Source: a virus
IMG/VR virus record: IMGVR_UViG_3300050120_000210
Span: 1-64,000 of that record
Reading direction: 5' to 3' (one strand)
Length of the DNA stretch: 64,000 nucleotides
Numbering within the stretch: the first letter of the stretch is position 1; each line of letters opens with the position of its first letter. The notes beneath the pieces were generated by a model. The model was not told the DNA's origin, made no database searches, and was given only the letters and a program-made list of their open reading frames with translations. This document shows, in pieces, positions 1 through 64,000 of this stretch. A program made the position numbers and the translations under genes.

Positions 1-374
1 CCACACGACTGGTCGATCTCGACGCTGTTGATGTTGAAGCCAGCCGTGACACCGCTCTCAGCAATCGTCACGGTCGGAATTTGATCGAGTGTCGCATAGA
101 GCGACTTGATGGAGCTATCGCCAGCACTCGTGATGAGTTCGTGCTCCGTCGTCATGAAGAGACGGAACTTGTAGGTCGGTTGACGAAGATCGTTCAGCGA
201 GTTGGGAGCGAAGTTGTTCGGATCGTCCAACAGCGTCATCAGAGCCTTGTTTTGCTCCGCGCCGAAAGTCGTCGTTGCTGTGGTGTTGCTGACCGGTTGG
301 GGGTTCGTCGAGTCTGGGTTGGCGCCGGGCGTTGTGCCCCGCGCCGCCGGTTCATCCATGGTTGCCCAAGTCAT
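1..374 (-). CDS. Baseplate/virion structural protein, N-terminal part (runs off the window)
   Basis: The minus frame is open from an ATG at 374 to the window edge without a stop, giving about 124 residues. It overlaps the end of the gp53 gene by 4 bases, as expected in a translationally coupled late operon. The start is low-complexity and rich in Pro, Thr and Asn. The visible end, with TVTIAESGVTAGFNINSVEI, resembles large baseplate-associated proteins that follow gp53 in T4-like phages. Function is inferred mainly from position, because most of the gene lies outside the window. Confidence 0.6.
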   Translation of the reverse strand, partial: MTWATMDEPAARGTTPGANPDSTNPQPVSNTTATTTFGAEQNKALMTLLDDPNNFAPNSLNDLRQPTYKFRLFMTTEHELITSAGDSSIKSLYATLDQIPTVTIAESGVTAGFNINSVEIDQSC

Positions 375-676
375 GAACCGATGGCCTTTTTGATTGTCGA
401 GAGTGACGGGATGATGATCGTGCGACCAATATCCAAGTCCCAGATCGGATCGACGATGATGTTCCGGTTCCGCACGGCAAAGACCCACCAGTAGGCAGGG
501 GTGCCGTACTGATCGTTGCTCAGAATATCGGGACGGAACTGATACCGCTTGTTGATGGTGAGCGTCTTGTCATCACCGGCCGATGGGATCGGACGATGGG
601 TATAGTTGGAAATATACCAGCTAGTCTGCGGCGTGGCAGCGTAGGGAGACGACGCGGGGTAATTGATGCGGGTCAT
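371..676 (-). CDS. 53: Baseplate wedge subunit, T4 gp53-like
   Basis: A protein of about 101 residues. It carries the gp53 signature of a YAATPQTSWYISNY start, then RPDILSNDQYGTPAYWWVF and VDPIWDLDIGRTIIIPS. The last block is the LysM-like end of gp53. The family builds the wedge arms of the contractile-tail baseplate. The ATG at 676 overlaps the stop of the upstream gene (TAATG). An in-frame GTG at 685 is possible but less likely. It lies in a compact late operon with the gp48/54-like protein. Confidence 0.85.
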   Translation of the reverse strand: MTRINYPASSPYAATPQTSWYISNYTHRPIPSAGDDKTLTINKRYQFRPDILSNDQYGTPAYWWVFAVRNRNIIVDPIWDLDIGRTIIIPSLSTIKKAIGS

Positions 677-1470
677 TAAATCCACCCCGTCGCAGCACCG
701 TTACGCATGAGAGCACCGGTGCGGAATGCATCCAAGCTGAACTCTTTACGCATAGCGGTAGGTGTCTGCTGGACCTGAAGGTCCATGCTGATCGAGAACA
801 GCGCGGGTAGTTTTGCAACACCGCTGGCAGTGTTGACCGTCACCATGTTCATCGACTTGTCGAGCGAATAGCTGTGCGACTTCACGATGACCGGGAGGTT
901 GTTGAACATGTAGTTTCCGTAGCCTTGGAAGATCAGCACGGGAGGCGGAAGACCAGCCTTACCGGCGGCCTTGTCGGTCTCACCGAAATACATCTTGGAG
1001 ACCGTCCGCAGGAAATGCAGACAGGCCAGCGCATAGCGGCCTTCGCGCTGGTTCTGCACGGAGAAGTCTGCGGTGACGCTCAGCGTGACGCTCGGCGTCC
1101 GTGTGTAGGTTTCGATGCTGCCGTTGGTGTGGACCAGTTCGGCCGAGCGATACTCGACGGCCTGCGACACTCCGATGGTCGGAGTGTAGGGGAACATCAT
1201 CCCATCGGTGTCGTAGAGGATCGAGAGGATGTTGTCTGCGGTGCGGTCGCCGTAGACCTGTTGCATCTGCGAGTCGCCGCGCATGGCGCGCAGGCGGACG
1301 CGGGTGTCTGTTGTCGGAGCGATAGGCGTGTCGAGAGAGTCCGTCGTGGTGACGGTGCCTTGACCCATCGGGTCGAAATCCGGGGAAACGATATTCTGTG
1401 GATCAGTCGATGTGGTGATGACTTGCTCACCGCCACGAAAGCTATTCAACAACTGGAAAGATGTAGTCAT
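676..1470 (-). CDS. Baseplate tail-tube cap or initiator, gp48/gp54-like
   Basis: A 264-residue protein between the nucleotidyltransferase and gp53. The C-terminus (RKEFSLDAFRTGALMRNG) resembles the conserved end of gp48/gp54 proteins, which cap the baseplate hub and start tail-tube polymerisation in T4-like phages. The middle has alternating hydrophobic residues typical of tube-fold beta strands. I cannot decide between gp48 and gp54 by eye. It overlaps the upstream gene by 4 bases and gp53 by 1 base. Confidence 0.7.
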   Translation of the reverse strand: MTTSFQLLNSFRGGEQVITTSTDPQNIVSPDFDPMGQGTVTTTDSLDTPIAPTTDTRVRLRAMRGDSQMQQVYGDRTADNILSILYDTDGMMFPYTPTIGVSQAVEYRSAELVHTNGSIETYTRTPSVTLSVTADFSVQNQREGRYALACLHFLRTVSKMYFGETDKAAGKAGLPPPVLIFQGYGNYMFNNLPVIVKSHSYSLDKSMNMVTVNTASGVAKLPALFSISMDLQVQQTPTAMRKEFSLDAFRTGALMRNGAATGWI

Positions 1471-2000
1471 TCGACTCCCATACCGACACGAACCGCTTCG
1501 TAGAGTTCATGTGTCAGTGTGTCGTCAGTCGTAGCGGAGAGATCGCGGAAGGCGGACCAATCACCGGCCGCCGCAGCGGCCCTCGCGCTTGTGGCGCTGG
1601 CGTCAGTCTCTTCCCGCGTAATCGCTCTCACTTCGGCGTGCTTCAAACCAAACACCTCAGTTCCCTCGTAGGCGGACAAAATCTTCGAGAACTGTTCGAG
1701 CCGATCTTCACCGACGATCATCACACCATCTTCCACGCCATCGGCCGCCATATCGAGGGCAGCCACGAACAGGGTTTTCGCCAGTCGAACTTCCACGTCG
1801 GGGAAGAGCTTTTTGGCGAAGGCGAGTTTCTGTTCAGCCGTGAGCGGATTGCGTGCTTCGTCATGGGTTTCGGAGAGATACAGCCGAGCAACAGCGCCAT
1901 CGCGTTGAGCTTCTTCACGAAGCTTTTCAACAACACGACGGTGCCCGCTGGTCGGGGGATTCAACCGCCCAAAAGCGAAGACTGCTTTCACGTTCTTCAT
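1467..2000 (-). CDS. Nucleotidyltransferase (cytidylyltransferase-like) in the baseplate operon
   Basis: A 177-residue protein with the HIGH-type nucleotidyltransferase signature FAFGRLNPPTSGH near residues 8-20. A later SATSARAAA block near residues 138-146 stands where the ISxTxxR motif is expected. The family transfers a nucleotide from NTP to a phosphorylated small molecule, but the substrate is unknown. Similar enzymes occur beside baseplate genes in other T4-like phages. It is first in the late operon, and its late promoter sits only 5 bases before the ATG, so the mRNA may be leaderless. Confidence 0.8.
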   Translation of the reverse strand: MKNVKAVFAFGRLNPPTSGHRRVVEKLREEAQRDGAVARLYLSETHDEARNPLTAEQKLAFAKKLFPDVEVRLAKTLFVAALDMAADGVEDGVMIVGEDRLEQFSKILSAYEGTEVFGLKHAEVRAITREETDASATSARAAAAAGDWSAFRDLSATTDDTLTHELYEAVRVGMGVE

Positions 2001-2005
2001 GTCCG

Positions 2006-2013
2006 TATTTATG
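2006..2013 (-). promoter_or_regulatory. Late promoter box CATAAATA
   Basis: On the minus strand the box reads CATAAATA, five bases before the ATG at 2000. It matches the T4 late consensus TATAAATA read by a gp55-type sigma factor. With the usual spacing, transcription would begin at or next to the start codon. Confidence 0.65.
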
Positions 2014-2215
2014 AGTGAGATTATGTCAGGTGTTAACTATACGCCCAACCTGACGAAATAAGCGAAATCTAAACAACCAGAAGAACCAAATCATCATCGG
2101 AACGAATGATCCGATGGAGAGCGATTCCCTTTGCTACCAAAAAGGTTCGCAGGAAGTCCATTTCATTCAGTGATTTATATTGCTCACAGTATTCATGGAA
2201 GGTTATACATTAAAT
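2014..2215. other. Divergent intergenic region upstream of gp55
   Basis: A gene-free stretch between the divergent baseplate operon and gp55. It is AT-richer than its surroundings. It must hold the gp55 promoter, and TATATT at about 2177-2182 is a weak -10 candidate. No clear TTGAC element was seen. Confidence 0.4.
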
Positions 2216-3085
2216 ATGAGTTCAACCCCCACACCCGCACCAGTAACCGCCAAGATCAAATACATCAACAACAAGGAATTGCTGTCCGAAATCCACAACA
2301 GCAAGAAATCCTTCTGCTCCTTTATTGAACCGGAGCACGCCAACTTCGACACGATTGTTCACAACGTGTCACAGATCACGCCCACGCTGATCGAAGAAGT
2401 CCGGCTGAAGAAATCCAAGCCTCGGGGAAAGCCAGCCATCCCGCTCGACGATCTGCCGCCTGAAGGCATCGTCGTCCGCGTGATGACCTACGAGCACATC
2501 CCCCTCGACCCGGATCGCGTCCGCAAGAGCCGCGTCACCGACCAATCCTACGCCCGCACCAGTTTCCCGCCTTTCAAGCATTACGTCCTGCTGGCCGATG
2601 GCCCGAAGGAAGTTCTTCGTTCGCATTGGAAAGGCGGCTTCGACAACGGCCACTTCATCGCAGATCAGGGCCGGATCAACAACCGACTCGCGATGATGTT
2701 CATGCTGCTGGTCGAACGCTACTCCCGCCGGGGCAACTGGCGTGGCTACACCTACGTCGATGAAATGCGGAGCCAAGCTCTGCTGCAACTCTCCCAGATC
2801 GGCCTTCAGTTCGACGAATCCAAGTCGGACAATCCGTTTGCGTTCTACACGACTGCGATCCGAAATTGCTTCACAAGGGTCCTCAATCTCGAAAAGAAAT
2901 CGCAGAATATTCGCGATGACTTGCTCATCATGAGCGGCGCCTCTCCCTCTTATACGCGTCAGATCGACAACGAACTTGAGTATCGATTCCCCTCGGAGAA
3001 GTCTGGCGAAGCTCCCAAGCGTAGAGGACCGGGCGCTCCCAAGAAAGTCGTGGCCACAACAGCACCATCCGTGATCGACGATTAA
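2216..3085 (+). CDS. 55: Late-transcription sigma factor, T4 gp55-like
   Basis: A 289-residue protein from the ATG at 2216; a start 12 codons upstream is also open. The core around residues 170-230 (NWRGYTYVDEMRSQALLQL and FAFYTTAIRNCFTRVLN) matches the sigma region 2-like core of gp55, with the basic Lys/Arg-rich C-terminus typical of the family. In T4, gp55 directs host RNA polymerase with the gp45 clamp to TATAAATA promoters. That fits the many NTAAATA boxes before virion genes here. No gp33 or gp45 was recognised in the window. Confidence 0.9.
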   Translation: MSSTPTPAPVTAKIKYINNKELLSEIHNSKKSFCSFIEPEHANFDTIVHNVSQITPTLIEEVRLKKSKPRGKPAIPLDDLPPEGIVVRVMTYEHIPLDPDRVRKSRVTDQSYARTSFPPFKHYVLLADGPKEVLRSHWKGGFDNGHFIADQGRINNRLAMMFMLLVERYSRRGNWRGYTYVDEMRSQALLQLSQIGLQFDESKSDNPFAFYTTAIRNCFTRVLNLEKKSQNIRDDLLIMSGASPSYTRQIDNELEYRFPSEKSGEAPKRRGPGAPKKVVATTAPSVIDD

Positions 3086-3147
3086 AATATCGACATCGCG
3101 TTAACCACGATTCTACCTTGCGTGTATTGTTTTAGGACATTTCACGC

Positions 3148-3693
3148 ATGTGCATTCTTCAAGAACGTGCTGCGATCATCAGTAAGATCGTCGAGCACCA
3201 AGACCTACGAGTTAAAACTGCCGCACAAGTTCGTCGGGCGCTGGATTACGCGCTCGACGGTGCAGAGAGCTTCGAAGAACTGGAAGCTGTCGAGAAATCT
3301 ATCATTGGAATCAAGATCGAGAAGTATTGGCTTCGCCAATTCGATTTCCCCATGAAGAAAACCAAGCAGAAATTGGAACGCCTGACTCGGGAAAATCCGG
3401 GTCAGGTGTTTCAAAATACCCTGCTGGATACCGAGATCGCCAACGTCCCGGTCGATCTGAAACACACCATCGGCGACAACTGGATGGTGCCGCTCGAAGC
3501 GGTTGGTCACTGGCTGCTGCTCTTCCAGACGAACATGGAAGGCAAGACCTTCAACCTCGGCCTGTTCAAGGCCGATCCCGAGAACCTCACCAAGGGCGGA
3601 AATCAGGACAAGAAGGTCAACATCTGCGCGAGCGCCAAGGAAACGATCACTTGGATCATCAAGGATGAACCGATTCCCGAGCGCCCAGCATGA
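3148..3693 (+). CDS. NaeI-type restriction endonuclease-like protein
   Basis: A 181-residue protein. The second half resembles the nuclease domain of NaeI-type restriction enzymes: a D-x-K pair in VPVDLKHTIGDNWMVP near residue 100, then EAVGHWLLLF, FNLGLFKADPENLTKGG and NQDKKVN. The N-terminus is helical and unlike NaeI. It overlaps the next nuclease-like gene by 4 bases (ATGA). It may degrade host or competitor DNA, or process phage DNA. The family call is from memory of motifs and is tentative. Confidence 0.5.
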   Translation: MCILQERAAIISKIVEHQDLRVKTAAQVRRALDYALDGAESFEELEAVEKSIIGIKIEKYWLRQFDFPMKKTKQKLERLTRENPGQVFQNTLLDTEIANVPVDLKHTIGDNWMVPLEAVGHWLLLFQTNMEGKTFNLGLFKADPENLTKGGNQDKKVNICASAKETITWIIKDEPIPERPA

Positions 3694-4304
3694 AGTATTT
3701 CTTGCCGAACGCTACCCTTCCGCCGGGTCTGACATTGGAAAGCTTGCATAAAGCCATGGCTCAAACTGCGGATGTAGTTTCCCATCTCAATAATGCATTG
3801 TCAGAAAAAGACATGGGTCCGCTCTCGTCCATCATCCAGAGAAACAATTTTTCAGGAATCGTTTCGAATATTTTCACCAAGGCATTGGATACGCATTCTC
3901 CATTCAAGGATAACTCGGATCAGGAATATCCTGATCTCCTGAGTGAGACAGATGGTCTAGAAGTGAAATGCACATTCTCTGCTTCCAAAGGAGCGGAATC
4001 CCACAATGCTCATTCTGGTTGGCACGTCATCGGTAGTTTCGATTTGGTGGATAGTGCATTGGTATGGACGTGCATGAAATTCGCAAATCTTGTTGCATAT
4101 GATTTGCCTGATTCCGATTGGAATTACTGTGGTAGCAAAAGAAACGAAAACGGCAGTCAGCGCACAGAAACATATACCACTAATACGGTTGGTCGTGGGA
4201 AGTTGCTATCTGGTATCTGTTATCTGGATACTGACATGGTCCCCAATTGGCATCGTTGGCGGGGGCTAACGCCGCATATTCGTCAGAGTATTTTGAATGT
4301 TTGA
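3690..4304 (+). CDS. Putative PD-(D/E)XK endonuclease
   Basis: A 204-residue protein with PDLLSETDGLEVKCTF near residues 89-104, a plausible PD-(D/E)XK core in which the second acid-x-Lys is EVK. Conserved-looking HSGWHVIGSFD and DWNYCGSKRNENGSQRTET segments follow. It is visibly AT-richer than gp47 and gp46, suggesting separate acquisition. It is coupled to the NaeI-like gene upstream and overlaps gp47 downstream by 8 bases. Function is inferred from the motif only. Confidence 0.45.
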   Translation: MKYFLPNATLPPGLTLESLHKAMAQTADVVSHLNNALSEKDMGPLSSIIQRNNFSGIVSNIFTKALDTHSPFKDNSDQEYPDLLSETDGLEVKCTFSASKGAESHNAHSGWHVIGSFDLVDSALVWTCMKFANLVAYDLPDSDWNYCGSKRNENGSQRTETYTTNTVGRGKLLSGICYLDTDMVPNWHRWRGLTPHIRQSILNV

Positions 4305-5328
4305 TCCTCTTTTCAAAAAAGCCGTTACGCTTACCGACGTACACTTCGGCCGCCAGAGCAACAGCCCCACGGCGAACCAAGACAATCTCGACTTCATTGA
4401 CTGGTTCATTGAGGAAGCGAAGACGTGGGGCGCCGAACGCTGCATCATGATGGGCGACTGGCACGACAACCGTCACAGCCTGAACGTCCTGACGATGAAC
4501 TACAGCTTGGAGGCGATGAAGAAGCTCAACGACGCCTTCGAAGTCGTTCACTGGGTGCCGGGCAATCACGACCTGTTCTACCGTGACAAGCGCGACGTGA
4601 GCAGCGTCTCGTTCGCCGATCTGCTGCCCAACGTGTCCATCGTCCGCAAGCCGACCACGGTGGCCGGGGTGACCTTCCTGCCGTGGCTGGTGGGCGATGA
4701 GTCCTCCAAGCTTCGGGCGCTGAAGTCTCGCTACATCTTTGGCCACCTCGAACTTGGTGGTTTCATGATGAATGCGAAGGTCGAGATGCCAGAGACGGAT
4801 CACGGTCTGAAGTCCACGACGTTCGTGAACCAAGACTACGTTTTCTCTGGTCACTTCCATATTCGCCAGCAGAAGAACAAGGTCGTCTATACCGGCAACA
4901 TCATGCCCTTCAACTTCTCGGACACATGGGACGAGGATCGCGGGATGATGTTCTTGGAATGGGGCAAGGAACCTTTCTTCAAGGCTTGGCCGGACCAGCC
5001 GCTTTTCCGCACGATGCGTCTGTCCGAGATGCTCGACAAACCGGCTCAACTCCTGAAGCCGCGCATGACCGCTCGCGTCGGGATCGACATCGAAATTTCC
5101 TACGAGGAAGCCCAATTCATTAAAGACAAGTTCCTTGGCGATTACGGTCTTCGGAAGATCGAGTTCGCACATCAAGCCAAAGGCAGCGTGGACGATCAGG
5201 AGTTCACCGGTGAAGTGATCTACCAGACCGTGGATCAAATTGTCGTGGATGGTCTCATGTCGGTGCAGAGCATCGGGATGAAGCCGGAAACACTCGTGCA
5301 AATCTACAAAGAACTGCCAAACCTGTGA
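4297..5328 (+). CDS. 47: Recombination endonuclease subunit gp47 (SbcD/Mre11-like)
   Basis: A 343-residue calcineurin-like phosphoesterase. The metal-binding motifs are in order: TDVHFGR (D14, H16), MGDWHDNRH near 51, PGNHDLF near 88 and SGHFHIRQ near 185. With gp46 it forms the phage Mre11-Rad50 nuclease, which resects DNA ends for recombination-dependent replication and helps degrade host DNA. It is separated from gp46 by one small unknown gene. Confidence 0.92.
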   Translation: MFDPLFKKAVTLTDVHFGRQSNSPTANQDNLDFIDWFIEEAKTWGAERCIMMGDWHDNRHSLNVLTMNYSLEAMKKLNDAFEVVHWVPGNHDLFYRDKRDVSSVSFADLLPNVSIVRKPTTVAGVTFLPWLVGDESSKLRALKSRYIFGHLELGGFMMNAKVEMPETDHGLKSTTFVNQDYVFSGHFHIRQQKNKVVYTGNIMPFNFSDTWDEDRGMMFLEWGKEPFFKAWPDQPLFRTMRLSEMLDKPAQLLKPRMTARVGIDIEISYEEAQFIKDKFLGDYGLRKIEFAHQAKGSVDDQEFTGEVIYQTVDQIVVDGLMSVQSIGMKPETLVQIYKELPNL

Positions 5329-5816
5329 CTACTCATATTGAATTTCATTTGGTCCAGTTTCAAGGAAACACCGCCAAGTTAGCAAATGTCGTCTACAATT
5401 ACGACGAAGCGCACGATCTGTGCTACAATTTGAATCTAGAACATAGTAATGATGCAAATCGTTCTGTGTTTCAGGTGTTCGAAACTTCACGGTCGGAGCG
5501 GCGCGGGGGAACCGTTCTATCTAAGAGTGAATATGAAATTTGTTCGGCTGTTAGCCGAAAAGTTCCTATCTGCGATTCCAGTGAATTCAAGTTCATCCCC
5601 GTGTTTTCTACTAACATCAGATTGTGCAAGCTTATTGAAATACACGACGATGGAAGACCAATGTATAATACGACATTAGCCCCCGCATATGAACTGTGTG
5701 CATTTCGAGGGGGTAACAACTGGCAAGTTCAATTTATTGCCAACAAAGCCATTTTGATTGGCTCGAAGGTAGATTTCGATGCTGATTTCTTGTTTCTCAG
5801 AGCATTTGCCGCTTAA
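5325..5816 (+). CDS. Hypothetical protein between gp47 and gp46
   Basis: A 163-residue protein starting at a GTG that overlaps the gp47 stop (GTGA). No known domain is recognised. It is clearly AT-richer than its neighbours, like the putative nuclease gene at 3690, so both look like recent insertions into the gp47-gp46 operon. The T4 genome also has a small gene (47.1) at this position, but no similarity is visible. Confidence 0.65.
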   Translation: MTTHIEFHLVQFQGNTAKLANVVYNYDEAHDLCYNLNLEHSNDANRSVFQVFETSRSERRGGTVLSKSEYEICSAVSRKVPICDSSEFKFIPVFSTNIRLCKLIEIHDDGRPMYNTTLAPAYELCAFRGGNNWQVQFIANKAILIGSKVDFDADFLFLRAFAA

Positions 5817-5830
5817 ATTAGAGTTAGTAG

Positions 5831-7894
5831 ATGATTTCGATCAAAAACCTGACGATGAAAAACTTCTTGTCGGTCGGCGCGGTCACACTCGCGCTCAACC
5901 TCGACAAGCATGGGTTGACGTTGGTACTCGGCGCCAACACCGACACGGCTGGTGGCCTGACGCGGAATGGTGCGGGCAAGACGACAGTGCTGCAAGCGAT
6001 CAGCTTCGCGCTCTACGGCAAGCCGCTGTCGAAGATCAAGATTCCGAATCTCATCAATAACGTCAACAACAAGCAGATGTTGGTGACCATCGAGTTCTCG
6101 CGCGGCGACCAGAACTATCGGATCGAGCGTGGACGCAAGCCCGACGTGATGAAATTCTACGTCAACAACCATGAGGTGAAGGACGAAGAGCCGGTCGGCG
6201 GTGAGCAGCAAGGCGAAAACCGCCACACGCAGGAAGAAATCGAACGCATCATCGGCATGAGCCACACAATGTTCAAACACATCGTGGCGCTCAACACCTA
6301 TACCGACCCGTTCCTGCGGATGCCGGTCTCGAACCAACGCGAAGTGATCGAAGAGCTTCTCGGCGTCACGCAAATCAGCACGCGTGCTGAAGTGCTGAAG
6401 AAGCTCATCGGTCAGACCAAAGAAACCATGCGCGACGAACAGGCTGGCCTCAAGGCCACCATCGAAGCGAACACTCGTATCGAGAATGCCATCGTGCAGG
6501 CCGAGACGCTTTCGACCGCATGGCTAACCGAGCATGAGACGACGATCACCGTGCTCGGCGAAGAGATCACGGCGATGAAGGACATCGACTACGAGGCAGA
6601 GATCGTCAAGTTTGACGCCATCGACGCATGGACCACCAAGGAGAAAGAAATCCACGGTGGATTTGATGCGGCCTCGCGCGAAATCTCCCTGCTGACTCGC
6701 GAAATCTCTGCTCTGGAATCCGAAGCCTCCCGTCTGACCAAGGATGCCCACACTGATATCTCGGCCCAAGTTCGGCGCTTCGAGAGCGAGAAGGCTCGTA
6801 AGGAAAAAGACATCGCCAACATGCGTGGCGATGTCGAGACGAAGAAAGCCGAACTGGTCAAGCTTCGCAGCGATATCGAGCTTTCTGGTAAACTGGAATG
6901 CTTCTGCTGCGGCCAAGAGCTTGAAGGCACCGATCATCTGGAAACGGTGCTCGGCAAGATGCACCGCGACGTGGGCCTGCGTGAAAAATCCATCGCCGAT
7001 TTCCAAGCGGCTATCGAAGAACTGACCGCCGAAGTCGCGCACATCGACGAAGAGATCGAACACGTCACCACGGCGGCCGAAACTCGTCGAGTGGACTTCG
7101 AAGCCAAGGCGAAAGCCAAGCTCGATGCGACCAAGGAACCGAAGGGGCGCCTGACGGCCCAAGAGGCTTTGGCGTCGTCGTTTGGCGGGCTCATGAAGAC
7201 GCTCGGTGATCGTCCCGAAGCGTTGTTCTCGACCCGCGACGAAGTCTATCGAGCCAAGCAACTGTTCGACAAATTGGTGCGCGAGGTTGAACTCGAATCC
7301 GCCAAGGAGAACCCGCACGCGAATCAGATTGAGACGTTCCGGGCTACCCTGCAAACGGTGGACTACACTTCCATCAACGATCTCGATGATCTCCACAAGC
7401 ACCAAGATTTCCTGCTGCGGCTGCTGACCAACAAGGACAGCTTCATCCGCAAGAAAATCATCGATCAAAATCTGAACTACCTGAACAGCCGCCTGAACCA
7501 CTATCTGGAAAAGCTCGGGCTGCCGCACGAAGTCCGGTTCCAATCCGATCTCAGCGTGGACATCACGCTGCTCGGCCGGGACTTCGACTTCGAGCAGCTT
7601 TCTCGTGGTGAAATGAACCGCGTCATCATGGCCACCTCGTGGAGCTTCCGCGACGTGTGGGAGAGCCTGAACGAGGGCTTCAACCTGCTGTTCGTGGATG
7701 AGATGCTCGATCAAGGCACCGACGCCCAAGGCGTTGAGGCCGCGCTCAGCATCCTCAAGAGCATGGCGCGTGACCGGAACAAGAACGTGTTCCTCATCAG
7801 TCACCGGGACGATCTGACGGCTCGCATCGACCGCATCCTTCTGGTGCGAAAAGAAAATGGCTTCACGCGCTTCGAGGAAGACGCACTTGTTTGA
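5831..7894 (+). CDS. 46: Recombination endonuclease subunit gp46 (SbcC/Rad50-like ATPase)
   Basis: A 687-residue SMC-like ATPase. It has a Walker A at residues 42-51 (GLTRNGAGKT), long charged helical arms, a zinc hook CFCC near 357-360, an ABC signature QLSRGEMNR near 590 and a Walker B LLFVDEMLD near 619. The ATPase controls the gp47 nuclease and opens DNA ends for recombination and replication restart. Architecture and length are normal for a phage Rad50. Confidence 0.93.
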   Translation: MISIKNLTMKNFLSVGAVTLALNLDKHGLTLVLGANTDTAGGLTRNGAGKTTVLQAISFALYGKPLSKIKIPNLINNVNNKQMLVTIEFSRGDQNYRIERGRKPDVMKFYVNNHEVKDEEPVGGEQQGENRHTQEEIERIIGMSHTMFKHIVALNTYTDPFLRMPVSNQREVIEELLGVTQISTRAEVLKKLIGQTKETMRDEQAGLKATIEANTRIENAIVQAETLSTAWLTEHETTITVLGEEITAMKDIDYEAEIVKFDAIDAWTTKEKEIHGGFDAASREISLLTREISALESEASRLTKDAHTDISAQVRRFESEKARKEKDIANMRGDVETKKAELVKLRSDIELSGKLECFCCGQELEGTDHLETVLGKMHRDVGLREKSIADFQAAIEELTAEVAHIDEEIEHVTTAAETRRVDFEAKAKAKLDATKEPKGRLTAQEALASSFGGLMKTLGDRPEALFSTRDEVYRAKQLFDKLVREVELESAKENPHANQIETFRATLQTVDYTSINDLDDLHKHQDFLLRLLTNKDSFIRKKIIDQNLNYLNSRLNHYLEKLGLPHEVRFQSDLSVDITLLGRDFDFEQLSRGEMNRVIMATSWSFRDVWESLNEGFNLLFVDEMLDQGTDAQGVEAALSILKSMARDRNKNVFLISHRDDLTARIDRILLVRKENGFTRFEEDALV

Positions 7895-8198
7895 TCTACT
7901 GCTTACCGGAAACACCTCTCCGACTCTCGACCTACAATGGGAAAAGGGCGACGTTGGCAATTGGCTGCTTCGCGTGGGCAAGGCACGCAAGGTGGCCCAT
8001 GTCTATCTCAACCCTTGGAGCCCATTGTGGGTCGCCGATGTCCGCGCATGTGACTATTCGGAATCCTTCGTCACAGTAGAAGAAGCCAAGCTTGTTGCGG
8101 AGTTGATGTTCCGGGCATGGCTGGATGAAGTTCTCCACTACGACCATGGTGGTGACATCATAAACTTCGGTGGAGACGGTATCGATTTCGGTTGCTGA
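7887..8198 (+). CDS. Hypothetical protein after gp46
   Basis: About 103 residues from a TTG at 7887 that overlaps the gp46 end by 8 bases. An ATG at 7857 is in frame but would overlap gp46 by 38 bases, so the start is uncertain. No domain is recognised. Trp is frequent in the first half and the tail is Gly/Asp-rich. It is probably the last gene of the gp55-gp46 operon. Confidence 0.6.
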   Translation: MFDLLLTGNTSPTLDLQWEKGDVGNWLLRVGKARKVAHVYLNPWSPLWVADVRACDYSESFVTVEEAKLVAELMFRAWLDEVLHYDHGGDIINFGGDGIDFGC

Positions 8199-8205
8199 GT
8201 TTTCG

Positions 8206-8233
8206 TTGACGAAAACCAGTATTGCAGTAAGGT
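8206..8233 (+). promoter_or_regulatory. Early-type promoter
   Basis: TTGACG at 8206-8211, a 16-bp spacer and TAAGGT at 8228-8233. The -35 box lies in the recurring TCGTTGAC motif of this phage. It precedes the small-gene operon that starts at 8278. Confidence 0.6.
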
Positions 8234-8277
8234 GGGTCTTCAACAACGGGCCGGTTCGGCTTTTTAAGGGAGAATCC

Positions 8278-8682
8278 ATGACCTTACAATCCGTGAGCCC
8301 TGCCGTCGTTGACGCCGCCATCGCCAAGCAATGGCAGGCTGACAACGCCGTGCACATCAACCCCGACCCGTATGTGATATACAGCGAGTTCGGCGAACTT
8401 ATGGTGCTTGATCGCGCCGGAAAGCCGCATCCGTTTGCGGACTTTTTCAAGTTCAAGAACACCGATTCTTTCACGGCCGCCGATCACAAGCTGACGGCGT
8501 GGCCGAAACATGACGGTGATGAACTGCTGGTCAACACATCCGCCGCCGTCCAAGGCGCCACCGCCTCGACCGCCGTGTCCCATCCGACTTGGCCGGAAGC
8601 GTTCGAGCATTCCGCATTCGCGATCTGCGGTGCGGCGATGTTCGCCGCGTTCGTCATCGGCATGATAAAAATCGCACGATAG
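8278..8682 (+). CDS. Hypothetical protein with C-terminal membrane segment
   Basis: 134 residues from the ATG at 8278, chosen because GGGAGA lies just upstream and the promoter at 8206 would fall inside a longer reading frame. The body is soluble. The C-terminus holds one hydrophobic helix (FAICGAAMFAAFVIGMI) with a short basic tail, so it is probably tail-anchored in the inner membrane. No family is recognised. Confidence 0.65.
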   Translation: MTLQSVSPAVVDAAIAKQWQADNAVHINPDPYVIYSEFGELMVLDRAGKPHPFADFFKFKNTDSFTAADHKLTAWPKHDGDELLVNTSAAVQGATASTAVSHPTWPEAFEHSAFAICGAAMFAAFVIGMIKIAR

Positions 8683-8690
8683 GAGACCCA

Positions 8691-8843
8691 ATGAACAGCA
8701 CCTCGATCCCGATCTCGTGGCCGGACGCCGTCGAGCACATCGCCCACTACGCGCTGATCCCGGTCTGTGTGACCGTGGTCATCATCGTCCTCGTTCGCTG
8801 TGTCACGCACATCGTCACGTCGCTGATCGTCACCAACGCCTAA
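8691..8843 (+). CDS. Small single-span membrane protein (50 aa)
   Basis: ATG at 8691 after AGGAG. The product is 50 residues with one long hydrophobic helix covering roughly residues 20-45. It follows another tail-anchored small protein by 8 bases, so the two may act together at the membrane. The function is not known. Confidence 0.6.
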   Translation: MNSTSIPISWPDAVEHIAHYALIPVCVTVVIIVLVRCVTHIVTSLIVTNA

Positions 8844-8844
8844 G

Positions 8845-9162
8845 ATGCTCGGTGATTTCACCATCCATTCGGTAGACCCCCGCGAAGAAGGGTGGTCGCC
8901 GAGCGTGCTGTTCAAGTCGGAGATTCGATTTCGAATCCTCCTGCCGAGCACCATGGATAACTGGATGGCCCGTGTCGTCGCCCGTGACGCCTACGCGAAA
9001 CAGATGGACCCTGACGCCGAAGGCGTGAAGTGGCTCATCACGGAGGAATACGAAGTCTACTGCAATAGCATCACGTTCCTGATTATGGCGCGGATGAACG
9101 AAGACGAGACCTTCGAGAAATTGGTCGGCCGGATCGAAGAGCGGAACGACCGCGATGAATGA
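8845..9162 (+). CDS. Hypothetical protein
   Basis: 105 residues, starting 1 base after the previous stop and overlapping the next gene by 8 bases. It is acidic. The segment EVYCNSITFLIMARMNEDE faintly resembles the C-terminal aromatic motif of the small accessory family found elsewhere in the window (for example 12398 and 36343). No domain is recognised. Confidence 0.6.
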   Translation: MLGDFTIHSVDPREEGWSPSVLFKSEIRFRILLPSTMDNWMARVVARDAYAKQMDPDAEGVKWLITEEYEVYCNSITFLIMARMNEDETFEKLVGRIEERNDRDE

Positions 9163-9568
9163 TGATCCAGACGGCTTGGGTAAGAAACCCTTACCCATCG
9201 AAGCCACTCGCCATGGCCATTTTACGTGGACGCTCGGCCTGACGGGAGAGCTTGACGAAAATTACGTCTCGCCCCGCGTGGCGCTGCTTCGTATCACCAA
9301 CGATCTGGCTGGGGCGTCGAAGATCAACATGCTCTATGCCTTGGAACGCCGGGGCTATGTCGAAAGCATGGTCATCGACGTGCCGGACTTCCAGATTGGG
9401 GAAGACCTCGTAAAGAAAATGCTGGCCGAGCGTGACATGCCCTCCAACGACAAGTGGACATGCTTTCTCACGACTGGACCAGAGATTGACGTGTCTCCGT
9501 GCCTCGTATTCGCCTTCAAGAGCCAAGTGGATCGGCTGCTGTTCAGCATGGATTGGCCGCGTGATTAA
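9155..9568 (+). CDS. Hypothetical accessory protein, aromatic C-terminal motif family
   Basis: 137 residues. It ends in LVFAFKSQVDRLLFSMDWP, which resembles the closing strand-helix unit (FExxxxALHFKLRW) of several short accessory proteins in this window. It is in tandem with a likely paralogue at 9561, which ends in IFAFRQLVDYTMFRM. Domain unknown. Confidence 0.65.
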   Translation: MNDDPDGLGKKPLPIEATRHGHFTWTLGLTGELDENYVSPRVALLRITNDLAGASKINMLYALERRGYVESMVIDVPDFQIGEDLVKKMLAERDMPSNDKWTCFLTTGPEIDVSPCLVFAFKSQVDRLLFSMDWPRD

Positions 9569-9947
9569 GGGGTTCGACGGGATAGGGATTTCGACCAACC
9601 CGACAAAGTTCTTGCCGCCAATCGTGTCGCTGCAACCTCAATACACGAACATGGTCTGGTCGGAAGCATTCAAGATGTTGATGCTGAACGATCTGACGCA
9701 CATCTATCACACGACAGTGACGTTCCACACAGAGGCCCGAGAGAAATTCCAGAAGTTTGTCGATAGTGTGGAATGGCCGGTATTCAAGGATTACTGGACA
9801 GCGTTCTATTGCTTTGACGAGTTTTCCACGCCGGAAACTGAACCGGATTTCAAGGAATATCATCGATTTGCCCCACGCCGGGAAATCATCTTCGCGTTTC
9901 GGCAATTGGTTGATTACACCATGTTCAGGATGATCCACGAAGAGTAG
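9561..9947 (+). CDS. Hypothetical accessory protein, probable paralogue of the preceding gene
   Basis: 128 residues from a GTG at 9561 that overlaps the upstream stop. Upstream in-frame starts would lie deep inside the previous gene. The end, IIFAFRQLVDYTMFRM, parallels the end of the 9155 product, suggesting an old tandem duplication. Function unknown. Confidence 0.6.
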   Translation: MIKGFDGIGISTNPTKFLPPIVSLQPQYTNMVWSEAFKMLMLNDLTHIYHTTVTFHTEAREKFQKFVDSVEWPVFKDYWTAFYCFDEFSTPETEPDFKEYHRFAPRREIIFAFRQLVDYTMFRMIHEE

Positions 9948-9956
9948 CGAATATCG

Positions 9957-9984
9957 TTGACGAGATTCGGATCAGTAGTATTCT
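9957..9984 (+). promoter_or_regulatory. Early-type promoter
   Basis: TTGACG at 9957-9962, a 16-bp spacer and TATTCT at 9979-9984, preceded by ATCG as in the other copies. It drives the 10015-12141 group. Confidence 0.7.
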
Positions 9985-10014
9985 ACCAATACTGAAACGA
10001 AGGAGATCGTTCGC

Positions 10015-10671
10015 ATGGTTCGCCCCGCTTTTGACACGACCCTCGCCGATCTCGCCGACATCTCCGTCTCCGTGAACCGGACAACCTCGCAGGCGACCGA
10101 AACCCAGCCCTGCATCGCGACGGTGACGATCCCGGCCCATCTTCTGCAACAAATTCTGACCTGTGCCAGCCTGCACATGTCGGATAACCCCTTCGTGCCG
10201 CGCCCGGAAATCGGCGACTTGGCCGAAGTGATCGCCTCCAACAATGCCGTCGATCAGGACTGGCATTGGGAGATGCGCGACACCATCGAAATCCTGTCGG
10301 CGCGTTGCTCCGTGGCCCAGTCGCCGGACTATCCGCAAAACGGGCTCAACAAGGAACGCAGCGTCGCCAGCGACCGCCAGTTCCGCGCCCTCAAGAAAGG
10401 TTGGGACGAGAAGGCCAAGGTGGAAGCCGAAGCCATCGACTCAAGCACCCCGGAAGGGATGAAGGCTCGCTGGGACGCCCTGAACGTCAAGCCGCTCCGC
10501 GACAAGCAAATCGTCGGCCTGATGGCCACGTTGCTCGAAGGCGAAAAGCCGCAAGGCTTCGCGTGGAATATCGTGGCCCCTCTGTTCGAGAACTACCGCA
10601 AGGAAGCCGCCAAGGCGGCCAAGGGCGCGGAAGCCATCTCGGCCGCTCGCAAGCTGTTGGGCGGCACCTGA
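10015..10671 (+). CDS. Hypothetical protein
   Basis: 218 residues, preceded by AAGGAG at good spacing. The N-terminal part has a segment similar in feel to ligand-binding alpha/beta domains. The C-terminal third is helical and Lys/Ala-rich (YRKEAAKAAKGAEAISAARK). No family is recognised. It is the first gene after the promoter at 9957, so it is probably expressed early and strongly. Confidence 0.65.
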   Translation: MVRPAFDTTLADLADISVSVNRTTSQATETQPCIATVTIPAHLLQQILTCASLHMSDNPFVPRPEIGDLAEVIASNNAVDQDWHWEMRDTIEILSARCSVAQSPDYPQNGLNKERSVASDRQFRALKKGWDEKAKVEAEAIDSSTPEGMKARWDALNVKPLRDKQIVGLMATLLEGEKPQGFAWNIVAPLFENYRKEAAKAAKGAEAISAARKLLGGT

Positions 10672-10672
10672 G

Positions 10673-11047
10673 ATGCCCCAGACGACATACATCGTGGAAT
10701 GGAACGAAGGGCGTGGCACCAAGGTCCACGTCATCGTCGGCCCGAGCTACGGCGAGTCGGGCTTCTACCGCCAGACCGAAAGCTGGAATGCGTTCCGCAC
10801 GAACGCGCATCGCATCGGCGCGCAGTCCATTCGAGACGGAGATCGTGCAACCCGGTTCCATGTGCGTTGGGGCGGCGATTTCGAAGCCGACATGGAATCC
10901 GAACAGCGAACCATTGACCAGATCATCGCACTGGGTAAGACGCCCAAGCTACCCCGCACGGCGGATTTGCCCCGGATCGAACATGCTGACTGTAAGGCGT
11001 TTTACGCTTTCGTTGGCTACAACACCAAGAAAAGGAAGTTCGGATGA
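10673..11047 (+). CDS. Hypothetical protein
   Basis: 124 residues starting 1 base after the previous stop and overlapping the next start by 4 bases. It is basic and rich in Arg, Lys and aromatic residues, so nucleic-acid binding is possible but unproven. No motif is recognised. Confidence 0.6.
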   Translation: MPQTTYIVEWNEGRGTKVHVIVGPSYGESGFYRQTESWNAFRTNAHRIGAQSIRDGDRATRFHVRWGGDFEADMESEQRTIDQIIALGKTPKLPRTADLPRIEHADCKAFYAFVGYNTKKRKFG

Positions 11048-11334
11048 CCATCATCTACAACCGCACCACCGGTCAGTTCGAGGATTCTATCCCGAACAAC
11101 GAACAACACTGGACCGACTGGCTGGCGGCCGGGAATACACCGGAGCGTGGTTCGATGCTCGAAATCTATCTGGAACGCGTGGGCCTCGTGCCCCCGTTCT
11201 GCGTGAAACTGACCGATGCCGAACGACAGGCCATCCAAACTGACGTGCGCGGCTTCTGGAAGAAATGGGCGGCCGAGCACCCCGAGTCGTTCCATCCGAC
11301 CCCGGAACTGTCCACCTTCATCGAAACCGCCTGA
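11044..11334 (+). CDS. Hypothetical protein
   Basis: 96 residues, start overlapping the upstream stop (ATGA). The N-terminal TIIYNRTTGQFEDSIP resembles a short beta-hairpin and the rest is helical. No domain is recognised. Coupling suggests co-expression with the 10673 product. Confidence 0.6.
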   Translation: MTIIYNRTTGQFEDSIPNNEQHWTDWLAAGNTPERGSMLEIYLERVGLVPPFCVKLTDAERQAIQTDVRGFWKKWAAEHPESFHPTPELSTFIETA

Positions 11335-11335
11335 C

Positions 11336-11683
11336 ATGAGCAACAAAATCGAAATCGATCTCGATGGCCCCGGCCTCGACAACGAGCAGTTCTACGATGA
11401 AGTGCTGGCGCCCGCCCTGCTGAGAATCTCGCAAGAATTGGAATCGCGCGGGCTCGCGTTCCTGTGCACTGCCGAATACAATCCCGGCGAGTTCGGCACC
11501 ACGCTCAACAATCCGGCGACCAAGTGCGATGCCACGCGGATGGGTTACTATGCGATCCGCTCGCACGGCAACATCGACTCCGTCGCCATTCAGTGGGTCC
11601 GCGAGGCCCGAGAGCAGAAACGCGCCCACGGTTCCATCGTGATGAACCAAATGGGATTGGACCCAGACCCGGCCAAACGCTAA
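11336..11683 (+). CDS. Hypothetical protein
   Basis: 115 residues from the ATG at 11336, 1 base after the previous stop. It is acidic at the N-terminus (IEIDLDGPGLDNEQF). The middle has an alpha/beta pattern with RSHGNIDSVAIQW. Family not recognised. It is part of the same tightly packed operon. Confidence 0.6.
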   Translation: MSNKIEIDLDGPGLDNEQFYDEVLAPALLRISQELESRGLAFLCTAEYNPGEFGTTLNNPATKCDATRMGYYAIRSHGNIDSVAIQWVREAREQKRAHGSIVMNQMGLDPDPAKR

Positions 11684-11692
11684 GGAAGCATC

Positions 11693-12010
11693 ATGATCGT
11701 CCTTCCCATCATATACTACATCGTGTGGGCGCTTCTTGCAGCCTACGGATGGAAGAATTTCTTCCGTGACACGCTTCTCCCCGTTGAAGGAAGCAACGCG
11801 CTGACGCTTGCTTTCTTCTATCTTCTGGGAGTGGGCGGCTTCGTGCTGGGATTCTTGCTCATCCTGCAATGGGTGGAATGGCTGCCGTCGTTCCTCAACA
11901 ACATGGAAAACAACACGAAGTGGTTCGTGCGGATTTTCCTGCTGGTCTGGCCGCCCTATGCCTACGCCCTCGTTTTTCGAGCGTGGCGGAAGCGGCAACG
12001 AATCGTCTAA
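11693..12010 (+). CDS. Membrane protein with three predicted spans
   Basis: 105 residues with hydrophobic segments at about 2-20, 38-60 and 76-92, and a basic C-terminal tail (RAWRKRQRIV). Likely in the inner membrane. A role in superinfection exclusion or lysis control would be a guess. It overlaps the next small membrane gene by one base. Confidence 0.65.
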   Translation: MIVLPIIYYIVWALLAAYGWKNFFRDTLLPVEGSNALTLAFFYLLGVGGFVLGFLLILQWVEWLPSFLNNMENNTKWFVRIFLLVWPPYAYALVFRAWRKRQRIV

Positions 12011-12141
12011 TGCACCATCTCGCAGACTTCCTCGCGCGGGAAGCGGCCTTCATTTCCGGCATCCCTCCGTGGGGCTGGGCGCTGCTACTGTGCCTGCTGA
12101 TCTGGTTGGGAATCACGTCGATGTTTCAGCCGCCCCGCTGA
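12010..12141 (+). CDS. Small membrane protein (43 aa)
   Basis: ATG at 12010 overlapping the previous stop (TAATG). 43 residues with one hydrophobic helix (WGWALLLCLLIWLGITSMF). Its coupling to the three-span membrane protein suggests a joint function. It is the last gene before the tRNA-like element. Confidence 0.55.
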   Translation: MHHLADFLAREAAFISGIPPWGWALLLCLLIWLGITSMFQPPR

Positions 12142-12221
12142 TCTCGTAAACGAATTGCAATTACGGTGAGATGCTCCTAATATGGGGGTCTCAGACTTGA
12201 CGGCGTGGGAGTCTCTAGCAC

Positions 12222-12352
12222 GCAGGAATGGTGGAATTTGGGCATACACAGGGGTGTGGGTAAGGACCCTCACTTCGGTTGGGAAACGCGGGCGACCGCC
12301 TCCCGGCTGCCTAACATGCGGGTGTTTGCTGGTTCGAATCCAGCTTCGTGAT
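12222..12352 (+). tRNA. tRNA-like element, enlarged or degenerate
   Basis: The 3' part has a perfect T arm at 12328-12344 (GCTGG/CCAGC around TTCGAAT) and a 7-base acceptor-like strand. A D-arm-like segment (TGGTGGAATTTGGGCATACA) lies at 12229-12248, as in class II tRNAs. An anticodon-like hairpin GGGGT/ACCCT at 12251-12270 contains GTA, but its loop is 10 bases rather than 7. A second hairpin with loop CTAACAT is at 12307-12321. About 55 extra bases separate it from the T arm, and the acceptor pairs at only 5 of 7 positions. It may be a decayed or interrupted tRNA gene. Confidence 0.4.
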
Positions 12353-12397
12353 TGGCATGTGAGTGTCGGAGTGACGCCCGGCTCAAGGATGAGAACT

Positions 12398-12724
12398 ATG
12401 GTGGCGAAAACCTACGACCCGAAAACTATGGCGCTCGCTGCCGAATATCCCTTTGAGGTGATGGTGCAATCTAGCACCGATCCTGTCGGGTCGCGGCAAG
12501 GGTTCGGCGTGAAGCTGGGAGTTTCGAGCCGTGGTTCGGGCAAAGTCAACGATAGCGGGTTCGATAATGCCGTTAGAGAAATGATGGACTGGTGTAACGA
12601 GAATTGCGTTTTCTTCTGGATGCTGGGGCCGGTTCTTCCGATCAAAGTGTTCGAGACGTGGACATACAATTTCGCCTTCGTAGACGAACAAGACGCGATG
12701 TTTTTTAAGCTGCGGTGGCAATGA
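12398..12724 (+). CDS. Accessory protein containing a copied gp21 segment
   Basis: 108 residues from the ATG at 12398 with AAGGA upstream. It ends in FAFVDEQDAMFFKLRWQ, the C-terminal signature of a small paralogous family in this phage. Residues 36-53 (about 12505-12558) are nearly identical in DNA and protein to part of the gp21 protease gene at 26342-26395, including VKLGVSSRGSG. The stop overlaps the TyrRS start (ATGA). No function is known. Confidence 0.65.
   Translation: MVAKTYDPKTMALAAEYPFEVMVQSSTDPVGSRQGFGVKLGVSSRGSGKVNDSGFDNAVREMMDWCNENCVFFWMLGPVLPIKVFETWTYNFAFVDEQDAMFFKLRWQ
12505..12558 (+). repeat. 54-bp duplication of gp21 protease gene sequence (copy 1)
   Basis: 53 of 54 bases match 26342-26395, the single difference being at 12544. 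The reading frame is the same in both copies. The second copy lies in the gp21 gene and covers its GVSSRG motif. Confidence 0.9.
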
Positions 12725-13947
12725 AATCCGAACTGATCCTTATGTTGCAAGAGCGTGGTTTCATCAACCAAGCGACTAACCTTGAGGGGTTGGATGCGCT
12801 GGCGCTTGAGCAGAAAATCACGAGCTACATCGGTTTCGATTTGACCGCCGACAGCTTGCACGTCGGCTCGCTGGTGCAGATCATGTTGCTGCGTCACATG
12901 ACAAAGCTCGGCCACGATCCCTTGATCCTCTTGGGTGAGGCGACCACGCGCATTGGCGATCCGTCCGGCAAGAGCGCGGCAAGGCCGATGCTCACCCGTG
13001 ACCAGATCGAGCACAACCGTCTGGGCATCGAAAAAGTTTTCCGCAAGTTCGTGGACAATCCGACGTTCGTTTCGAACGCCGCATGGTTCGACGATGACAC
13101 GACTCTGTTCGGTTACCTGCACGACTACGGCCCGCATTTTTCCATCAACCGGATGCTCACGTTTGATTCGGTGAAGTCGCGCCTGCGTGGGAACTCGACG
13201 CTGTCGTTCCTTGAGTTCAACTACATGCTCATGCAGGCCATCGACTTCTTCAAGCTGTCTGAAACCATGGACTGCGTGTTGCAGATCGGCGGCTCGGATC
13301 AGTGGGGCAACATCATCAACGGTGTCGAACTGGTTCGTCGAAAGAGCAGCCGTGAGGTGTTCGGGCTGACCACTCCGCTGATGACCAACTCGGCCGGGGA
13401 GAAAATGGGCAAGACCGCCGATGGCGCCATCTGGCTCGACCCGGATAAAACCTCGGCGTTTGAGTTCTGGCAGTTCTGGCGGAACGTGGAAGATGTGAAG
13501 GTCGGAGAGTTCCTTCGCCTGTTCACCGACCTCGATCTCGATGAAATCACGCGTCTGGAAATCCTCGGTGGTCAGGAACTCAACGAGGCCAAGAAAATCC
13601 TCGCGACTGAGGTGACGGCCATGGTCCACGGTAGGGCCACCGCTGCACACGTTGCGCTGCTCACCACGGGCGGTAACGTCGATCCCTGCCCGGATAGTAT
13701 GCCGATGCACATTATCCCGTCAGCGGCCTTCTCTGCGGGCATTACGCTCGCTCAAATCCTTCTCGACAGCAAGTTGGTCACGTCGAAGGGGGAAGCTGAT
13801 CGAATGGCCGCTAACGATGGTGTGAAGATCAACGGGCACATCGTCAACGACGTGCGTGAGGTTCTTCCTCGCCATGCGTTCGAGGACAACAGCTTCCTGC
13901 TCTCCGTGGGCAAGAAGAAGATGATCGCCGTGAAGATCGAGGACTGA
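12721..13947 (+). CDS. tyrS: Tyrosyl-tRNA synthetase, full length
   Basis: 408 residues, the usual bacterial length. Class I motifs are intact: the HIGH motif is HVGS near residue 47 and the KMSKS motif is KMGKT near 230, the latter typical of alphaproteobacterial TyrRS. The tyrosine-site segment YIGFDLTADSLHVGS, the SDQWGN block and a C-terminal S4-like RNA-binding domain (about 340-408) are present. It charges tRNA-Tyr in the cytoplasm. It is coupled to the upstream accessory gene by ATGA. The ATG at 12721 is preferred over a GTG six bases upstream. Confidence 0.93.
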   Translation: MKSELILMLQERGFINQATNLEGLDALALEQKITSYIGFDLTADSLHVGSLVQIMLLRHMTKLGHDPLILLGEATTRIGDPSGKSAARPMLTRDQIEHNRLGIEKVFRKFVDNPTFVSNAAWFDDDTTLFGYLHDYGPHFSINRMLTFDSVKSRLRGNSTLSFLEFNYMLMQAIDFFKLSETMDCVLQIGGSDQWGNIINGVELVRRKSSREVFGLTTPLMTNSAGEKMGKTADGAIWLDPDKTSAFEFWQFWRNVEDVKVGEFLRLFTDLDLDEITRLEILGGQELNEAKKILATEVTAMVHGRATAAHVALLTTGGNVDPCPDSMPMHIIPSAAFSAGITLAQILLDSKLVTSKGEADRMAANDGVKINGHIVNDVREVLPRHAFEDNSFLLSVGKKKMIAVKIED

Positions 13948-13948
13948 G

Positions 13949-14176
13949 ATGGAAGAACACGATTCCACCGAACAACGTAGCAATTGGCTACAGGAGTTCT
14001 GGGAACGGGTCCTCTATGAGGACCCGTTCTATCAGGTCGGCCCGCTGTTGGGGTTCGGTATTTTCATTCTGCCGATCATCTTCGTGTGGTTCCTGTTGCG
14101 CGATGGGCACTCGCTTCGCAGCCGAGTGATCGGCTTTTGCTGGCTCGCTTTCTGCGCGGGCATCTTCGCATCGTGA
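13949..14176 (+). CDS. Two-span membrane protein
   Basis: 75 residues. A charged N-terminus is followed by two hydrophobic segments (GPLLGFGIFILPIIFVWFLL and VIGFCWLAFCAGIFA). It starts 1 base after the TyrRS stop, and its stop overlaps the next start (GTGA). Function unknown. Confidence 0.6.
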   Translation: MEEHDSTEQRSNWLQEFWERVLYEDPFYQVGPLLGFGIFILPIIFVWFLLRDGHSLRSRVIGFCWLAFCAGIFAS

Positions 14177-14406
14177 GCGACGACGATTGGAAACCTCTGG
14201 ATAGCGTGCCTCGCGATGGCACGCCTTTCGTAGTTCAGACGACCCACACATTTCGGTGGGCGCCTTACAAGGATTTCGGGAAGACCAAAAATCAGATCGG
14301 CAAAGATGCCCAGATGATCGACGGTCAACCGGGACGGTGGCAATATCTCGATATTCGAGGCCACTGGGCTAACACTATTGCACCCAAAGGACTTTGGAAA
14401 AAATGA
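14173..14406 (+). CDS. Small protein with WKPLDSVPRDGTPFVV motif
   Basis: 77 residues from a GTG at 14173 overlapping the previous stop. The DWKPLDSVPRDGTPFVV start is a small module often seen in phage and prophage proteins (WxPIxxAPKDGTxIxxW type). The Trp-rich end (WQYLDIRGHWANTI) is also typical. The module's function is not known. Confidence 0.6.
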   Translation: MSDDDWKPLDSVPRDGTPFVVQTTHTFRWAPYKDFGKTKNQIGKDAQMIDGQPGRWQYLDIRGHWANTIAPKGLWKK

Positions 14407-14654
14407 GCAATTTGCCAGCCCAAAAGGCTGCACAGGACTACCTCAAGAGCATCGAACCGGCCGTGCAATATCACGACGGAGCATCCATCGGAAACATCGT
14501 CAGCGGCTACCGTAAGGACACCGCCGGGGCGTTGAAAGAAGTCACCAGCTATTGCCGCCGCGAGGGGCTGAAGCTCACCGAAGAGCAGATCGACACGTTG
14601 ATCTCTCTGACGCACGCGGCGCTCCCGGCACAGAACGCCTACCGATTGGTATAA
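14403..14654 (+). CDS. Hypothetical helical protein
   Basis: 83 residues, start overlapping the upstream stop (ATGA). Mostly helical, with no recognised domain. Its last 16 bases overlap the convergent gene ending at 14639, so the two operons meet tail to tail with no terminator between them. Confidence 0.6.
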   Translation: MSNLPAQKAAQDYLKSIEPAVQYHDGASIGNIVSGYRKDTAGALKEVTSYCRREGLKLTEEQIDTLISLTHAALPAQNAYRLV

Positions 14655-15007
14655 CGATACGCCCGGCCGATCAGAGTCGGGTGGGCAATCGTCAACAGCA
14701 CAAGGTCGGACTCGTTTTCCAGAAGCACTTTGGTAACGACGACGTTCGTCTTGCGCTGCTGGATGATCTTGAAGCGGCCATACACCATTGCGCGTAGGGT
14801 CGCGAAGAACAGTTGCAGTTCGTTGTAGAGATCGCGCTCGCGCTCACTGATCCAGCGCCCGCCGCCATAGCCCACGACCAATGGTACGTTGATCGTCGGG
14901 CAAACGCGCAGTTCGATGTTGAATCGCGTCTGGCGTACCGGCCGCAGTTTGTCTCGAAGGTTGAGCCGAGCCTTGTGGCCGAATTTCGGCCTACGTTTTT
15001 TTGCCAT
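14639..15007 (-). CDS. Hypothetical basic protein
   Basis: 122 residues with a very basic N-terminus (MAKKRRPKFGHKARLNLRDK), suggesting nucleic-acid contact. Downstream of the resolvase-like gene and overlapping it by 17 bases, so both are probably expressed late from the CTAAATA box at 15562. Family unknown. Confidence 0.6.
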   Translation of the reverse strand: MAKKRRPKFGHKARLNLRDKLRPVRQTRFNIELRVCPTINVPLVVGYGGGRWISERERDLYNELQLFFATLRAMVYGRFKIIQQRKTNVVVTKVLLENESDLVLLTIAHPTLIGRAYRYTNR

Positions 15008-15536
15008 CTAGCCCACCACTGGACAGAATCTCGATAGGCGCCTTGTTATCGGTGATGAACTGCACGAGGTTGGTGACCACGTATTGCACGCCGCTGGCGG
15101 CCGTATAGACGATGTAGTTCGGTAGGACGAACTCGTCTTTCAGGCGGGCATCGAAGCACGCGGCCCATTCCCGGCGGTTTGCTCTGAAAGCGAGCATCCA
15201 GAAGTCACCCTTATCGACGGCATCAAGGGTCTGGTCGATCCAAGTATCGAGCAGCTTGATCGGCGTCGGGGTGATGAACTGATGATAGGGGAACTCGGCG
15301 TAGAACTTCGATTCCAAAACGAGGAACGGAAGATTGTCGGGCGTGATGATGTCGCCCTTCGACGCTTTGAGTTGGGTGTCGGACAAAATGTCACGACGAT
15401 AGGCGTTCTTACCCCCAGTGAACGCGCCAGAGGTGAAAACTCGTTGGAAACTACCTCCGAAGACACCTTCGAAGAGACGGCACAACTCGCGCTCGCCAGC
15501 GTTGCCCTTGTTCTTGCTACGATTACCGCCTGCCAT
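14991..15536 (-). CDS. Holliday-junction-resolvase-like PD-(D/E)XK nuclease
   Basis: 181 residues. The N-terminus KNKGNAGERELCRLFEG matches the start of Hjc-type resolvases and related nucleases, with the catalytic Glu in GERE. A KGD then LPFLVLESKFY block near residues 60-78 gives the D and the E-x-K pair. It could resolve branched DNA before packaging, the job of gp49 in T4. The basic gene 14639 lies downstream. Confidence 0.65.
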   Translation of the reverse strand: MAGGNRSKNKGNAGERELCRLFEGVFGGSFQRVFTSGAFTGGKNAYRRDILSDTQLKASKGDIITPDNLPFLVLESKFYAEFPYHQFITPTPIKLLDTWIDQTLDAVDKGDFWMLAFRANRREWAACFDARLKDEFVLPNYIVYTAASGVQYVVTNLVQFITDNKAPIEILSSGGLDGKKT

Positions 15537-15561
15537 CTGGTCCTCATGGAGTGTGGACCAG

Positions 15562-15568
15562 TATTTAG
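15562..15568 (-). promoter_or_regulatory. Late promoter box CTAAATA
   Basis: On the minus strand GGCTAAATACTGG lies about 25 bases before the ATG at 15536, with GAGGACC as ribosome-binding site between them. Confidence 0.6.
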
Positions 15569-15574
15569 CCGGTG

Positions 15575-15817
15575 TTAATTCGGCTGTAATCTGAGCTTCG
15601 TTTGAGCGATGACCTCGGGGTTGAGCACGAACATGAGACGATCACCATCTTCGGTTTCGATGTCGGCATCCATTTCGATGATCCCGATGATCGGGTGATG
15701 CGTATGTTCGAAAACACGGAAGATCGCCCCGCCGATGTCTTTTTCGAAGGTGCAAGTCCATTCGATGCGACTCGCACCGGGGTAGAACTGTTCAAGTGCT
15801 TCGTGGCTCAGGTTCAT
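15575..15817 (-). CDS. Hypothetical acidic protein
   Basis: 80 residues from the ATG at 15817, with GAGGAG just upstream; longer in-frame starts would run through the promoter at 15835-15862. The sequence alternates charged and hydrophobic residues (IGIIEMDADIETEDGDRLMF), suggesting a compact beta-rich fold. Family not recognised. It has its own early-type promoter although it lies on the late strand. Confidence 0.6.
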   Translation of the reverse strand: MNLSHEALEQFYPGASRIEWTCTFEKDIGGAIFRVFEHTHHPIIGIIEMDADIETEDGDRLMFVLNPEVIAQTKLRLQPN

Positions 15818-15834
15818 ATGATTCTCCTCAACTA

Positions 15835-15862
15835 GAAATACCATGAGTCGAAAATTGGTCAA
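15835..15862 (-). promoter_or_regulatory. Early-type promoter, minus strand
   Basis: On the minus strand: TTGACC (15862-15857), a 16-bp spacer, TATTTC (15840-15835). Same layout as the plus-strand early promoters. Drives the gene starting at 15817. Confidence 0.6.
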
Positions 15863-15929
15863 CCAAAGGCTCAATTGAAATTGCGATTCGTGCCGCTCTC
15901 AACGTAATATCTGAGTATAGGAGCAGTGC

Positions 15930-16448
15930 ATGACAGTTGAAGTTCGCGTAATCCCGGCTGGCGTATCAGGTCTTTCGAAGAAAAAGACACAGTCGCAACA
16001 AAAACCCAAAGCCGTTCGGCTGAATCCCAAGGAAACTGCAAAACTCAAGCAGAAAACCAAAGAAAAGATCGTTCCTATTGTTGGACGATATGGAGAAGCC
16101 GTCACCCGCACGGTGACGCGGATGCAATCCGAAAACAAGGCTGAGCACAATCGTCTTACCGACCGCGAAATCCATCGCCAGCTACGGCAGCAGCTTTCGA
16201 CGGCTCATCCGCAAAAGTCTGGCGTCGAAATTGATATTCTGGTAAACCAAGTTTTGCCCACGGTGATGGCTGCCTACCGTGGCCCAGCCGCGCAACCTGC
16301 TCCGGTGCGTTCGGCTGAAGAAGTGGCGGTTTGGACTGCTCGAAACACGGAACGCCGTCGAGTGGTCAAGTCCAATCGTCTGCGTCGTAAGGCCGACCAG
16401 CCAATGTCGAAAGCTGATCGAGCATGGGTCGCGTCCGGCCGTCGATAA
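15930..16448 (+). CDS. Basic RNA/DNA-binding-like protein
   Basis: 172 residues, preceded by AGGAG. It is strongly basic: a KKKTQSQQKPKAVRLNPKE start, a helical middle and an Arg-rich end (RNTERRRVVKSNRLRRKADQ). ProQ/FinO-like RNA binding is conceivable from the helix-plus-basic-tail design but is not supported by a motif. It overlaps the next gene by 25 bases. Confidence 0.6.
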   Translation: MTVEVRVIPAGVSGLSKKKTQSQQKPKAVRLNPKETAKLKQKTKEKIVPIVGRYGEAVTRTVTRMQSENKAEHNRLTDREIHRQLRQQLSTAHPQKSGVEIDILVNQVLPTVMAAYRGPAAQPAPVRSAEEVAVWTARNTERRRVVKSNRLRRKADQPMSKADRAWVASGRR

Positions 16449-16756
16449 CCACCAAGGCCGACAAGCCCGAGATTGATCGTCTCAACGATCTCTTGAAGGC
16501 GGCGGGACTCCGCGCCGAAGTCTTCCATTCTCGATGGCCGGACGATACGCTGCGTGTTGTGTTCCGTCGTATCGTGGCGCCCAAGCCCGGCTATTGGCCG
16601 GACGAGGAAATGGATTACGACACCACCTTCAGCCAAATCGAAGACGTGCGCGGCATGGTCAACGATTTCATCAAACAGAATACAAACTCTCCGGCCTCGG
16701 CCCCGACCAAGTGGTGGAATTTTGAAGCTCTATTTCGACGGCGGCTGCAAGCCTAA
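16424..16756 (+). CDS. Hypothetical protein, LNxLLK domain
   Basis: 110 residues. The segment IDRLNDLLKAAGLRAEVFHS plus a downstream TTFSQIEDVRGMVNDFI helix recalls the repeated domain in the products at 42205 and 42455. It overlaps both its upstream and downstream genes. No function is known. Confidence 0.55.
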   Translation: MGRVRPSITTKADKPEIDRLNDLLKAAGLRAEVFHSRWPDDTLRVVFRRIVAPKPGYWPDEEMDYDTTFSQIEDVRGMVNDFIKQNTNSPASAPTKWWNFEALFRRRLQA

Positions 16757-17099
16757 CCCCGGCAAAATGGAAGTCGCTGTGGTGTCGGATGACGGCTCTA
16801 TCAAAGAGCACGCCCGTATCCACGACGGCACCAACAACGAAGCTGAGTGGCTCGCATTCTTGTGGGCCGCGAGCATCGCCATTTCCAAGGGGTTCAACCG
16901 CGCCCCGTTGACGATCCTCGGCGACTCCAAGTTGGTGATCTCGCAGGCACAAGGCGTGTGGCAGGTTAAACAACCCAGCCTCGCCGTTTTCCGCGATGAG
17001 TTCCGAACTATGGAACCTGAGTTCAAGCAACTGCGGCTCGTTCACGTTTTGCGTGGTGTGAACCCTGCCGGACACTACATCGAGGAAGTCAACGGATGA
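16722..17099 (+). CDS. RNase HI-like protein
   Basis: About 125 residues from a TTG at 16722, inside the end of the upstream gene. RNase H signatures are clear: LYFDGGCKPNPG (first Asp), TNNEAEW (Glu), LGDSKLVISQ (second Asp). The C-terminus ends in GVNPAGHYIEEVNG, where the last catalytic Asp (normally NxxAD) is not evident. It may remove RNA primers or hybrids, or bind hybrids without cutting. T4 uses an unrelated RNase H. Confidence 0.7.
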   Translation: MKLYFDGGCKPNPGKMEVAVVSDDGSIKEHARIHDGTNNEAEWLAFLWAASIAISKGFNRAPLTILGDSKLVISQAQGVWQVKQPSLAVFRDEFRTMEPEFKQLRLVHVLRGVNPAGHYIEEVNG

Positions 17100-17260
17100 A
17101 ATATGTGTATGGCGCGCTTTTGCTCATTTCGGTGATCTCGGTCATCTACAGTTTTGCTGGACCGTTCACGCCGAACTCAAAAGTCGTGGCATTCATCGGC
17201 ATCGCCAACGGCGCCATGATCGTCTATGCCCTGCTTTTTCTGCTCGGAAAGCTGAAGTGA
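17096..17260 (+). CDS. Two-span membrane protein (54 aa)
   Basis: ATG at 17096 overlapping the RNase H-like stop (ATGA). 54 residues with two hydrophobic helices separated by GPFTPNSK and a short basic end. It overlaps the next start (GTGA). The size and tight coupling support a real gene. Function unknown. Confidence 0.6.
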   Translation: MKYVYGALLLISVISVIYSFAGPFTPNSKVVAFIGIANGAMIVYALLFLLGKLK

Positions 17261-17664
17261 CAGACAAATATTGGATCGTCACGCACGAAGTCCATCCGCC
17301 GCAGTATGCCCTACATGGTTCCGTGGCTCGGCCGGGCATGGCGATATCCGCAGAAGACCCGGTGTCTCATTTCGATAAGATGGTTGACGACATTCGTCTT
17401 GACGCTCATCGCCTTTCGGGTATCAGTCCAACGTTCGTAGATTTCGTAGCCAAGTCTCGTAACATGAAAGATGTTACCTTGCGATGGTGTCTGTTCGATG
17501 GCACTTCGGCATTGGCTTTTGCTATGCTTGTCAGCGGAAAGATAACAGAGCGGGACTGGCCGATAGCTATCGATGAACTGTCAGATGAAGAAAAACTCGT
17601 GGCTTTCTTCGACGTGGTGGTTTCGAACATGTGGACTGAGATAGTGGGGTCTGTGGGTGGATAA
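17257..17664 (+). CDS. Hypothetical protein
   Basis: 135 residues from a GTG overlapping the upstream stop. Mixed alpha/beta, no recognisable motif. It overlaps the Nudix gene by 8 bases, so the two are probably co-translated. Confidence 0.6.
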   Translation: MTDKYWIVTHEVHPPQYALHGSVARPGMAISAEDPVSHFDKMVDDIRLDAHRLSGISPTFVDFVAKSRNMKDVTLRWCLFDGTSALAFAMLVSGKITERDWPIAIDELSDEEKLVAFFDVVVSNMWTEIVGSVGG

Positions 17665-18175
17665 GTTTTGTAAGTTCTGCGGCGTGGTGCATAGCGCCCC
17701 AGAGTATCCGAAGACATGCACAGCGTGTGAGCAGATCACATACGTCAATCCGACACCGGTTGCCGTGTTGCTTCAGCCGGTCACGGGTGCGGATGGGCGG
17801 TTCTCCGGTATCATCGTCGGCAAGCGCGGCATTGAACCCGGCAAGGGCGAATATGGCCTACCGGGTGGCTTCATCGACTGTGGCGATGTGGATGTGATCG
17901 AAGGTGCAAGGCGTGAATTCTGGGAAGAACTCGGCGTCACGGCGCCGCCCGCCAATCGCATGAGCCTCTTCTGGTCGTTCTCGAACACTCGCCAACTGTT
18001 GCTGTTTGTGCGCTCACACCTGACTCTGGACGAAGCCGAAGTCATGGCCGGGTTTACCCCCAACTTCGAATGCCCGGAAATCAGGATCGCCCGCAAGCCG
18101 GAGGCTTTGTGCTTCCCGTCACACACGCGGGCGCTGGCGATGTATTTCGACTGGTTCAACCAGCCCGGCGACTAA
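17657..18175 (+). CDS. Nudix hydrolase with N-terminal zinc ribbon
   Basis: 172 residues from a GTG at 17657. A CKFC...CTAC zinc ribbon (Cys 5, 8, 21, 24) precedes a Nudix fold. The Nudix box GGFIDCGDVD...ARREFWEELGV is near residues 75-99. The zinc ribbon plus Nudix layout is like NudC-type NADH pyrophosphatases and ADP-ribose pyrophosphatases. It could hydrolyse a nucleoside diphosphate derivative such as NADH, ADP-ribose or an RNA cap. Substrate not determinable by eye. Confidence 0.85.
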   Translation: MDKFCKFCGVVHSAPEYPKTCTACEQITYVNPTPVAVLLQPVTGADGRFSGIIVGKRGIEPGKGEYGLPGGFIDCGDVDVIEGARREFWEELGVTAPPANRMSLFWSFSNTRQLLLFVRSHLTLDEAEVMAGFTPNFECPEIRIARKPEALCFPSHTRALAMYFDWFNQPGD

Positions 18176-18176
18176 C

Positions 18177-18392
18177 ATGAACAGAGAAAAAGCCTACGCC
18201 AATCGCGCCACGTTGGATCGGAAGAACCTTGAGCAACTGTATCAAGGTCTCTTAGACGAACTGGTCAACTACAAGCGCGCGGTGGCGAACTATCCGCCCG
18301 ACCGTATGATGAAATACGGCACGCCGTTCATGAACAAAATAGAAGCACGCATCGGGGAAGTCGAACGACTACTCACGACCACCGAAGTTTGA
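18177..18392 (+). CDS. Small helical protein
   Basis: 71 residues, predicted all helical (coiled-coil-like LDRKNLEQLYQGLLDELVNYK). It starts 1 base after the Nudix stop. Its 3' end overlaps the convergent gene ending at 18373 by 20 bases. Function unknown. Confidence 0.55.
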   Translation: MNREKAYANRATLDRKNLEQLYQGLLDELVNYKRAVANYPPDRMMKYGTPFMNKIEARIGEVERLLTTTEV

Positions 18393-18696
18393 AGTGGAGT
18401 GCTTCGTGAACATCTTCGAACACGAAGCCCGTGGTTCCCAATTTCCATTGACCGTGTAGCTCTTCGACGATCCAGATGATCCGGTCGCCAAGAGCGTTTG
18501 GCTTGACGTGCCGTGGCAATCCCACAGTGCTTCCTTCCAACGTTTCCGACCAACGATCCAGATCAGCTAGGCGCGGCTTTCCTTGAAGCCACCCCGGCCG
18601 ATCCTCTCGCAGACCGATTCGAAGTAGGATCGTGTTGACGTTGTGAAGATAGGAGCCAAAATACTCCACCATCTCGCAAGCGTTATCCACGTTCAT
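18373..18696 (-). CDS. Accessory protein, FExxxxALHFKLRW family
   Basis: 107 residues from the ATG at 18696, which overlaps the stop of the gp51-like gene (ATGA). It ends in TGFVFEDVHEALHFKLRWS, the signature shared with products at 12398, 36343, 36624 and 36848. Although this looks like an accessory family, the gene sits at the end of the baseplate hub operon. Function unknown. Confidence 0.65.
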   Translation of the reverse strand: MNVDNACEMVEYFGSYLHNVNTILLRIGLREDRPGWLQGKPRLADLDRWSETLEGSTVGLPRHVKPNALGDRIIWIVEELHGQWKLGTTGFVFEDVHEALHFKLRWS

Positions 18697-18965
18697 AGAA
18701 GCGGCAAGCCGTTCTTCTCGACCATCTTCACCCGTTCGTCGATCTGGCGAAGGATGCGTTTGCGTTCGTTGAAGCTCAGCGACCACGCCTCTTGACGAGA
18801 CAGGCTTCCCCGCATGTGCCACATGATAGAGTGGACATGGTCGATCAGTTCGTCAGTCTCAGCGCGGAAGCTGCCTAGAAGCTCCTGAAGCTCCCGAAGG
18901 TCTGTAATTCTCAGGAGCCGTTGTCGAAAAAACTTGTCGGATCGAACTCGATCTCCGGCGTCCAT
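18693..18965 (-). CDS. 51: Baseplate hub assembly protein, gp51-like
   Basis: About 90 residues from an ATG at 18965 inside the gp26 gene; a GTG at 18986 is also open, so the start is unsure. The C-terminal half (MRGSLSRQEAWSLSFNERK then DERVKMVEKNGLPLL) matches the short protein that follows gp26 in T4-like phages, where gp51 helps assemble the hub. The order gp26 then gp51 is as in T4. Confidence 0.7.
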   Translation of the reverse strand: MDAGDRVRSDKFFRQRLLRITDLRELQELLGSFRAETDELIDHVHSIMWHMRGSLSRQEAWSLSFNERKRILRQIDERVKMVEKNGLPLL

Positions 18966-19858
18966 TTGTGCTCGCACTTCGCGCACGCTGCATCAACGTG
19001 CTTGTCGATCCCGGCCGAGTTCAGTTCATCGAGTTTCTTTTCGATTTTCTTGACCCACGATTGCGACGTGTTGTTGATGAACTCCGAGATGTTGGCTCGG
19101 TCGGTCACAGCGCCGGTCGGCACTGCCACCGAGATCACGCACGACGAAATAGCGTCGATGTTGATCTTGCTCATTTTCCTGAAGCTCTCGTTCCGAGCAT
19201 CAGCCATGCGCTTGTTCGCGATTTCTTTCTCTTCAGCCGACGAACCGTCCTCGAAGAACACAGCAAGCTCGTCGGCCACGCCTTGCAGGCGTCGAGCCTC
19301 GTTGAAGCTCTCCATGGCTACCAGCGTGGCAGTTTCCAAGTTGTAGGGTCGAAGAGTGACGATGATGTCGTCGGACAGTCGAGCCTCGTTGACCGGATTG
19401 ATGAACGTCATGCGTCCCATCATCGACGGGAGGTGGCAATCGAACACGTTCTCATGCTTGCATTCCGGGCAGATGACTTCGACTTCCATGTTCTCACCGT
19501 AGGTCGCGGCGCGGATGGCGAGAAGGATCACATCGAGATCGGGCGTACTGATGAGGCGCGGGCGGCGGATTGAGGGAACGCACGAGCGAACCAGTTCTTC
19601 CAGAGCCATCCCGCTCATCAGAGCATCCGGTGAACGAAGCAGCAGTTCGTCGGCCGCCTTCATCGGGAAAACCGGTACGTCACCGGCTAGAGTCGGATCG
19701 TAATCTTCTTTCGGCAGAAAGGCTCCCCGCGTCGGCAACGGAACGTGCAATCCCGGCATACGGAAGTAGCCCGCCAGTGGGTTCGAGGAAGCAGCAACCG
19801 GGACGGGTCGGAACAGTTCGGCCTCATTGAAATCGTCTTCGGGAATCTGGTTGGTCAT
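18911..19858 (-). CDS. 26: Baseplate hub subunit, gp26-like
   Basis: 315 residues. Typical stretches of the T4-type baseplate hub family are YFRMPGLHVPLPTRGAF near 30, VFPMKAADELLLRSPDAL near 60 and PDLDVILLAIRAATYGE near 105. CPECKHEN near 135 and CAKCEHKW near 300 form a likely split zinc site. The protein is part of the central hub that joins the wedges and the tail tube. A late box CTAAATA lies about 35 bases upstream. Confidence 0.85.
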   Translation of the reverse strand: MTNQIPEDDFNEAELFRPVPVAASSNPLAGYFRMPGLHVPLPTRGAFLPKEDYDPTLAGDVPVFPMKAADELLLRSPDALMSGMALEELVRSCVPSIRRPRLISTPDLDVILLAIRAATYGENMEVEVICPECKHENVFDCHLPSMMGRMTFINPVNEARLSDDIIVTLRPYNLETATLVAMESFNEARRLQGVADELAVFFEDGSSAEEKEIANKRMADARNESFRKMSKINIDAISSCVISVAVPTGAVTDRANISEFINNTSQSWVKKIEKKLDELNSAGIDKHVDAACAKCEHKWTPEIEFDPTSFFDNGS

Positions 19859-19890
19859 GTAATTTCCATCAAGAGTGAGTAATGTGCGAG

Positions 19891-19897
19891 TATTTAG
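19891..19897 (-). promoter_or_regulatory. Late promoter box CTAAATA
   Basis: On the minus strand CCTCTAAATACTCG lies about 35 bases before the gp26 start at 19858, with GGAAATTAC as ribosome-binding site. Confidence 0.65.
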
Positions 19898-19928
19898 AGG
19901 CCCATTAACTCCTCAGTTTAAGCACATC

Positions 19929-19935
19929 CTAAATA
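19929..19935 (+). promoter_or_regulatory. Late promoter box CTAAATA
   Basis: ATCCTAAATAAAGG about 25 bases before the tape measure start. Divergent from the gp26 late box 35 bp away, so one small region fires late transcription in both directions. Confidence 0.65.
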
Positions 19936-19960
19936 AAGGACCATATCATTATTGTAGGTC

Positions 19961-22492
19961 ATGAGCGATATTTCAGCAGAGCAGATGGACGATCTGATTC
20001 AGGCGATGAGCAAGTCGGCTGGGTCACTCGGAAAGATCGCCGACAAGTTCGGAACTAGTAGTTCCGGCAAGGCGAATGCTCGCGATCAACTGCAAAAAGA
20101 CTTCACTGACGCTCGTAAAGAAGATACCAAGCAGACGAAGGATCACTTCGCGGCCATCAAGACGGCTACGTCGGCGGTCAAGACTTATGCCGCCAACATC
20201 CTTGAAATCGCCCTTGTCACTTCGGTCTTCAAGGAGATCATCAAATACGGCACCGAAACGGTAGAGACCTACCGTGACCTGAGTAATCATGGTCAGAGCT
20301 TCGGCGGCAGCATGATTAAGATGTCGCAGGCCGCTGCGTCGGCTGGTCTGCCGCTCAAGACGTTTGCCGAAGCCGTCCGCCACAACTCAGTCGTCTTCTC
20401 GCAGATGGGGCAATCTGGACCGGGTAGCTTCGCGTCTGTTTCCAAGCAGCTTCGTGTTCTCACGGAAAGCTCGGGTCTCTACGGCATGACCGTGAAGGAC
20501 TTGAACGACTTCGCGCTCGACTACATCGACATTCAACGAACGGCCGGTAAGAACGTCTCTGCCACCAGCGCCCAAGGCGTGGCCTCTATCGCAAAGTTCG
20601 CGCTGGGCATCACCGGCATCTCTGACGTGCTCGGCGCTGAGCGCGAAGTCGTGATGGCAAACACCAAGAAGCTGCTCCAAGAAGACACCGTCGTCGCAGC
20701 CCAACGTCTCAATACTGTCAACGGCATGGACGCCTACAACGAAGGTCTGAAGGCGGCCGTGGCCGACTTGGCGGCCCAACCCGGTAAGGGTGGCGAAATG
20801 CTCAGCCAAGGTCTGGCTGAAGCGTTCGGCAACACCGGCGGCGCCCTCTTCACCGACCTCGGCAAAAAACTGAACAGCGTTGGTCAAGGTGGCGCCACCA
20901 TGATCCTCGACGAAGCGAATCAGCGGATCAAAGCCGGTGAAGACGCACACGTCGTGGCCATGCAGACCGTGTCCAAGATGAAGGACGAGCTAACGAATCC
21001 GGCGACCATGGAAAGCCTGCGGATGCTCGCCTCGTTCGGTGGTCCCACGGCCGATACCGCCAAGCAACTCATCGGTATGGCGTCCAGTCTCAAGACCTAC
21101 AATATGCAAGACCTCAAGCGCGCTGAGCAAGCTCGCAAGACGGGTGATGGCTTCACTCAGATGTTTGAGAGCTTCACGAGCGTGATGGATCGCCTGAAGG
21201 GTTCGTTCCTTGATGGCTTCCTGAAGCCGTTCACGGTCTTGGGTAAGATCGATACCACACAGATTTTCAAAAATATCAATGACTTGGGTCCAGTTCTCGA
21301 AGAAATGGGCACCAAGTTCGGTGACTTCGTTTCCAAGCTGTTCACGAAGGAAAACCTAGACACGATGGTGGCGACCATCGGTGAAATTGTCACGCTCGGT
21401 CGGATCGCGGCTCGAACGGGCTCCTTCATTTTCTCGGCGCTGACCAAGGCCATCGGCTTTGTTCATGACAGCTTCATGATCTTCGGCAAGAAAACGGCTG
21501 ACATTGCCACGGGTCTGTCGGTTATCGCTGCATGGTTCTTGGGTAAGTTCTTCATCAAAGCTATCGTCAGTGGCCTTGGTCGCCTCCTTGGCATGGACAA
21601 GGTCGTCACTGTCTCTGGCCGAATTGTCAACGTCAACGGTGCAGTCACCGGCGGCGGTGGCGGCGGAAGTGGTGGCAATCTGTCCAAGGCCGAGAAGGCT
21701 GAAAAAGAAGCCGAAGAGATCAAAACTGCCGCGAAAGGCGCGAAAGCTGCCAAGGCCGTTGCGGCTGCCGAAGAGGCTGCTGCCGTCGCAGGTAAAGCGG
21801 GCGGTAAACTCGGTCTCCTCGGAAAAATGGGCGGGATGCTCGGTGCGCTTCCTCTGTTGGGAAACCTCGGAGGAATGGGCGGCAAACTCATGAGTGGTGG
21901 CGCCCGCCTTGGCGGTAAAGCATTGGGTCGTCTCGGTGGGATGTTGATCCCCGGCGTCGGCGCTGCATTGGACTTTGGTGCTGCGGCCAACGCACACAAA
22001 GAAGGCAATAATCTCGCCGCCGGTCTTTACGGTTTGGGTGGCGGCTTGAATGCGGCTGGCGCCGGATCGGCTCTCACCGGTATCGGTGCTGTAGCGACTC
22101 CATTCTTGGATATGGCTGGCTTCGCTGCCTCTGGCCTTGGCTTGGCGGCCGATGTCACTGGTTTCGGCAAGGGTTGGGGCAAAAAGAAGCCCACGACTGC
22201 TCCTGCTGAAGACGCGAATGCAGAAGGTGCGATGCCAAAGGACGCGGCCATGGCTGGCCCGACTGCTGCACCGACCGGCGGCGCTCCCAGCGTGGTCGAT
22301 GACGATAAACTGCTGCAACTTCGGACGGATGCATTGGTCGATGGCAACGACCAAACCATTGCCGAACTCAAGAAAATCCAAGAAGCTCTGGATCGTCACA
22401 CGGCCATTCTTGCTAGCCAACAAGCACGCAATACTGCGGCTGTTCAGGCGACGACTTCGGCCGTCAAAGCCACTGGGGGCTATGCGTCCTGA
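19961..22492 (+). CDS. Tail tape measure-like protein
   Basis: 843 residues, the longest gene in the window. The first 450 residues are helical. Around 475-550 there are hydrophobic segments (VIAAWFLGKFFIKAIVSGL), and a Gly-rich linker near 567 is followed by Ala/Lys- and Gly-rich low-complexity sequence with further hydrophobic stretches. The C-terminus is helical again. This composition and the position beside baseplate and head genes fit a tape measure that sets tail length and is ejected ahead of DNA. No sequence motif proves it. Confidence 0.65.
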   Translation: MSDISAEQMDDLIQAMSKSAGSLGKIADKFGTSSSGKANARDQLQKDFTDARKEDTKQTKDHFAAIKTATSAVKTYAANILEIALVTSVFKEIIKYGTETVETYRDLSNHGQSFGGSMIKMSQAAASAGLPLKTFAEAVRHNSVVFSQMGQSGPGSFASVSKQLRVLTESSGLYGMTVKDLNDFALDYIDIQRTAGKNVSATSAQGVASIAKFALGITGISDVLGAEREVVMANTKKLLQEDTVVAAQRLNTVNGMDAYNEGLKAAVADLAAQPGKGGEMLSQGLAEAFGNTGGALFTDLGKKLNSVGQGGATMILDEANQRIKAGEDAHVVAMQTVSKMKDELTNPATMESLRMLASFGGPTADTAKQLIGMASSLKTYNMQDLKRAEQARKTGDGFTQMFESFTSVMDRLKGSFLDGFLKPFTVLGKIDTTQIFKNINDLGPVLEEMGTKFGDFVSKLFTKENLDTMVATIGEIVTLGRIAARTGSFIFSALTKAIGFVHDSFMIFGKKTADIATGLSVIAAWFLGKFFIKAIVSGLGRLLGMDKVVTVSGRIVNVNGAVTGGGGGGSGGNLSKAEKAEKEAEEIKTAAKGAKAAKAVAAAEEAAAVAGKAGGKLGLLGKMGGMLGALPLLGNLGGMGGKLMSGGARLGGKALGRLGGMLIPGVGAALDFGAAANAHKEGNNLAAGLYGLGGGLNAAGAGSALTGIGAVATPFLDMAGFAASGLGLAADVTGFGKGWGKKKPTTAPAEDANAEGAMPKDAAMAGPTAAPTGGAPSVVDDDKLLQLRTDALVDGNDQTIAELKKIQEALDRHTAILASQQARNTAAVQATTSAVKATGGYAS

Positions 22493-22499
22493 CTAAATA
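22493..22499 (+). promoter_or_regulatory. Late promoter box CTAAATA
   Basis: CTGACTAAATAACATC overlaps the last codon and stop of the tape measure gene and lies about 30 bases before the portal start. Confidence 0.6.
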
Positions 22500-22530
22500 A
22501 CATCGCACATATCCCGAAATTGGAGTTGCG

Positions 22531-24342
22531 ATGTCTTGGAAGAAACACTTCCGAATTGTGAATACTACCGCGCCCGGCGTCAGTTCTATGGCTGTCGGTT
22601 CCGCTGTGGACGAGAAAGCAAGCGCGGGCACTAGCTCGAAATACGCCAGCTATCTTCCCGAGGTTTACGCCGGGCACCCCAACCGAATCCAACGGTATTA
22701 TCAATACGATGACATGGACCGGGACAGCGATATCAACGCTGCGCTCGACACCATTGCTGACTTCTGCACGCAGTCTGAAGAGCAAAACGAAGAGCCCTTC
22801 GAAATCCTCTACAATGAGGAAGCGAACGAGACCGAAGTCACGCTTATCAAGACAAACTTGAAGCTCTGGGTCAAACTCAACGACTTCAAGCAACGCCTCT
22901 GGCACATTTTCCGTCAGACCGTGAAGAACGGTGACCAGTTCTTCTTGCGCGATCCCGAAACAGCCGAATGGCTGTGGATCGACCATTTCTCCGTGGAAAT
23001 GGTGAAGGTTGACGAGAGCGCAGGCAAGGAAGCCGACGAATACATCGTTCGTGGTCTAGATATCAATCGTCAGGCGAAGTTCGCAACGCGTTCGGCCGAT
23101 CCGTCGCAGTATCGCACACCGTTCGGCACCAGTCTCGTTCCGGGCAGTCGTCCGCAGCAAGGCGGCGGCGGTGGACAAGGTTCGAACGTCTTCCAAATGT
23201 CGGGCTCCAACCGCGATCCGCGCTCTGGTGCGGCCGGGCAGCAACTCACCGAACTCTCCGTGATCGATGCCGATCACATCATCCACTTGTCTCTGTCGGT
23301 GGGCATGGACATCAACTGGCCGTTCGGCGCCTCGATCCTCGAACCGATTTTCAAGACCTACAAGCAAAAGGAACTGCTTGAGGACTCGATCATCATCTAC
23401 CGCGTTCAACGCGCACCGGAACGCCGTATTTTCTACATCGACGTGGGCACGATGCCACCTATTCGCGCCAAAGCGCACATCGAGCAGATCAAGAACGAAA
23501 TCCACCAACGTCGCATCCCGAACCGCACCGGTGGTGGCTCGTCCATCATGGACGCCGCCTACAACCCGTTGACCATCGTCGAAGACTATTTCTTCGCACA
23601 ATCGGCCGAAGGTCGTGGGTCCAAGGTCGAAACTCTAGCCGGTGGCGATAATCTCGGCGAAATCGGTGACTTGACTTTCTTCACGAAGAAGATGGCTCGC
23701 GGCCTTCGTATCCCGTCGTCGTATCTGTCGCTCGGCGACGAGGAAGGCGGCGGTGGGGCTTCCTACAATGACGGCAAGCTGGGTGCGGCCGTGATCCAAG
23801 AGTTCCGCTTCAACAAGTATTGTATGCGACTTCAATCCTTGCTGGCTCCGCAGTTCGACAAGGACTTCAAGCGGTTCCTCAAGGCTAGCGGCATCGAAAT
23901 TGAGCAAAGCCTCTTTGAACTCAAGTTTAACCCGCCGCAGAATTTCACTAAATATCGTCAGATCGAACTCGATACTCAACAGGTCGGCGTTTACCAGCAA
24001 GTTGCTGACAACAAGAAGCTCGCAGAACGCTTCAAGTTTAAGCGATTCCTCAACCTCACGGAAGAGGAAATACTGGAAAACGAGCGTATGTGGTCGGAAG
24101 AAAATGCCGCGAAGCTCAAAAAAGCTGTCGGCAATACTCCCGCTGAGAGCGAGCCCGATGGCGATCTGTCGTCAGTTGGTATCCGTATGCCCGGAGATGA
24201 AGGGCTCGGAGACATGGGCGACTTGGATAACCCGGATGAGGCCGGGCCTGATGGCGGCGCCCCGCCTGATGGCGCCGCTCCTCCGGCTGGTGACCAAGGT
24301 GCGGCGGCTCCTCCGGCAGCGGGTGGGCAACCGCCCCTCTAA
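22531..24342 (+). CDS. 20: Portal vertex protein gp20
   Basis: 603 residues. Typical gp20 features are YLPEVYAGHPNRIQRYYQYDDMDRD near 34, an NAALDTIADFCTQ helix and RVQRAPERRIFYIDVG near 291. The LGDEEGGGGASYNDGKLG and GKLGAAVIQEFRF segments lie near 408-430. The dodecameric portal is the DNA entry gate and tail attachment site. An acidic, Pro/Ala/Gly-rich tail is longer than in T4. It starts the head operon. Confidence 0.93.
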   Translation: MSWKKHFRIVNTTAPGVSSMAVGSAVDEKASAGTSSKYASYLPEVYAGHPNRIQRYYQYDDMDRDSDINAALDTIADFCTQSEEQNEEPFEILYNEEANETEVTLIKTNLKLWVKLNDFKQRLWHIFRQTVKNGDQFFLRDPETAEWLWIDHFSVEMVKVDESAGKEADEYIVRGLDINRQAKFATRSADPSQYRTPFGTSLVPGSRPQQGGGGGQGSNVFQMSGSNRDPRSGAAGQQLTELSVIDADHIIHLSLSVGMDINWPFGASILEPIFKTYKQKELLEDSIIIYRVQRAPERRIFYIDVGTMPPIRAKAHIEQIKNEIHQRRIPNRTGGGSSIMDAAYNPLTIVEDYFFAQSAEGRGSKVETLAGGDNLGEIGDLTFFTKKMARGLRIPSSYLSLGDEEGGGGASYNDGKLGAAVIQEFRFNKYCMRLQSLLAPQFDKDFKRFLKASGIEIEQSLFELKFNPPQNFTKYRQIELDTQQVGVYQQVADNKKLAERFKFKRFLNLTEEEILENERMWSEENAAKLKKAVGNTPAESEPDGDLSSVGIRMPGDEGLGDMGDLDNPDEAGPDGGAPPDGAAPPAGDQGAAAPPAAGGQPPL

Positions 24343-24354
24343 GGAGAGTATGAG

Positions 24355-24597
24355 ATGAAGATTTTCGAGTTCGACGCGACCAACGTTGCTACGGGTTACT
24401 ATGACCCGTCCAAGGACGAATACAACAAGCGCCACCTCGATGACACGCGTAAGCCTGTTCTGACGTTGGCCGCATTGAATCGTTTGAAGCGTATGCGTGC
24501 TCTTCGCAAGCTCGAAAAACTGAAGCGTCAAGACCTTCTGGGCGTCATGTATGCCGCACCGGAAGCTGACGCTGGCGGCGGAATGCCCGGCTTCTAA
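24355..24597 (+). CDS. Small prohead core protein, gp67-position
   Basis: 80 residues between portal and the gp68-like gene, with GGAGAG upstream. The centre (LAALNRLKRMRALRKLEKLKRQDLLGVMY) is a basic amphipathic helix and the end is Gly-rich. T4 has the small core proteins gp67 and gp68 at this place. Assignment is by position and character. Confidence 0.65.
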   Translation: MKIFEFDATNVATGYYDPSKDEYNKRHLDDTRKPVLTLAALNRLKRMRALRKLEKLKRQDLLGVMYAAPEADAGGGMPGF

Positions 24598-24830
24598 GTC
24601 TCTACAAACGACCCGGCAATACTGAACAGCATAGCAAATGCGTCGGCCGGGTCGGTCGTTTCTAGCAGCACATATCCCGAAATCCCGCCACCTGTATCTC
24701 GCTCATCCGTCAATTCGGACGCGAACGAAATTGGCCGAGTTCTCAGTGTTTCGAGGAACTCGTTGAAATCATCCAAGAAGTTGTCGGGGTCAGAACAGGC
24801 CAAATTGGCCCTTATTCGAAATCTGCTCAC
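24594..24830 (-). CDS. Small hypothetical protein on the opposite strand inside the head cluster
   Basis: 78 residues, convergent with the gp67-position gene (ends overlap by 4 bases). A GTAAATA box lies about 33 bases upstream on its strand. It starts with a basic strand (MSRFRIRANLACSD) and ends in FAMLFSIAGSFVET, slightly like the aromatic C-terminal family. An insertion of an accessory gene in the core cluster is likely. Function unknown. Confidence 0.5.
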   Translation of the reverse strand: MSRFRIRANLACSDPDNFLDDFNEFLETLRTRPISFASELTDERDTGGGISGYVLLETTDPADAFAMLFSIAGSFVET

Positions 24831-24862
24831 GAAAAATGCCAGTTTTTGCAGTTATCAAACAG

Positions 24863-24869
24863 TATTTAC
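24863..24869 (-). promoter_or_regulatory. Possible late box GTAAATA
   Basis: On the minus strand GCGTAAATACTG, about 33 bases before the start at 24830. One base off the common CTAAATA form. Confidence 0.4.
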
Positions 24870-24878
24870 GCACGATTA

Positions 24879-24885
24879 CTAAATA
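24879..24885 (+). promoter_or_regulatory. Late promoter box CTAAATA
   Basis: GATTACTAAATACTTC about 50 bases before the core protein gene at 24934. Probably an extra start site for the core-protease-scaffold-capsid genes. Confidence 0.6.
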
Positions 24886-24933
24886 CTTCACAGATGCTTG
24901 AGCGGCGTCGTAGCAATCATAGGGAGACTATCA

Positions 24934-25932
24934 ATGCGTTCTATTTTGGAAAAGGCTTTTGTTGCTCTGCTCAACGAAGAGCACGACAAAGCTGAAGAAC
25001 TGTTTCACAAGTTCATCGTCGAGCGGGCACGTCAGATTCACGAATCCAATCGTGCAGGCGACGATTACGTTCTGGACGAAAACTGGAACGACGAAATCAC
25101 GACCGAATCCTACTTCACCGAAGATGATCTGACCGACATCGAAGGCGAAGGCGAGGGTGAAGATCACGCCGAAGGCGGCGAAGAGATGGGCGGCGACGAG
25201 TTCGGTGCTGACGCTGCTGGTGAAGAACCGGCCGCAGACGAGTTCGGCGCTGAAGCCGGTGGCGAAGGCGACATGGACGGTATGGGCGAGCCCGACGAAC
25301 ATGCTGACGAAACCCCGGAAGAGCAGATCGAAGACCTGCGCGACCAACTCGAAAAGCTGACCGCAGAATTCGAAGCCATGATGGACGCCATCGGTGACGA
25401 AGGCGGCATGGACGACGGCGAAGACGCTGGTGAGTTCGGCGACGAGCCCAAGGACGATGAGTTCTCTGGCGCTGACGACACCGAAACCAACGACGAAATG
25501 GCCGACCACGTCGAAGACGACATGGACGACGCAGGCGAAAAGCCCGCCATGGAAAGCGACGAAGGCGACGAGGAATACGACGACATCACCGAGTCCATCA
25601 TTGATGAACTGGAAAAGGTCACTGTCTCCCTCGACGACGGCAAGGAAATCGGCACCGGCAAGGGTTTCACCCAGAACCGTGGCGCCGCCATCCCGCAGAA
25701 GAGCAAGGACGCCCGTCAGGGTGGTGCTCCGATCAAGGTGAAGCAAGACGCCCACAAGGGCTTCGAGCGTGAGACCGCCCCCGGCGTCGAAACCATGAAG
25801 CCCCGCCGCAACAACGTCTCCAAGGCCAACGCTGCTCTGAGCCGCGTGTCCAAGGAAGGCGACAAGTCGGCCGAGATCAACAAGCTGTCTTCGGAGAACG
25901 GCAACACCAAGTCGCCGCTCGAAGGTCAGTAA
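24934..25932 (+). CDS. 68: Prohead core protein, gp68-like, very acidic
   Basis: 332 residues from the ATG at 24934 with AGGGAGA upstream. The start MRSILEKAFVALLNEEHDKAEELFHKFIVERARQ is characteristic of gp68-type core proteins. Residues 60-215 are extremely Asp/Glu/Gly-rich, and the last 100 residues are basic and likely cleaved. It is expected in the internal core that shapes the prohead and is digested by gp21. Much longer than T4 gp68. Confidence 0.75.
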   Translation: MRSILEKAFVALLNEEHDKAEELFHKFIVERARQIHESNRAGDDYVLDENWNDEITTESYFTEDDLTDIEGEGEGEDHAEGGEEMGGDEFGADAAGEEPAADEFGAEAGGEGDMDGMGEPDEHADETPEEQIEDLRDQLEKLTAEFEAMMDAIGDEGGMDDGEDAGEFGDEPKDDEFSGADDTETNDEMADHVEDDMDDAGEKPAMESDEGDEEYDDITESIIDELEKVTVSLDDGKEIGTGKGFTQNRGAAIPQKSKDARQGGAPIKVKQDAHKGFERETAPGVETMKPRRNNVSKANAALSRVSKEGDKSAEINKLSSENGNTKSPLEGQ

Positions 25933-25964
25933 TACGAATTCGCTACTGAGTAAGGCACTGCAAC

Positions 25965-26600
25965 ATGTCCATGTTTCTTTCTGAACGTCTGACTTTCGAC
26001 CAAGCCCAGATCATCGTTGAATCGATGAACGAGGGTGAGGGCGATAACGCCAAGAAGAAACTGTTCATGTCCGGTGTCTTTATTCAGGGCGGCGTTCGCA
26101 ACCTGAACCAGCGTGTCTATCCCGTCCGTGAAATCTCAAAGGCTGTTGAAAACGTCAACGACATCCTCACCAAAGGTGAGAGTGTTCTTGGTGAACTCGA
26201 CCATCCCGAAGAACTGACGATCAATCTCGACCGTGTTTCCCACATGATTACTAAGATGTGGATGGACGGCAATACTGGGATGGGCAAGCTGCAAATTCTC
26301 CCGACCCCGCTCGGAGAAATCACCCGCACGTTGCTGGAAAGCGGCGTGAAGCTGGGAGTTTCGAGCCGTGGTTCGGGCAACGTCAACGATAGCGGCGAAG
26401 TCTCGGACTTCGAAATTATTACTGTCGATATCGTTGCACGCCCCAGCGCCCCCAATGCCTACCCGAAGCCGGTCTACGAAGCACGTAACAGTCGTCGTGG
26501 CGCCGTCATCGAAGACCTCGCCCGAGCGGTGTCGAATGATCCCAAGGCACAGAAGCATCTCCACAAGGAGCTTCTGACGTGGATCAACAACCTAAAGTAA
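25965..26600 (+). CDS. 21: Prohead core protease gp21
   Basis: 211 residues, nearly the T4 length. It has the early SGVFIQGGVRNLNQRVYP block and LGELDHPEELTINLDRVSH with the putative catalytic His. The serine protease motif LGVSSRGSG lies near 129-137, followed by a VSDFEIITVDIVARPS block. It matures the prohead by digesting scaffold and trimming capsid. Part of this gene (26342-26395) has a near-identical copy at 12505-12558. Confidence 0.92.
   Translation: MSMFLSERLTFDQAQIIVESMNEGEGDNAKKKLFMSGVFIQGGVRNLNQRVYPVREISKAVENVNDILTKGESVLGELDHPEELTINLDRVSHMITKMWMDGNTGMGKLQILPTPLGEITRTLLESGVKLGVSSRGSGNVNDSGEVSDFEIITVDIVARPSAPNAYPKPVYEARNSRRGAVIEDLARAVSNDPKAQKHLHKELLTWINNLK
26342..26395 (+). repeat. 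54-bp repeat within gp21 (copy 2, likely parent)
   Basis: Encodes residues around GVSSRG in the gp21 protease. 53 of 54 bases are identical to 12505-12558 and in the same frame. This copy lies in a conserved gene, so it is the probable source. Confidence 0.9.
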
Positions 26601-26618
26601 CCAAAGGAGAATCATCCT

Positions 26619-27872
26619 ATGGATAAAACACTCGCTGAACTTCTTGAAAGCACCGGCCTCTCTTCGGAGATCGTCGAAAGCTTGCAGGAAGCCTTCGCTA
26701 AGAAGGTGGCCGAAGCCAACGAAGCGGCAGAAATGTCGATTCGTGAAGAGTTTGCTCGTCGTTATGAACACGACAAGAGCCAACTGGTTGAAGCCATGGA
26801 CCGTATGCTCACGGATGTGGTCACCAAGCAAGAAGAATCCAAGGCGGCAGAAGTGGCTCAATTCGTTGAAGCCCGTGATGCCTTCCGCACTGCTGTGTCG
26901 GAATCCCGCCAACACTACAAGACCAAGCTCAAGGAACATGTTGCACTTACTCGCAACTTCGCCGTTGAGCAACTGAGCAAGGAAGCTAGTGCTCTGCAAG
27001 CCGAGCGCCGTTCGATCAAGGAAGCCAAGATTCAAATCAAGGCCGAACTGAACAAGCTGCGTGAAGCCGCTGCAAAGCAACAGAACGACCGTCTGAAGAA
27101 GATTGATGAATTCGTTGTCCGTCAGGTCACGAAGGAACTCAAGGAATTCTCGGAAGATCACCGCGCTCTGGTCGAAACTCGCGTCAAGCTGGTTTCCGAA
27201 AGCCGTAACAAGCTGAAGGAAATGCAGACGAAGTTCATCAAGCACTCGGCCCTCAAGGTTGAGACGATGGTGAATGAGTCGCTGAAGCGCGAAATGACTC
27301 AGCTACACGAAGACCTCGAACGCAATCGCCAGAACATGTTCGGCCGTCGCATCTTCGAAGCCGTCGCTGCTGAATACATGACGAGCTACCTCGCCGAAGG
27401 AACGGAAGTCCGTAAACTGCAAACGATGCTGGAAGGCAAGTCTGCGGAACTGACCGATGTCAAGTCTAAGCTCAGCGAAGTTGAGCAAAAGACCGAAGTT
27501 GCACGCCGCAAGGCTGCACTGGCCGAGGATCGCGCCCTCCGTTCCCAAACCATGAGCGAGCTTCTGTCTAACCTTCGTGGTGACAAGCGCGCGGTCATGG
27601 AAGGCATGTTGGAGACTATCAAAACACCGAATCTCCGCACCGCCTTCACCAAACTCCTCCCGGTTGTTGTCAACGAGAACACCCGTACCCAAGCAGCTAC
27701 CCCCAACGGGGCAAAGAAGCTGATGGAGGAACGCGCCCCCGAAAAGCGTGTCGTCACCCATACCGGTGACCAACGCATCAACCGTCTTCACGAATCGGCT
27801 CAGGTCGAATCGGAAGTCGAAACCGATTCTGATCTGGCCCAAGTCGTTCGACTGGCCGGTATCCAGAAGTAA
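26619..27872 (+). CDS. 22: Prohead scaffold protein gp22
   Basis: 417 residues, almost entirely charged helix with heptad-like patterns (long coiled coils at about 25-330), as in T4 gp22. GGAGA is upstream. It forms the main internal scaffold that is degraded by gp21. A conserved-looking ending follows (RINRLHESA near 385). Position between gp21 and gp23 is exactly as in T4. Confidence 0.88.
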   Translation: MDKTLAELLESTGLSSEIVESLQEAFAKKVAEANEAAEMSIREEFARRYEHDKSQLVEAMDRMLTDVVTKQEESKAAEVAQFVEARDAFRTAVSESRQHYKTKLKEHVALTRNFAVEQLSKEASALQAERRSIKEAKIQIKAELNKLREAAAKQQNDRLKKIDEFVVRQVTKELKEFSEDHRALVETRVKLVSESRNKLKEMQTKFIKHSALKVETMVNESLKREMTQLHEDLERNRQNMFGRRIFEAVAAEYMTSYLAEGTEVRKLQTMLEGKSAELTDVKSKLSEVEQKTEVARRKAALAEDRALRSQTMSELLSNLRGDKRAVMEGMLETIKTPNLRTAFTKLLPVVVNENTRTQAATPNGAKKLMEERAPEKRVVTHTGDQRINRLHESAQVESEVETDSDLAQVVRLAGIQK

Positions 27873-27892
27873 AAACAAGGAGTCATACTCAA

Positions 27893-29107
27893 ATGAATAA
27901 GCTTTTTGAATCTCAGTGGCAAGCCACTAAGAAGGCCCTGTGCGAAGGTGCAGACCTCAAGAAGAACGCAGACGGTTCGCCGAACACGACCAAGCAAAAG
28001 GTCATGGAAACGGTTCTCGAAAACACCCGTCGTGAACTGAAGCTGCTGGAATCGGCCACCGCCGGTGCCACCAACGCCGCTTCCGTTGCAACCCTGAACA
28101 AGGTCATCCTGCCGGTCATCCGCCGTGTCATGCCGACCGTGATCGCGAACGAAATCATCGGCGTTCAGCCGATGACCGGCCCGGTCGCTCAAATCCACAC
28201 CCTGCGCGTCCGTTACGCTGATACCGTTCCGACCGCTGGTGGTGGTGTTTCGGCTGGTAACGAAGCCCTGTCGCCGTTCGACATCGCCCGTTTCTACTCG
28301 GGTAACGAGAACGTCAACACCCCCAAGGCTGCTGCTACGCCTGCTCTGGAAGGTCGTCCGGGTAACCGCATGTCCATCCAAATCCTGAAGGAAGTCGTCG
28401 AAGCCAAGACCCGCAAGCTCTCCGCTCGCTGGACCTTCGAAGCCGCTCAGGACGCCCAAGCTCAGCAGGGCATCGACATCGAAGCCGAAATCATGGCCGC
28501 ACTGGCTCAGGAAATCACCGCAGAAATCGACCAAGAAATCTTGGTTTCCCTGCGTGCTCTTCCGGGTGCAGCTACTTCGACCTTCAAGCAGGACGACGTG
28601 TCCGGCACCCCGACCTTCGTCGGCGACGTGCACGCTGCTCTGGCCATCCTGATTAACCGTCAGGCCAACCTCATCGCTTCGCGCACCCGTCGCGGCGCCG
28701 GTAACTGGGTTGTCGTCTCCCCGACTGCACTCACGATCCTGCAATCCGCAACGACCTCCGCTTTCGCTCGCACGACCGAAGGCGTGTTCGAGGCTCCGAC
28801 CAACACCAAGTTCGTCGGCACCCTGAACAACTCGATGCGCGTTTACGTTGACCAGTATGCATCCGACGCGACTCCGGTCCTCGTCGGCTACAAGGGCAAC
28901 GAAATGGACGCAGCGGCATTCTACTGCCCCTACGTTCCGCTGACCTCTTCCGGCGTCGTCATCGACCCGAACACGATGGAACCCGTCGTGTCGTTCATGA
29001 CTCGTTACGGCTACATCGAACTGTCCAACACTGCGTCGTCGCTCGGCAACGCAGCGGACTTCCTCGGTCTGGTTGCTATCGACACCGCCACCCTGTCGTT
29101 CATCTAA
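27893..29107 (+). CDS. 23: Major capsid protein gp23
   Basis: 404 residues, shorter than T4 gp23. Recognised stretches are LPVIRRVMPTVIANEIIGVQPMTGPVAQI near 65-93, SARWTFEAAQDAQAQQGIDIE near 177-197, YVDQYASDATPVLVGYKG near 318 and a YVPLTSSGVVIDPNTMEP block near 343. The HK97-fold shell protein is processed by gp21. GC and codon use look optimised (mostly C/G-ending codons). A strong terminator follows. Confidence 0.95.
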   Translation: MNKLFESQWQATKKALCEGADLKKNADGSPNTTKQKVMETVLENTRRELKLLESATAGATNAASVATLNKVILPVIRRVMPTVIANEIIGVQPMTGPVAQIHTLRVRYADTVPTAGGGVSAGNEALSPFDIARFYSGNENVNTPKAAATPALEGRPGNRMSIQILKEVVEAKTRKLSARWTFEAAQDAQAQQGIDIEAEIMAALAQEITAEIDQEILVSLRALPGAATSTFKQDDVSGTPTFVGDVHAALAILINRQANLIASRTRRGAGNWVVVSPTALTILQSATTSAFARTTEGVFEAPTNTKFVGTLNNSMRVYVDQYASDATPVLVGYKGNEMDAAAFYCPYVPLTSSGVVIDPNTMEPVVSFMTRYGYIELSNTASSLGNAADFLGLVAIDTATLSFI

Positions 29108-29139
29108 GCTTCGGCTTAGGGACCACGGACCCAAAGAGA

Positions 29140-29170
29140 CCCCCGCAGGAAACTGCGGGGGTTTTTCTTT
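29140..29170 (+). terminator. Rho-independent terminator after gp23
   Basis: A 9-bp GC stem CCCCCGCAG/CTGCGGGGG with a GAAA loop, followed by TTTTTCTTT. It ends the head operon. Confidence 0.95.
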
Positions 29171-29208
29171 GTCGGGAACCACCCGATGCACCATGTGTTT
29201 ATCGGCCC

Positions 29209-29415
29209 ATGGGCGTTAGTAACAATCAGCGTGTCATGCGGGAACCGCAAGGTGATCTGCAACCGGTCTCTGAAGAGGCGGCGAGCAACGACGTGGGTCT
29301 CACGCAGGAAGAACGTGACCTACTGAGCAGTATCATAGATGATGTTCTAGATATGCCGATACCCTCTTACGAAGTAGACATCGATAGCTTCGGCGGTCTC
29401 CCCAAACTCCGTTAG
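29209..29415 (+). CDS. Small acidic protein
   Basis: 68 residues after the gp23 terminator. Acidic, with an amphipathic helix EERDLLSSIIDDVLDMPIPSY. No clear promoter or strong ribosome-binding site is seen, so it is less certain than its neighbours. It might be expressed by read-through. Confidence 0.45.
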   Translation: MGVSNNQRVMREPQGDLQPVSEEAASNDVGLTQEERDLLSSIIDDVLDMPIPSYEVDIDSFGGLPKLR

Positions 29416-29473
29416 TCGATTTACGTTCCCTCAATTTTCAAATATTTTCAGCATCCCGGCATCTTGTTTTTCG

Positions 29474-29501
29474 TTGACGAGATTGATCGCTAGGGTAGAT
29501 T
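29474..29501 (+). promoter_or_regulatory. Early-type promoter
   Basis: TTGACG at 29474-29479 in the TTTTCGTTGACGAGAT context, a 16-bp spacer, then TAGATT at 29496-29501. Drives the three-gene group 29535-30738. Confidence 0.7.
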
Positions 29502-29534
29502 ACAAGCTGAAGCTTTTTGACGGGAGGGTATATT

Positions 29535-29951
29535 ATGACTGTAGCCATTGAAGCCGCGCCGGTATGGACGCGCGACAGCCATATGTCGGTCTCCCAACTC
29601 GCCAACGAAGGCGCCTACAAGACCAAGCTGCCTTACCCGGATCGGGTTCATGAACCCGCCGTGCTCCGCAAGCGCGCCAAGGAACTGACGCCGGATGAAC
29701 TGGCGAGCATTCCCACGGTGCTGGCCGAGTTCGAGGCGGCCAAAATCGCCGAGCGGGCCGCACGCATGGCCTACAGCGACGACAACGGCCGCCTGCTGGA
29801 TCAGATGCGGGTCGATCTCGAAGCCGAGCACGGTATGACGGGTCACCCCAAGGCCGCCATGCTGTGGGCCAAGGCGTGCGAAGATGGGCATTCCGCCGGT
29901 ATCGGCGAGGTGTGCTCCGTCTATGAAAACCTCGTCGATCTGGCGAAGTGA
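29535..29951 (+). CDS. Hypothetical early protein
   Basis: 138 residues, ATG at 29535 after GGGAGGG. Helical, with no recognised domain. The first gene after a strong early-type promoter, so probably made soon after infection. It overlaps the next gene by one base. Confidence 0.6.
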   Translation: MTVAIEAAPVWTRDSHMSVSQLANEGAYKTKLPYPDRVHEPAVLRKRAKELTPDELASIPTVLAEFEAAKIAERAARMAYSDDNGRLLDQMRVDLEAEHGMTGHPKAAMLWAKACEDGHSAGIGEVCSVYENLVDLAK

Positions 29952-30382
29952 TGGGAAGTCTATCTCGTAAGATCGCCCGGCGAAATCTGCCGAAACAACG
30001 TCGGAGCAGTGACACCGTCCATTGGCCGGTGGAGCATCGGCGGGAGAAACTTGTGGCGTATCTCCCGCCGACTGCGTCCATGTCGGACACCATCTCTAAG
30101 TATGCCCACAGGGACGGAGAGACGCCGCTGGACGCCTATGCGCGAGGCGTGGGCTACGCCGGTCCCAAAATGCCGGACAAGGGCCAGAAGGACGGCTCCT
30201 GCAACGTCACGGCCTGTCAGCTTCCACTCGTGGATATGCCGCAGTGGACGATGACCGACCATGGCATGGGCGGCGGCACCGATGGCAAGCTCTACTATTG
30301 CGGGTCCTGTGCCATGAAGTTCCACGACGCGGATCGAGAGTTCGGAGAGCCGCTGCGATGCACGTTGGAGGTGCCCGCCTGA
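29951..30382 (+). CDS. Hypothetical Cys-containing early protein
   Basis: 143 residues with a basic N-terminus (SLSRKIARRNLPKQRR). A possible zinc site is formed by SCNVTAC near 84-90 and YYCGSCAMKFHD near 116-127, in a layout of C-x4-C then C-x2-C. A zinc-binding DNA- or protein-interaction module is plausible. No family name is supportable. Confidence 0.6.
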   Translation: MGSLSRKIARRNLPKQRRSSDTVHWPVEHRREKLVAYLPPTASMSDTISKYAHRDGETPLDAYARGVGYAGPKMPDKGQKDGSCNVTACQLPLVDMPQWTMTDHGMGGGTDGKLYYCGSCAMKFHDADREFGEPLRCTLEVPA

Positions 30383-30450
30383 CAGCCGCCGTTCAGGATC
30401 ACTAGGTTAGCATCCATACTTTCAACGGAGAAGCCCGCAAGGCGCCACGC

Positions 30451-30738
30451 ATGGCTAAGTCAAAAGTTGTTAAGTTTGAGACACTCGGCCGCCCCATTGG
30501 CTCTGAAGCTAAACGCTTCGAGTTCATCAATTACGCCAACGAGCATAAGAGCGCCGTGGCGTCGCTCTTCGGTCGAAGCTGCGGGCGGGTCGATTTCATT
30601 TTCCCCGTGCTGGTCGGCCGGATGACCGCCGACGATGCCGAGCGACTTGCGGAAATGCTGCTGTTGTCCGCCAAGGAAGCCCGAGAGGGCAAGCTTGCCA
30701 AGGATGATGCCGCTACTGCCCCATACGTGGGAGCCTAA
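30451..30738 (+). CDS. Hypothetical small early protein
   Basis: 95 residues. It has a basic start (MAKSKVVKFETLGRP), then an alpha/beta body with HKSAVASLFGRSCGRVDFIFP. A terminator follows directly. Function unknown. Confidence 0.6.
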   Translation: MAKSKVVKFETLGRPIGSEAKRFEFINYANEHKSAVASLFGRSCGRVDFIFPVLVGRMTADDAERLAEMLLLSAKEAREGKLAKDDAATAPYVGA

Positions 30739-30743
30739 AAAGG

Positions 30744-30783
30744 TGAAAGCCCCCGGTGGCGAGACCGAGGGCTTTCGTTTTTC
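30744..30783 (+). terminator. Rho-independent terminator
   Basis: A long stem from GAAAGCCC...CGGT to ACCG...GGGCTTTC, followed by GTTTTT. It closes the early operon 29474-30738 ahead of the convergent PhoH gene. Confidence 0.85.
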
Positions 30784-30824
30784 CGGGGGAGGGAGTTTGA
30801 GCGGCGGCTCCCCGGTAAGTTGGC

Positions 30825-31604
30825 TTATTCTCCGTAGAGACTAAGGATTTCTTCGATCACGGGGTGACGTTCCACGTCACCAGCTTGAAAGTTGATAACC
30901 TCCATCGACTGGCTACCGCGCATTTTGAGACGCTCGGTAAAGTCCTTGAGGCCGTTGGAGACGAAACCACGGTCGTGTTGGGCCAAGTCGCCCGTGACGA
31001 ACATGCGGCAATTGTCACCGATGCGGGTGAGAACCATCTTCATTTGATTCTCGTTGGTGTTCTGCATTTCGTCGGCGAGGACGATGCAATTCTTCATGGT
31101 CCGGCCGCGCATATAAGCGAGCGGGGCGATCTCGATGATCTCTTCTTCCATCATCTTCACGATCTGGACGGGGGAGTAGTGTTCCTTGAACACATCCATG
31201 ATCGGAATGACCCACGGCGCCATCTTGTCGATCAGCGTGCCCGGCAGGAAGCCGTGCTGCTCATCCACGGACACTGCCGGACGGGTCAGGATGATTTTGG
31301 TCACCAAACCTTCTTGCAGCGCCTTGATGGCGTATTGGGTGGCCAGAAGAGTCTTGCCGCAGCCTGCCGGACCCATCGCGAAAACGATGTGCTTCGACTG
31401 GTCGTGCAGAGCATCGACGTAATCTTCTTGAGCCAGATTGCGGGGGATTAGTTCCACGCGCTTGCGACGAGTTTTTGATGCCTCATCGAAATCGACAATA
31501 TTATCGCGCCCACGGCGATTGGAACGAAAATCGGGAGAGTTGCGCTCTTCCCGAGGATTGGGCTTGTTGGAACGCTTAGCGTTCCGGGCGAGGTGTCTTG
31601 CCAC
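30825..31604 (-). CDS. phoH: PhoH-like P-loop ATPase
   Basis: 259 residues from a GTG at 31604 with GGAGG upstream. It has a PhoH core with Walker A MGPAGCGKTLLATQYA near 80, AVSVDEQHGFLPGTLIDKM near 112, Walker B IVLADEMQNTNENQMKMVLTRIG near 180 and a VTGDLAQHD sensor near 207. The N-terminus is basic and disordered. PhoH proteins are common in T4-like phages and are linked to RNA metabolism or phosphate stress; the exact role is unsettled. A late box precedes it. Confidence 0.92.
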   Translation of the reverse strand: MARHLARNAKRSNKPNPREERNSPDFRSNRRGRDNIVDFDEASKTRRKRVELIPRNLAQEDYVDALHDQSKHIVFAMGPAGCGKTLLATQYAIKALQEGLVTKIILTRPAVSVDEQHGFLPGTLIDKMAPWVIPIMDVFKEHYSPVQIVKMMEEEIIEIAPLAYMRGRTMKNCIVLADEMQNTNENQMKMVLTRIGDNCRMFVTGDLAQHDRGFVSNGLKDFTERLKMRGSQSMEVINFQAGDVERHPVIEEILSLYGE

Positions 31605-31643
31605 TTCAGCCTCCGTTGGTGGTTGAATTTAACCGCTCAAAGG

Positions 31644-31650
31644 TATTTAG
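31644..31650 (-). promoter_or_regulatory. Late promoter box CTAAATA
   Basis: On the minus strand CCCCTAAATACC, about 40 bases before the PhoH start. Confidence 0.6.
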
Positions 31651-31929
31651 GGGTGGCCCTCTCCCAATGTGGTGGGTCTTTTTAAGTGCGGTGTTTGAGC
31701 TATACAGAACAGCGCCACGAGACATCAGTAAGCAATCTCCTTTTACTGTCCTAATCGTAGCTTCCGCGAGATTTGTAGTAAATAAATGCTTCGCAATCCC
31801 AGCGAATACCTGTGGAAAAATCTTCACAGATCAAAGAAAATTGATATGGCAAGCTGCTGGGTCGTGTCGCTGATCGCGATCACGAAAATGTAAGTTCATC
31901 GGTGATGAAAAACAGGCTTAGCTCATCTG
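31651..31929. other. Gene-free region upstream of PhoH
   Basis: About 280 bases with lower GC. Short open frames exist on both strands but lack ribosome-binding sites and I do not call them. It contains several A/T-rich stretches, including GTAAATAAATG near 31779. It continues into the hairpin element at 31930. Confidence 0.4.
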
Positions 31930-31999
31930 GCGAAGGCGGCGGCGACCCCCGCCCCCCTCGGTGAGACGCAAGTCTCCCAAAACTGCTCGCCGCCTTCGC
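31930..31999 (-). ncRNA. Structured element after thymidine kinase gene
   Basis: A perfect 12-bp inverted repeat, GCGAAGGCGGCG (31930-31941) with its complement at 31988-31999, encloses about 46 bases. Inside is a second perfect hairpin GAGAC/GTCTC (31963-31976) and C/G runs. No T-run follows, so it is not a classic terminator. It could be an RNA stability element, a processing site or a small RNA. Confidence 0.4.
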
Positions 32000-32002
32000 G
32001 CC

Positions 32003-32566
32003 TTACAATCCCCAGTGGGTGTTGCAGCGAGCCTCATAGAGATCGCCCGCTCCCACTTCGATCTGTTCGCCGTTCGGGGATTTCTTGTGGGTCTTCGGCG
32101 CGGGTTGAGCGCACACGGTGCAGTTGGCCTGAAGCTTCTTCACTTCGTCGGCCATAGCGATCAGTCGAGCGGTGACGTTGAACGGTTCACCCTGCCAATC
32201 CATGTCTAGTCCGCTGACCACCACATCGGTGCCGGTCGCGAGCAACTGACGAACTTGTTCGACCACATCACCATGGAAATGTGGTTCTTGGAAAAACTGA
32301 ACCTCGTCGATGCAGACCATATCGGCGTCGGCCGCCAGAAGATCGATTTGATCCCAACTGGTGATCGCTTTGGCTTCAGTCGCCAATTTGTCGTGCGAGA
32401 CGATCTTGGTCGCAGAATAGCGATCATCCAGAGCCGGTTTAACGACCAGCACGGCTTTGCTCCACAGATTGCGAGCAACGATGATGCGCTTAAGGATTTC
32501 GGTGGTCTTGCCCGCATACATGGGGCCGCAGATGACCGTCAGGTGGCCATACATGGGGTTAGGCAT
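32003..32566 (-). CDS. tdk: Thymidine kinase
   Basis: 187 residues from the ATG at 32566. The P-loop is GPMYAGKTTEIL near 13-24 and the Walker B-like DEVQFFQE near 88. Zinc-site cysteines appear in ANCTVCAQPAPKTHK, with a late Cys in EARCNTHWG. It phosphorylates thymidine to dTMP to feed phage DNA synthesis. Upstream small and HAD-family genes overlap, forming an operon. Confidence 0.92.
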   Translation of the reverse strand: MPNPMYGHLTVICGPMYAGKTTEILKRIIVARNLWSKAVLVVKPALDDRYSATKIVSHDKLATEAKAITSWDQIDLLAADADMVCIDEVQFFQEPHFHGDVVEQVRQLLATGTDVVVSGLDMDWQGEPFNVTARLIAMADEVKKLQANCTVCAQPAPKTHKKSPNGEQIEVGAGDLYEARCNTHWGL

Positions 32567-32732
32567 CCAATAGCTGGCAAAGTGCAGCACGAAGCTTCAC
32601 GGCCTCTGGGCTGCCTTCAGGAGCCCTCGTAAGGGCGTCACGAAGTGCCTGTCCGGCTTCGCGCAACACGACAGCCGTCCGGCGCTCGCGTTCGAGTTCG
32701 AGCAGTTGTTCGTCTATGCTCTTACGCCGCAT
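32559..32732 (-). CDS. Small helical protein (57 aa)
   Basis: ATG at 32732 inside the end of the HAD gene, stop overlapping the TK start. 57 residues, helical and charged (DEQLLELERERRTAVVLREA). The nested overlaps on both sides support a real coupled gene. Function unknown. Confidence 0.6.
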   Translation of the reverse strand: MRRKSIDEQLLELERERRTAVVLREAGQALRDALTRAPEGSPEAVKLRAALCQLLDA

Positions 32733-33330
32733 CACGTTCGCTCCGAACGATGGCGTCGAACACGTTGTGCCAGCTTTTCACCCGACGAAGATCGGCGGGA
32801 AAATCAGGCAGATTGATCGTGGTCAGATCGTTGTAGGGACGTTCGAGCAGGAACGCCTTGTGGCCAAGCGCCGCCCCTGCGAATGCATGACCCGCGTTGT
32901 CTTCGACCCACCATGTGGGTTGGAACTTGCTCAGATAGTCCACCTTGGGCTTCAGGAGCCCCGTGCAGTGGACATCGAGCCACGGGATGCCAAAGGCTTC
33001 CTCTAGGTTCTTACGGCGACAGGCGGTCACTTCCGGGCCATCCACGCATGACGAGATCGCCACGAACTGGTGACCCATCTTGTGCAGGACCGGGATCACA
33101 GCGAGAGCGTCTTCTTCGGGCGGAATGGTTCCGAAGAACTCGGGGTTGGTCGAAAACTCGATCACGAGTTCATCGACATGATCGCGATGGCAACCAATCG
33201 CATCCTGAATAGAGCCACCGTCACGAATGGATTGCGTGAGAGTGTAACCCTTCTCTTCGACAGCCCACTTCTGGAACGCATCAGCGAACTTCAGAATGGT
33301 GTCGTCAATGTCGGTCAGAATGATTGCCAC
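32722..33330 (-). CDS. HAD-superfamily phosphatase, 5'-nucleotidase-like
   Basis: 202 residues. The HAD motif I is ILTDIDDTILKF (Asp 7, Asp 9), motif II is AISSCVDG near 93, motif III Lys is in LLKPKVDYL near 130, and motif IV is WWVEDNAGHA near 141. It probably hydrolyses a nucleoside monophosphate or another small phosphate ester. Its position next to thymidine kinase suggests nucleotide metabolism. Confidence 0.75.
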   Translation of the reverse strand: MAIILTDIDDTILKFADAFQKWAVEEKGYTLTQSIRDGGSIQDAIGCHRDHVDELVIEFSTNPEFFGTIPPEEDALAVIPVLHKMGHQFVAISSCVDGPEVTACRRKNLEEAFGIPWLDVHCTGLLKPKVDYLSKFQPTWWVEDNAGHAFAGAALGHKAFLLERPYNDLTTINLPDFPADLRRVKSWHNVFDAIVRSERDAA

Positions 33331-33358
33331 GAATATCTTCCACGTTTGAAAATGGGTA

Positions 33359-33384
33359 GAAAGGGCGGCCCGAATAGACCGCCC
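33359..33384 (-). terminator. Hairpin after the 33390 gene
   Basis: On the minus strand GGGCGG and CCGCCC form a 6-bp GC stem followed by TTTCT. Weak to moderate terminator between the 33390-34970 group and the HAD-TK group. Confidence 0.55.
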
Positions 33385-33389
33385 TCACA

Positions 33390-33833
33390 TCACGCTGCGC
33401 TGTAGACGCCGTCCGAGATGTTCTTATCGACGACCTTCTGCGCGAGGCGCGACAGCCAGATGTCCATGGCTTCGGCGACTTGAGGCCGGTATTTTTCCAT
33501 GTAGTGCTGGACGACTTCTTGGTCAGAGGCGCCCGCGAAACCGTTCTTCACGCAGACACCCTTCATCACGTCGATGATGACGTTGGCGTTGATCTGATGC
33601 GTGGTGTTCACGCGATCCACGACACCAGCCTTTTCGAAGCTGGCCATGTTGCCAGTGACATCGGCCCAGCCCTTGACGGCGGTGTTGACGCCCTTCGCCG
33701 GGCGGCGGGTCATCTCGATGACGAGGAACGGACGGTTCCGCAGATACCGTTCAGTGCGAGGGATTTGGACCGCGTCGGCGGGTGCATTCGGATCGGCGGC
33801 AACTTTAGATTTCGTGGTCAAAATAATCTCCAA
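33390..33833 (-). CDS. Hypothetical protein
   Basis: 147 residues. The middle (FLVIEMTRRPAKGVNTAVKGW then VTGNMASFEKAGVVDRVNT) suggests a small alpha/beta protein, and the C-terminal half is helical. No family recognised. Downstream of the clamp loader gene. Confidence 0.6.
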   Translation of the reverse strand: MEIILTTKSKVAADPNAPADAVQIPRTERYLRNRPFLVIEMTRRPAKGVNTAVKGWADVTGNMASFEKAGVVDRVNTTHQINANVIIDVMKGVCVKNGFAGASDQEVVQHYMEKYRPQVAEAMDIWLSRLAQKVVDKNISDGVYSAA

Positions 33834-33839
33834 AAATAA

Positions 33840-34025
33840 TCAAGCAGTCAGATTAGGGAAGCCATACGGCCTAGTGAGCCGATCTTCTTTCTCTCTGGCG
33901 AACCTCTTACAAATAGCAGTGATCTCGTCTTTGGCGGTAATTCTTTCGACTCTATAGTCCGTGTATCGAACCGTCACTGAGCCGTCGTCATGGTGGTCAA
34001 TATAGTGCACCGGGACTGGACGCAT
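33840..34025 (-). CDS. Hypothetical small protein
   Basis: 61 residues. The ATG at 34025 lies next to the clamp loader stop. The N-terminal half is a predicted beta hairpin (VTVRYTDYRVERI) and the rest helical and basic. Position matches where T4 encodes gp62 after gp44, but the product is far too short to be gp62. Confidence 0.55.
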   Translation of the reverse strand: MRPVPVHYIDHHDDGSVTVRYTDYRVERITAKDEITAICKRFAREKEDRLTRPYGFPNLTA

Positions 34026-34970
34026 TTACTTGCCCTGTGCAACGTGCGTGAGTTCCACGAGGCAGGCGGCGAGGTTTATCTCGGCGTCGGCGACATGGGC
34101 ATGGTTCACCAAGGCCCGGCGAATCACGAGCAGGGCCTCGTCTTGTTGGTCTTCACCTGCACCCCAGAGATCGAGGTTGCGATAGAAGTAGCGGAAGATG
34201 TCGGGATATTCTTCCAACTGAGCCTGCGAGACGATCAGTTTCCGAGCCTCGGTGAAACGTCGGGCCTTGAACAGCGCCGCCATCTCCAAGAGATAGTCCT
34301 TGCCATCGGTTTGCTCTTCAGCCGAAGGCGGGGCCGCCAGCTTGCCAGCTTGAGTGTGTTGCTGAAGCAGACCGATGCACTTGCGAAGATCGGGATAGGT
34401 GATCGACACATAGCCGAGCAAATCTTCGATCTCGAAGCTCACGTTCTCTCGTGTCAGGATTTCCCCAGCACGCGCCGTATATTCGTCCCGGTCGAGAGCC
34501 GAGAACTTCATTTCCTGCACGCGCGAATGGATCGCCGGAGCGATGCGGTTCGGGTGGTTGCAAGTCAGGATGAAGCGGCAGCTTGCCTCGAATTTCTCCA
34601 TCTCACCACGCAGGAAGCGTTGCGAAAGGGGGCTGAGACTGTCGGCTTCGTCGAGAAGGACGTATTTGAAACCTGTGTCGTTCAGCGCATAGGTCGAGGC
34701 GAAATTGACGATCTGGGCTTGGACTTCGTCGATCTTCCGCGCCCGGCTCGCATTGATTTCGAGAATGTCACCCTTCGGGATGCCCAGCATTCGAAGCAGG
34801 AGTTTGGCGAGCGAAGTTTTGCCGGTGCCGGGCTTCCCAGACAGCAAGATGTGCGGAAGGGCGCCATCGGCAACCCACTCCGCAACCTTCTTACGTTGGG
34901 TGTCGTCCTGCCAGACGTATTCGTCCGGGCTGATCGGCCGATAGACTTCGACCCACAACTTCACGCTCAT
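34026..34970 (-). CDS. 44: Sliding clamp loader large subunit, gp44-like
   Basis: 314 residues. AAA+ clamp-loader features: EVYRP near 6, Walker A LLSGKPGTGKTSLAK near 42-56, Walker B YVLLDEADSLS near 105, and sensor 1 ILTCNHPNRI near 135. It loads the gp45 clamp onto primed DNA for replication; the clamp also activates late transcription. Neither gp62 nor gp45 was seen nearby. Confidence 0.9.
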   Translation of the reverse strand: MSVKLWVEVYRPISPDEYVWQDDTQRKKVAEWVADGALPHILLSGKPGTGKTSLAKLLLRMLGIPKGDILEINASRARKIDEVQAQIVNFASTYALNDTGFKYVLLDEADSLSPLSQRFLRGEMEKFEASCRFILTCNHPNRIAPAIHSRVQEMKFSALDRDEYTARAGEILTRENVSFEIEDLLGYVSITYPDLRKCIGLLQQHTQAGKLAAPPSAEEQTDGKDYLLEMAALFKARRFTEARKLIVSQAQLEEYPDIFRYFYRNLDLWGAGEDQQDEALLVIRRALVNHAHVADAEINLAACLVELTHVAQGK

Positions 34971-35014
34971 CAAAATCTCGCAATCGAATATGGTTTACCA
35001 AATATGGTTAAGGC

Positions 35015-35413
35015 TTACCACCGCTTGGGCGCGACGCTAATTTCTTTTTTCGCATCGGGTGCGATTTCCGAGTCCGGCTTCTCGTCACTCACGACCAGAG
35101 CCGCCTCGGGATAGTCGATCCGCCAGACATCGACTTCGCCGTCTGCGAGTTCGATGGTGATGCGATTGGTCCACCGGCCGTGTTCGACCAGCACCCATTC
35201 ACCGACGCTGATGTCCTCGACATCGGCTCCGACAGCCCAAACCTTCGCCCAGCGGGCACGAATGCCACGGTTGGTCATGTTGTCGTCGAGAACAATGAGA
35301 CCACCCTTGGTGACTCGGTCGCCACGGTCGATTTCAGTGACGAAGACCTTGCCCTTATAGGGCTTGAAGGCACTAGCCTTGATACGAGTAGCAGACGTAG
35401 AGTAATTGGACAT
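35015..35413 (-). CDS. GroES-like co-chaperonin, gp31-type
   Basis: 132 residues with GAAGG upstream. The GroES-fold pattern is visible: FKPYKGKVFVTEIDRGDRVTKGGLIVLDDN (strand plus mobile-loop-like segment) followed by AKVWAVGADVEDISVGEWVLVEHGRW. In T4, gp31 replaces GroES to fold the capsid protein gp23. The same job for the gp23 of this phage is likely. The C-terminal 30 residues are an added charged tail. Confidence 0.75.
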   Translation of the reverse strand: MSNYSTSATRIKASAFKPYKGKVFVTEIDRGDRVTKGGLIVLDDNMTNRGIRARWAKVWAVGADVEDISVGEWVLVEHGRWTNRITIELADGEVDVWRIDYPEAALVVSDEKPDSEIAPDAKKEISVAPKRW

Positions 35414-35467
35414 GAAATACCTTCAGAAACAATATACTCAAAATACTGTCTGAGGCTGTCAGAAGTC

Positions 35468-35500
35468 AAAATGAAAAAGGCTGACCCGAAGGCCAGCCTT
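35468..35500 (-). terminator. Rho-independent terminator
   Basis: On the minus strand AAGGCTG...CAGCCTT with an 10-base loop is followed by TTTTTCATTTT. It ends the transcript of the 35526 gene. Confidence 0.85.
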
Positions 35501-35525
35501 AAACTTGTTTCTCTCGTGAGAAATC

Positions 35526-35888
35526 TTACTTCTTGGGGAACATCGCGGCTGCGGCGGCGGCGGCAGCTTCTTGAGCCGTCTCCACTTTCGCGGCCTTCTT
35601 CGTGGCGGCATCAGCTTCAGCGGCGATGACAGCAGTCTTGACATCGTCTTCGCCAGCTTTGGCGGCGCCGAAGTCCTTCATAGCTTCCATCAACGCTTCT
35701 GCGGCGTTGTGATCCTTCGTGAAGACCATGATCGCGCCTGCGAGGGCGCCACCGACCGAAACGATCAGCGCGGCTTGATTGGGGTCGAGAGACATGCCCG
35801 TAGAGGCGAGCAAGGTGACGGCACCCACCCAAGTGGAACGCTCAGCGAGACGGGCGAGAACCCAATCTAGAATAACAGAGAAGTCCAT
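35526..35888 (-). CDS. Small membrane protein, holin candidate
   Basis: 120 residues. An N-terminal amphipathic part and one or two hydrophobic segments (TWVGAVTLLASTGMSL and AALIVSVGGALAGAIMVF) are followed by a charged, Ala/Lys-rich cytoplasmic-like tail. Size and layout fit a holin that opens the inner membrane at lysis. No endolysin is seen nearby, so the call is tentative. Confidence 0.5.
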   Translation of the reverse strand: MDFSVILDWVLARLAERSTWVGAVTLLASTGMSLDPNQAALIVSVGGALAGAIMVFTKDHNAAEALMEAMKDFGAAKAGEDDVKTAVIAAEADAATKKAAKVETAQEAAAAAAAAMFPKK

Positions 35889-35900
35889 TGTGTGTTGTCC

Positions 35901-36251
35901 TTAGTTGTCCCGATCCTCGATTTTTCTTTTCCGGGGCGGGGTCGGGGCCGCTTCGGACTGTTTGGCCTCCGGGGCAGCGTCAAGCTTCGGGAGATGCTTC
36001 GCCGCTGCTTCCGCAGGGCTAACAAACACTTCACTCGAAATGTCTCGTAGGGCGACTTGCTTCACAGCCTTGGGGTTCGAAGCATAGTATTCCTGTGCAA
36101 CTTGCTCGCGACGCTTAACGATTTCGCCACGGGCGCCAAGAATGTCTCCGCGCGCGTTCATCGAAGCGTTTCCAAGCGCAATTGCTTTTTCATTCTTCGA
36201 GATCAACTGGCTCATGTCGAGCGTGTGACCGCGCATTGTTCTAACCTTCAT
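35901..36251 (-). CDS. Hypothetical late protein
   Basis: 116 residues from the ATG at 36251, with GGAG 8 bases before it. A GTG three codons earlier is possible. Helical N-terminal half, then a Pro/Ala/Lys-rich tail (APEAKQSEAAPTPPRKRK). A late box GATAAATA lies about 30 bases upstream, suggesting a virion or assembly role. Family unknown. Confidence 0.6.
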   Translation of the reverse strand: MKVRTMRGHTLDMSQLISKNEKAIALGNASMNARGDILGARGEIVKRREQVAQEYYASNPKAVKQVALRDISSEVFVSPAEAAAKHLPKLDAAPEAKQSEAAPTPPRKRKIEDRDN

Positions 36252-36282
36252 GTAATTCACTCCAATGACATGTGTATGCTGT

Positions 36283-36290
36283 TATTTATC
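36283..36290 (-). promoter_or_regulatory. Late promoter box GATAAATA
   Basis: On the minus strand CCAAGATAAATAACAG precedes the gene starting at 36251 and sits 19 bases from a divergent early promoter. Confidence 0.6.
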
Positions 36291-36308
36291 TTGGCTCCCG
36301 GCATTTCG

Positions 36309-36336
36309 TTGACGAGATCGGAAAAATTGGCTAGAG
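36309..36336 (+). promoter_or_regulatory. Early-type promoter
   Basis: TTGACG at 36309-36314 in ATTTCGTTGACGAGAT, a 16-bp spacer, then CTAGAG (36331-36336). Drives two small accessory genes embedded in the late minus-strand region. Confidence 0.6.
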
Positions 36337-36342
36337 GGCGTC

Positions 36343-36627
36343 ATGGTTGCGAGTCTCGAAGACAATCGGCGGAAGACCCTGTCGGCGCTCGCCCGGACCT
36401 TGGGAAGACGCCCGTTTTCTGTCATCATTCCGATACTGCCCACCGTCGAGCTTCGTTACGCGAAGGAGCAAGAATGCGAACAGTTCATTGCTGATTCGTG
36501 CAAGCACGGGCTCTGGGCGTTCACGCTGTGGGATTCCGATGAGGATCGGATCAACCAGACCATCAGGATCACTTACTATTTCGAAGATGAACGCGACGCG
36601 ATCCACTTCAAGATGCGGTTTTCATGA
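36343..36627 (+). CDS. Accessory protein, FExxxxALHFKLRW family
   Basis: 94 residues, ATG at 36343 after AGAGGG. The N-terminus is basic (LEDNRRKTLSALARTLGRR). It ends in YYFEDERDAIHFKMRFS, the family signature. A paralogue follows directly, coupled by ATGA. The repeated presence of this family near early promoters suggests small early effectors. Confidence 0.65.
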   Translation: MVASLEDNRRKTLSALARTLGRRPFSVIIPILPTVELRYAKEQECEQFIADSCKHGLWAFTLWDSDEDRINQTIRITYYFEDERDAIHFKMRFS

Positions 36628-36851
36628 GTTGGCTAGTGAAACGCGAGGGGCAGCGAGTTCGCCCCGTAGATTTCAACAACGTGCCGCACACGCTCGTCGA
36701 AATCAGCCACGGCCGCAGTATGGATGCCGAAAACCAGTGGCTAGCTGAAAACACCACTAAAATGTGGGCGAGGACGCGCTTCGAGCATCATGTGATCTAC
36801 ATGTTCGAGAACGACACAGAGGCCCTGCATTTCAAGATGCGGTTCGGTTAA
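36624..36851 (+). CDS. Accessory protein, FExxxxALHFKLRW family
   Basis: 75 residues, start overlapping the previous stop. It ends in IYMFENDTEALHFKMRFG, almost the same as its neighbour's end. The two genes are an obvious tandem pair. Its 3' end overlaps a convergent third member (36848-37174) by 4 bases. Confidence 0.65.
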   Translation: MSWLVKREGQRVRPVDFNNVPHTLVEISHGRSMDAENQWLAENTTKMWARTRFEHHVIYMFENDTEALHFKMRFG

Positions 36852-37174
36852 GGGAACGCCATCTTCAGCATGTAGAGAGCGTGTTCATCAATGATGCAGT
36901 GATGGGAAACGCAAAGAGAGAAGAAATCTTGGTCGCGCTTGTCGTTTACCCAATAAGGCAGCCTGACGCCCATACGTCGAACTTGAAAGAACAATTCCCC
37001 GTCAAATACGTCTTTGCCAACCCCAAATCGGTCGGGGATTACACTTGTGCGTCGTCCTCGGTGAGGTTTTGTCCACGCGACAGCGAGGGCCAATTTCGCA
37101 TTACGCGATTTGGATTCGTAAATCTCTGACAGTTCGCCGATGAGGAACTGTCCGTCGTTGAATACGTCAATCAT
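36848..37174 (-). CDS. Accessory protein, FExxxxALHFKLRW family (minus strand)
   Basis: 108 residues, coupled by ATGA to the DnaE-like gene upstream. The end HCIIDEHALYMLKMAFP fits the family pattern with an acid, ALxxxK and an aromatic close. It faces its two plus-strand relatives tail to tail. Function unknown. Confidence 0.6.
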   Translation of the reverse strand: MIDVFNDGQFLIGELSEIYESKSRNAKLALAVAWTKPHRGRRTSVIPDRFGVGKDVFDGELFFQVRRMGVRLPYWVNDKRDQDFFSLCVSHHCIIDEHALYMLKMAFP

Positions 37175-37698
37175 TTCAGGAAATCGTGCACGTCCAAGCC
37201 GTAACGGATTGGATCGATTTTATGGACGCCGATCAGGAAAAGCACGTAGCTCGCGACGCTTGATCCCCGACCAACTCCCCAGACGATCTTGTTCGCTCGG
37301 AAATGATCCACGAGGAACATCATCAGTTGGAGAAGCGGCACAAGGCCGCGTTCCTCGAACAAGTTCATCTCGACATTCACTCGATCACGGCAAACGTCGT
37401 CCTTGCACATTTCTTCCAAGAGGAAACGGCGAACGTCGATGCGTTGAATGTCATCCGAGATGAACCACGTCGCGGCCCGATGCGCGTGTTCTTCTTCGGG
37501 AGTGCGTTCCATAGGACCGGGCGACTGGACAAGATATTCCGTCTTGTCGAACTCGCTGCACCACCGATTATACTCGTCAACCAGCGGGCCGCCTTCGATG
37601 AGCAGTGTCGAAATGTCGATGCCTTTCAGCACCAAATCGGAGACAATGTCCGGCTGCACGACGGTGCGGCCCCAAGCGTCAACGGTCCTAGCGATCAT
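37171..37698 (-). CDS. DNA polymerase III alpha (DnaE)-like fragment
   Basis: 175 residues. The C-terminal 45 residues, FRANKIVWGVGRGSSVASYVLFLIGVHKIDPIRYGLDVHDFL in pieces, match the start of the palm of bacterial DnaE, where the GxGRGS loop binds the incoming nucleotide and IDPxxYxLxFERFL follows. The catalytic aspartates of DnaE lie further downstream and are absent, so it cannot polymerise by itself. It may be a regulatory decoy or part of a split protein. The stop is coupled to the next gene. Confidence 0.7.
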   Translation of the reverse strand: MIARTVDAWGRTVVQPDIVSDLVLKGIDISTLLIEGGPLVDEYNRWCSEFDKTEYLVQSPGPMERTPEEEHAHRAATWFISDDIQRIDVRRFLLEEMCKDDVCRDRVNVEMNLFEERGLVPLLQLMMFLVDHFRANKIVWGVGRGSSVASYVLFLIGVHKIDPIRYGLDVHDFLK

Positions 37699-37713
37699 GG
37701 GTGGTTTCCGAGA

Positions 37714-38427
37714 TTAGTCGTCTTCACCCTTACTCTTACCACCATCAATGACCGTTGGCCTAAATTCTGGTCGAACAATTTTGCCGCTGGTCTCAGTCGT
37801 CTTCTTTGGCTTGTCCAAGAAGTCGAAATTGAACGCCCATGCAGGTTTCACCGTCAGGTCCGCGTCCTCCGGCGGCAGCACGTCGAGCGTGGAGCCGTCA
37901 TCGCGATCCCACCACGGCTTGTCGAAATAGGTCCGTTCACCAACCCAGTCGGCGATCCTCGGTAGAACGGCGCTGGAATCACCCACGAAGGTGAACTGAA
38001 GTCCAAGCGAATTGTCGGACTTCACCTTCACGGGGCCGAAAGCCATGGCGGCGCCAGCGAGCGCCTGAAGTTTTGCTTGGAAAATGGCAGCCAAGTGCTG
38101 GTCGTCCGGCTCTTCCGGCGTCACCACGAGGACATTACCCACACGGGTGTGACCCACTTCTTCGTCGATGAACATCTGAATGGCAGCGGAGTTCTCATGA
38201 GAGAACACGATGCTCTTGCTGATGACGTTGTCCAACCACCAGCGCATCTTGTTGAAGGCTCGCTCGATGTGGTTTTCTTCGGCGGTGTCCATCGGAATGA
38301 ACTCCATCTCGAACTTGAGCGTGCTTGGCACGAGGATGTTTTCGATTACTCGAACAATTTTGATCTCAAAGACAAAGTGGGTGTAGATTTCGGGGGAGAA
38401 ATCGTCGTCATCATCGTCTTCCATCAC
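37714..38427 (-). CDS. Hypothetical late protein
   Basis: 237 residues with an acidic start (MMEDDDDDDFSPE) and a basic Lys-rich end. The body is alpha/beta with a FSHENSAAIQMFIDEEVGHTRVGN segment. It overlaps the upstream gene by 4 bases. No family recognised; co-transcription from the late box at 38892 suggests a structural or assembly role. Confidence 0.6.
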   Translation of the reverse strand: MMEDDDDDDFSPEIYTHFVFEIKIVRVIENILVPSTLKFEMEFIPMDTAEENHIERAFNKMRWWLDNVISKSIVFSHENSAAIQMFIDEEVGHTRVGNVLVVTPEEPDDQHLAAIFQAKLQALAGAAMAFGPVKVKSDNSLGLQFTFVGDSSAVLPRIADWVGERTYFDKPWWDRDDGSTLDVLPPEDADLTVKPAWAFNFDFLDKPKKTTETSGKIVRPEFRPTVIDGGKSKGEDD

Positions 38428-38837
38428 TTGTCCTTATCGTCTTCATCCGGCCTGTCGTGCTGCGGGAAGTGCGGTTGCTGTTGTGGGGGAGTTGAGGTTT
38501 TGGTGAGCGTAAGGCGCTCGCGGCCGATCTTCCGACGATTGACCATGCGCTCGTCTTTTTCGTCATCGACTTTCTTGCGACGATGTTCCTGTGCGAGATC
38601 GGGTTCGGTTTCGATGATCTCGGGGAACATCTTCTGGCGCTCTTGGAACATCATTTTCAGCACACGATCTCGGCGTTCGGCTTCGATAGCTCCGATCATC
38701 GCGTAGAGTTGGCCCGACATATCGCCAGACATGCTGAAACGAGCGGCCCAACCAAGGCGCCTCGAAAGCTCTCCTTGGCGGTTGAGCAACTCATCGTCGC
38801 TCATCGCAGACGGGTTGAAACCGGGAATATCGAACAT
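38424..38837 (-). CDS. Hypothetical charged late protein
   Basis: 137 residues from the ATG at 38837; a TTG 5 codons upstream is possible. A helical N-terminal domain (ELLNRQGELSRRLGWAARF) is followed by a highly charged helix and a Gln/Pro/Asp-rich tail. It may interact with virion or packaging proteins. Family unknown. Confidence 0.6.
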   Translation of the reverse strand: MFDIPGFNPSAMSDDELLNRQGELSRRLGWAARFSMSGDMSGQLYAMIGAIEAERRDRVLKMMFQERQKMFPEIIETEPDLAQEHRRKKVDDEKDERMVNRRKIGRERLTLTKTSTPPQQQPHFPQHDRPDEDDKDK

Positions 38838-38891
38838 GCTTGTGTATACCAACTTCAGACCGAGGAACCAATATTCCTACGAGCGTCTAAG

Positions 38892-38899
38892 TATTTATG
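38892..38899 (-). promoter_or_regulatory. Late promoter box CATAAATA
   Basis: On the minus strand CCTCACATAAATACTTAG lies about 55 bases before the ATG at 38837. Confidence 0.6.
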
Positions 38900-38908
38900 T
38901 GAGGCGTT

Positions 38909-39139
38909 TTAGGACTTTGGGCGTTTCGGTAGAGGTTTCACGAAAGCTGGATTGGTCACGCGGTAGTGAGTTCCACAGCAAGAGCAGTAGAAATCGAAGT
39001 ATCGAAAAATCATTCCAGTCATGTGAATGTCAGACACATTGCCGCATTCGCAGCTAAACCGCATTGGCCCCAAGGCCATATTGGTCTGTTGTGTTGGAAC
39101 TGCTTTTGGCTTGCGGCCGGGAAAGTCGATGATCTCCAT
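38909..39139 (-). CDS. Small zinc-ribbon protein
   Basis: 76 residues from the ATG at 39139; a GTG at 39166 is also in frame. Two Cys pairs, FSCECG near 26-31 and FYCSCCG near 48-54, form a likely zinc ribbon. The tail is basic (KPLPKRPKS). Such small zinc proteins often bind nucleic acids or RNA polymerase. Preceded by a CTAAATA box. Confidence 0.55.
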   Translation of the reverse strand: MEIIDFPGRKPKAVPTQQTNMALGPMRFSCECGNVSDIHMTGMIFRYFDFYCSCCGTHYRVTNPAFVKPLPKRPKS

Positions 39140-39184
39140 AACGCATACGCTTAGTGGTTTACCCACATCTCACTATTGTGAAAA

Positions 39185-39191
39185 TATTTAG
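39185..39191 (-). promoter_or_regulatory. Late promoter box CTAAATA
   Basis: On the minus strand GATCTAAATATTTTC lies 18-45 bases before the possible starts of the zinc-ribbon gene. Confidence 0.55.
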
Positions 39192-39225
39192 ATCGCGACG
39201 GAGAGGAGATAAGTGCCACGAGAGA

Positions 39226-40368
39226 TCAATTCGTCTTGGTTAAAGATGCAGTAAAATCACTGACATAGGCGTTACTGTCGGTGTTATTGAAGACAGTGAT
39301 GTGGTGACCAACCGTCACGCCGGACGTTCCGTAGCCTCCGAAGACAAAAAACACGGTGTCTCCGTTGTTCACGGTAACTGTCGTGGAGGTGTTCCCCGTG
39401 AGCATCGCCCCGGCCACAGAGCCATTCACATAGACTTGGAACTGCTCTCCGGTGTCCATGGCGGTGCCGGAGGTGATAAGCAAGGTGATCGGCTGGTTCA
39501 CACCGTTGACGGTCTGTGTGGTGCTCGTAGCGGCAATCGACGTGCCGGGCAGCGTGGTATCGTCCGTGGGTCCACTGGCGCCGAAACTGCTCCAAGCCAT
39601 TGGACCCAATGTCACATCCGGCGTGATCGCAGAGAATTGTCCGCCGAAGAAGTCTGAGAAGTTGATTGTTCCAGAGGTTGGGATACGAGAGTTCGTCGGC
39701 GTATCCGCGACGTAGCTGCCACCGCGATAGTAATTTTTCAACTTGATGGGCGTCGGGCCACCGAACTCAGTCTGAAGGTCTTTGAGGTGGATTTCGGCGA
39801 AAAACTTGAAGCTGACAAGTTTGAAACTAGCGTCTGAGTTGTCAGCGGACGGATTAGAACCACCCGTGCCGAGCCCAACATCAAGTTGGCGGCGATTGAA
39901 GCGACAGCGCACCCGAACGTTCAAGGCGCTGGGGGCGACCCAATAAGGACGCAGGGTATAAGCAGTTCCGGGGTTCCAAGTGCTGGTGTCGTAGGATGAT
40001 AGATTTCCCGAACTGCTCTGGAAACCGGGGCCGGAAGTTGATCCAGTCATGCTGATCGCCGATCCGGCGGTGACGTTGATGAAGCCCGGCTTGACGAACG
40101 AATCGGCACCGGAGTCGAGCTTGATGACCACCAGTTCGAGAGTGTATCGGCGGCCTGCCGTGGTCGTCAGGAGTTGTTTGTAGCTGACGGTGGGAGAATA
40201 GGTCGCGTTGCTCTGATAACTGCCGCCAGAGAACGCACCCTCGGCGCCGTTGGTATAGTCATGCGGTGTGCCCGTGTTTGCTTCACCGGTTGCGTCCAAT
40301 GGAATTGGACCAGTCCATGAAGGAGCATCCATTGTGCCCGGAAAAAACGGCGGGAGCGTAGTAGTCAT
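39226..40368 (-). CDS. Tail fibre or virion surface protein
   Basis: 380 residues, rich in Thr, Ser, Gly and Asn, with beta-strand periodicity. NSRIPTSGTINFSDFFGG near 225 is a motif widely found in phage tail fibre and adhesin-like proteins. Start PPFFPGTMDAPSWTGPIP is also typical of short tail-surface proteins. It likely contacts the host surface. Its late box is 5 bases before the ATG. Confidence 0.65.
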   Translation of the reverse strand: MTTTLPPFFPGTMDAPSWTGPIPLDATGEANTGTPHDYTNGAEGAFSGGSYQSNATYSPTVSYKQLLTTTAGRRYTLELVVIKLDSGADSFVKPGFINVTAGSAISMTGSTSGPGFQSSSGNLSSYDTSTWNPGTAYTLRPYWVAPSALNVRVRCRFNRRQLDVGLGTGGSNPSADNSDASFKLVSFKFFAEIHLKDLQTEFGGPTPIKLKNYYRGGSYVADTPTNSRIPTSGTINFSDFFGGQFSAITPDVTLGPMAWSSFGASGPTDDTTLPGTSIAATSTTQTVNGVNQPITLLITSGTAMDTGEQFQVYVNGSVAGAMLTGNTSTTVTVNNGDTVFFVFGGYGTSGVTVGHHITVFNNTDSNAYVSDFTASLTKTN

Positions 40369-40373
40369 GCCAA

Positions 40374-40381
40374 TATTTATG
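40374..40381 (-). promoter_or_regulatory. Late promoter box CATAAATA
   Basis: On the minus strand CGTCATAAATATTGGC ends 5 bases before the ATG at 40368, predicting a leaderless transcript. Confidence 0.65.
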
Positions 40382-40392
40382 ACGGCTTTTCG

Positions 40393-40421
40393 TTGACCAA
40401 AGTGAGGTCTGGTTCTATTCT
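40393..40421 (+). promoter_or_regulatory. Early-type promoter
   Basis: TTGACC at 40393-40398 in CTTTTCGTTGACCAAA, a 17-bp spacer, then TATTCT (40416-40421). It drives the HNH-ligase operon. Confidence 0.7.
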
Positions 40422-40455
40422 ATAAATCGACCACAGCCTTGAATGGAGAAGGGCG

Positions 40456-41508
40456 ATGCAAGTTCGATCTGCCGACCGCCAAGTCCTTCTCACGAGGGAC
40501 GTATTTCGCGAAGGCGTGTTCGCCCGCGATGGCCACAAATGCGTGTTCTGCGACAAACCGGCCGTAGACGCCCATCACATCCTCGAACGACGCCTATTCG
40601 TCTCGCCCGGCGAGCAAGGCGGCTACTTCATGAACAACGGTGCGTCGGTGTGTGGCGAGCATCACATGGCCTGTGAGATGACCACCATCTCCGTAGAGGA
40701 CGTGCGAATCGCCTGCGGGATCACCAAGCCCGTGATCCCTGCCCATCTCTATTCGGACCATGTTTACGATAAATGGGGCAACGTCGTACTGCCCGATGGC
40801 CGCCGCCTGAAGGGCGAACTGTTCAACGACGCCAGCGTTCAAAAGGTGTTGGGCATGGGCGGCGTGCTCGATCTCTTCACGCATTGGGTGAAATACCCCC
40901 GGACCCATCATCTGCCTTGGTCGGAAGGTCTGACCGAAGATGACCGGATGCTCGACACGCTCGATCACTATCGCGGCAAGCGCGTGATTGTGACTGAGAA
41001 GATGGATGGTGAAAACACCACCATGTATCAGGACTACATCCACGCCCGCAGCTTGGATGGTCGAAATCATTCCTCGCGCAACTGGGTCAAGAACTATTGG
41101 GGCCAGATTTGCGGTGACATTCCCGTGGACTGGCGGCTGTGCGGCGAGAACCTCTTCGCCAAGCATTCGATCACCTACGATGCCCTGCCGACGTATTTCA
41201 TGGGTTTCTCGATGTGGAATGACCGCAACGAGTGCCTGTCGTGGGACGAAACCATCGAATGGTTCACCCTGCTCGGTGTCACGCCGGTGCCAGTGCTGTT
41301 CGACGGCATCTTCGACGAGGCAAAAATCAAGGCGTTGTTCAACGTCAAGGATTGGGAACATCGCGAGGGCTATGTCCTGCGGATCGCCGATGGGTTTACC
41401 TATGGCGAGTTCCGCACTTCGGTATCGAAGTTCGTTCGGAAAAATCATGTCCAAACTGTGAAGCATTGGATGCACGGCAAGCCTGTTGAACAGAATGGGC
41501 TAGCCTGA
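40456..41508 (+). CDS. HNH nuclease fused to RNA ligase
   Basis: 350 residues, ATG after GGAGAAGGGCG. Residues 10-80 form an HNH domain: RDGHKCVFCDKPAVDAHHIL, then NNGASVCGEHH. Residues 130-345 form a ligase of the RNA ligase nucleotidyltransferase family: motif I KMDGEN near 181, a CGENLFAKHSITY block (motif III-like) near 235, EGYVLRIADG (motif IV-like) near 302, and a KFVRK motif V-like near 320. One chain can thus cut and seal nucleic acid. It is coupled to a DEDDh exonuclease. Confidence 0.85.
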   Translation: MQVRSADRQVLLTRDVFREGVFARDGHKCVFCDKPAVDAHHILERRLFVSPGEQGGYFMNNGASVCGEHHMACEMTTISVEDVRIACGITKPVIPAHLYSDHVYDKWGNVVLPDGRRLKGELFNDASVQKVLGMGGVLDLFTHWVKYPRTHHLPWSEGLTEDDRMLDTLDHYRGKRVIVTEKMDGENTTMYQDYIHARSLDGRNHSSRNWVKNYWGQICGDIPVDWRLCGENLFAKHSITYDALPTYFMGFSMWNDRNECLSWDETIEWFTLLGVTPVPVLFDGIFDEAKIKALFNVKDWEHREGYVLRIADGFTYGEFRTSVSKFVRKNHVQTVKHWMHGKPVEQNGLA

Positions 41509-42215
41509 TGGACCTGAACGCTCTCGAACTCCGTGTGAAGAAAAAAGTCTCGGTGCTCTATCACGAGAAACACCCGGAACCGGGTGTGATCGTCGATGTC
41601 CCCGATTTCGACGCACGGATGGGTCGCCTACGGGCTTTCCAGCGGAACCTACGCGGCCATCGCGAGATCATGACGGCGCGGAAGAAGCGCGCCGATTACG
41701 TGGCCAGTCAGGTTGCCGTGCTGTGGGAACTTTCCCGCGCTCTGGCGGATGGAAAGCGTATCATGGCGTTCGACGTGGAACGCACGCTGTCGGAGATCAC
41801 GCAAGAAGTCGGCGTGACGACCTTCCGTCGTGGCGAAGGTTTTCGATCCTTCAACTTCCGAGTCGAAGGGGCGCCCAAGCGCGCCATGTCCTTTGCTTTT
41901 GGCAACTCCGATGTGATGCCGTGGGAAGAGATGAAACGCCGCCTCATGCTGGAAGGTGAACAGTCGGATTTCTATGTCGGCCATAGCATCGCGACCGACT
42001 TCGAGCATCTGAAGAGCAAGGGTCTACGCCTGCCGTTCCGGCCGATCATGGACACGTTCCATGCTTCCTGTCTCGTAGAGGAACGGGAGGGTGGCAAGCT
42101 GGGCGAACTCTGTGAATATCTTGGTGTGGACGCCAGTCGGCCGCACGGCGGTGGCAACGATGCTCGATACAATATGGAACTAGCCCTCGCCATGGTCGAT
42201 GCCTATGTCTCTTGA
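41508..42215 (+). CDS. DEDDh-type 3'-5' exonuclease-like protein
   Basis: 235 residues. The three Exo motifs are visible: MAFDVERT near 86 (D-x-E), YVGHSIATDFEHL near 154 (Asp), and HGGGNDARYN near 216 (His then Asp). The N-terminal 75 residues are basic and helical. It probably trims DNA or RNA ends. Its start overlaps the stop of the HNH-ligase fusion by one base, suggesting a joint role in end processing. Confidence 0.75.
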   Translation: MDLNALELRVKKKVSVLYHEKHPEPGVIVDVPDFDARMGRLRAFQRNLRGHREIMTARKKRADYVASQVAVLWELSRALADGKRIMAFDVERTLSEITQEVGVTTFRRGEGFRSFNFRVEGAPKRAMSFAFGNSDVMPWEEMKRRLMLEGEQSDFYVGHSIATDFEHLKSKGLRLPFRPIMDTFHASCLVEEREGGKLGELCEYLGVDASRPHGGGNDARYNMELALAMVDAYVS

Positions 42216-42465
42216 AGCGGCACAGTCTCGCTGCGACACCCTGAACATGCTGTTCAAGATGTATGAGATCAATTTGGTCTCGTCCTACAAGGACAGCGCC
42301 AGACGGCCATGGCGCCTTTCGGTCTCGAAAAACAAAACCGAGAAGCTGTTCACACTGACGACGGGCAACGGCCCGCAAATTCGGTTCTTCTGGTCGGGGA
42401 CGCAGATGGAAAACTACGCCCACCGACTCATTCGTCTCGTGCAGTCTCGTGCCGATGCTGAATGA
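42205..42465 (+). CDS. Small protein, LNxLLK domain
   Basis: 86 residues from an ATG at 42205 inside the end of the exonuclease gene (ATG at 42199 also open). LNMLFKMYEINLVSSYK is followed by strands and a C-terminal helix. A similar unit is repeated in the next gene. Basic overall. Function unknown. Confidence 0.6.
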   Translation: MSLEAAQSRCDTLNMLFKMYEINLVSSYKDSARRPWRLSVSKNKTEKLFTLTTGNGPQIRFFWSGTQMENYAHRLIRLVQSRADAE

Positions 42466-42889
42466 TCGTCGTATCCCCACCGGCGACGAGCACGAGCGTA
42501 TTCGAGCGTGCAATGAACGCCTGACTCCTTTGGGTCTCAAGGCGTTTTTCTTTTCGAAAGATGGCCCAAATGGATCACGCCGCCCGTTCCGGTTGACGCG
42601 CAATGGGCGGACGGATTCAATGCGCTACTTCACGACCATCGACGCTCTGGAAAGATATACCGACCGGGTGTTCACCGAGCAGGATCAAGTTCAAAAACTG
42701 AACGTCTTGCTGAAGATGTTCGATACCGGATACAAAACACAGATCATTTGGAAAAGTAACAAGTGCGAATATGAACTGAGTCCATCGGCTTCATATTCCG
42801 GGCGACCGAAAATGACCTTTCTATCTATTCGACAGTTGCTTGCGCGGGCTCAACGAATGATGGAAGAGCATCAAAAACTCGATGTCTGA
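42455..42889 (+). CDS. Hypothetical protein with two LNxLLK-type units
   Basis: 144 residues. Two similar units are visible: IRACNERLTPLGLKAFFFSK...YFTTIDALERYTDRVF and LNVLLKMFDTGYKTQIIWKS...FLSIRQLLARAQRMM. Each is helix, strands, helix. The 42205 product has one such unit, so the group arose by duplication. It overlaps the HNH gene by 8 bases. Confidence 0.6.
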   Translation: MLNDRRIPTGDEHERIRACNERLTPLGLKAFFFSKDGPNGSRRPFRLTRNGRTDSMRYFTTIDALERYTDRVFTEQDQVQKLNVLLKMFDTGYKTQIIWKSNKCEYELSPSASYSGRPKMTFLSIRQLLARAQRMMEEHQKLDV

Positions 42890-43181
42890 TTGTGAACTCT
42901 GCACCCGAGAACTCGTGCTCGGCCCGAGTATCGACGAACACCACCTGATTCCCAAACTGAAGGGCGGGAAACGTGGACCGACCGTGATTATCCACAAGGT
43001 CTGTCACGCGAAAATCCACTCGATTTTCACGGAATCCGAGCTTGCCCGCATCTACAACACCATCGAAAAGCTTCTAGAACACCCAGAAATAGAGAAATTC
43101 GTTAAATGGGTTTCTAAGAAGCATCCCGAGTTTTATGAGTCGAGCCGAGAGAGTAACGGCAAGCGTCGGAAGCGACGCTAA
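42882..43181 (+). CDS. HNH endonuclease
   Basis: 99 residues. The HNH signature is CELCTRELVLGPSIDEHHLIPK, then HKVCHAKIHSIF, with paired Cys for zinc. A Lys/Arg-rich tail (SNGKRRKRR) ends the protein. This compact HNH type is common in phages, with roles from packaging to host DNA cutting. Last gene of the HNH-ligase operon. Confidence 0.8.
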   Translation: MSDCELCTRELVLGPSIDEHHLIPKLKGGKRGPTVIIHKVCHAKIHSIFTESELARIYNTIEKLLEHPEIEKFVKWVSKKHPEFYESSRESNGKRRKRR

Positions 43182-43186
43182 TTTGG

Positions 43187-43216
43187 TTGACCCCTTCGAA
43201 ATCTGTGGGATACTCA
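43187..43216 (+). promoter_or_regulatory. Early-type promoter
   Basis: TTGACC at 43187-43192, an 18-bp spacer and TACTCA at 43211-43216. Drives the 43243-45885 operon. Confidence 0.55.
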
Positions 43217-43242
43217 AGTTCTAGTCCGCAGCGGAGGTCCCC

Positions 43243-43683
43243 ATGAAAGTCGCCATTTACCAGATGACCGTTGGTGCCCTCCGCAACCGCTACGATGACG
43301 CCGGTCGCAGGCTCGTCGATGAAGCCGCTGGCATCGTCCTTCGCGGCGTGGCCGAAAATCGCTACGTCTACAGCGGTCGCGTGAAGTTCGACGATCCGAT
43401 GATCGGCGAGGGCGATGCCCGTCAGCATGACTGGGCCGTCGCCATGGAGAAGGCGTTCTACGCCACTCAGAACGATTGCGCTGAGACCGGTCGTTGGACC
43501 GGCAACGAAAGCACCATCTATTCGGCCGCCGAGCGCCAGCGTTCGACCATGGTCGGCGACATCTTCGTCTATGGCGAAGACGCGTGGGTCGTGGCTTCCT
43601 GCGGCTTCAAGAAACTTCCGGCTCCGGTCGGCAAGGCGTTGGTTGAGGGCGCGAAGCCCGGCAACGCCATGGACGACATGTAG
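43243..43683 (+). CDS. Hypothetical protein
   Basis: 146 residues, with GGAGG upstream. Alpha/beta, with no recognised motif. It is the first gene after the promoter at 43187, followed by a membrane protein. Confidence 0.6.
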   Translation: MKVAIYQMTVGALRNRYDDAGRRLVDEAAGIVLRGVAENRYVYSGRVKFDDPMIGEGDARQHDWAVAMEKAFYATQNDCAETGRWTGNESTIYSAAERQRSTMVGDIFVYGEDAWVVASCGFKKLPAPVGKALVEGAKPGNAMDDM

Positions 43684-43694
43684 GAGAACCAGAC

Positions 43695-44027
43695 ATGACC
43701 ACGCGCAAGAAAATCATCTTCGGCTTCGCCACGTTCTACCTCGTGTGCGGCCTGACCGTCTCGTCCCTGCTCGCCTACGCTCTGCCCGCGACGAGCATCT
43801 CCGGTCGGCTCTATCTGATCGTCATCTGGCCAGCGATGGTTTCGGCTGGCAGTTTCCACACGCCTACCCCGCCGATCCCGGCGTGGTGCTTCAGCTTCTC
43901 CGGCGGCAAGGAACTCGATCAATGGATTCCCTTCGCGGGTCTGATGCTGGGCATGGCGATCTTTTTGGTCCTGCTGTTCACCGGCAAGATCAAAATCGGC
44001 AACGGTCTGCGTATCCGTAGCAAGTGA
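43695..44027 (+). CDS. Membrane protein with about three spans
   Basis: 110 residues with hydrophobic helices near 7-28, 40-55 and 78-97 and a basic tail (KIKIGNGLRIRSK). GGAG is upstream. The stop is coupled to the next gene (GTGA). Function unknown. Confidence 0.6.
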   Translation: MTTRKKIIFGFATFYLVCGLTVSSLLAYALPATSISGRLYLIVIWPAMVSAGSFHTPTPPIPAWCFSFSGGKELDQWIPFAGLMLGMAIFLVLLFTGKIKIGNGLRIRSK

Positions 44028-45118
44028 CCGACCTTCTCAACGATTTCGCTGCGGCGGCCGAGAAGGAAAAGCACCTCCAATGCTATCGGGGGCTGATCCG
44101 CCGAGCGCGCCCCTATACGCTCGATGACGACGCCACTGCGTTGATTACGGAACTGGCGTCCGGCCCGACGATCAACGACAAGCTGTCGATCTATCGCATC
44201 CTCGCCCGTCTCCCGTTTGACGTGGTCTGGCTCGAACTGAACTACGATGCCCGCTACTACGCCCGCGTGGCGCTGGGCACATCGGTCGGTGAGAAGCCCA
44301 AGGATGTTCCCGACCGCATGGGCTGGCTCATGGAGCGCGTCACAGACACGGTGTGGCGAGCGACCACCATCATCCGATATGGTAAGGGCGTGACCGAGAG
44401 TGGCCGCCAAGTCGATACCTTCGGCTGCACCCATGTCATCTCGACGGAAGGCCCCCTAGAGTTCCGCTCGTTCGTCCGAGACCCTGTCCTGCGTCAAGCG
44501 GTCAAAGAGATCAACGAACCCGAACCCGACCGCGAAGCGTCCATGATCGCGGCGCTGATGTGGGGTTTCGGTGAGAGCGCGAACACGGCGGTCCATAACG
44601 GCCAAAAGATGATGCACATCGGCCTGCCGAGCCACCTCAACAAATCCAACGCCGTTGATCTGCCCGCCTCGTGGGAACCCATGATGGAGAAGGTCAGCAA
44701 GGGTGTGACAAGCGTGAAGCTCGCCCGCACCAAAGAGTTCATGATGACCTCGGCGGTTGAGCTTCAGGGCGACCTTCGTTTTCTGATGGCGGCGTTGGCT
44801 ACCCTCAACGAAGTGCCGATCACTTATGCCGATTTCAAGCCGAAGGGCTCGCGCCGCATCGGCGGCGGCATCAAGGAATATCTGGTCAACCGCATCGTGA
44901 CCATCGCCATCCCGAAGAAATATGGCCGCACCAACAAAGTCATGAAGATGCTTCGTCTGGCCGAAGTGCGGATGCGGCGCCACGAGGTGTCCGGCTACTG
45001 GAAGCGTGTGCGCTTCGGTGACGGCCGGGTCGAACGTCGGTGGATCAATGAATATATGCGCGGTGACGCCGGACTGGGTTTCGTGCGGCAAGAACGCGAA
45101 GTCGTGGAGTCCAAGTGA
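44024..45118 (+). CDS. Hypothetical phage protein with C-terminal RRHEVSGYWK motif
   Basis: 364 residues from a GTG overlapping the previous stop. The C-terminus (RMRRHEVSGYWKRVR followed by RRWINEYMRGDAGLG) is a motif I recall from uncharacterised proteins in many large phages, usually RRHxVRGHWR...RGDxxLG. The N-terminal 280 residues are mixed alpha/beta. It is coupled to the HD protein. Role unknown. Confidence 0.6.
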   Translation: MTDLLNDFAAAAEKEKHLQCYRGLIRRARPYTLDDDATALITELASGPTINDKLSIYRILARLPFDVVWLELNYDARYYARVALGTSVGEKPKDVPDRMGWLMERVTDTVWRATTIIRYGKGVTESGRQVDTFGCTHVISTEGPLEFRSFVRDPVLRQAVKEINEPEPDREASMIAALMWGFGESANTAVHNGQKMMHIGLPSHLNKSNAVDLPASWEPMMEKVSKGVTSVKLARTKEFMMTSAVELQGDLRFLMAALATLNEVPITYADFKPKGSRRIGGGIKEYLVNRIVTIAIPKKYGRTNKVMKMLRLAEVRMRRHEVSGYWKRVRFGDGRVERRWINEYMRGDAGLGFVRQEREVVESK

Positions 45119-45885
45119 TGCTCGAATCAACTTTCAACCGTGGCCTGCTGTGGACCTATTGGAAGACCGCACACGCCCAATTGGGCGTGGCCCTCGGTGA
45201 TAGAGGCCAAGACGAGTTCAATACGATCCTTGCGGCCTATAAAGCCAAGGGTCGGAAGTATCATGGCATCAAGCATCTGGTGCACGGGCTTGACATGATC
45301 CGTCAAATCCAACGGTCGCTGCTGGATTTGGGAACCAGTTTCGCGCGCATTGGTCCCAGCGTGGACATGCAACCGCAAACCGGTCTCACGTTCCGTGAGA
45401 TGGCGCTGCTGGTGCTCGCGTTTTTCTATCACGACATCATCTACGACGTGTCTCGTAAGGACAACGAAGTGATGAGCGCCAAGCGGGCGCGAGAATATCT
45501 GTCGGCGTTCCTGCGCGAGGACGAACTCCTGCGGATCGACGTTTTGATCCATGCGACGGCCGACCATCAGAACTCCGACGTGACCGACCCACTGTGGCCG
45601 CTTATGAACGACGGCGATCTCGCGATCATGGCGGCGAAGCGGCCGATCTACGAGCAGTATGGGAAGAAGGTTTGGCAGGAATATCGCGCCATCGTCAAAC
45701 GCCTGCCGTTCGTGACGGGGCGGGCGGACTTCATCAAGAAGTTCGGCTCAAAGCCCATCTTCCGCACGGAGTTCATGATGGGTCGCAAAGAAGAGATCGC
45801 GAAAGAAAATCTCTTTTGGGAATATGCTCGTCTAGTCAAAGAGGCCGACGAGTTGATGGCAGCCCACGCGAATGGCGCCCCGTAA
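45118..45885 (+). CDS. HD-domain phosphohydrolase-like protein
   Basis: 255 residues from the ATG at 45118 (TGATG overlap). It matches predicted metal-dependent HD phosphohydrolases: YHGIKHLVHGLDMIR near 42 (first His), FFYHDIIYD near 102 (HD pair), SAKRAREYL, then LIHATADHQ near 142. The substrate is probably a nucleotide or phosphoester. It ends the operon with the hairpin at 45874. Confidence 0.75.
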   Translation: MLESTFNRGLLWTYWKTAHAQLGVALGDRGQDEFNTILAAYKAKGRKYHGIKHLVHGLDMIRQIQRSLLDLGTSFARIGPSVDMQPQTGLTFREMALLVLAFFYHDIIYDVSRKDNEVMSAKRAREYLSAFLREDELLRIDVLIHATADHQNSDVTDPLWPLMNDGDLAIMAAKRPIYEQYGKKVWQEYRAIVKRLPFVTGRADFIKKFGSKPIFRTEFMMGRKEEIAKENLFWEYARLVKEADELMAAHANGAP

Positions 45886-45893
45886 AGGGCGCC
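45874..45893. terminator. GC hairpin between convergent genes
   Basis: GGCGCCC and GGGCGCC form a 7-bp stem with a 6-base loop over the HD stop codon. There is no T-run, so termination would be weak or factor-assisted. Confidence 0.4.
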
Positions 45894-45927
45894 ACCACGT
45901 AGTCATATGCCATTCTTGCTCAGTCGC

Positions 45928-46314
45928 TTAGGCAGCGGCGGGAGCGGCAACCATCGCCGCCTTGGCTTCGAAAGCCAGAGCGTCGATTTCGGCCTTGAAC
46001 GCTGCGACCATGCGGTCCAGCGCGTCAATCGCCATCGGGGTCAGAACGGTGCCTGCGGGCACGTAGTGTGCGAGCGCAGCGGAAATGGCGGGGGTGATGG
46101 CAGTCAGGCCGACATCCAGAGCCGCCTTCATGGCCGTGTCACCCATATCAACTGCGTTGGACGCAGCTTGCTTCAGGTCGGGCAGGATGGCGTTGATTGC
46201 ATCATGCAGGGGCGCGGGGAGGTGATTCACGAGGGCCACGGCGTCGGCTTCGATCTTGGCAGCAGCGTCAGAGAAGCTGAGCTTGCCATGCAGGACTTCA
46301 GTAAGGATGGACAT
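45928..46314 (-). CDS. Hypothetical Ala-rich helical late protein
   Basis: 128 residues, with GGAG upstream. All helical and Ala-rich (ALVNHLPAPLHDAINAILPDL), with a hydrophobic but not clearly transmembrane centre. Preceded by a GATAAATA late box, so probably a virion-associated protein. No family recognised. Confidence 0.6.
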   Translation of the reverse strand: MSILTEVLHGKLSFSDAAAKIEADAVALVNHLPAPLHDAINAILPDLKQAASNAVDMGDTAMKAALDVGLTAITPAISAALAHYVPAGTVLTPMAIDALDRMVAAFKAEIDALAFEAKAAMVAAPAAA

Positions 46315-46344
46315 ATTGGGTCTCCAAAGGAATGGTTATGACCC

Positions 46345-46352
46345 TATTTATC
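46345..46352 (-). promoter_or_regulatory. Late promoter box GATAAATA
   Basis: On the minus strand GGCGAGATAAATAGGG lies about 30 bases before the start at 46314. Confidence 0.6.
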
Positions 46353-46404
46353 TCGCCATTCCGAGCAGCCGTTCGTAAGGGCAAAATCGTTAATTAGTGA
46401 CTCG

Positions 46405-46432
46405 TTGACCAGATCAGCGGTATGGTGAAGGC
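46405..46432 (+). promoter_or_regulatory. Early-type promoter (weak -10)
   Basis: TTGACC at 46405-46410 in GACTCGTTGACCAGAT. The -35 context is typical but the -10 region (around GAAGGC) is poor. Confidence 0.45.
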
Positions 46433-46451
46433 ATTCAAATGAGCTATTTCG

Positions 46452-47045
46452 ATGCCCAAACCCATTCAAAAAAGCAAAATCCAGTTCGCTCTTCGTGCGG
46501 CCGACAAAACATATTGGGACGGCCGTAGTCGCCGAAGATTGCGTCACGGCGCCATGGCCGCATGGTATCCGAAACTGAGCGCAGTGCCGACTTTTTGGTC
46601 TACTCAGAAAAAAGCGGCCTCGCAGTGGAAGAAGTATGAGCTTGAGCGACTATGCGGTGAAGATGTGCCGCCGCTGCACTTGGTTCAATACAAGCTGGAA
46701 GCCGTCGAGACGAACGAGATCATTCTCCAAGTCAGTTTCGCCGACACGGTCTACGAGCGCATCAAGCGCGCGCATGGCCTAGATTTCTCGCAAGCGTTCC
46801 TGAAGGTCACCAAGGAATGTGACTCGAAACGAGAGCAAATCGAAGAATATAAGTATGCGTTCCGCCGTCGCGGCGCGACGAAAACCATCATCGAAGAACA
46901 AATGCCGGAAGCGATCTCTTATGGCTTTGTCACCATCGTGAAATCTGAACGAGACTGGGTCTACGCACGAATGTTGCTCGGAAGCCAGTTCACGGAACAC
47001 TGGGAAATGGCTCCGTTCTATGATATAAATACGCCACTCGGCTAA
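46452..47045 (+). CDS. Hypothetical basic protein
   Basis: 197 residues, basic N-terminus (MPKPIQKSKIQFALR...GRSRRRLRHG), helical middle, then a C-terminal TIVKSERDWVYARMLLGSQF strand-helix that faintly recalls the aromatic family. No domain recognised. A late box lies over its last codons. Confidence 0.6.
   Translation: MPKPIQKSKIQFALRAADKTYWDGRSRRRLRHGAMAAWYPKLSAVPTFWSTQKKAASQWKKYELERLCGEDVPPLHLVQYKLEAVETNEIILQVSFADTVYERIKRAHGLDFSQAFLKVTKECDSKREQIEEYKYAFRRRGATKTIIEEQMPEAISYGFVTIVKSERDWVYARMLLGSQFTEHWEMAPFYDINTPLG
47024..47031 (+). promoter_or_regulatory. Late promoter box TATAAATA
   Basis: A perfect match to the T4 late consensus, inside the end of the upstream gene and about 50 bases before the AlaRS-like gene. 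Confidence 0.5.
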
Positions 47046-47071
47046 TGTCAGCCGAGCTTAGGAGGTTGTCT

Positions 47072-47092
47072 ATGTCACTGCGGGACGCTTGA
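47072..47092 (+). CDS. Six-residue leader peptide upstream of AlaRS-like gene
   Basis: A perfect AGGAGG at 47060-47065 stands 6 bases before an ATG that encodes MSLRDA and stops at TGA (47090-47092). The stop overlaps the TTG start of the AlaRS-like frame (TTGA). Either it is a leader that couples translation, or a -1 frameshift joins it to the main protein. Confidence 0.45.
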   Translation: MSLRDA

Positions 47093-47919
47093 CGCGCCGG
47101 TTCGAAACTTTCTGCGAGACGCGAGGGATTTCGTTCCACCACGAGGATCACGTTCGATCCTATGATTCCACGACGCTGTTCTGCCCGGCGGGTATGCAGC
47201 AGTTCAAATCCCAGTTCCGAGACCCCAACTACCGGGGAACCGTCTCGAACATTCAGGGATGTCTACGCCTCAATGATCTCGATGAGATCGGCGACGGCAC
47301 CCACCTACTCCACTTCGACATGATGGGCTTGTTCTCCTTCCGCGAACTCAGCGTTCAGGATGCGGTGAACTTTTGGTTCGATTTCCTTGAAGAGATCGGC
47401 CTACGTCCAGACACGGTCACGATCCACCCAGATCGTATGGAGGAGTGGCGCGGGCTCTACGACGGCCGCAACGTCATCGTGAAGCCCGATGTGGAATGCA
47501 TCTGGTCGGACGGTGAAATCGGCGGCTATTGCACCGAGTTCTACATCGACGGTGTCGAGATCGGGAACATCGTCAACACCAACGGCGATTGCATCGACGT
47601 GGGCTTCGGCCTTGACCGTCTGTTGTTGTTCCTCGGAGATATCCCACCAGACAGGATCACCGTGCTCCAACGCGGGATCGGCCAGATTATCAAGTCGGGT
47701 TTCGTGCCGGGCAATAAGCAACAGGGCTACACCCTTCGGCGCCTGTTGCGACTTCTAGTGCGTGAGGGAGGCGATCTAGATCATCCGTTCTTCGAAGAAG
47801 AGCGGGTCCGGCAAAATCTTTTGAGAGAAAAGTTTGAGCGCCTGTCGCCCAAACATGGGGACAAACCACCAGAGTGGTGGATGGACACCCACGGTATCGA
47901 GGTATCCGACTTCAGGTAA
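47089..47919 (+). CDS. Alanyl-tRNA synthetase-like catalytic domain, stand-alone
   Basis: 276 residues against about 875 for AlaRS. The class II catalytic core of AlaRS is recognisable: LFCPAGMQQFKSQF (AlaRS TNAGMxQFK) near 31, GCLRLNDLDEIG near 59, HFDMMGLFSFRE near 76 (FEMLGNFSF), IGGYCTEFYIDG near 144, and motif 3 IDVGFGLDRLL near 169, which keeps the Asp that holds the alanine amino group. It ends just after QGYTLRRLLRLLVREGG, the start of the tRNA-recognition part. Editing and C-Ala domains are absent. The acceptor may be a tRNA or another molecule. Confidence 0.8.
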   Translation: MTRRFETFCETRGISFHHEDHVRSYDSTTLFCPAGMQQFKSQFRDPNYRGTVSNIQGCLRLNDLDEIGDGTHLLHFDMMGLFSFRELSVQDAVNFWFDFLEEIGLRPDTVTIHPDRMEEWRGLYDGRNVIVKPDVECIWSDGEIGGYCTEFYIDGVEIGNIVNTNGDCIDVGFGLDRLLLFLGDIPPDRITVLQRGIGQIIKSGFVPGNKQQGYTLRRLLRLLVREGGDLDHPFFEEERVRQNLLREKFERLSPKHGDKPPEWWMDTHGIEVSDFR

Positions 47920-48121
47920 GGTATCGGCTCCGGTTAGCATCGTTCTGACCGGAGTCGTATCCCCGACCAAACTCGGAAGCCAGTGCGGCGTTCAACGCGG
48001 CGGCTGTGCGCTGAGCCTGAGCTTCCAGCGGAACCGACAGTTCGAGGCCAATGTGCTTCCCGTGATAGAGGATGCACCAGCGCCCAGCGTCGTTTCGATC
48101 AGTGGTATAAGGCTCGCTCAT
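47912..48121 (-). CDS. Small hypothetical late protein
   Basis: 69 residues. It has the character of a short dsDNA-phage helper protein: RWCILYHGKHIGLEL strands, then an AQRTAAALNAALASEF helix. The late box TATAAATA is 6 bases before its ATG. Its 3' end overlaps the AlaRS-like gene on the other strand by 8 bases. Confidence 0.6.
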   Translation of the reverse strand: MSEPYTTDRNDAGRWCILYHGKHIGLELSVPLEAQAQRTAAALNAALASEFGRGYDSGQNDANRSRYLT

Positions 48122-48127
48122 ACCCCT

Positions 48128-48135
48128 TATTTATA
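48128..48135 (-). promoter_or_regulatory. Late promoter box TATAAATA
   Basis: A perfect T4-type late box on the minus strand, separated from the ATG at 48121 by only AGGGGT. It overlaps the stop codon of the upstream gene. Confidence 0.65.
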
Positions 48136-48388
48136 TCGGCTTAGAACCCTTCCGCAGGCCCTTCAGGGCCTCAGTCACAATTGCCGCACCTACTGGGTCC
48201 ACTGGCATCTCCGGCACTTTCTCGGGATCGCAGTTGAGGCCCATTTCCTCAAGTTGGCGGCGGACGATCAAGAAGTCCTGACCCCACCACGCGTCATCAC
48301 CCTCGATACCGCGCTCGACCATGCTGAAGATCAGAGACCAGACGGAGTTGCGGAACTCTTCGTATGAAAGTTCAGTTTTCTTCGTCAT
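48131..48388 (-). CDS. Hypothetical acidic protein
   Basis: 85 residues. Helical N-terminal half (ELSYEEFRNSVWSLIFSMVERG) and a loop-rich acidic half. It overlaps the upstream gene by 17 bases. Function unknown. Confidence 0.6.
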   Translation of the reverse strand: MTKKTELSYEEFRNSVWSLIFSMVERGIEGDDAWWGQDFLIVRRQLEEMGLNCDPEKVPEMPVDPVGAAIVTEALKGLRKGSKPI

Positions 48389-49157
48389 ATTTCGCCTTCT
48401 CCTTGACGATGGCTTCGACCATGAACTTCCCGAGCATGGTGTAACCGTTTTCGTTGAAGTCCTGCGATCCGGCGCCGGGCGTCGGCATCAGTGCCTTGCG
48501 AAGGGCGTTCATGCCCATGAACACTTGCCACAGGTTCAGAAGGTCTTCGAGATTTTGCTCCCTCTGCGCGTCGGACATATCGCGTCTACCAAGCATCGGA
48601 TTGAGTTGATTCTTCAGAGGCCAGATGGGCATTTCGCCAGTATTGAAAATGCGGCCCATTTCCTCTCGCAAAGTCCAAATATGATGCTGGTTTTCTTCGT
48701 TCTCGGCGCCAATATGGATCGCGATCTCAGAATCAAGTGCATGAAACTTATCGCGTTTCATGGCGATGCTTTGTCCGACCGTGGTGGGCATGTCGGCGCC
48801 CCACGAGTCGATGGGCATGTCCTTCAACATCTGAAACGCGTCTTCACGGATCATCCATTGAAAATAGTTCGGCGGAAACTCGGGGTTGTCGTCTTCCTCT
48901 TTGACGAGACCGACGCCGATAGACAGAGCAGAATTGAAGAACCGCTCTTCCTCTCCTTCATCGAAATCGACCCAACCGTAATCGTTGTATTTCCCCTTGG
49001 TGAGAATGGTGATCGGCTGGAACAGATCGAACGCACGATATAGCGATGAGTTACCCGACTCTTTCTGAGGTGTGAGTTTGATCGCCATGATGCGAACCGG
49101 CTCGGGATACACAATCGCAAGACCGGTCAGCCCACAAGTTTCATGCCAGCAACCCAT
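48372..49157 (-). CDS. Large-phage conserved-type hypothetical protein
   Basis: 261 residues. The start MGCWHETCGLTGLAI is a pattern I recall from uncharacterised proteins of large phages (GCxHETCxxTxLPI), perhaps a metal or substrate pocket. The rest is alpha/beta with acidic helices. It starts at the stop of the upstream gene (TAATG). No function can be assigned. Confidence 0.6.
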   Translation of the reverse strand: MGCWHETCGLTGLAIVYPEPVRIMAIKLTPQKESGNSSLYRAFDLFQPITILTKGKYNDYGWVDFDEGEEERFFNSALSIGVGLVKEEDDNPEFPPNYFQWMIREDAFQMLKDMPIDSWGADMPTTVGQSIAMKRDKFHALDSEIAIHIGAENEENQHHIWTLREEMGRIFNTGEMPIWPLKNQLNPMLGRRDMSDAQREQNLEDLLNLWQVFMGMNALRKALMPTPGAGSQDFNENGYTMLGKFMVEAIVKEKAKYDEEN

Positions 49158-49501
49158 TACGTCCTCATCTTTTCTAGAAGTTCGCCGTGCTCTCTGGCGC
49201 GACGAAGGCGGTGCATCAGGAGATTTTCGTATTCGTGAAACGGAAGCCCCAAACGCTCATACATCGGCCGCAACTTGTTCTGCGCTCGTTCGAAGTGATG
49301 ATTATACCATAGCGCGAGAACTTCGCCACGAGTGGGGTTATCGACTGCCGCGAGGTTCGTCAAACCGTCTGTGTATTTGATGAAGTGCTGAATTGTCTTA
49401 CGCGCGGCGGCATCGTTGTTCGCCAACTTGAGAGCGGCGACCAACAGACGGCTCGCGCGTGAAGTCGTCGAGAAATAGTGCTCGTCGAGGGTGACCGTCA
49501 C
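49157..49501 (-). CDS. Hypothetical helical protein
   Basis: 114 residues from a GTG at 49501 overlapping the 2H gene stop (GTGA). Mainly helical with many Arg and Leu residues. Longer in-frame starts would lie inside the 2H gene. Function unknown. Confidence 0.6.
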   Translation of the reverse strand: MTVTLDEHYFSTTSRASRLLVAALKLANNDAAARKTIQHFIKYTDGLTNLAAVDNPTRGEVLALWYNHHFERAQNKLRPMYERLGLPFHEYENLLMHRLRRAREHGELLEKMRT

Positions 49502-49872
49502 CTGAAGACTTTCGGCTCCATGTTGACTTTCCAGCCCACCGCGAAAGGTGTCCACCCACATTCGGCAATTACCTTGTTGCTGTCCACGGGCTTCCGCCCA
49601 GCCTCGCGGTCGATGGACCATGTGATATGATAGGTGCCCCCGATGGGACGCTCCACGGAGCCGTTGATCCGAACGATCAACGCTTGAACACCCAGACCAT
49701 CGTCGGCGAACCCAATGATTTCGGCTTCAACTTCGTCGGGTGTGGCCAGTGTCGTCAGATCACCAAGCTCGGCGGTGACATGATGCGCGATGACATCGGG
49801 ATAGGCAGGCGCGATCATGCTCAGGAGACGATCCCGATCCGATCCGGCGAGTTCCCATCCAGAATAAGCCAT
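49498..49872 (-). CDS. 2H phosphoesterase-like protein
   Basis: 124 residues from the ATG at 49872 after GGGAGG. Two H-x-T motifs, AHHVTAE near 31 and TYHITWS near 84, are the hallmark of the 2H phosphoesterase fold. An ADDGLGVQALIVRI strand lies between them. 2H enzymes cleave cyclic or linear 2'/3' phosphodiesters. The anti-CBASS protein Acb1 (T4 57B) is one such enzyme. Which substrate this one uses is unknown. Confidence 0.65.
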   Translation of the reverse strand: MAYSGWELAGSDRDRLLSMIAPAYPDVIAHHVTAELGDLTTLATPDEVEAEIIGFADDGLGVQALIVRINGSVERPIGGTYHITWSIDREAGRKPVDSNKVIAECGWTPFAVGWKVNMEPKVFR

Positions 49873-49895
49873 TGGCACCTCCCAAGTGAAGCACC

Positions 49896-49923
49896 AACAT
49901 ATCGCGGAAGTCGATTTTGTCTA
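49896..49923 (-). promoter_or_regulatory. Early-type promoter, minus strand
   Basis: On the minus strand: TAGACA (49923-49918), a 16-bp spacer, TATGTT (49901-49896), upstream of the 2H gene. Confidence 0.45.
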
Positions 49924-49936
49924 CCAAATAAGTGGT

Positions 49937-50143
49937 TTACGACTTCTTCTCTTCGGCAACCTCTTCGTCGGCCTTGTCTTTCTTTTTGGTCTTGGTTTTC
50001 TTATTGATGCGGACCCGAACGTGCACGAATCGGAAAATCCGAGCGATGGCCGCGATAATCAAGAAACAGGCCACGAAGTGCCAGAAACCGCCGGACACGC
50101 TATAGGTGACCAACCATTCTACGAGTTCTTTGATCGCTTCCAT
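49937..50143 (-). CDS. Small membrane protein
   Basis: 68 residues. One hydrophobic helix (GFWHFVACFLIIAAIARIF) is followed by a strongly basic then acidic tail (RINKKTKTKKKDKADEEVAEEKKS). It starts at the macro-domain gene's stop (TGATG). Topology suggests a cytoplasmic charged tail. Function unknown. Confidence 0.65.
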   Translation of the reverse strand: MEAIKELVEWLVTYSVSGGFWHFVACFLIIAAIARIFRFVHVRVRINKKTKTKKKDKADEEVAEEKKS

Positions 50144-50658
50144 CAGGCGGCAACCACGTCGGCTTCAACCCCATCGGGGATGAGCCCGTCGAAAAGATAA
50201 ACGACCGGCTGCCAGTTCTTGGATTCCTCTTCGAGGATTTCGGCGATCACTGACCATTTGCCCTGAGCCAATCCGGCGCCGATCAGAGGAAGAGCCATGG
50301 CCACCGGCGGCGAGAAATCGAAAGACTTGATCGACTTGGCGTGTTCGTCGATTTTCTTCATCGCTTCGCGCAATCCTGCGTAGCTGACGTAGACGACGCC
50401 CGGCTCGCGGCCGTAGAACTCTTGCGAGATGACGTTGACGACGGTCTTGGCCAGAGCGGCGCTCGGAACCCAGATCACTTCACCGACCTTGAGACCCTGA
50501 TCCTCGTAGACCTTGCGGTAATCCGAGAACACTTTCTCGTCGGCATCGCGCAGCAGCTTGGCGACCCCGGAGCCCATGACACCTTGGGCGTTGCACCCTT
50601 GAATGATGAACTTCTCTTCCGCCTTGAGCAGATCACCGTGCTTGTAGATGATTTTCAT
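50143..50658 (-). CDS. Macro domain protein (ADP-ribose-binding/hydrolase)
   Basis: 171 residues from the ATG at 50658. It has macro-domain features: KHGDLLK near 6-12, IIQGCNAQGVMGSGVAKLLR near 18-37 (the Asn and Gly-rich ADP-ribose loop), and ALPLIGAGLAQGKW near 124-137. It could remove ADP-ribose from DNA or protein, or hydrolyse ADP-ribose 1''-phosphate or O-acetyl-ADP-ribose. It lies between two small membrane proteins and close to two NADAR genes. Confidence 0.85.
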   Translation of the reverse strand: MKIIYKHGDLLKAEEKFIIQGCNAQGVMGSGVAKLLRDADEKVFSDYRKVYEDQGLKVGEVIWVPSAALAKTVVNVISQEFYGREPGVVYVSYAGLREAMKKIDEHAKSIKSFDFSPPVAMALPLIGAGLAQGKWSVIAEILEEESKNWQPVVYLFDGLIPDGVEADVVAA

Positions 50659-50996
50659 TTTCCGTCCTCGATCTCGGCCATCTTGCGTTTGAACCAAGCG
50701 TCCTGCTTGGCATGTTTCCGGCGGAAATGCAGTCGCATAGCTTGCCGCATGTCCCATCCATCGATGTAACCGCAGAAAACGGCCACGAACATCAATCCGG
50801 CGCCCTGCCACCACGGGATGATTTTACCGTCGAGCGCCGACGCATAGATCGTCAAGAAGGCGGCGCCGCCAACGACCAAGCTCCATTTCATCCGCCAGAG
50901 GTTCCAGAAAATGAACCAGATGATCGTCCACGCGACGATCTGAATCTCTTGTAGGAGATTGAAGTGGATTTTCGTAGGTTCCGTCACGTCTGTCAT
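50655..50996 (-). CDS. Membrane protein with two to three spans
   Basis: 113 residues from the ATG at 50996. Hydrophobic stretches IQIVAWTIIWFIFWNLW, WSLVVGGAAFLTIYASAL and GAGLMFVAVFCGYI are followed by a basic C-terminal tail. It is coupled to the macro-domain gene by a 4-base overlap. Function unknown. Confidence 0.65.
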   Translation of the reverse strand: MTDVTEPTKIHFNLLQEIQIVAWTIIWFIFWNLWRMKWSLVVGGAAFLTIYASALDGKIIPWWQGAGLMFVAVFCGYIDGWDMRQAMRLHFRRKHAKQDAWFKRKMAEIEDGK

Positions 50997-51280
50997 TACC
51001 ACGCCTTGGCAGGGGCTTGCTTCGATAGTACCCAACGCACCTCGCTATTGGACCATCGGGCGTAGAAGTACCCTTTTCCCTCGTCGTCCAACAGGGCTTT
51101 CTCGGCATCAGTAAGGTCTTGATGCTTCAGACCCATCCGGCCTTCGCGATAGACCACCGCATCGTCGGCCAGCATGTCGTAGACAACCTTGACGACATAG
51201 GTTGCTTCTTCACGAGCACGGCGCTCTTTTTCTTCCGTGATGGTTTTTGGCCGGGCGGCCCAGTTGATGCGTTGGGTCAT
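50996..51280 (-). CDS. Hypothetical helical protein
   Basis: 94 residues, start overlapping the stop of the NADAR gene (ATGA). Charged helix (KTITEEKERRAREEATYVVK) then a compact segment ending in Trp-rich loops. No family recognised. Confidence 0.6.
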   Translation of the reverse strand: MTQRINWAARPKTITEEKERRAREEATYVVKVVYDMLADDAVVYREGRMGLKHQDLTDAEKALLDDEGKGYFYARWSNSEVRWVLSKQAPAKAW

Positions 51281-51738
51281 GACTTTCCCGATTGGAGGCG
51301 AGCCCGAATCTTCGTCAGGCGAGAACAAAACTCGCGCTCGGTCAACACGGTTTCACGCGCATCATTTTTGCCGATTGCATGGGTCAGGTTGGACGAACCG
51401 GTCGCCAGTAGCGCCCGACGAAACCCGTCGTTCTCTGCCAATGCGTCGAACGCATCATCCAACAGAGTTTGATATTCGTCGCCGTGACGATCAAAGGCGA
51501 CACCGGCCCACCAAAGGGTCTGTCGCTGTTTCCACGCCTTGTTGCGTTTCTGGCCACGACGTTTCGCGGCGAGACCGACGAGCTTGCAGACTTCGACTTG
51601 GATGTGGACCTTGTCGAACTTGAACGCCTGAACCAGTCCTTCCATGGAGTTGCACTCCACCCCTCGGAAGACGAAGGGATGTGGGGAGAAATTGCTCAGT
51701 TTGTCTGCGGGCCAGCCTTTGCCCGAGCCAATGTCCAT
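51277..51738 (-). CDS. NADAR-family protein 1
   Basis: 153 residues. NADAR/YbiA-like signature: LSNFSPHPFVFRGVECNSMEG near 14-34, a QAFKF helix, then KQRQTLWWAGVAFDRHGDEYQ near 70-90 and LLATGSSNLTHAIGKNDARE near 110-129. NADAR proteins act on N-glycosidic bonds of ADP-ribose-type molecules; the NADAR of DarG1 removes ADP-ribose from guanine in DNA. Here it stands alone without a toxin. A paralogue is at 52060. Confidence 0.75.
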   Translation of the reverse strand: MDIGSGKGWPADKLSNFSPHPFVFRGVECNSMEGLVQAFKFDKVHIQVEVCKLVGLAAKRRGQKRNKAWKQRQTLWWAGVAFDRHGDEYQTLLDDAFDALAENDGFRRALLATGSSNLTHAIGKNDARETVLTEREFCSRLTKIRARLQSGKS

Positions 51739-52001
51739 TATGAGTCCGCCTTGACCAAGAAACGATCTGCGGCCACTGCACGGACCATGCCAGAAAAGAA
51801 TGGCGTCATGAACTCGACGGCAAGAGCGTGGGCCTTGCCGACCATGTAGCTATCGACGATCTCTCCCGAATACGAACCGATCATCCCGATCATGGCATCG
51901 TCTTCGTTGGCCGAATGCTCGGGATTGAAGCGTGCACGACGGCCGATCCACGCCTTAGCCTGTTCTTCGGTCTCGGCTACTGGAACGATCTCGGAAGACA
52001 T
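51738..52001 (-). CDS. Hypothetical protein between the NADAR genes
   Basis: 87 residues from the ATG at 52001. A short acidic start, then AWIGRRARFNPEHSANEDDAMIGMIG, suggesting a small beta-barrel-like fold. It overlaps NADAR 1 (TAATG). Function unknown. Confidence 0.55.
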   Translation of the reverse strand: MSSEIVPVAETEEQAKAWIGRRARFNPEHSANEDDAMIGMIGSYSGEIVDSYMVGKAHALAVEFMTPFFSGMVRAVAADRFLVKADS

Positions 52002-52059
52002 GATTTCGCTTTCGGAAAATCTCGTATGCGAAAACATTTACGACCATATAATCTAATGG

Positions 52060-52548
52060 TCAAGTTGCTTCGCCTGCTACCACTGCCTGTTGAACGCGAG
52101 CACGCAGCCTATACATATTGTAGATGTATTCCCACTCGGTCAGCGTTGTCCGTGTTGGATCATGATGTCCAATAACGTGGGTCAACAAGTCCACGCCAGT
52201 CTCGAACAAAGACTGGCGGAAGATTGGGTTTTGATCGAAGCAGGCATCGTAACCGCGTTCGATCAAGGTATGGAATTCACGAGACAATCTCGGATATGCC
52301 TTACCTCTCCACCACAGGGTTTGGGTATCTCGCCAGTCGTTCCCAACCTGTCCGACTTTGTAGGCTCTGTAGCCCACAAGAACTGCGATCATTTCTTGTT
52401 CTTCAAGCCCTTCGAACTTGAGAGATTGCAGCCAGCCTTCGATCCCGCCGCACTGAACGCCATCCATGACGAAGGGATATGACGCGAAGTTAGAAAGCGC
52501 CTTTCCGAGCCCGCCATTTCGGGAACCAAGATCGAGAATTGCAGTCAT
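52060..52548 (-). CDS. NADAR-family protein 2
   Basis: 162 residues. The same blocks as NADAR 1 are present: LSNFASYPFVMDGVQCGGIEGW near 18-39, QSLKF, then DWRDTQTLWWRGKAYPRLSREF near 75-96 and GVDLLTHVIGHHDPTRTTLTE near 120-140. The two genes are diverged paralogues in one operon. Two copies may have different ADP-ribosyl targets, or one may be a sensor. Confidence 0.75.
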   Translation of the reverse strand: MTAILDLGSRNGGLGKALSNFASYPFVMDGVQCGGIEGWLQSLKFEGLEEQEMIAVLVGYRAYKVGQVGNDWRDTQTLWWRGKAYPRLSREFHTLIERGYDACFDQNPIFRQSLFETGVDLLTHVIGHHDPTRTTLTEWEYIYNMYRLRARVQQAVVAGEAT

Positions 52549-52677
52549 CTAGCCACCTCTAGAAACAAGATAGCCCCCATCTATTGTGGGGTCAAAATTC
52601 AACATTATGATAACCGACGATTTCATGCGGGTGCCGGTTTTCCATTAACAACCTTGAACTTTTTTCTTGACGAACGG
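52549..52677. other. Divergent regulatory region between NADAR 2 and the MucR-like gene
   Basis: About 130 AT-rich bases. GGCTATCTTGTTTCTAGAGG-like sequence on the minus strand precedes NADAR 2, and CCCC/GGGG around 52577-52592 can form a small hairpin. TTGACG (52667) and TTGACA (52678) occur in tandem for the plus strand. AT-rich DNA is the usual MucR target, so autoregulation is possible. Confidence 0.4.
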
Positions 52678-52706
52678 TTGACAGCAAATGCAGGCCAAGT
52701 TACTTG
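52678..52706 (+). promoter_or_regulatory. Probable promoter of the MucR-like gene
   Basis: TTGACA at 52678-52683, a 17-bp spacer, then TACTTG at 52701-52706. The -35 is consensus but the -10 is poor. It argues for the downstream ATG at 52748. Confidence 0.4.
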
Positions 52707-52747
52707 CTGAAATCCCTACCGCTGCTTTCCAACAGGAGTGCCCTTAT

Positions 52748-53335
52748 ATGCAGCAATCGGAAGGCGGAAACGCCCAATTCAAGACTGAGATGGCCGTGAG
52801 CATGTTCAATGCTTACGCGGCCAACAACCACGTCGCCGCCACGGAAATTCCGGGTCTCATGGCGACCTTCTCCAAGGAACTGGACGTTCTGATGAACGTG
52901 GCGGCCCCCGCCACCGAACTGGAAAAGAAGGAACCTGCGGTCGCGATCCGCAAGTCCGTCACCCCGGATCACATCATCGACCTGTTCACCGGCCGCAAGT
53001 TCAAGTCCCTGAAGCGTTACCTCCGCACGTCGCACAACATGACGCCGGAGCAGTATCGCGCCTACTGGAACCTGCCGAAGGACTACCCGATGGTCGCCCC
53101 GGCCTACGCGCAACGTCGTTCCGACCTCGCGAAGTCCATGGGTCTCGGCCAAGGTGGGCGCCAGCCCGCCAAGACGGCTCCCGCCGCCGCTGAAGCGCCG
53201 AAGGCTCCCAAGGCCGCCGCCCCCAAGAAGGCCGCTGCCCCGAAAGCTCCGAAAGCCGCCAAGGCCCCGAAGGCTCCCGCTGCTGCCGCCGCTCCGGCTG
53301 AAGCTCCGGCCGCGTCGGAAACCGTCGCTTCCTAA
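52748..53335 (+). CDS. MucR/Ros-family regulator with histone-like tail
   Basis: 195 residues from the ATG at 52748 (GGAG upstream; an ATG at 52688 would lie in the promoter). The MucR core is clear: IRKSVTPDHIIDLFTGRKFK, SLKRYLRTSHNMTPEQYRAYW, LPKDYPMVAPAYAQRRSDLA. The zinc-finger cysteines are replaced (DLFT in place of CLEC), as in zinc-free Ros homologues. The last 60 residues are Ala/Pro/Lys repeats like histone H1 tails. MucR proteins are alphaproteobacterial H-NS-like silencers. Confidence 0.85.
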   Translation: MQQSEGGNAQFKTEMAVSMFNAYAANNHVAATEIPGLMATFSKELDVLMNVAAPATELEKKEPAVAIRKSVTPDHIIDLFTGRKFKSLKRYLRTSHNMTPEQYRAYWNLPKDYPMVAPAYAQRRSDLAKSMGLGQGGRQPAKTAPAAAEAPKAPKAAAPKKAAAPKAPKAAKAPKAPAAAAAPAEAPAASETVAS

Positions 53336-53362
53336 GCGCCAGTTTCGATCCTACCAAGACAG

Positions 53363-53393
53363 AGGCCGCCGGGGTGACTCGGCGGCCTTTTTC
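53363..53393 (+). terminator. Rho-independent terminator after the MucR-like gene
   Basis: AGGCCGCCG/CGGCGGCCT stem with an 8-base loop, followed by TTTTTC. Confidence 0.92.
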
Positions 53394-53431
53394 GTGCCTG
53401 AAATTATATTTGGACTTTGCTTACGGCCGTG

Positions 53432-53438
53432 CTAAATA
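53432..53438 (+). promoter_or_regulatory. Late promoter box CTAAATA
   Basis: CGTGCTAAATAGAATC about 55 bases before the NMNAT-Nudix start. It suggests that the NAD+ cluster is at least partly expressed late. Confidence 0.5.
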
Positions 53439-53490
53439 GAATCTAACAGTGGGAACAAACTCACTGGCCATACACATAGAAGGATTTTCT

Positions 53491-54645
53491 ATGGCCCATA
53501 TCACCCGTGCGCGGGAACATGACATTTGCGTCTTCATTGGACGCTTTCAACCCTTGCACGCTGGACATATGGGCGTGATTCTCAAGGCGTTGGAATACGC
53601 CGAGTTCCTCTTCATTCTCATCGGCTCTGCCAACGTCGCCCGTCGTCCTGACGCCAATCCCTTTTTCGCGGCCGAACGCATCGAGATGCTGCTCGCGTCT
53701 CTGCCGCCAGAGGCGCGCGAGCGAGTGATCTTCATTCCCATGGAAGATAGTGACTACGAAACTATCGATTGGGTGAATGCGGTCAACCGCGCCGTGACGA
53801 CCGAAGCGATCAAGATCATGGGCAAGCTCGATTCGAGCATCAGCCTGATCGGCCACTCCAAAGACCACACGTCTTTCTACCTGAAGCTCTTCCCGCAGTG
53901 GAACACTATCGACGTGGTGTCTTCTCGTCCCCTCGACGCGACCATACTGCGGAATCAGTTCTTCACGGGCAACACGGCTGTCGTCGATAACATGTTCCGC
54001 TACGCCGTGGAAAACCAAGACATCCCGCTAGGCGCCATCAACTGGCTGCGAGACTTCCAAAAACTGGATGTCTATGGCGAACTCGTCGAAGAGATGGAGT
54101 TCTATCGATCCTGTCACGCCCGTTGGGATGCGGAATCGTGGCCTGCGAGCCGCAACACTGTCACCGGTGATGCTCTGATTCTGCAATCCAACCATGTCCT
54201 GCTGATCCAGCGCGGTGAGTTCCCTCAGAAGGGAACGTGGGGTATGCCCGGCGGCCACACCAATACGAACGAAACTGTTGCCGATTCTGCGCTGCGCGAA
54301 GGCTACGAAGAGACCGGCATCAAAGTGCCCAAGATCGTTTTCGAAAAGGCGTTCGTCGGCAAAGACTATTTCGATGCTCCCCGCCGCGATCCGCGTGGCC
54401 GGTATATCGGACACGTCTTCATGTATCACTTGCAACCTTCGGCGCCGTCCTACGACACCACCAAGTCGCCTGTGGAGAACCGTCGCCGGGTGAAGGACGC
54501 GTTGTCTCTGCCGAAGGTGAAGGGCATGGACGACGCCATGGGTGCCAAGTGGTGGCACCTCGACGACCTCAAGCGGTCTGAGATGTTCTTGGACCACTAT
54601 TCCATCATTCGCAAAATGACTGCCCAGTTCGGGAAGGGAAATTAA
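53491..54645 (+). CDS. nadM: Bifunctional mononucleotide adenylyltransferase-Nudix (NadM/Nudix type)
   Basis: 384 residues from the ATG at 53491 with AAGGA upstream. The N-terminal 200 residues form an NMNAT: CVFIGRFQPLHAGHMGVI near 13 (GxFxPxHxGH), LIGSANVARRPD, and DATILRNQFF near 165 (SxTxxR-like). The C-terminal Nudix domain has WGMPGGHTNTNET...LREGYEETGI near 250-273. It joins ATP to NMN or nicotinate mononucleotide; the Nudix half may degrade ADP-ribose. Phage KVP40 NatV has the same design. Confidence 0.88.
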   Translation: MAHITRAREHDICVFIGRFQPLHAGHMGVILKALEYAEFLFILIGSANVARRPDANPFFAAERIEMLLASLPPEARERVIFIPMEDSDYETIDWVNAVNRAVTTEAIKIMGKLDSSISLIGHSKDHTSFYLKLFPQWNTIDVVSSRPLDATILRNQFFTGNTAVVDNMFRYAVENQDIPLGAINWLRDFQKLDVYGELVEEMEFYRSCHARWDAESWPASRNTVTGDALILQSNHVLLIQRGEFPQKGTWGMPGGHTNTNETVADSALREGYEETGIKVPKIVFEKAFVGKDYFDAPRRDPRGRYIGHVFMYHLQPSAPSYDTTKSPVENRRRVKDALSLPKVKGMDDAMGAKWWHLDDLKRSEMFLDHYSIIRKMTAQFGKGN

Positions 54646-54646
54646 A

Positions 54647-56008
54647 ATGGACTTCGCGAAACGCGCACATGACCACAGCTTCCACATCGACCCCATCGTG
54701 CGGTCGCTGTTCGACACCGATTTCTACAAGCCGCTGATGCACCAGTTCATCTGGTCGCGCCACCCGAACACGCAGGTTACGTTCGGCGTGACCAACCGCA
54801 CGAAAGACGTGCCGCTCGCCGATATCATCGACGAGGGCGAACTGCGTGAGCAACTCGACCATGTCAAGTCGCTGACCTACACGAAATCGGAACTCATCAA
54901 CCTGAAAGGCCAGTCCTACTACGGTCAAGAGGGCATCTTCCGGCCGGGTTACATCGACTTCCTGCGGACCTTCCGCATGGGCGACTATAATCTCGAACGC
55001 GAGCGCGCGTTCAACGGCGGCGTGGGCTACGACACCGGCCAGTTCCGGTTGGAGTTCGACGACAAGTGGACGCACAGCAGCCCTTGGGAACTGCACTCGC
55101 TGACCGTCGTCAATGAACTTCGCAACCGGGCGCTCATGAAGTCGATGAGCAAGTCCGAACTGGACATCATGTATGCCCGCGCCAAGGTGAAGCTATACGC
55201 CAAGCTGAAGGCTCTGGCCGACGACCCGGCCCTCGAAGGCATCAGCGTCTCCGACTTCGGCACCCGCCGTCGCCATTCGTTCCTCTGGCAGGAATATGTC
55301 GTGCAGATGATGGCCGAAGTTCTCGGAGACCGGTTCGGCGGCACCTCGAACGTCTTCCTCGCCATGAAGCATGGTTTCGAAGCGCGGGGCACCAACGCGC
55401 ACGAACTGCCGATGGTCTACGCGGCTCTGGCCAAGAACGATGAAGAACTCGCGCAGGCGCCCTACAAGCTGTGCCACGACTGGGAGGCCGATGTTCGCGG
55501 CCCGCTGCAAATCATGCTGCCCGACACTTTCGGCACCACGGGGTTCCTGAAGAACGCCCCGCACGGCATGGCTGACTGGGCGGGTGCGCGCCCGGACTCC
55601 AAGAAAGCCAAACCCGCCATCGAAGAACTGATCGCTTACTGGGAATACCATTCCAAGGACCCGAAAACGAAGTTGGTCATCCCGAGCGATGGCCTCGACG
55701 TTCGTGTCCCCGGCTATGAGCCGCAGGGCGAAGACATCCCGACCATCTATCGCGAGTTCAAGGGCCGTGTTCGGATGTCGTTCGGTTGGGGAACGCTGGC
55801 GACCAATGACTTCGTCGGCTGCCATCCGAATCAAGCCGACTACATGAAGCCCGTCAGCCTCGTGTGCAAGGTGAAGTCGGCCGAAGGTCGCCCGGCGGTC
55901 AAGCTGTCGGACAACTACAACAAGGCCACTGGCCCCGCTGAAGAGATCGAACGCTATCGCCGCGTCTTCGGTATCGAAGGGCTGGCTGGCGTCCCGGTCA
56001 CCGTCTGA
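54647..56008 (+). CDS. pncB: Nicotinate phosphoribosyltransferase-like (PncB)
   Basis: 453 residues. PncB-type stretches occur in order: SLFDTDFYKPLMHQ near 22, VSDFGTRRRHSFLWQE near 203, GGTSNVFLAMKHGF near 230, RGTNAHELPMVYAAL near 246 (with the His that is phosphorylated in PncB), LPDTFGTTGFL near 287, VIPSDGLDVRVPGY near 345, FGWGT, and VKLSDNYNKATG near 422. It converts nicotinate plus PRPP to nicotinate mononucleotide. The RHDSGD loop is altered to RPDSKK. Nicotinamide use cannot be excluded. Confidence 0.8.
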   Translation: MDFAKRAHDHSFHIDPIVRSLFDTDFYKPLMHQFIWSRHPNTQVTFGVTNRTKDVPLADIIDEGELREQLDHVKSLTYTKSELINLKGQSYYGQEGIFRPGYIDFLRTFRMGDYNLERERAFNGGVGYDTGQFRLEFDDKWTHSSPWELHSLTVVNELRNRALMKSMSKSELDIMYARAKVKLYAKLKALADDPALEGISVSDFGTRRRHSFLWQEYVVQMMAEVLGDRFGGTSNVFLAMKHGFEARGTNAHELPMVYAALAKNDEELAQAPYKLCHDWEADVRGPLQIMLPDTFGTTGFLKNAPHGMADWAGARPDSKKAKPAIEELIAYWEYHSKDPKTKLVIPSDGLDVRVPGYEPQGEDIPTIYREFKGRVRMSFGWGTLATNDFVGCHPNQADYMKPVSLVCKVKSAEGRPAVKLSDNYNKATGPAEEIERYRRVFGIEGLAGVPVTV

Positions 56009-56018
56009 GGAAAGAAAC

Positions 56019-56264
56019 ATGCATACCAAAGTCGAACGCAAGTTCACCCTCGACGAAGCGGACATCAAAGCCATCGTGGCGGCTCATCTGAGCACGCTCG
56101 GCGATCTTTCTGTCTCGCCGGAACAAGTCATCATCCACATCAAGGACAGCACGCCGTATGGCGGGGGAGGTGATGATGGAAAGCCTGCCGTGCTCACGGT
56201 GACGGCAGTTATCGAAGAACCGCCCGGCCCGTTTCTGCTGTCAGCGCATAGGACTCGCCGGTAA
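56019..56264 (+). CDS. Hypothetical small protein in the NAD+ cluster
   Basis: 81 residues, GGAAAG upstream. Helix (TLDEADIKAIVAAHLSTLG) then strands (QVIIHIKDS and AVLTVTAVIEE) with a Gly-rich loop. No domain recognised. Lies between pncB and the promoter before pncA. Confidence 0.6.
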   Translation: MHTKVERKFTLDEADIKAIVAAHLSTLGDLSVSPEQVIIHIKDSTPYGGGGDDGKPAVLTVTAVIEEPPGPFLLSAHRTRR

Positions 56265-56275
56265 GGCGATTATCG

Positions 56276-56303
56276 TTGACCAAATCAATATTCAAGATAG
56301 CCT
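56276..56303 (+). promoter_or_regulatory. Early-type promoter within the NAD+ cluster
   Basis: TTGACC at 56276-56281 in TATCGTTGACCAAAT, a 16-bp spacer and TAGCCT at 56298-56303. Gives pncA-nadE an early promoter of their own. Confidence 0.6.
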
Positions 56304-56327
56304 CTGAATAGAGGCAGAAGGATCAAA

Positions 56328-56966
56328 ATGAACAAGATTGCAATCAAGCAAGGGACCGACATTCTGGGTTCCATCGACCAGCAGGTTGACTTTGGCGACG
56401 ACGGCAAGCTGCCGGTCGCCGGTGGCAAGGCCACGGTCGAACCCACCAATCGTGTGGGCAAGAAGTTTCGGCGCGCGTTCAAATCGCAGGATTGGCACCC
56501 GGCCGACCACGGTTCGTTCGCCAGTCAACACGGCGTGGCCCCCTTCACGATGATTAAGTTGGGTGGTCTCGATCAAGTCGCGTGGACGGATCACTGCGTG
56601 CAGGGCACCGAAGGCGCCGAGTTCCTCCCCGGCCTCGATCTGCCAAACACCGTACTGGTCGTCCGCAAGGGCATGAACCGGATGATCGACAGTTACTCGG
56701 CGTTCTTCGAGAACGATGGCACGACGCCGACCGGCCTGAACGGCGCGCTGGCCGAACTCGGAATCAAGCGCATCTTCCTGACTGGTTTGGCCCGCAACTT
56801 CTGCGTTGCCTTCACGGCGCTGGATGCCATTCGGCTTGGTTACGAAGTCTTCATCTTCGAAGACGCCGTCGCCTCGATCCAAGATGGCTCGGACGAGGCT
56901 ATGACCGAAAAACTACTCGCCGCTGGCGTGAAGCTCATCACCACGGCCGACATCGAGGGGATTTGA
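56328..56966 (+). CDS. pncA: Nicotinamidase (PncA-like)
   Basis: 212 residues. The isochorismatase-fold catalytic triad is complete: Asp 17 in SIDQQVDF, Lys near 114 in VVRKGMN, Cys near 159 in ARNFCVAFTALDA. The metal site DWHPADHGSF (Asp 55, His 57, His 61) is also intact. It hydrolyses nicotinamide to nicotinate, the first step of the deamidating NAD+ salvage route. AAGG upstream. The next gene starts 1 base after the stop. Confidence 0.9.
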   Translation: MNKIAIKQGTDILGSIDQQVDFGDDGKLPVAGGKATVEPTNRVGKKFRRAFKSQDWHPADHGSFASQHGVAPFTMIKLGGLDQVAWTDHCVQGTEGAEFLPGLDLPNTVLVVRKGMNRMIDSYSAFFENDGTTPTGLNGALAELGIKRIFLTGLARNFCVAFTALDAIRLGYEVFIFEDAVASIQDGSDEAMTEKLLAAGVKLITTADIEGI

Positions 56967-56967
56967 G

Positions 56968-57618
56968 ATGACCGAATCGTTCGAAAGCAAATTCACCAAA
57001 ATCGGTGACGTGACGCTTCCCTACTATGCGGGAACCCGCGTCATGATGCTCCCGGTCATCATCGGCAACGAGGCCAGCATTCCCGATCTGCTGGCCGGTG
57101 AATGGAAGGCGACCTTCCATGAACTGTCCGAACTCGCCAATCCCGCCCACAAGGGCAAGGTTGGTTACCTGACCATCGACGAGAAAATTGTTCAACCTGC
57201 CAAGACCCATCGCCGCGAAGGCAAACACGTCGATGGCGTGTTCCAAGGCAGCACCGGTAGCTGGGGCGGCGGTGGAGGATGGGGCTCCGTGGGCAACGGT
57301 ATGATTACCGTCGCCTCGCACCCCGGTTGTCGTGCGTGGAACCAAACCTTCATCGGTCGCACCGGATACGAAGGCGAATGCGATCACCTCGCCGACCAGT
57401 GCGAAGGTGAAGGCACGCTGTTTGGCGCCGGTGAAGTGTTCTGGGTGGATGGATTGTGCGTCCATGAGTCGGTGGCCATGACGCGGCCGACTCCGCGCCA
57501 GTTCGTGCGACTCTCGCTGCCGTCGAATGCGGCGTGGTTCGAGGGCTACACAGAAAATCCGCTGGGCGTGCTTCCCACCGGCCCGATCCTCCCGCGCCGT
57601 TCGTTCATGGACGCCTGA
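56968..57618 (+). CDS. Unknown protein embedded in the NAD+ operon
   Basis: 216 residues. An alpha/beta N-terminal half is followed by a Gly-rich stretch (GSTGSWGGGGGWGSVGNG) and a region with conserved-looking His and Asp: GEVFWVDGLCVHESVAM near 156, then PTPRQFVRLSLPS and YTENPLGVLPTGPILPRRS. The C-terminal part has the feel of a cupin or 2-oxoglutarate oxygenase sheet, but I cannot assign it. Its place between pncA and nadE suggests a role in pyridine nucleotide metabolism. Confidence 0.6.
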   Translation: MTESFESKFTKIGDVTLPYYAGTRVMMLPVIIGNEASIPDLLAGEWKATFHELSELANPAHKGKVGYLTIDEKIVQPAKTHRREGKHVDGVFQGSTGSWGGGGGWGSVGNGMITVASHPGCRAWNQTFIGRTGYEGECDHLADQCEGEGTLFGAGEVFWVDGLCVHESVAMTRPTPRQFVRLSLPSNAAWFEGYTENPLGVLPTGPILPRRSFMDA

Positions 57619-57620
57619 AT

Positions 57621-57932
57621 ATGACGGCTCCCGCACTTCATTCCTTTGAATATGCGCTGGTGGTGGTGTCTCAACGCCTGCTGCCGTCCGCATATCCGAC
57701 TGAAGTTGCGCGGGAGCTTTCCACCGTGCTCAACCGAGAAGTCAGCATCCCGCAAGTCGTGCTCTCGCTGAACCGGCTTGAGGAAAATGGCTTCGTGGTC
57801 ACCACGATCAGCGAAGCCCGGCCCGTTCGCGGTGGCCGTAAGCGGCGGATGATCTATGTCACGAAGTCCGGCGCGGATGCTGCGGTTCAGACGCGTGATT
57901 TCTACAATAACCTTCAGTTCGAGAAGGACTAA
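57621..57932 (+). CDS. Winged-helix regulator, PadR-like
   Basis: 103 residues from the ATG at 57621. The winged-helix pattern matches PadR: YPTEVARELSTVLNREVSIPQVVLSLNRLEENGFV then GGRKRRMIYVTKSGADA. It probably binds DNA as a dimer. It could control the NAD+ operon or a host gene. Confidence 0.7.
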   Translation: MTAPALHSFEYALVVVSQRLLPSAYPTEVARELSTVLNREVSIPQVVLSLNRLEENGFVVTTISEARPVRGGRKRRMIYVTKSGADAAVQTRDFYNNLQFEKD

Positions 57933-57935
57933 AAA

Positions 57936-59705
57936 ATGAAGATCAAGATCGCCGTCGTGCAATTCAATCCCAAGGTGGGAGCACTGGAAGACAACGCCGC
58001 CCGGATGCTCGGACTGTATTCGGCCGCCGCCGTGTCCGGCGCCGATCTCGTCGTGTTCCCCGAATGCGCGCTCACTGGCTATCCGCTGGAAGACCTCGTG
58101 TTGCGTCACAGCTTCATGGACGCCGTGGTCGTGGAATCGAAGGCGTTCATCGACGCGGTTTATGCCACCGGCCTGAAAGCATCCGTGATCTTTGGTACGC
58201 CCATCCACGGTGTGGCCATCAACGGCGATGATCGGTCGGGCAATGGCGCCATCCTGTTTGATCCCACCACGGGCAAATGGGAATCGGTTCTCAAATACGA
58301 ACTGCCGAATTACGGCGTGTTCGACGAGAAGCGCATTTTCCAACGCGGCGAAGACCCGATCCATACCATTGAATGGCGTGGCAAGAAAATCGGCCTGATG
58401 ATCTGCGAAGACGCGTGGTTCTCGACCGTCACGAATCGGCTCTACACGGATGACGCCGTCTTCCTCATCTCGATCAACGGTTCGCCGTTCGAGTCCGGCA
58501 AGAACGTCATCCGCCACAACGTCGTCAAGGAACGGATGAACGAAACCGGCCTGCCGTTCCTCTACGTGAACATGGTCGGTGGACAAGACGAACTGGTGTT
58601 CGACGGTGGGTCTTTCCTCTACGACAGCAACGGTCTGCAAGAGGCTCCCTACTTCGAAGATGGTCTCTTCTTTTTCGACACAGAAATCACCGAAGAGAAA
58701 CGATCCCAGTCGATGTCGTGGGGTGATCCGCCACCTCCGGCAATCATGACCTTCACCGACTTCCCAACCATCGTTCCCACCGGCATCGGCGCGATCTACC
58801 AAGCCTGCGTGCTCGGTCTGCGGGACTACGTGACCAAGCAGGGTTTCAAGAGCGTCTTGCTGGGATATTCCGGCGGGGTGGACTCCGGTATCGTCGCCGC
58901 CATGGCCTGCGATGCTCTGGGTCACGAGAACGTTCTGTTGGTCCGTCTACCCTCCAATTTCTCATCGGACGGTTCGCTCACCGACGCCGCTGATGGGGCC
59001 AAGCGGCTCGGTGCGGCGATGCGGACGATCTACATCGAAGGGATCGTCAACGAACTGCGGCGGTCCTACACCACGGCGACATACGGTCATGACGAAAACG
59101 CGCCGGGTGCTTCACAGTTGGACAAGCACCTCGAAGGTGTGGCCGACGAGAACATCCAAGCTCGCGCTCGCGGGACCGTCCTGATGGCCATCAGCAATCA
59201 GGAAGGCCATATGCTCTTGACCACCGGCAACAAGTCGGAAGTCAGCGTGGGCTATTCGACGCTCTACGGCGACATGTCGGGCGGCTTCAATCCGATCAAG
59301 GATTGCTACAAGGTCACGGTCTGGGACCTCTGCCGCTGGCGGAACGCCTTGACCGCTCAGCAAATCCGCGACTTCGGGTTCATGGGCGCGGCGACGGAGG
59401 TTGTGCCGGAAGCAATCATCGTCAAGCCGCCGTCCGCCGAACTTCGGCCGGACCAACAAGACAGTGACAGCCTTCCCGCCTATCCGATTCTCGACGCGAT
59501 GCTGAAGGCGATGATCGAAGACGAACTTAGCGTCAACGAGATCGTTGACAAGCTGGGTCTTGATATCGACTTGGTCAAACGCATCCGGCGACTGGTGGAC
59601 AACGCAGAATACAAGCGCCGTCAAGCGGCGCCGGGCGTGAAGATCACCAGCAAGATTCACGGCCGGGATCGTCGCTACCCCATCGTCAACGCGTGGAGGA
59701 ACTGA
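57936..59705 (+). CDS. nadE: Glutamine-dependent NAD+ synthetase (NadE)
   Basis: 589 residues, full length. The N-terminal nitrilase-type glutaminase has Glu 43 in FPECALTGY, a Lys in LKYELPNYGVFDE near 116 and Cys in LMICEDAWF near 157. The C-terminal synthetase has the P-loop LLGYSGGVDSGIVAAM near 308-323 and TTGNKSEVSVGYSTLYGDMSGG near 430-451. It amidates nicotinate adenine dinucleotide to NAD+ using ATP and glutamine. Confidence 0.93.
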   Translation: MKIKIAVVQFNPKVGALEDNAARMLGLYSAAAVSGADLVVFPECALTGYPLEDLVLRHSFMDAVVVESKAFIDAVYATGLKASVIFGTPIHGVAINGDDRSGNGAILFDPTTGKWESVLKYELPNYGVFDEKRIFQRGEDPIHTIEWRGKKIGLMICEDAWFSTVTNRLYTDDAVFLISINGSPFESGKNVIRHNVVKERMNETGLPFLYVNMVGGQDELVFDGGSFLYDSNGLQEAPYFEDGLFFFDTEITEEKRSQSMSWGDPPPPAIMTFTDFPTIVPTGIGAIYQACVLGLRDYVTKQGFKSVLLGYSGGVDSGIVAAMACDALGHENVLLVRLPSNFSSDGSLTDAADGAKRLGAAMRTIYIEGIVNELRRSYTTATYGHDENAPGASQLDKHLEGVADENIQARARGTVLMAISNQEGHMLLTTGNKSEVSVGYSTLYGDMSGGFNPIKDCYKVTVWDLCRWRNALTAQQIRDFGFMGAATEVVPEAIIVKPPSAELRPDQQDSDSLPAYPILDAMLKAMIEDELSVNEIVDKLGLDIDLVKRIRRLVDNAEYKRRQAAPGVKITSKIHGRDRRYPIVNAWRN

Positions 59706-59863
59706 TGGCCAGATTGACCGGCTTGGGGAAGGCCATCGTGTTTGTTGGCGGGGCGGTGACCATCGTGTTTTTTATGACGTTGGTGGTCCAAACTCACGGC
59801 CATAAACCAGACGCCAGTAGTGCTCTGTGGTTTATGAGCGGCATGATAAACGCAGCGGGTTGA
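59705..59863 (+). CDS. Small membrane protein (52 aa)
   Basis: ATG at 59705 overlapping the nadE stop (TGATG). 52 residues with one hydrophobic helix (AIVFVGGAVTIVFFMTLVV). The frame is kept up to 2 bases before the next start. Function unknown. Confidence 0.55.
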   Translation: MARLTGLGKAIVFVGGAVTIVFFMTLVVQTHGHKPDASSALWFMSGMINAAG

Positions 59864-59865
59864 CC

Positions 59866-60249
59866 ATGAGCAAATCAAAAAACTGGCCAGCCAACGACGC
59901 ACCGATGGACTTCGAAAGCTTGACCAAGCCCCTCGTCCGGGCAATGCGTTTCGCCTACAAGCTGCGGCGCCAGAATCGCGACAAGGACATCCCGTGGACT
60001 GGGCCGGAAATCGGCGAGCGTGAGCGGGCAACGTGCCTGTCACCGTCCACCCAACTGTCGTCCGAGAACATGATCTATTCGGAAGACGAACAGGGCCGCG
60101 ACGGTCTCGAAGAGATCATCGGGCTGGCGCTTCGCATCGGCATCGAGCAGGGTCGTCGGATCACCATGGGAAGCCCGGAGATCAAGATGATGGAGACCCA
60201 GCTTCTTCTCTGGAAGCATGGCGTCCCGTTCAAAGACTTCAATGTCTGA
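59866..60249 (+). CDS. Hypothetical protein
   Basis: 127 residues, ATG at 59866. Helical, with a basic N-terminal third (FAYKLRRQNRDKD) and an acidic middle. It overlaps the next gene by 8 bases. No domain recognised. Late member of the NAD+ operon. Confidence 0.6.
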   Translation: MSKSKNWPANDAPMDFESLTKPLVRAMRFAYKLRRQNRDKDIPWTGPEIGERERATCLSPSTQLSSENMIYSEDEQGRDGLEEIIGLALRIGIEQGRRITMGSPEIKMMETQLLLWKHGVPFKDFNV

Positions 60250-60559
60250 CGATCACATTCTGGTCGAAGTCACGATCAAGCGGCGGCAACATGCAAAGCT
60301 TTTTCGGTGGCTGGACAAGAACACACCCGGATGGTCATTGGGGCTACGTCCCGAGCGTGTGGACTATTACTACGAAATCGTCGAAGAATACGACTTCGAC
60401 GAACCCGAGCAGTTGATCGAATACCTGCGCGGCTCTCACAAGCGCGGCCTGATGAACAGCATGAAGACAGATCGACCCTTGATCTGGCTGACACCGGAGC
60501 AAGGCGTCGTCATGAAGCTGTTCTGGGAAGGCGATTGCCAGCTTTACAAGTCGCCCTAG
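60242..60559 (+). CDS. Hypothetical protein
   Basis: 105 residues from the ATG at 60242. Alternating strands and helices; a DDHILVEVTIKRRQHAKLF start and IWLTPEQGVVMKLFWEGDC end. The closing VVMKLFWEG is weakly like the aromatic C-terminal family. Its 3' end overlaps the convergent gene by 4 bases. Confidence 0.6.
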   Translation: MSDDHILVEVTIKRRQHAKLFRWLDKNTPGWSLGLRPERVDYYYEIVEEYDFDEPEQLIEYLRGSHKRGLMNSMKTDRPLIWLTPEQGVVMKLFWEGDCQLYKSP

Positions 60560-60909
60560 GCGAGCATTTTCGCGAAAATCAATGCCTGTTCGAAGGCTTC
60601 GCGGTCGCCGGTGAACTCGATGTTCTGGACGACGGTCATGCTTTGTCGGCTGTTCGGAGAGGCCATCACGAAGCGTGTGCGATTCGCATTCAGAACCAAA
60701 TGGGTGGGGTAGCCTTTGGGCAGATCAAAGCTGATCCGCCAGTTCTCTGACCAGATGAGACCGGCCGGAAGTCGATGTTCGAAAGGATCGGCGACGATGC
60801 ACATGACGCGCACGCCGCCGATGTTTTCCATGAACCCGCCGCGCGCCATCTGGTCCCCGGCTGACACGAGGTTCAGCATAAGAACCAGATCGGCGGACGA
60901 CGGGTTCAT
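60556..60909 (-). CDS. Hypothetical protein, TGDREAF family
   Basis: 117 residues. It ends in IEFTGDREAFEQALIFAKML; the 63435 product has FTPSLTGDREFMRDMTILMM at the corresponding place, so the two are likely paralogues. Alpha/beta character. Function unknown. Confidence 0.6.
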   Translation of the reverse strand: MNPSSADLVLMLNLVSAGDQMARGGFMENIGGVRVMCIVADPFEHRLPAGLIWSENWRISFDLPKGYPTHLVLNANRTRFVMASPNSRQSMTVVQNIEFTGDREAFEQALIFAKMLA

Positions 60910-60911
60910 TT

Positions 60912-61622
60912 TTAGGCCGCCGGATCGTCGGCGAGATCGGCCTTATACTTCGCGAACATGCTGTGCGAAATTTTCTGGAAGAGCGCACCCAGCCGACGAT
61001 AGAGACGCGTAATCGGATCGTTGATGAGCGTCCACACGCCTGAGAACGGCCAGTAGGACATCCAGAAAATGATCCGACCTTTGTTCTTGTCGGCCGAAGG
61101 CGGGAAGTCCCGCAGTTCGAAGCTCTGGTTGGAGGCATAATGTTGGAACAGTGCCTTGTCGAATCCAGCGGGCTTCACATTCAGGCGGGCAACCTCGGCC
61201 TTGTAGCTTTCCTCGTTGGCCTCGGTGCGTGCGGTCGAACCGCGACCCAGAGGATACTTGTCGCTCGCGGCGCGAGTGGCCACCGTCAAGCGGAAAGCAT
61301 CGGCGCGTTCTTCGAATTCGGCGCGCATCTTTTCGTATTTGTCACGGGCGCGGAGGACGTAGAAGAACCACTTCACGAAGCCCCAGACGATGCCGATCAG
61401 CACGTAGGCGCCAATGTCGATGGCCAGATCAACGGGGTGGGAGATCACCCACGGAAGCAGGCGTTTGTCGCCAAAGGCCACGAAGACGCCAATGGTGATG
61501 AGCACGGTCATCAGGGCGCCGACTGCCTTCTCATTCTCGATGAGGTAGAGCAGGAAAAGCGAAGGGAAGAGCAGCGCGCACCAGAACCACGGCGTGCCGA
61601 AGAGGAGAAAGGCAAAAATCAT
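60912..61622 (-). CDS. Membrane protein with charged cytoplasmic domain
   Basis: 236 residues, 3 to 4 hydrophobic segments in the first 95 (FLLFGTPWFWCALLFPSLFLLYL and others), a charged helical region, then a conserved-looking RIIFWMSYWPFSGVWTLINDP near 185 and an amphipathic end. I recall the WPFSxxWTLxNDP motif from membrane proteins of other large phages. Function not known. Confidence 0.65.
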   Translation of the reverse strand: MIFAFLLFGTPWFWCALLFPSLFLLYLIENEKAVGALMTVLITIGVFVAFGDKRLLPWVISHPVDLAIDIGAYVLIGIVWGFVKWFFYVLRARDKYEKMRAEFEERADAFRLTVATRAASDKYPLGRGSTARTEANEESYKAEVARLNVKPAGFDKALFQHYASNQSFELRDFPPSADKNKGRIIFWMSYWPFSGVWTLINDPITRLYRRLGALFQKISHSMFAKYKADLADDPAA

Positions 61623-61682
61623 GGGTGTCCCCCGTTGAATTTAACCAAGCCTAACGCGGCTTTTGGGGATTTGCAAGATGGT

Positions 61683-62687
61683 TTACGAAATGACGAAACC
61701 CTCGTTGGACGCGTTCAATATTCGCTGACCAAGCCAGTGAACGTCCTTAACGTTCAGCGAATTACCGATAGCTTTGTAACGGACGGTGTCCGAAGCCATT
61801 CCTCGGCCGAACGGCACGAGTGTGTGATTGTCGGGCATTCCCATAAGCCGCTCGCACTCCAACGGCGATAGCTGACGGACATGCGGTGAGACTCCGTCGT
61901 CGATCAATGCAAAAGCCTTGTCAGAGCCCCCAGTAGAGGCGCGGAGGCAATTGGCCACCTCGTCACCGATCTCAAGCTCTTCGCCGTCTACGCGCCCTCT
62001 GAAGGCTACTGTGAACGCGCGCGATCCAGAGCGAGCTTCAAGAGCAGCGGCAAGTGCTTTCCGCGAGCGATCAGGTGTTGGTAGAGCTTCTGTGCCCGAC
62101 CTTTCTTCAAAAAGTATCCTCCGTGGATCGGCCCCGTCTCTAGGACAGGCCACAAGGAAGACGCGCTCGCGTCGTTGCGGAACTCCTGAGTGTTTGGCGT
62201 CAAGGAGCCGCCAAGCGATGTTTCGACGGGGTCCAGACACACAACCAGCGTGCGTCCATCCTTCCCCTGCTGGGACCAGCGGAGTGTCTTCTCCGGCCAA
62301 CGCTGCAAGTAGGCATCCAAAGGCATTGTTTTTGTCACTCAAAATTCCCTTCACGTTCTCGAAGCAGACGAACGGAGGGTTGATGTCGTCAGCCAAATTA
62401 CAGAAGCTCAGTGTCAGGGCGCCACGGGGATCGGCCGCGCCAGCGCGCCTACCGGCCAGAGAGAACGCCTGACAGGGAGTCGATCCCCACAGGATATCCA
62501 CCTTGTCGGCCCATTCTTTCCCGTCGATCTTGGTCAAGTCCCCAAGGTCCGGCACATGCGGCCAACGATAGGCTAGAACAGCCTTGGGGAACGGTTCGAT
62601 CTCGGAGAAAGCCACAGGCGTGAAGCCAAGCGGCTCCCACGCCAGAGAGACCGCATCAACGCCGCTGCATACGGTGAGGTAGCGCAT
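61683..62687 (-). CDS. dcm: DNA (cytosine-5) methyltransferase
   Basis: 334 residues with the ordered C5 motifs: I TVCSGVDAVSLAWEPLGF near 4, IV WGSTPCQAFSLAGRR near 71 (catalytic PCQ), VI FENVKG near 108, VIII SGVPQRRERVFLVA near 163, and IX-X LSPLECERLMGMP...AIGNSLNV near 273-311. It transfers methyl from SAM to cytosine in DNA. The target-recognition region is short. It lies 1 base after a GIY-YIG nuclease gene, so it may protect phage DNA. Confidence 0.92.
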   Translation of the reverse strand: MRYLTVCSGVDAVSLAWEPLGFTPVAFSEIEPFPKAVLAYRWPHVPDLGDLTKIDGKEWADKVDILWGSTPCQAFSLAGRRAGAADPRGALTLSFCNLADDINPPFVCFENVKGILSDKNNAFGCLLAALAGEDTPLVPAGEGWTHAGCVSGPRRNIAWRLLDAKHSGVPQRRERVFLVACPRDGADPRRILFEERSGTEALPTPDRSRKALAAALEARSGSRAFTVAFRGRVDGEELEIGDEVANCLRASTGGSDKAFALIDDGVSPHVRQLSPLECERLMGMPDNHTLVPFGRGMASDTVRYKAIGNSLNVKDVHWLGQRILNASNEGFVIS

Positions 62688-62688
62688 C

Positions 62689-63369
62689 TTAGGACAGACT
62701 TTTCCCTTGCTTATGTTTGCGCTCTTTTGGGAGTTGATCCAAAAGGTCGTTGACCAATGTCTGGCGATACCGAATAGCGTCGTTCATCGCTGCACTGGCG
62801 TCCGTATCCAGATAGTATCTCGTGACGCGCAGGAGCATTTCTTGCTGATGCAAAAGATAGTTGTCCAATTTGCTTTGATCCGCGATATCATCATCGGGCA
62901 GAAGTTGGATGACGTTGCACGTAGGAATTTCCACCACGCGCTTTGCAGGCTTAGGACGATAGGCGGCCATAATTGGATGTCCGTCATCCATATATTGTCG
63001 GGTAACTTGTTCTTCGATCCGACTGAGTTCGTCTTTGTTGCTGCCCGGCGATGGGTAAATCATCGCATATGCGATTTCGGCTGGGTCAATTTTCTGCTTC
63101 GCCATCGGGTCGGATCGTCCACAAGTGAGGTGACGTTGAATACGCCCACCCATTCCCTGCGTAGATTCGATACATTGGCCAACGTAGAAAACGCGCCGAG
63201 TTGCATCGGCGAGAGCATAAACCCCGGCCTTCTTAATATCGGGATGATGAAGGGCCGTGAGTTTGAAATTTTGCTTATTGGCGAAGTCCCGCTTCAAGTC
63301 ACCAACGGGCATCGGGGCTTCTAAAGAGACTTTATTTTCAGTCTCCGCCGAATCTGTAATCTTGACCAA
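62689..63369 (-). CDS. GIY-YIG endonuclease-like protein
   Basis: 226 residues. The GIY-YIG core is near 48-85: AGVYALADATRRVFYVGQ with GMGGRIQRHL downstream (Arg) and SRIEEQVTRQYM near 140 (metal-binding Glu). The N-terminal and C-terminal parts are helical and basic at the end (KERKHKQGK). Restriction enzymes Eco29kI and Hpy188I have this fold. With the adjacent methyltransferase it may form a small restriction-modification pair. Confidence 0.7.
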   Translation of the reverse strand: MVKITDSAETENKVSLEAPMPVGDLKRDFANKQNFKLTALHHPDIKKAGVYALADATRRVFYVGQCIESTQGMGGRIQRHLTCGRSDPMAKQKIDPAEIAYAMIYPSPGSNKDELSRIEEQVTRQYMDDGHPIMAAYRPKPAKRVVEIPTCNVIQLLPDDDIADQSKLDNYLLHQQEMLLRVTRYYLDTDASAAMNDAIRYRQTLVNDLLDQLPKERKHKQGKSLS

Positions 63370-63434
63370 TCTAATACGCTCATCGAAAGATAATGAGCCA
63401 TTAGTAACAGTTCATATTTTCGTTTACCATATTT

Positions 63435-63794
63435 TCAGGAGATGTGGTCTTCATCGTCCCAATCGCAGGCGCTCATCATCAGGATCGTCATGTCCCGCAT
63501 GAATTCCCGGTCGCCGGTGAGGGATGGGGTGAACATCTCGAACTGATTGGCGAAGGCCGTGAAGATGTTCTCTGGGTCGGACTCTTCGACCGGTTCACGT
63601 AGATTGAAACCCAACGTCCAGCCCTGCCCAACGAGCATATACCGCTCGAACCCGGCCCAATGGCTGTTGACATACAGATAGAGATGAACGCCGCCCAGCA
63701 CGAGCATTTCGCGGCTATGTGGCGATGTCCGCGAGAACAGCGTCTCGCAAACCTTGAGAACGAACTCGGGCGTGGTTTCGGCAAAGGCGATCAC
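63435..63794 (-). CDS. Hypothetical protein, TGDREAF family
   Basis: 119 residues, similar in design to the 60556 product. A TPSLTGDREFMRDMTILMMSA helix near the end is shared, and both have GGVHLYLY/GGVRVMCI-like strands. Acidic C-terminus. Function unknown. Confidence 0.6.
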   Translation of the reverse strand: MIAFAETTPEFVLKVCETLFSRTSPHSREMLVLGGVHLYLYVNSHWAGFERYMLVGQGWTLGFNLREPVEESDPENIFTAFANQFEMFTPSLTGDREFMRDMTILMMSACDWDDEDHIS

Positions 63795-63910
63795 AGCGGC
63801 ATCCGCCGTTGTTTCGTCATTCTTGCGGCCCCGACTTCATTCGATGTTCGAACGCCTAGCACAGTGCTACCACACAAAAACTGATCTATGTTAGTCATAT
63901 GCTTTGGGTG
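63795..63910. other. Intergenic region
   Basis: About 115 bases between two minus-strand genes. I see no clear promoter, terminator or repeat in it. Confidence 0.4.
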
Positions 63911-64000
63911 TTATCTGCCAGCAAAAATATGTTCGATTCCAAACATACGGAGAAGCGTCAGGTCTCTATCGATGGCTTCTCGATTTGCCACTTCAATTCC
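63911..64000 (-). CDS. C-terminal end of a gene that starts beyond the window
   Basis: The minus frame is open from the window edge to a TAA at 63911-63913, giving 29 residues (GIEVANREAIDRDL then TLLRMFGIEHIFAGR). An AREAIDRDLxxLKxFG-like helix is seen in AP2/HNH-type phage proteins, but this is too short to assign. Confidence 0.4.
   Translation of the reverse strand, partial: GIEVANREAIDRDLTLLRMFGIEHIFAGR

Follow-up and report, generated by a model that had tools for sequence, protein, structure and literature searches.

H-NS-like silencers act as a host barrier to foreign DNA, and a virus that carries a homologue of one raises the question of what a phage might gain from it. The gene concerned occupies positions 52748..53335 (+) of the window, by which is meant the whole stretch of 64,000 nucleotides that was analysed, and encodes a MucR-like protein of 195 aa, as assigned by Pfam, AlphaFold2 and Foldseek. 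Its ATG at 52748 is preceded, ~10 bases upstream, by the Shine-Dalgarno sequence AGGAG, the longest possible reading frame starting at 52688. The Pfam profile ROS_MUCR (PF05443) matches residues 13-134 at E 1.9e-39 and over family positions 3-123 of 123, i.e. in full length, and phmmer aligns Ros87 (2jsp) at E 4e-30; the affiliation to Ros/MucR asserted in the earlier note is therefore supported, and the profile search proposed there placed the protein inside the family, its score of 135 bits lying above the cut-off of 25.4. This match is unique within the 149,124-base virus record, and PHROGs has no family for the protein.

The phage context of the gene, also claimed beforehand, is borne out by the capsid protein (27893-29107), which is 81% identical to that of Sinorhizobium phage Phosso (469 kb) and 66% to that of Agrobacterium phage Atu_ph07 (490 kb), as well as 94%, 92% and 89% identical to those of the metagenomic contigs G006, G185 and G002, the latter two measuring 561-578 kb. 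Given this identity and the size of the relatives, the window is part of a jumbo T4-like phage rather than of a 149-kb one, the 149-kb record probably covering no more than part of a genome of roughly 500 kb. The NMN adenylyltransferase (NMNAT) matches had pointed to a DSS3P8-like phage of 149 kb, a reading that was rejected, for the capsid protein gave Phosso and Atu_ph07. Among the jumbo relatives compared, MucR occurs at other positions in G001, G003 (two copies), G004 and G011 and is absent from Phosso, Atu_ph07, G008, G010, G012 and G013. Of the two MucRs of G003 (517 kb; L265 and L269), one has a 54-aa basic tail and lies near an inverted NMNAT-NAPRTase pair, the other being without a long tail. 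The window also carries a tyrosyl-tRNA synthetase-like gene and an RNA ligase (12715-13947; 40456-41508).

The neighbourhood of mucR is as telling as its host phage, and both the jumbo nature and the synteny described here were missed by the earlier reading. On the same strand follow an NMNAT-Nudix gene (53491..54645, +; Pfam CTP_transf_like and NUDIX, phrog_395 E 8e-61), a gene of the NAPRTase/NAMPT family (54647..56008, +; Pfam NAPRTase E 1.4e-31), an isochorismatase-family gene (56328..56966, +; Pfam E 1.7e-22), from its context probably a nicotinamidase, and an NAD synthetase gene (57936..59705, +; phrog_36784 E 1.8e-182), which together make up a near-complete NAD+ salvage set (53491-59705, +). 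The order mucR, NMNAT-Nudix, NAPRTase, NAD synthetase recurs on one strand in six contigs, and these orthologous loci (the window, G006/L263/L283, G002/L264/L272, G005/L270/L271, L273 and L284) include all three contigs in which the identity of the capsid protein to that of the window reaches 89% or more. On the far side of mucR, a divergent gene of the gp30.3 family (52060..52548, -; Pfam E 2.3e-40) is conserved in five of the six, with 65-71% identity in tblastn. Near the NAD set, the opposite strand carries two gp30.3 paralogues and a gene with a macro domain, and together with the set they resemble an NAD/ADP-ribose conflict island. Trees of the core have little resolution, the window protein falling near Mesorhizobium in one and remaining unplaced in another, and a single clade for the six orthologues is not rejected by the AU test (p 0.39); shared synteny is a stronger argument than the trees for a single origin.

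Within this arrangement mucR has control signals of its own, as the earlier note had stated. A promoter, TTGACA-N17-TACTTG (52680..52708, +), lies ~70 bases before the ATG, just downstream of a T6 tract, and TTGAC[AT]-N16/17-TA is present in all six orthologous upstream regions, as compared with about 0.01-0.03 each in shuffles; after the gene comes an intrinsic terminator, AGGCCGCCGGGGTGACTCGGCGGCCTTTTT (53358..53387, +), with a stem of -23.6 kcal/mol, its counterparts in the six loci ranging from -18.7 to -24.2 kcal/mol. A consensus scan of the window listed neither this promoter nor this terminator. The NAD genes are in turn preceded by a T4-late-promoter-like box, TAAATA (53433..53438, +), invariant in 6/6 loci. 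The sigma-70-like promoter and private terminator of mucR, and the position of the NAD genes behind a late-like box, suggest that mucR may be expressed early and separately from its neighbours.

The same signals bear on the possibility that MucR is a local regulator of NAD+ metabolism, which would time or repress the adjacent NMNAT-NAPRTase-NadE genes and itself. Such a role would fit the fact that mucR immediately precedes NMNAT-NAPRTase in six contigs, with the divergent gp30.3 gene opposite in five; yet the terminator and the separate late-like box part the two units, the pair NMNAT-NAPRTase occurs with no adjoining mucR in the viral contigs L277, L280 and L281, and other jumbo MucRs are located elsewhere. 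A dedicated NAD+ regulator is consequently regarded as rather doubtful. Control of the NAD genes at the level of translation is possible: in the leader (53433-53493), a predicted hairpin (CAU-GGUAG/CUA-UG) after TAAATA pairs the NMNAT start codon, several of its pairs being kept by two-sided changes across six phages, and Rfam searches around mucR returned sub-threshold matches only. TAAATA boxes at 19930, 22494, 24880 and 53433 (+) stand shortly before structural and other genes and, in this alphaproteobacterial jumbo phage, resemble T4 late promoters.

Is the protein itself equipped to act as a silencer? It comprises a putative N-terminal two-helix oligomerisation domain (aa ~6-50), a Ros/MucR DNA-binding domain (aa ~63-134) and an A/K/P tail (aa 136-195). 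In an AlphaFold2 model, built from a 73-sequence alignment with four annotated-phage sequences left out, the helices span residues 6-26 and 31-50 and the core reaches a pLDDT of 89-97; Ros 2jsp is the only significant PDB match to the model (Foldseek E 1.1e-5, prob 1.00). When Brucella MucR numbering is mapped onto the window protein, the oligomerisation triad L36/L39/I40 corresponds to I34/L37/M38, and the DNA contacts K91/R92/R126 to K89/R90/R124; the triad differs in the N-terminal domains of orthologues, e.g. L272. By alignment to 2jsp, Asp126 takes the position of Brucella R128 (Ros R-S-R), a basic minor-groove residue of Ros being here replaced by Asp, and it may be speculated that the cationic tail offsets this change. 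Basic C-terminal residues of MucR touch DNA, hence the tail would extend an end of the protein that already contacts it. The N-terminal helices, the DNA-binding domain and the Lys-Arg contact pair are common to the MucRs of Brucella, Caulobacter and Sinorhizobium, which are H-NS-like silencers but, unlike that of the window, are chromosomal, keep zinc (CysAspHis2) and have ends of mostly 4-20 aa.

The zinc site of the window protein (D78, T81, Y91, H96; 52979..53035, +) is degenerate, as judged from the phmmer alignment to 2jsp and from a survey of 82 homologues. The Ros87 ligands C24/C27/H37/H42 correspond to D78/T81/Y91/H96, three of the four being lost with only H96 kept, and the residues depart from the PF05443 pattern C-[C/D]-H-[H/Y]. 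Loss of the site was thus rightly noticed before, D78, T81 and Y91 standing in place of three ligands, and the reported change of CxxC to DLFT is correct relative to Ros, most MucRs being already CxxD. Its presentation as a notable trait was overstated: viral homologues often have Ser in place of the first Cys, and Ml4 and Ml5 of Mesorhizobium loti share with the window protein a Ros/MucR fold without structural zinc (PMC9779718, PMC11662661). Both fold and bind DNA (PMC9779718, PMC5693944), and Ml5 forms rings (PMC9779718, PMC11662661) and bridges AT-rich DNA like Brucella MucR (PMC11662661), for which reason zinc loss is not surprising by itself; the site is optional for the family, Ml4 and Ml5 being accepted zinc-free members. 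Differences from Ml5 nevertheless exist, in that Ser takes the place of the first Cys in Ml5, whereas the window protein has D/T/Y at the first three ligands, bears a 60-aa tail and is phage-borne.

Among the 82 viral homologues listed together with Ros87, whose frequencies are indicative only, the commonest ligand state is C-D-H, the first Cys is replaced by Ser in about a third and the third-ligand His by Tyr in about a dozen of the viral proteins, and none besides that of the window has lost the first three ligands together. Full loss is likewise private to the window within the six orthologous loci, the first Cys being lost in L284 and the third ligand being Tyr in L271 and L272. The core is modelled with confidence and its ligands are missing, so that zinc loss would be compatible with the Ros fold, and the protein lends itself to testing how well a Ros finger copes without three of its zinc ligands. 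In a further variant, S. meliloti MucR2, the sphere is atypical and may involve Tyr (PMC13297338), and MucR2 and MucR3 bind DNA without bridging it. Since Ml4 and Ml5 bind DNA and MucR2 and MucR3 do so without bridging, the window protein is likely to bind DNA, though it need not bridge it; oligomer-dependent bridging and silencing of the H-NS type would be an extrapolation from Brucella MucR and Ml5 (PMC11662661).

The most distinctive part is the tail (53153..53332, +), recognised by composition, low model confidence and the tails of orthologues. The earlier note was right on its make-up, for Ala (28), Pro (11) and Lys (9) account for 48 of the last 60 residues (80%); its charges are +10/-3 and it is predicted to be disordered (pLDDT 58-70). 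Against an A+K+P background of 18% in long ORFs of the window, the naive binomial P is about 5e-25, and mucR has the highest A/K/P end among the window's 352 ORFs (0.80, the next being 0.57). The likening to histone H1 holds for the composition and for a disordered basic tail, but the H1 globular domain is absent and two of the six orthologue tails are not net basic; in Pfam and Foldseek, neither an H1 winged-helix domain nor homology to H1 was found, ROS_MUCR being the sole domain. A disordered Ala/Lys/Pro C-terminus is a feature of the H1-like and tailed HU nucleoid proteins of bacteria; here it is joined to a Ros/MucR domain, and no sequence homology is claimed.

All six orthologous loci, of jumbo type, keep a tail of 46-77 aa, which makes it a conserved lineage trait, retained although pairwise identity to the window MucR falls to about 40-48%. 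The A/K/P content of the six tails is 0.79, 0.75, 0.60, 0.59, 0.50 and 0.32; four of them carry a net positive charge, the other two being neutral or slightly negative (L283 +8/-8, L273 +9/-10), so that non-specific DNA affinity may not be their shared function. The unresolved trees and the single clade kept by the AU test weaken the idea of convergent tails. That A/K/P tails are confined to phages was rejected: the 80 cellular MucRs closest to the window protein, the best of the list, end in 4-33 aa, while among 60 further ones, picked for long frames, two have A/K/P-rich tails of 44 aa (L339) and 52 aa (L338), and with the viral matches being those listed and the cellular ones the best 80, these tail frequencies are indicative only. 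The tail thus appears enriched in the phage locus, not exclusive to phages.

Could mucR instead be a captured host gene that is idle or decaying, with an eroding zinc site and a tail born of low-complexity drift in GC-rich DNA? Zinc ligands do vary among orthologues, and the MucR cores diverge faster than their neighbours (about 40-48% identity vs 54-64% for NAPRTase). Decay is nonetheless most improbable: the frame is intact, promoter, ribosome site, terminator and position are conserved in six phages, invariant core residues are kept and the tail persists in 6/6; moreover, the tail DNA has just two weak 9-base tandem arrays (73-78% matches) and mixed codon usage, and is thus unlike a fresh slippage product.

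The reading favoured here, with an even chance of being right, is that the phage-encoded Ros/MucR is an architectural repressor of the H-NS kind, small and expressed early, which gains non-specific affinity for DNA from its tail. On this view the N-terminal helices would make oligomers, the Ros-type domain would fold without zinc and contact AT-rich sites, and the flexible tail would provide sequence-independent DNA affinity or compaction, as in H1-like nucleoid proteins. Produced early and apart from the NAD genes, the protein would have as targets the region of its own promoter and further AT-rich promoters, phage or host, which it would occupy and in part silence or bridge. A bolder version, held to be unlikely, is that in a lineage of jumbo T4-like phages a captured MucR has become a chromatin protein with a tail and a partial independence of zinc, which organises the phage genome of roughly 500 kb or, early in infection, assumes control of silencing in the host nucleoid, the neighbouring NAD+-restoring genes being included in its regulon.

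The opposite role, in which phage MucR would hetero-oligomerise with host MucR or compete for its sites and so relieve silencing of phage promoters, is quite unlikely. The N-terminal two-helix domain is predicted to be intact, and mobile-element homologues are known to antagonise H-NS (PMC7074111); still, a complete DNA-binding domain with an added basic tail is the opposite of a truncated antagonist, and the N-terminal domain of other orthologues has drifted from host MucR. There is little to motivate the earlier suggestion that the protein blocks the silencing of phage DNA rich in AT: the window has just 44% AT, and both oligomerisation helices and DNA-binding domain are kept, unlike in truncated anti-silencers. 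For a rewiring of the cell cycle, also hinted at before, the analysis gave no support.

As regards known relatives, the best cellular identity is 59%, to Phenylobacterium. A single-protein scan of viral contigs found no MucR homologue, and an alignment query of viral contigs gave at least 76 matches. The MucRs annotated in GenBank for Mesorhizobium phage Cp1R7A-A1 and Erythrobacter phages R6L/ZS04 share 43-48% core identity with that of the window, but have tails of 6-15 aa, a first Cys that is kept or Ser, and no NAD locus beside them in the flanks read. Phage Lsr2/H-NS homologues are likewise phage copies of host xenogeneic silencers (PMC8612146, PMC7074111), though of other protein families and in other hosts; Lsr2 copies are commoner in temperate phages, whereas the window MucR belongs to a T4-like jumbo phage. 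Among open-licence papers, none was found that treats phage-encoded MucR in title or abstract, or MucR together with jumbo phages in full text, and MucR goes unmentioned in a review of 224 jumbo phages. The protein is therefore a real, conserved and modestly novel variant of a known family, and not categorically new, because zinc-free Ml4 and Ml5 bind DNA, phage MucRs are annotated in GenBank and cellular A/K/P tails reach 52 aa. A tailed silencer kept with its own control signals by very large T4-like phages is a ready system in which to study what such silencers do in phages, a question that is open for phage Lsr2 too (PMC10066036).

Two further observations concern Ros/MucR-like sequences in other phages. 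Finger-like segments lie within frames of 728, 372 and 337 aa (L260, L261 and L262, in G006 and G011) and are perhaps DNA-binding parts of other enzymes. In Citromicrobium phage RXM (L006:2695-4100), a MucR-like gene directly precedes an annotated anti-CRISPR gene, AcrVA2.
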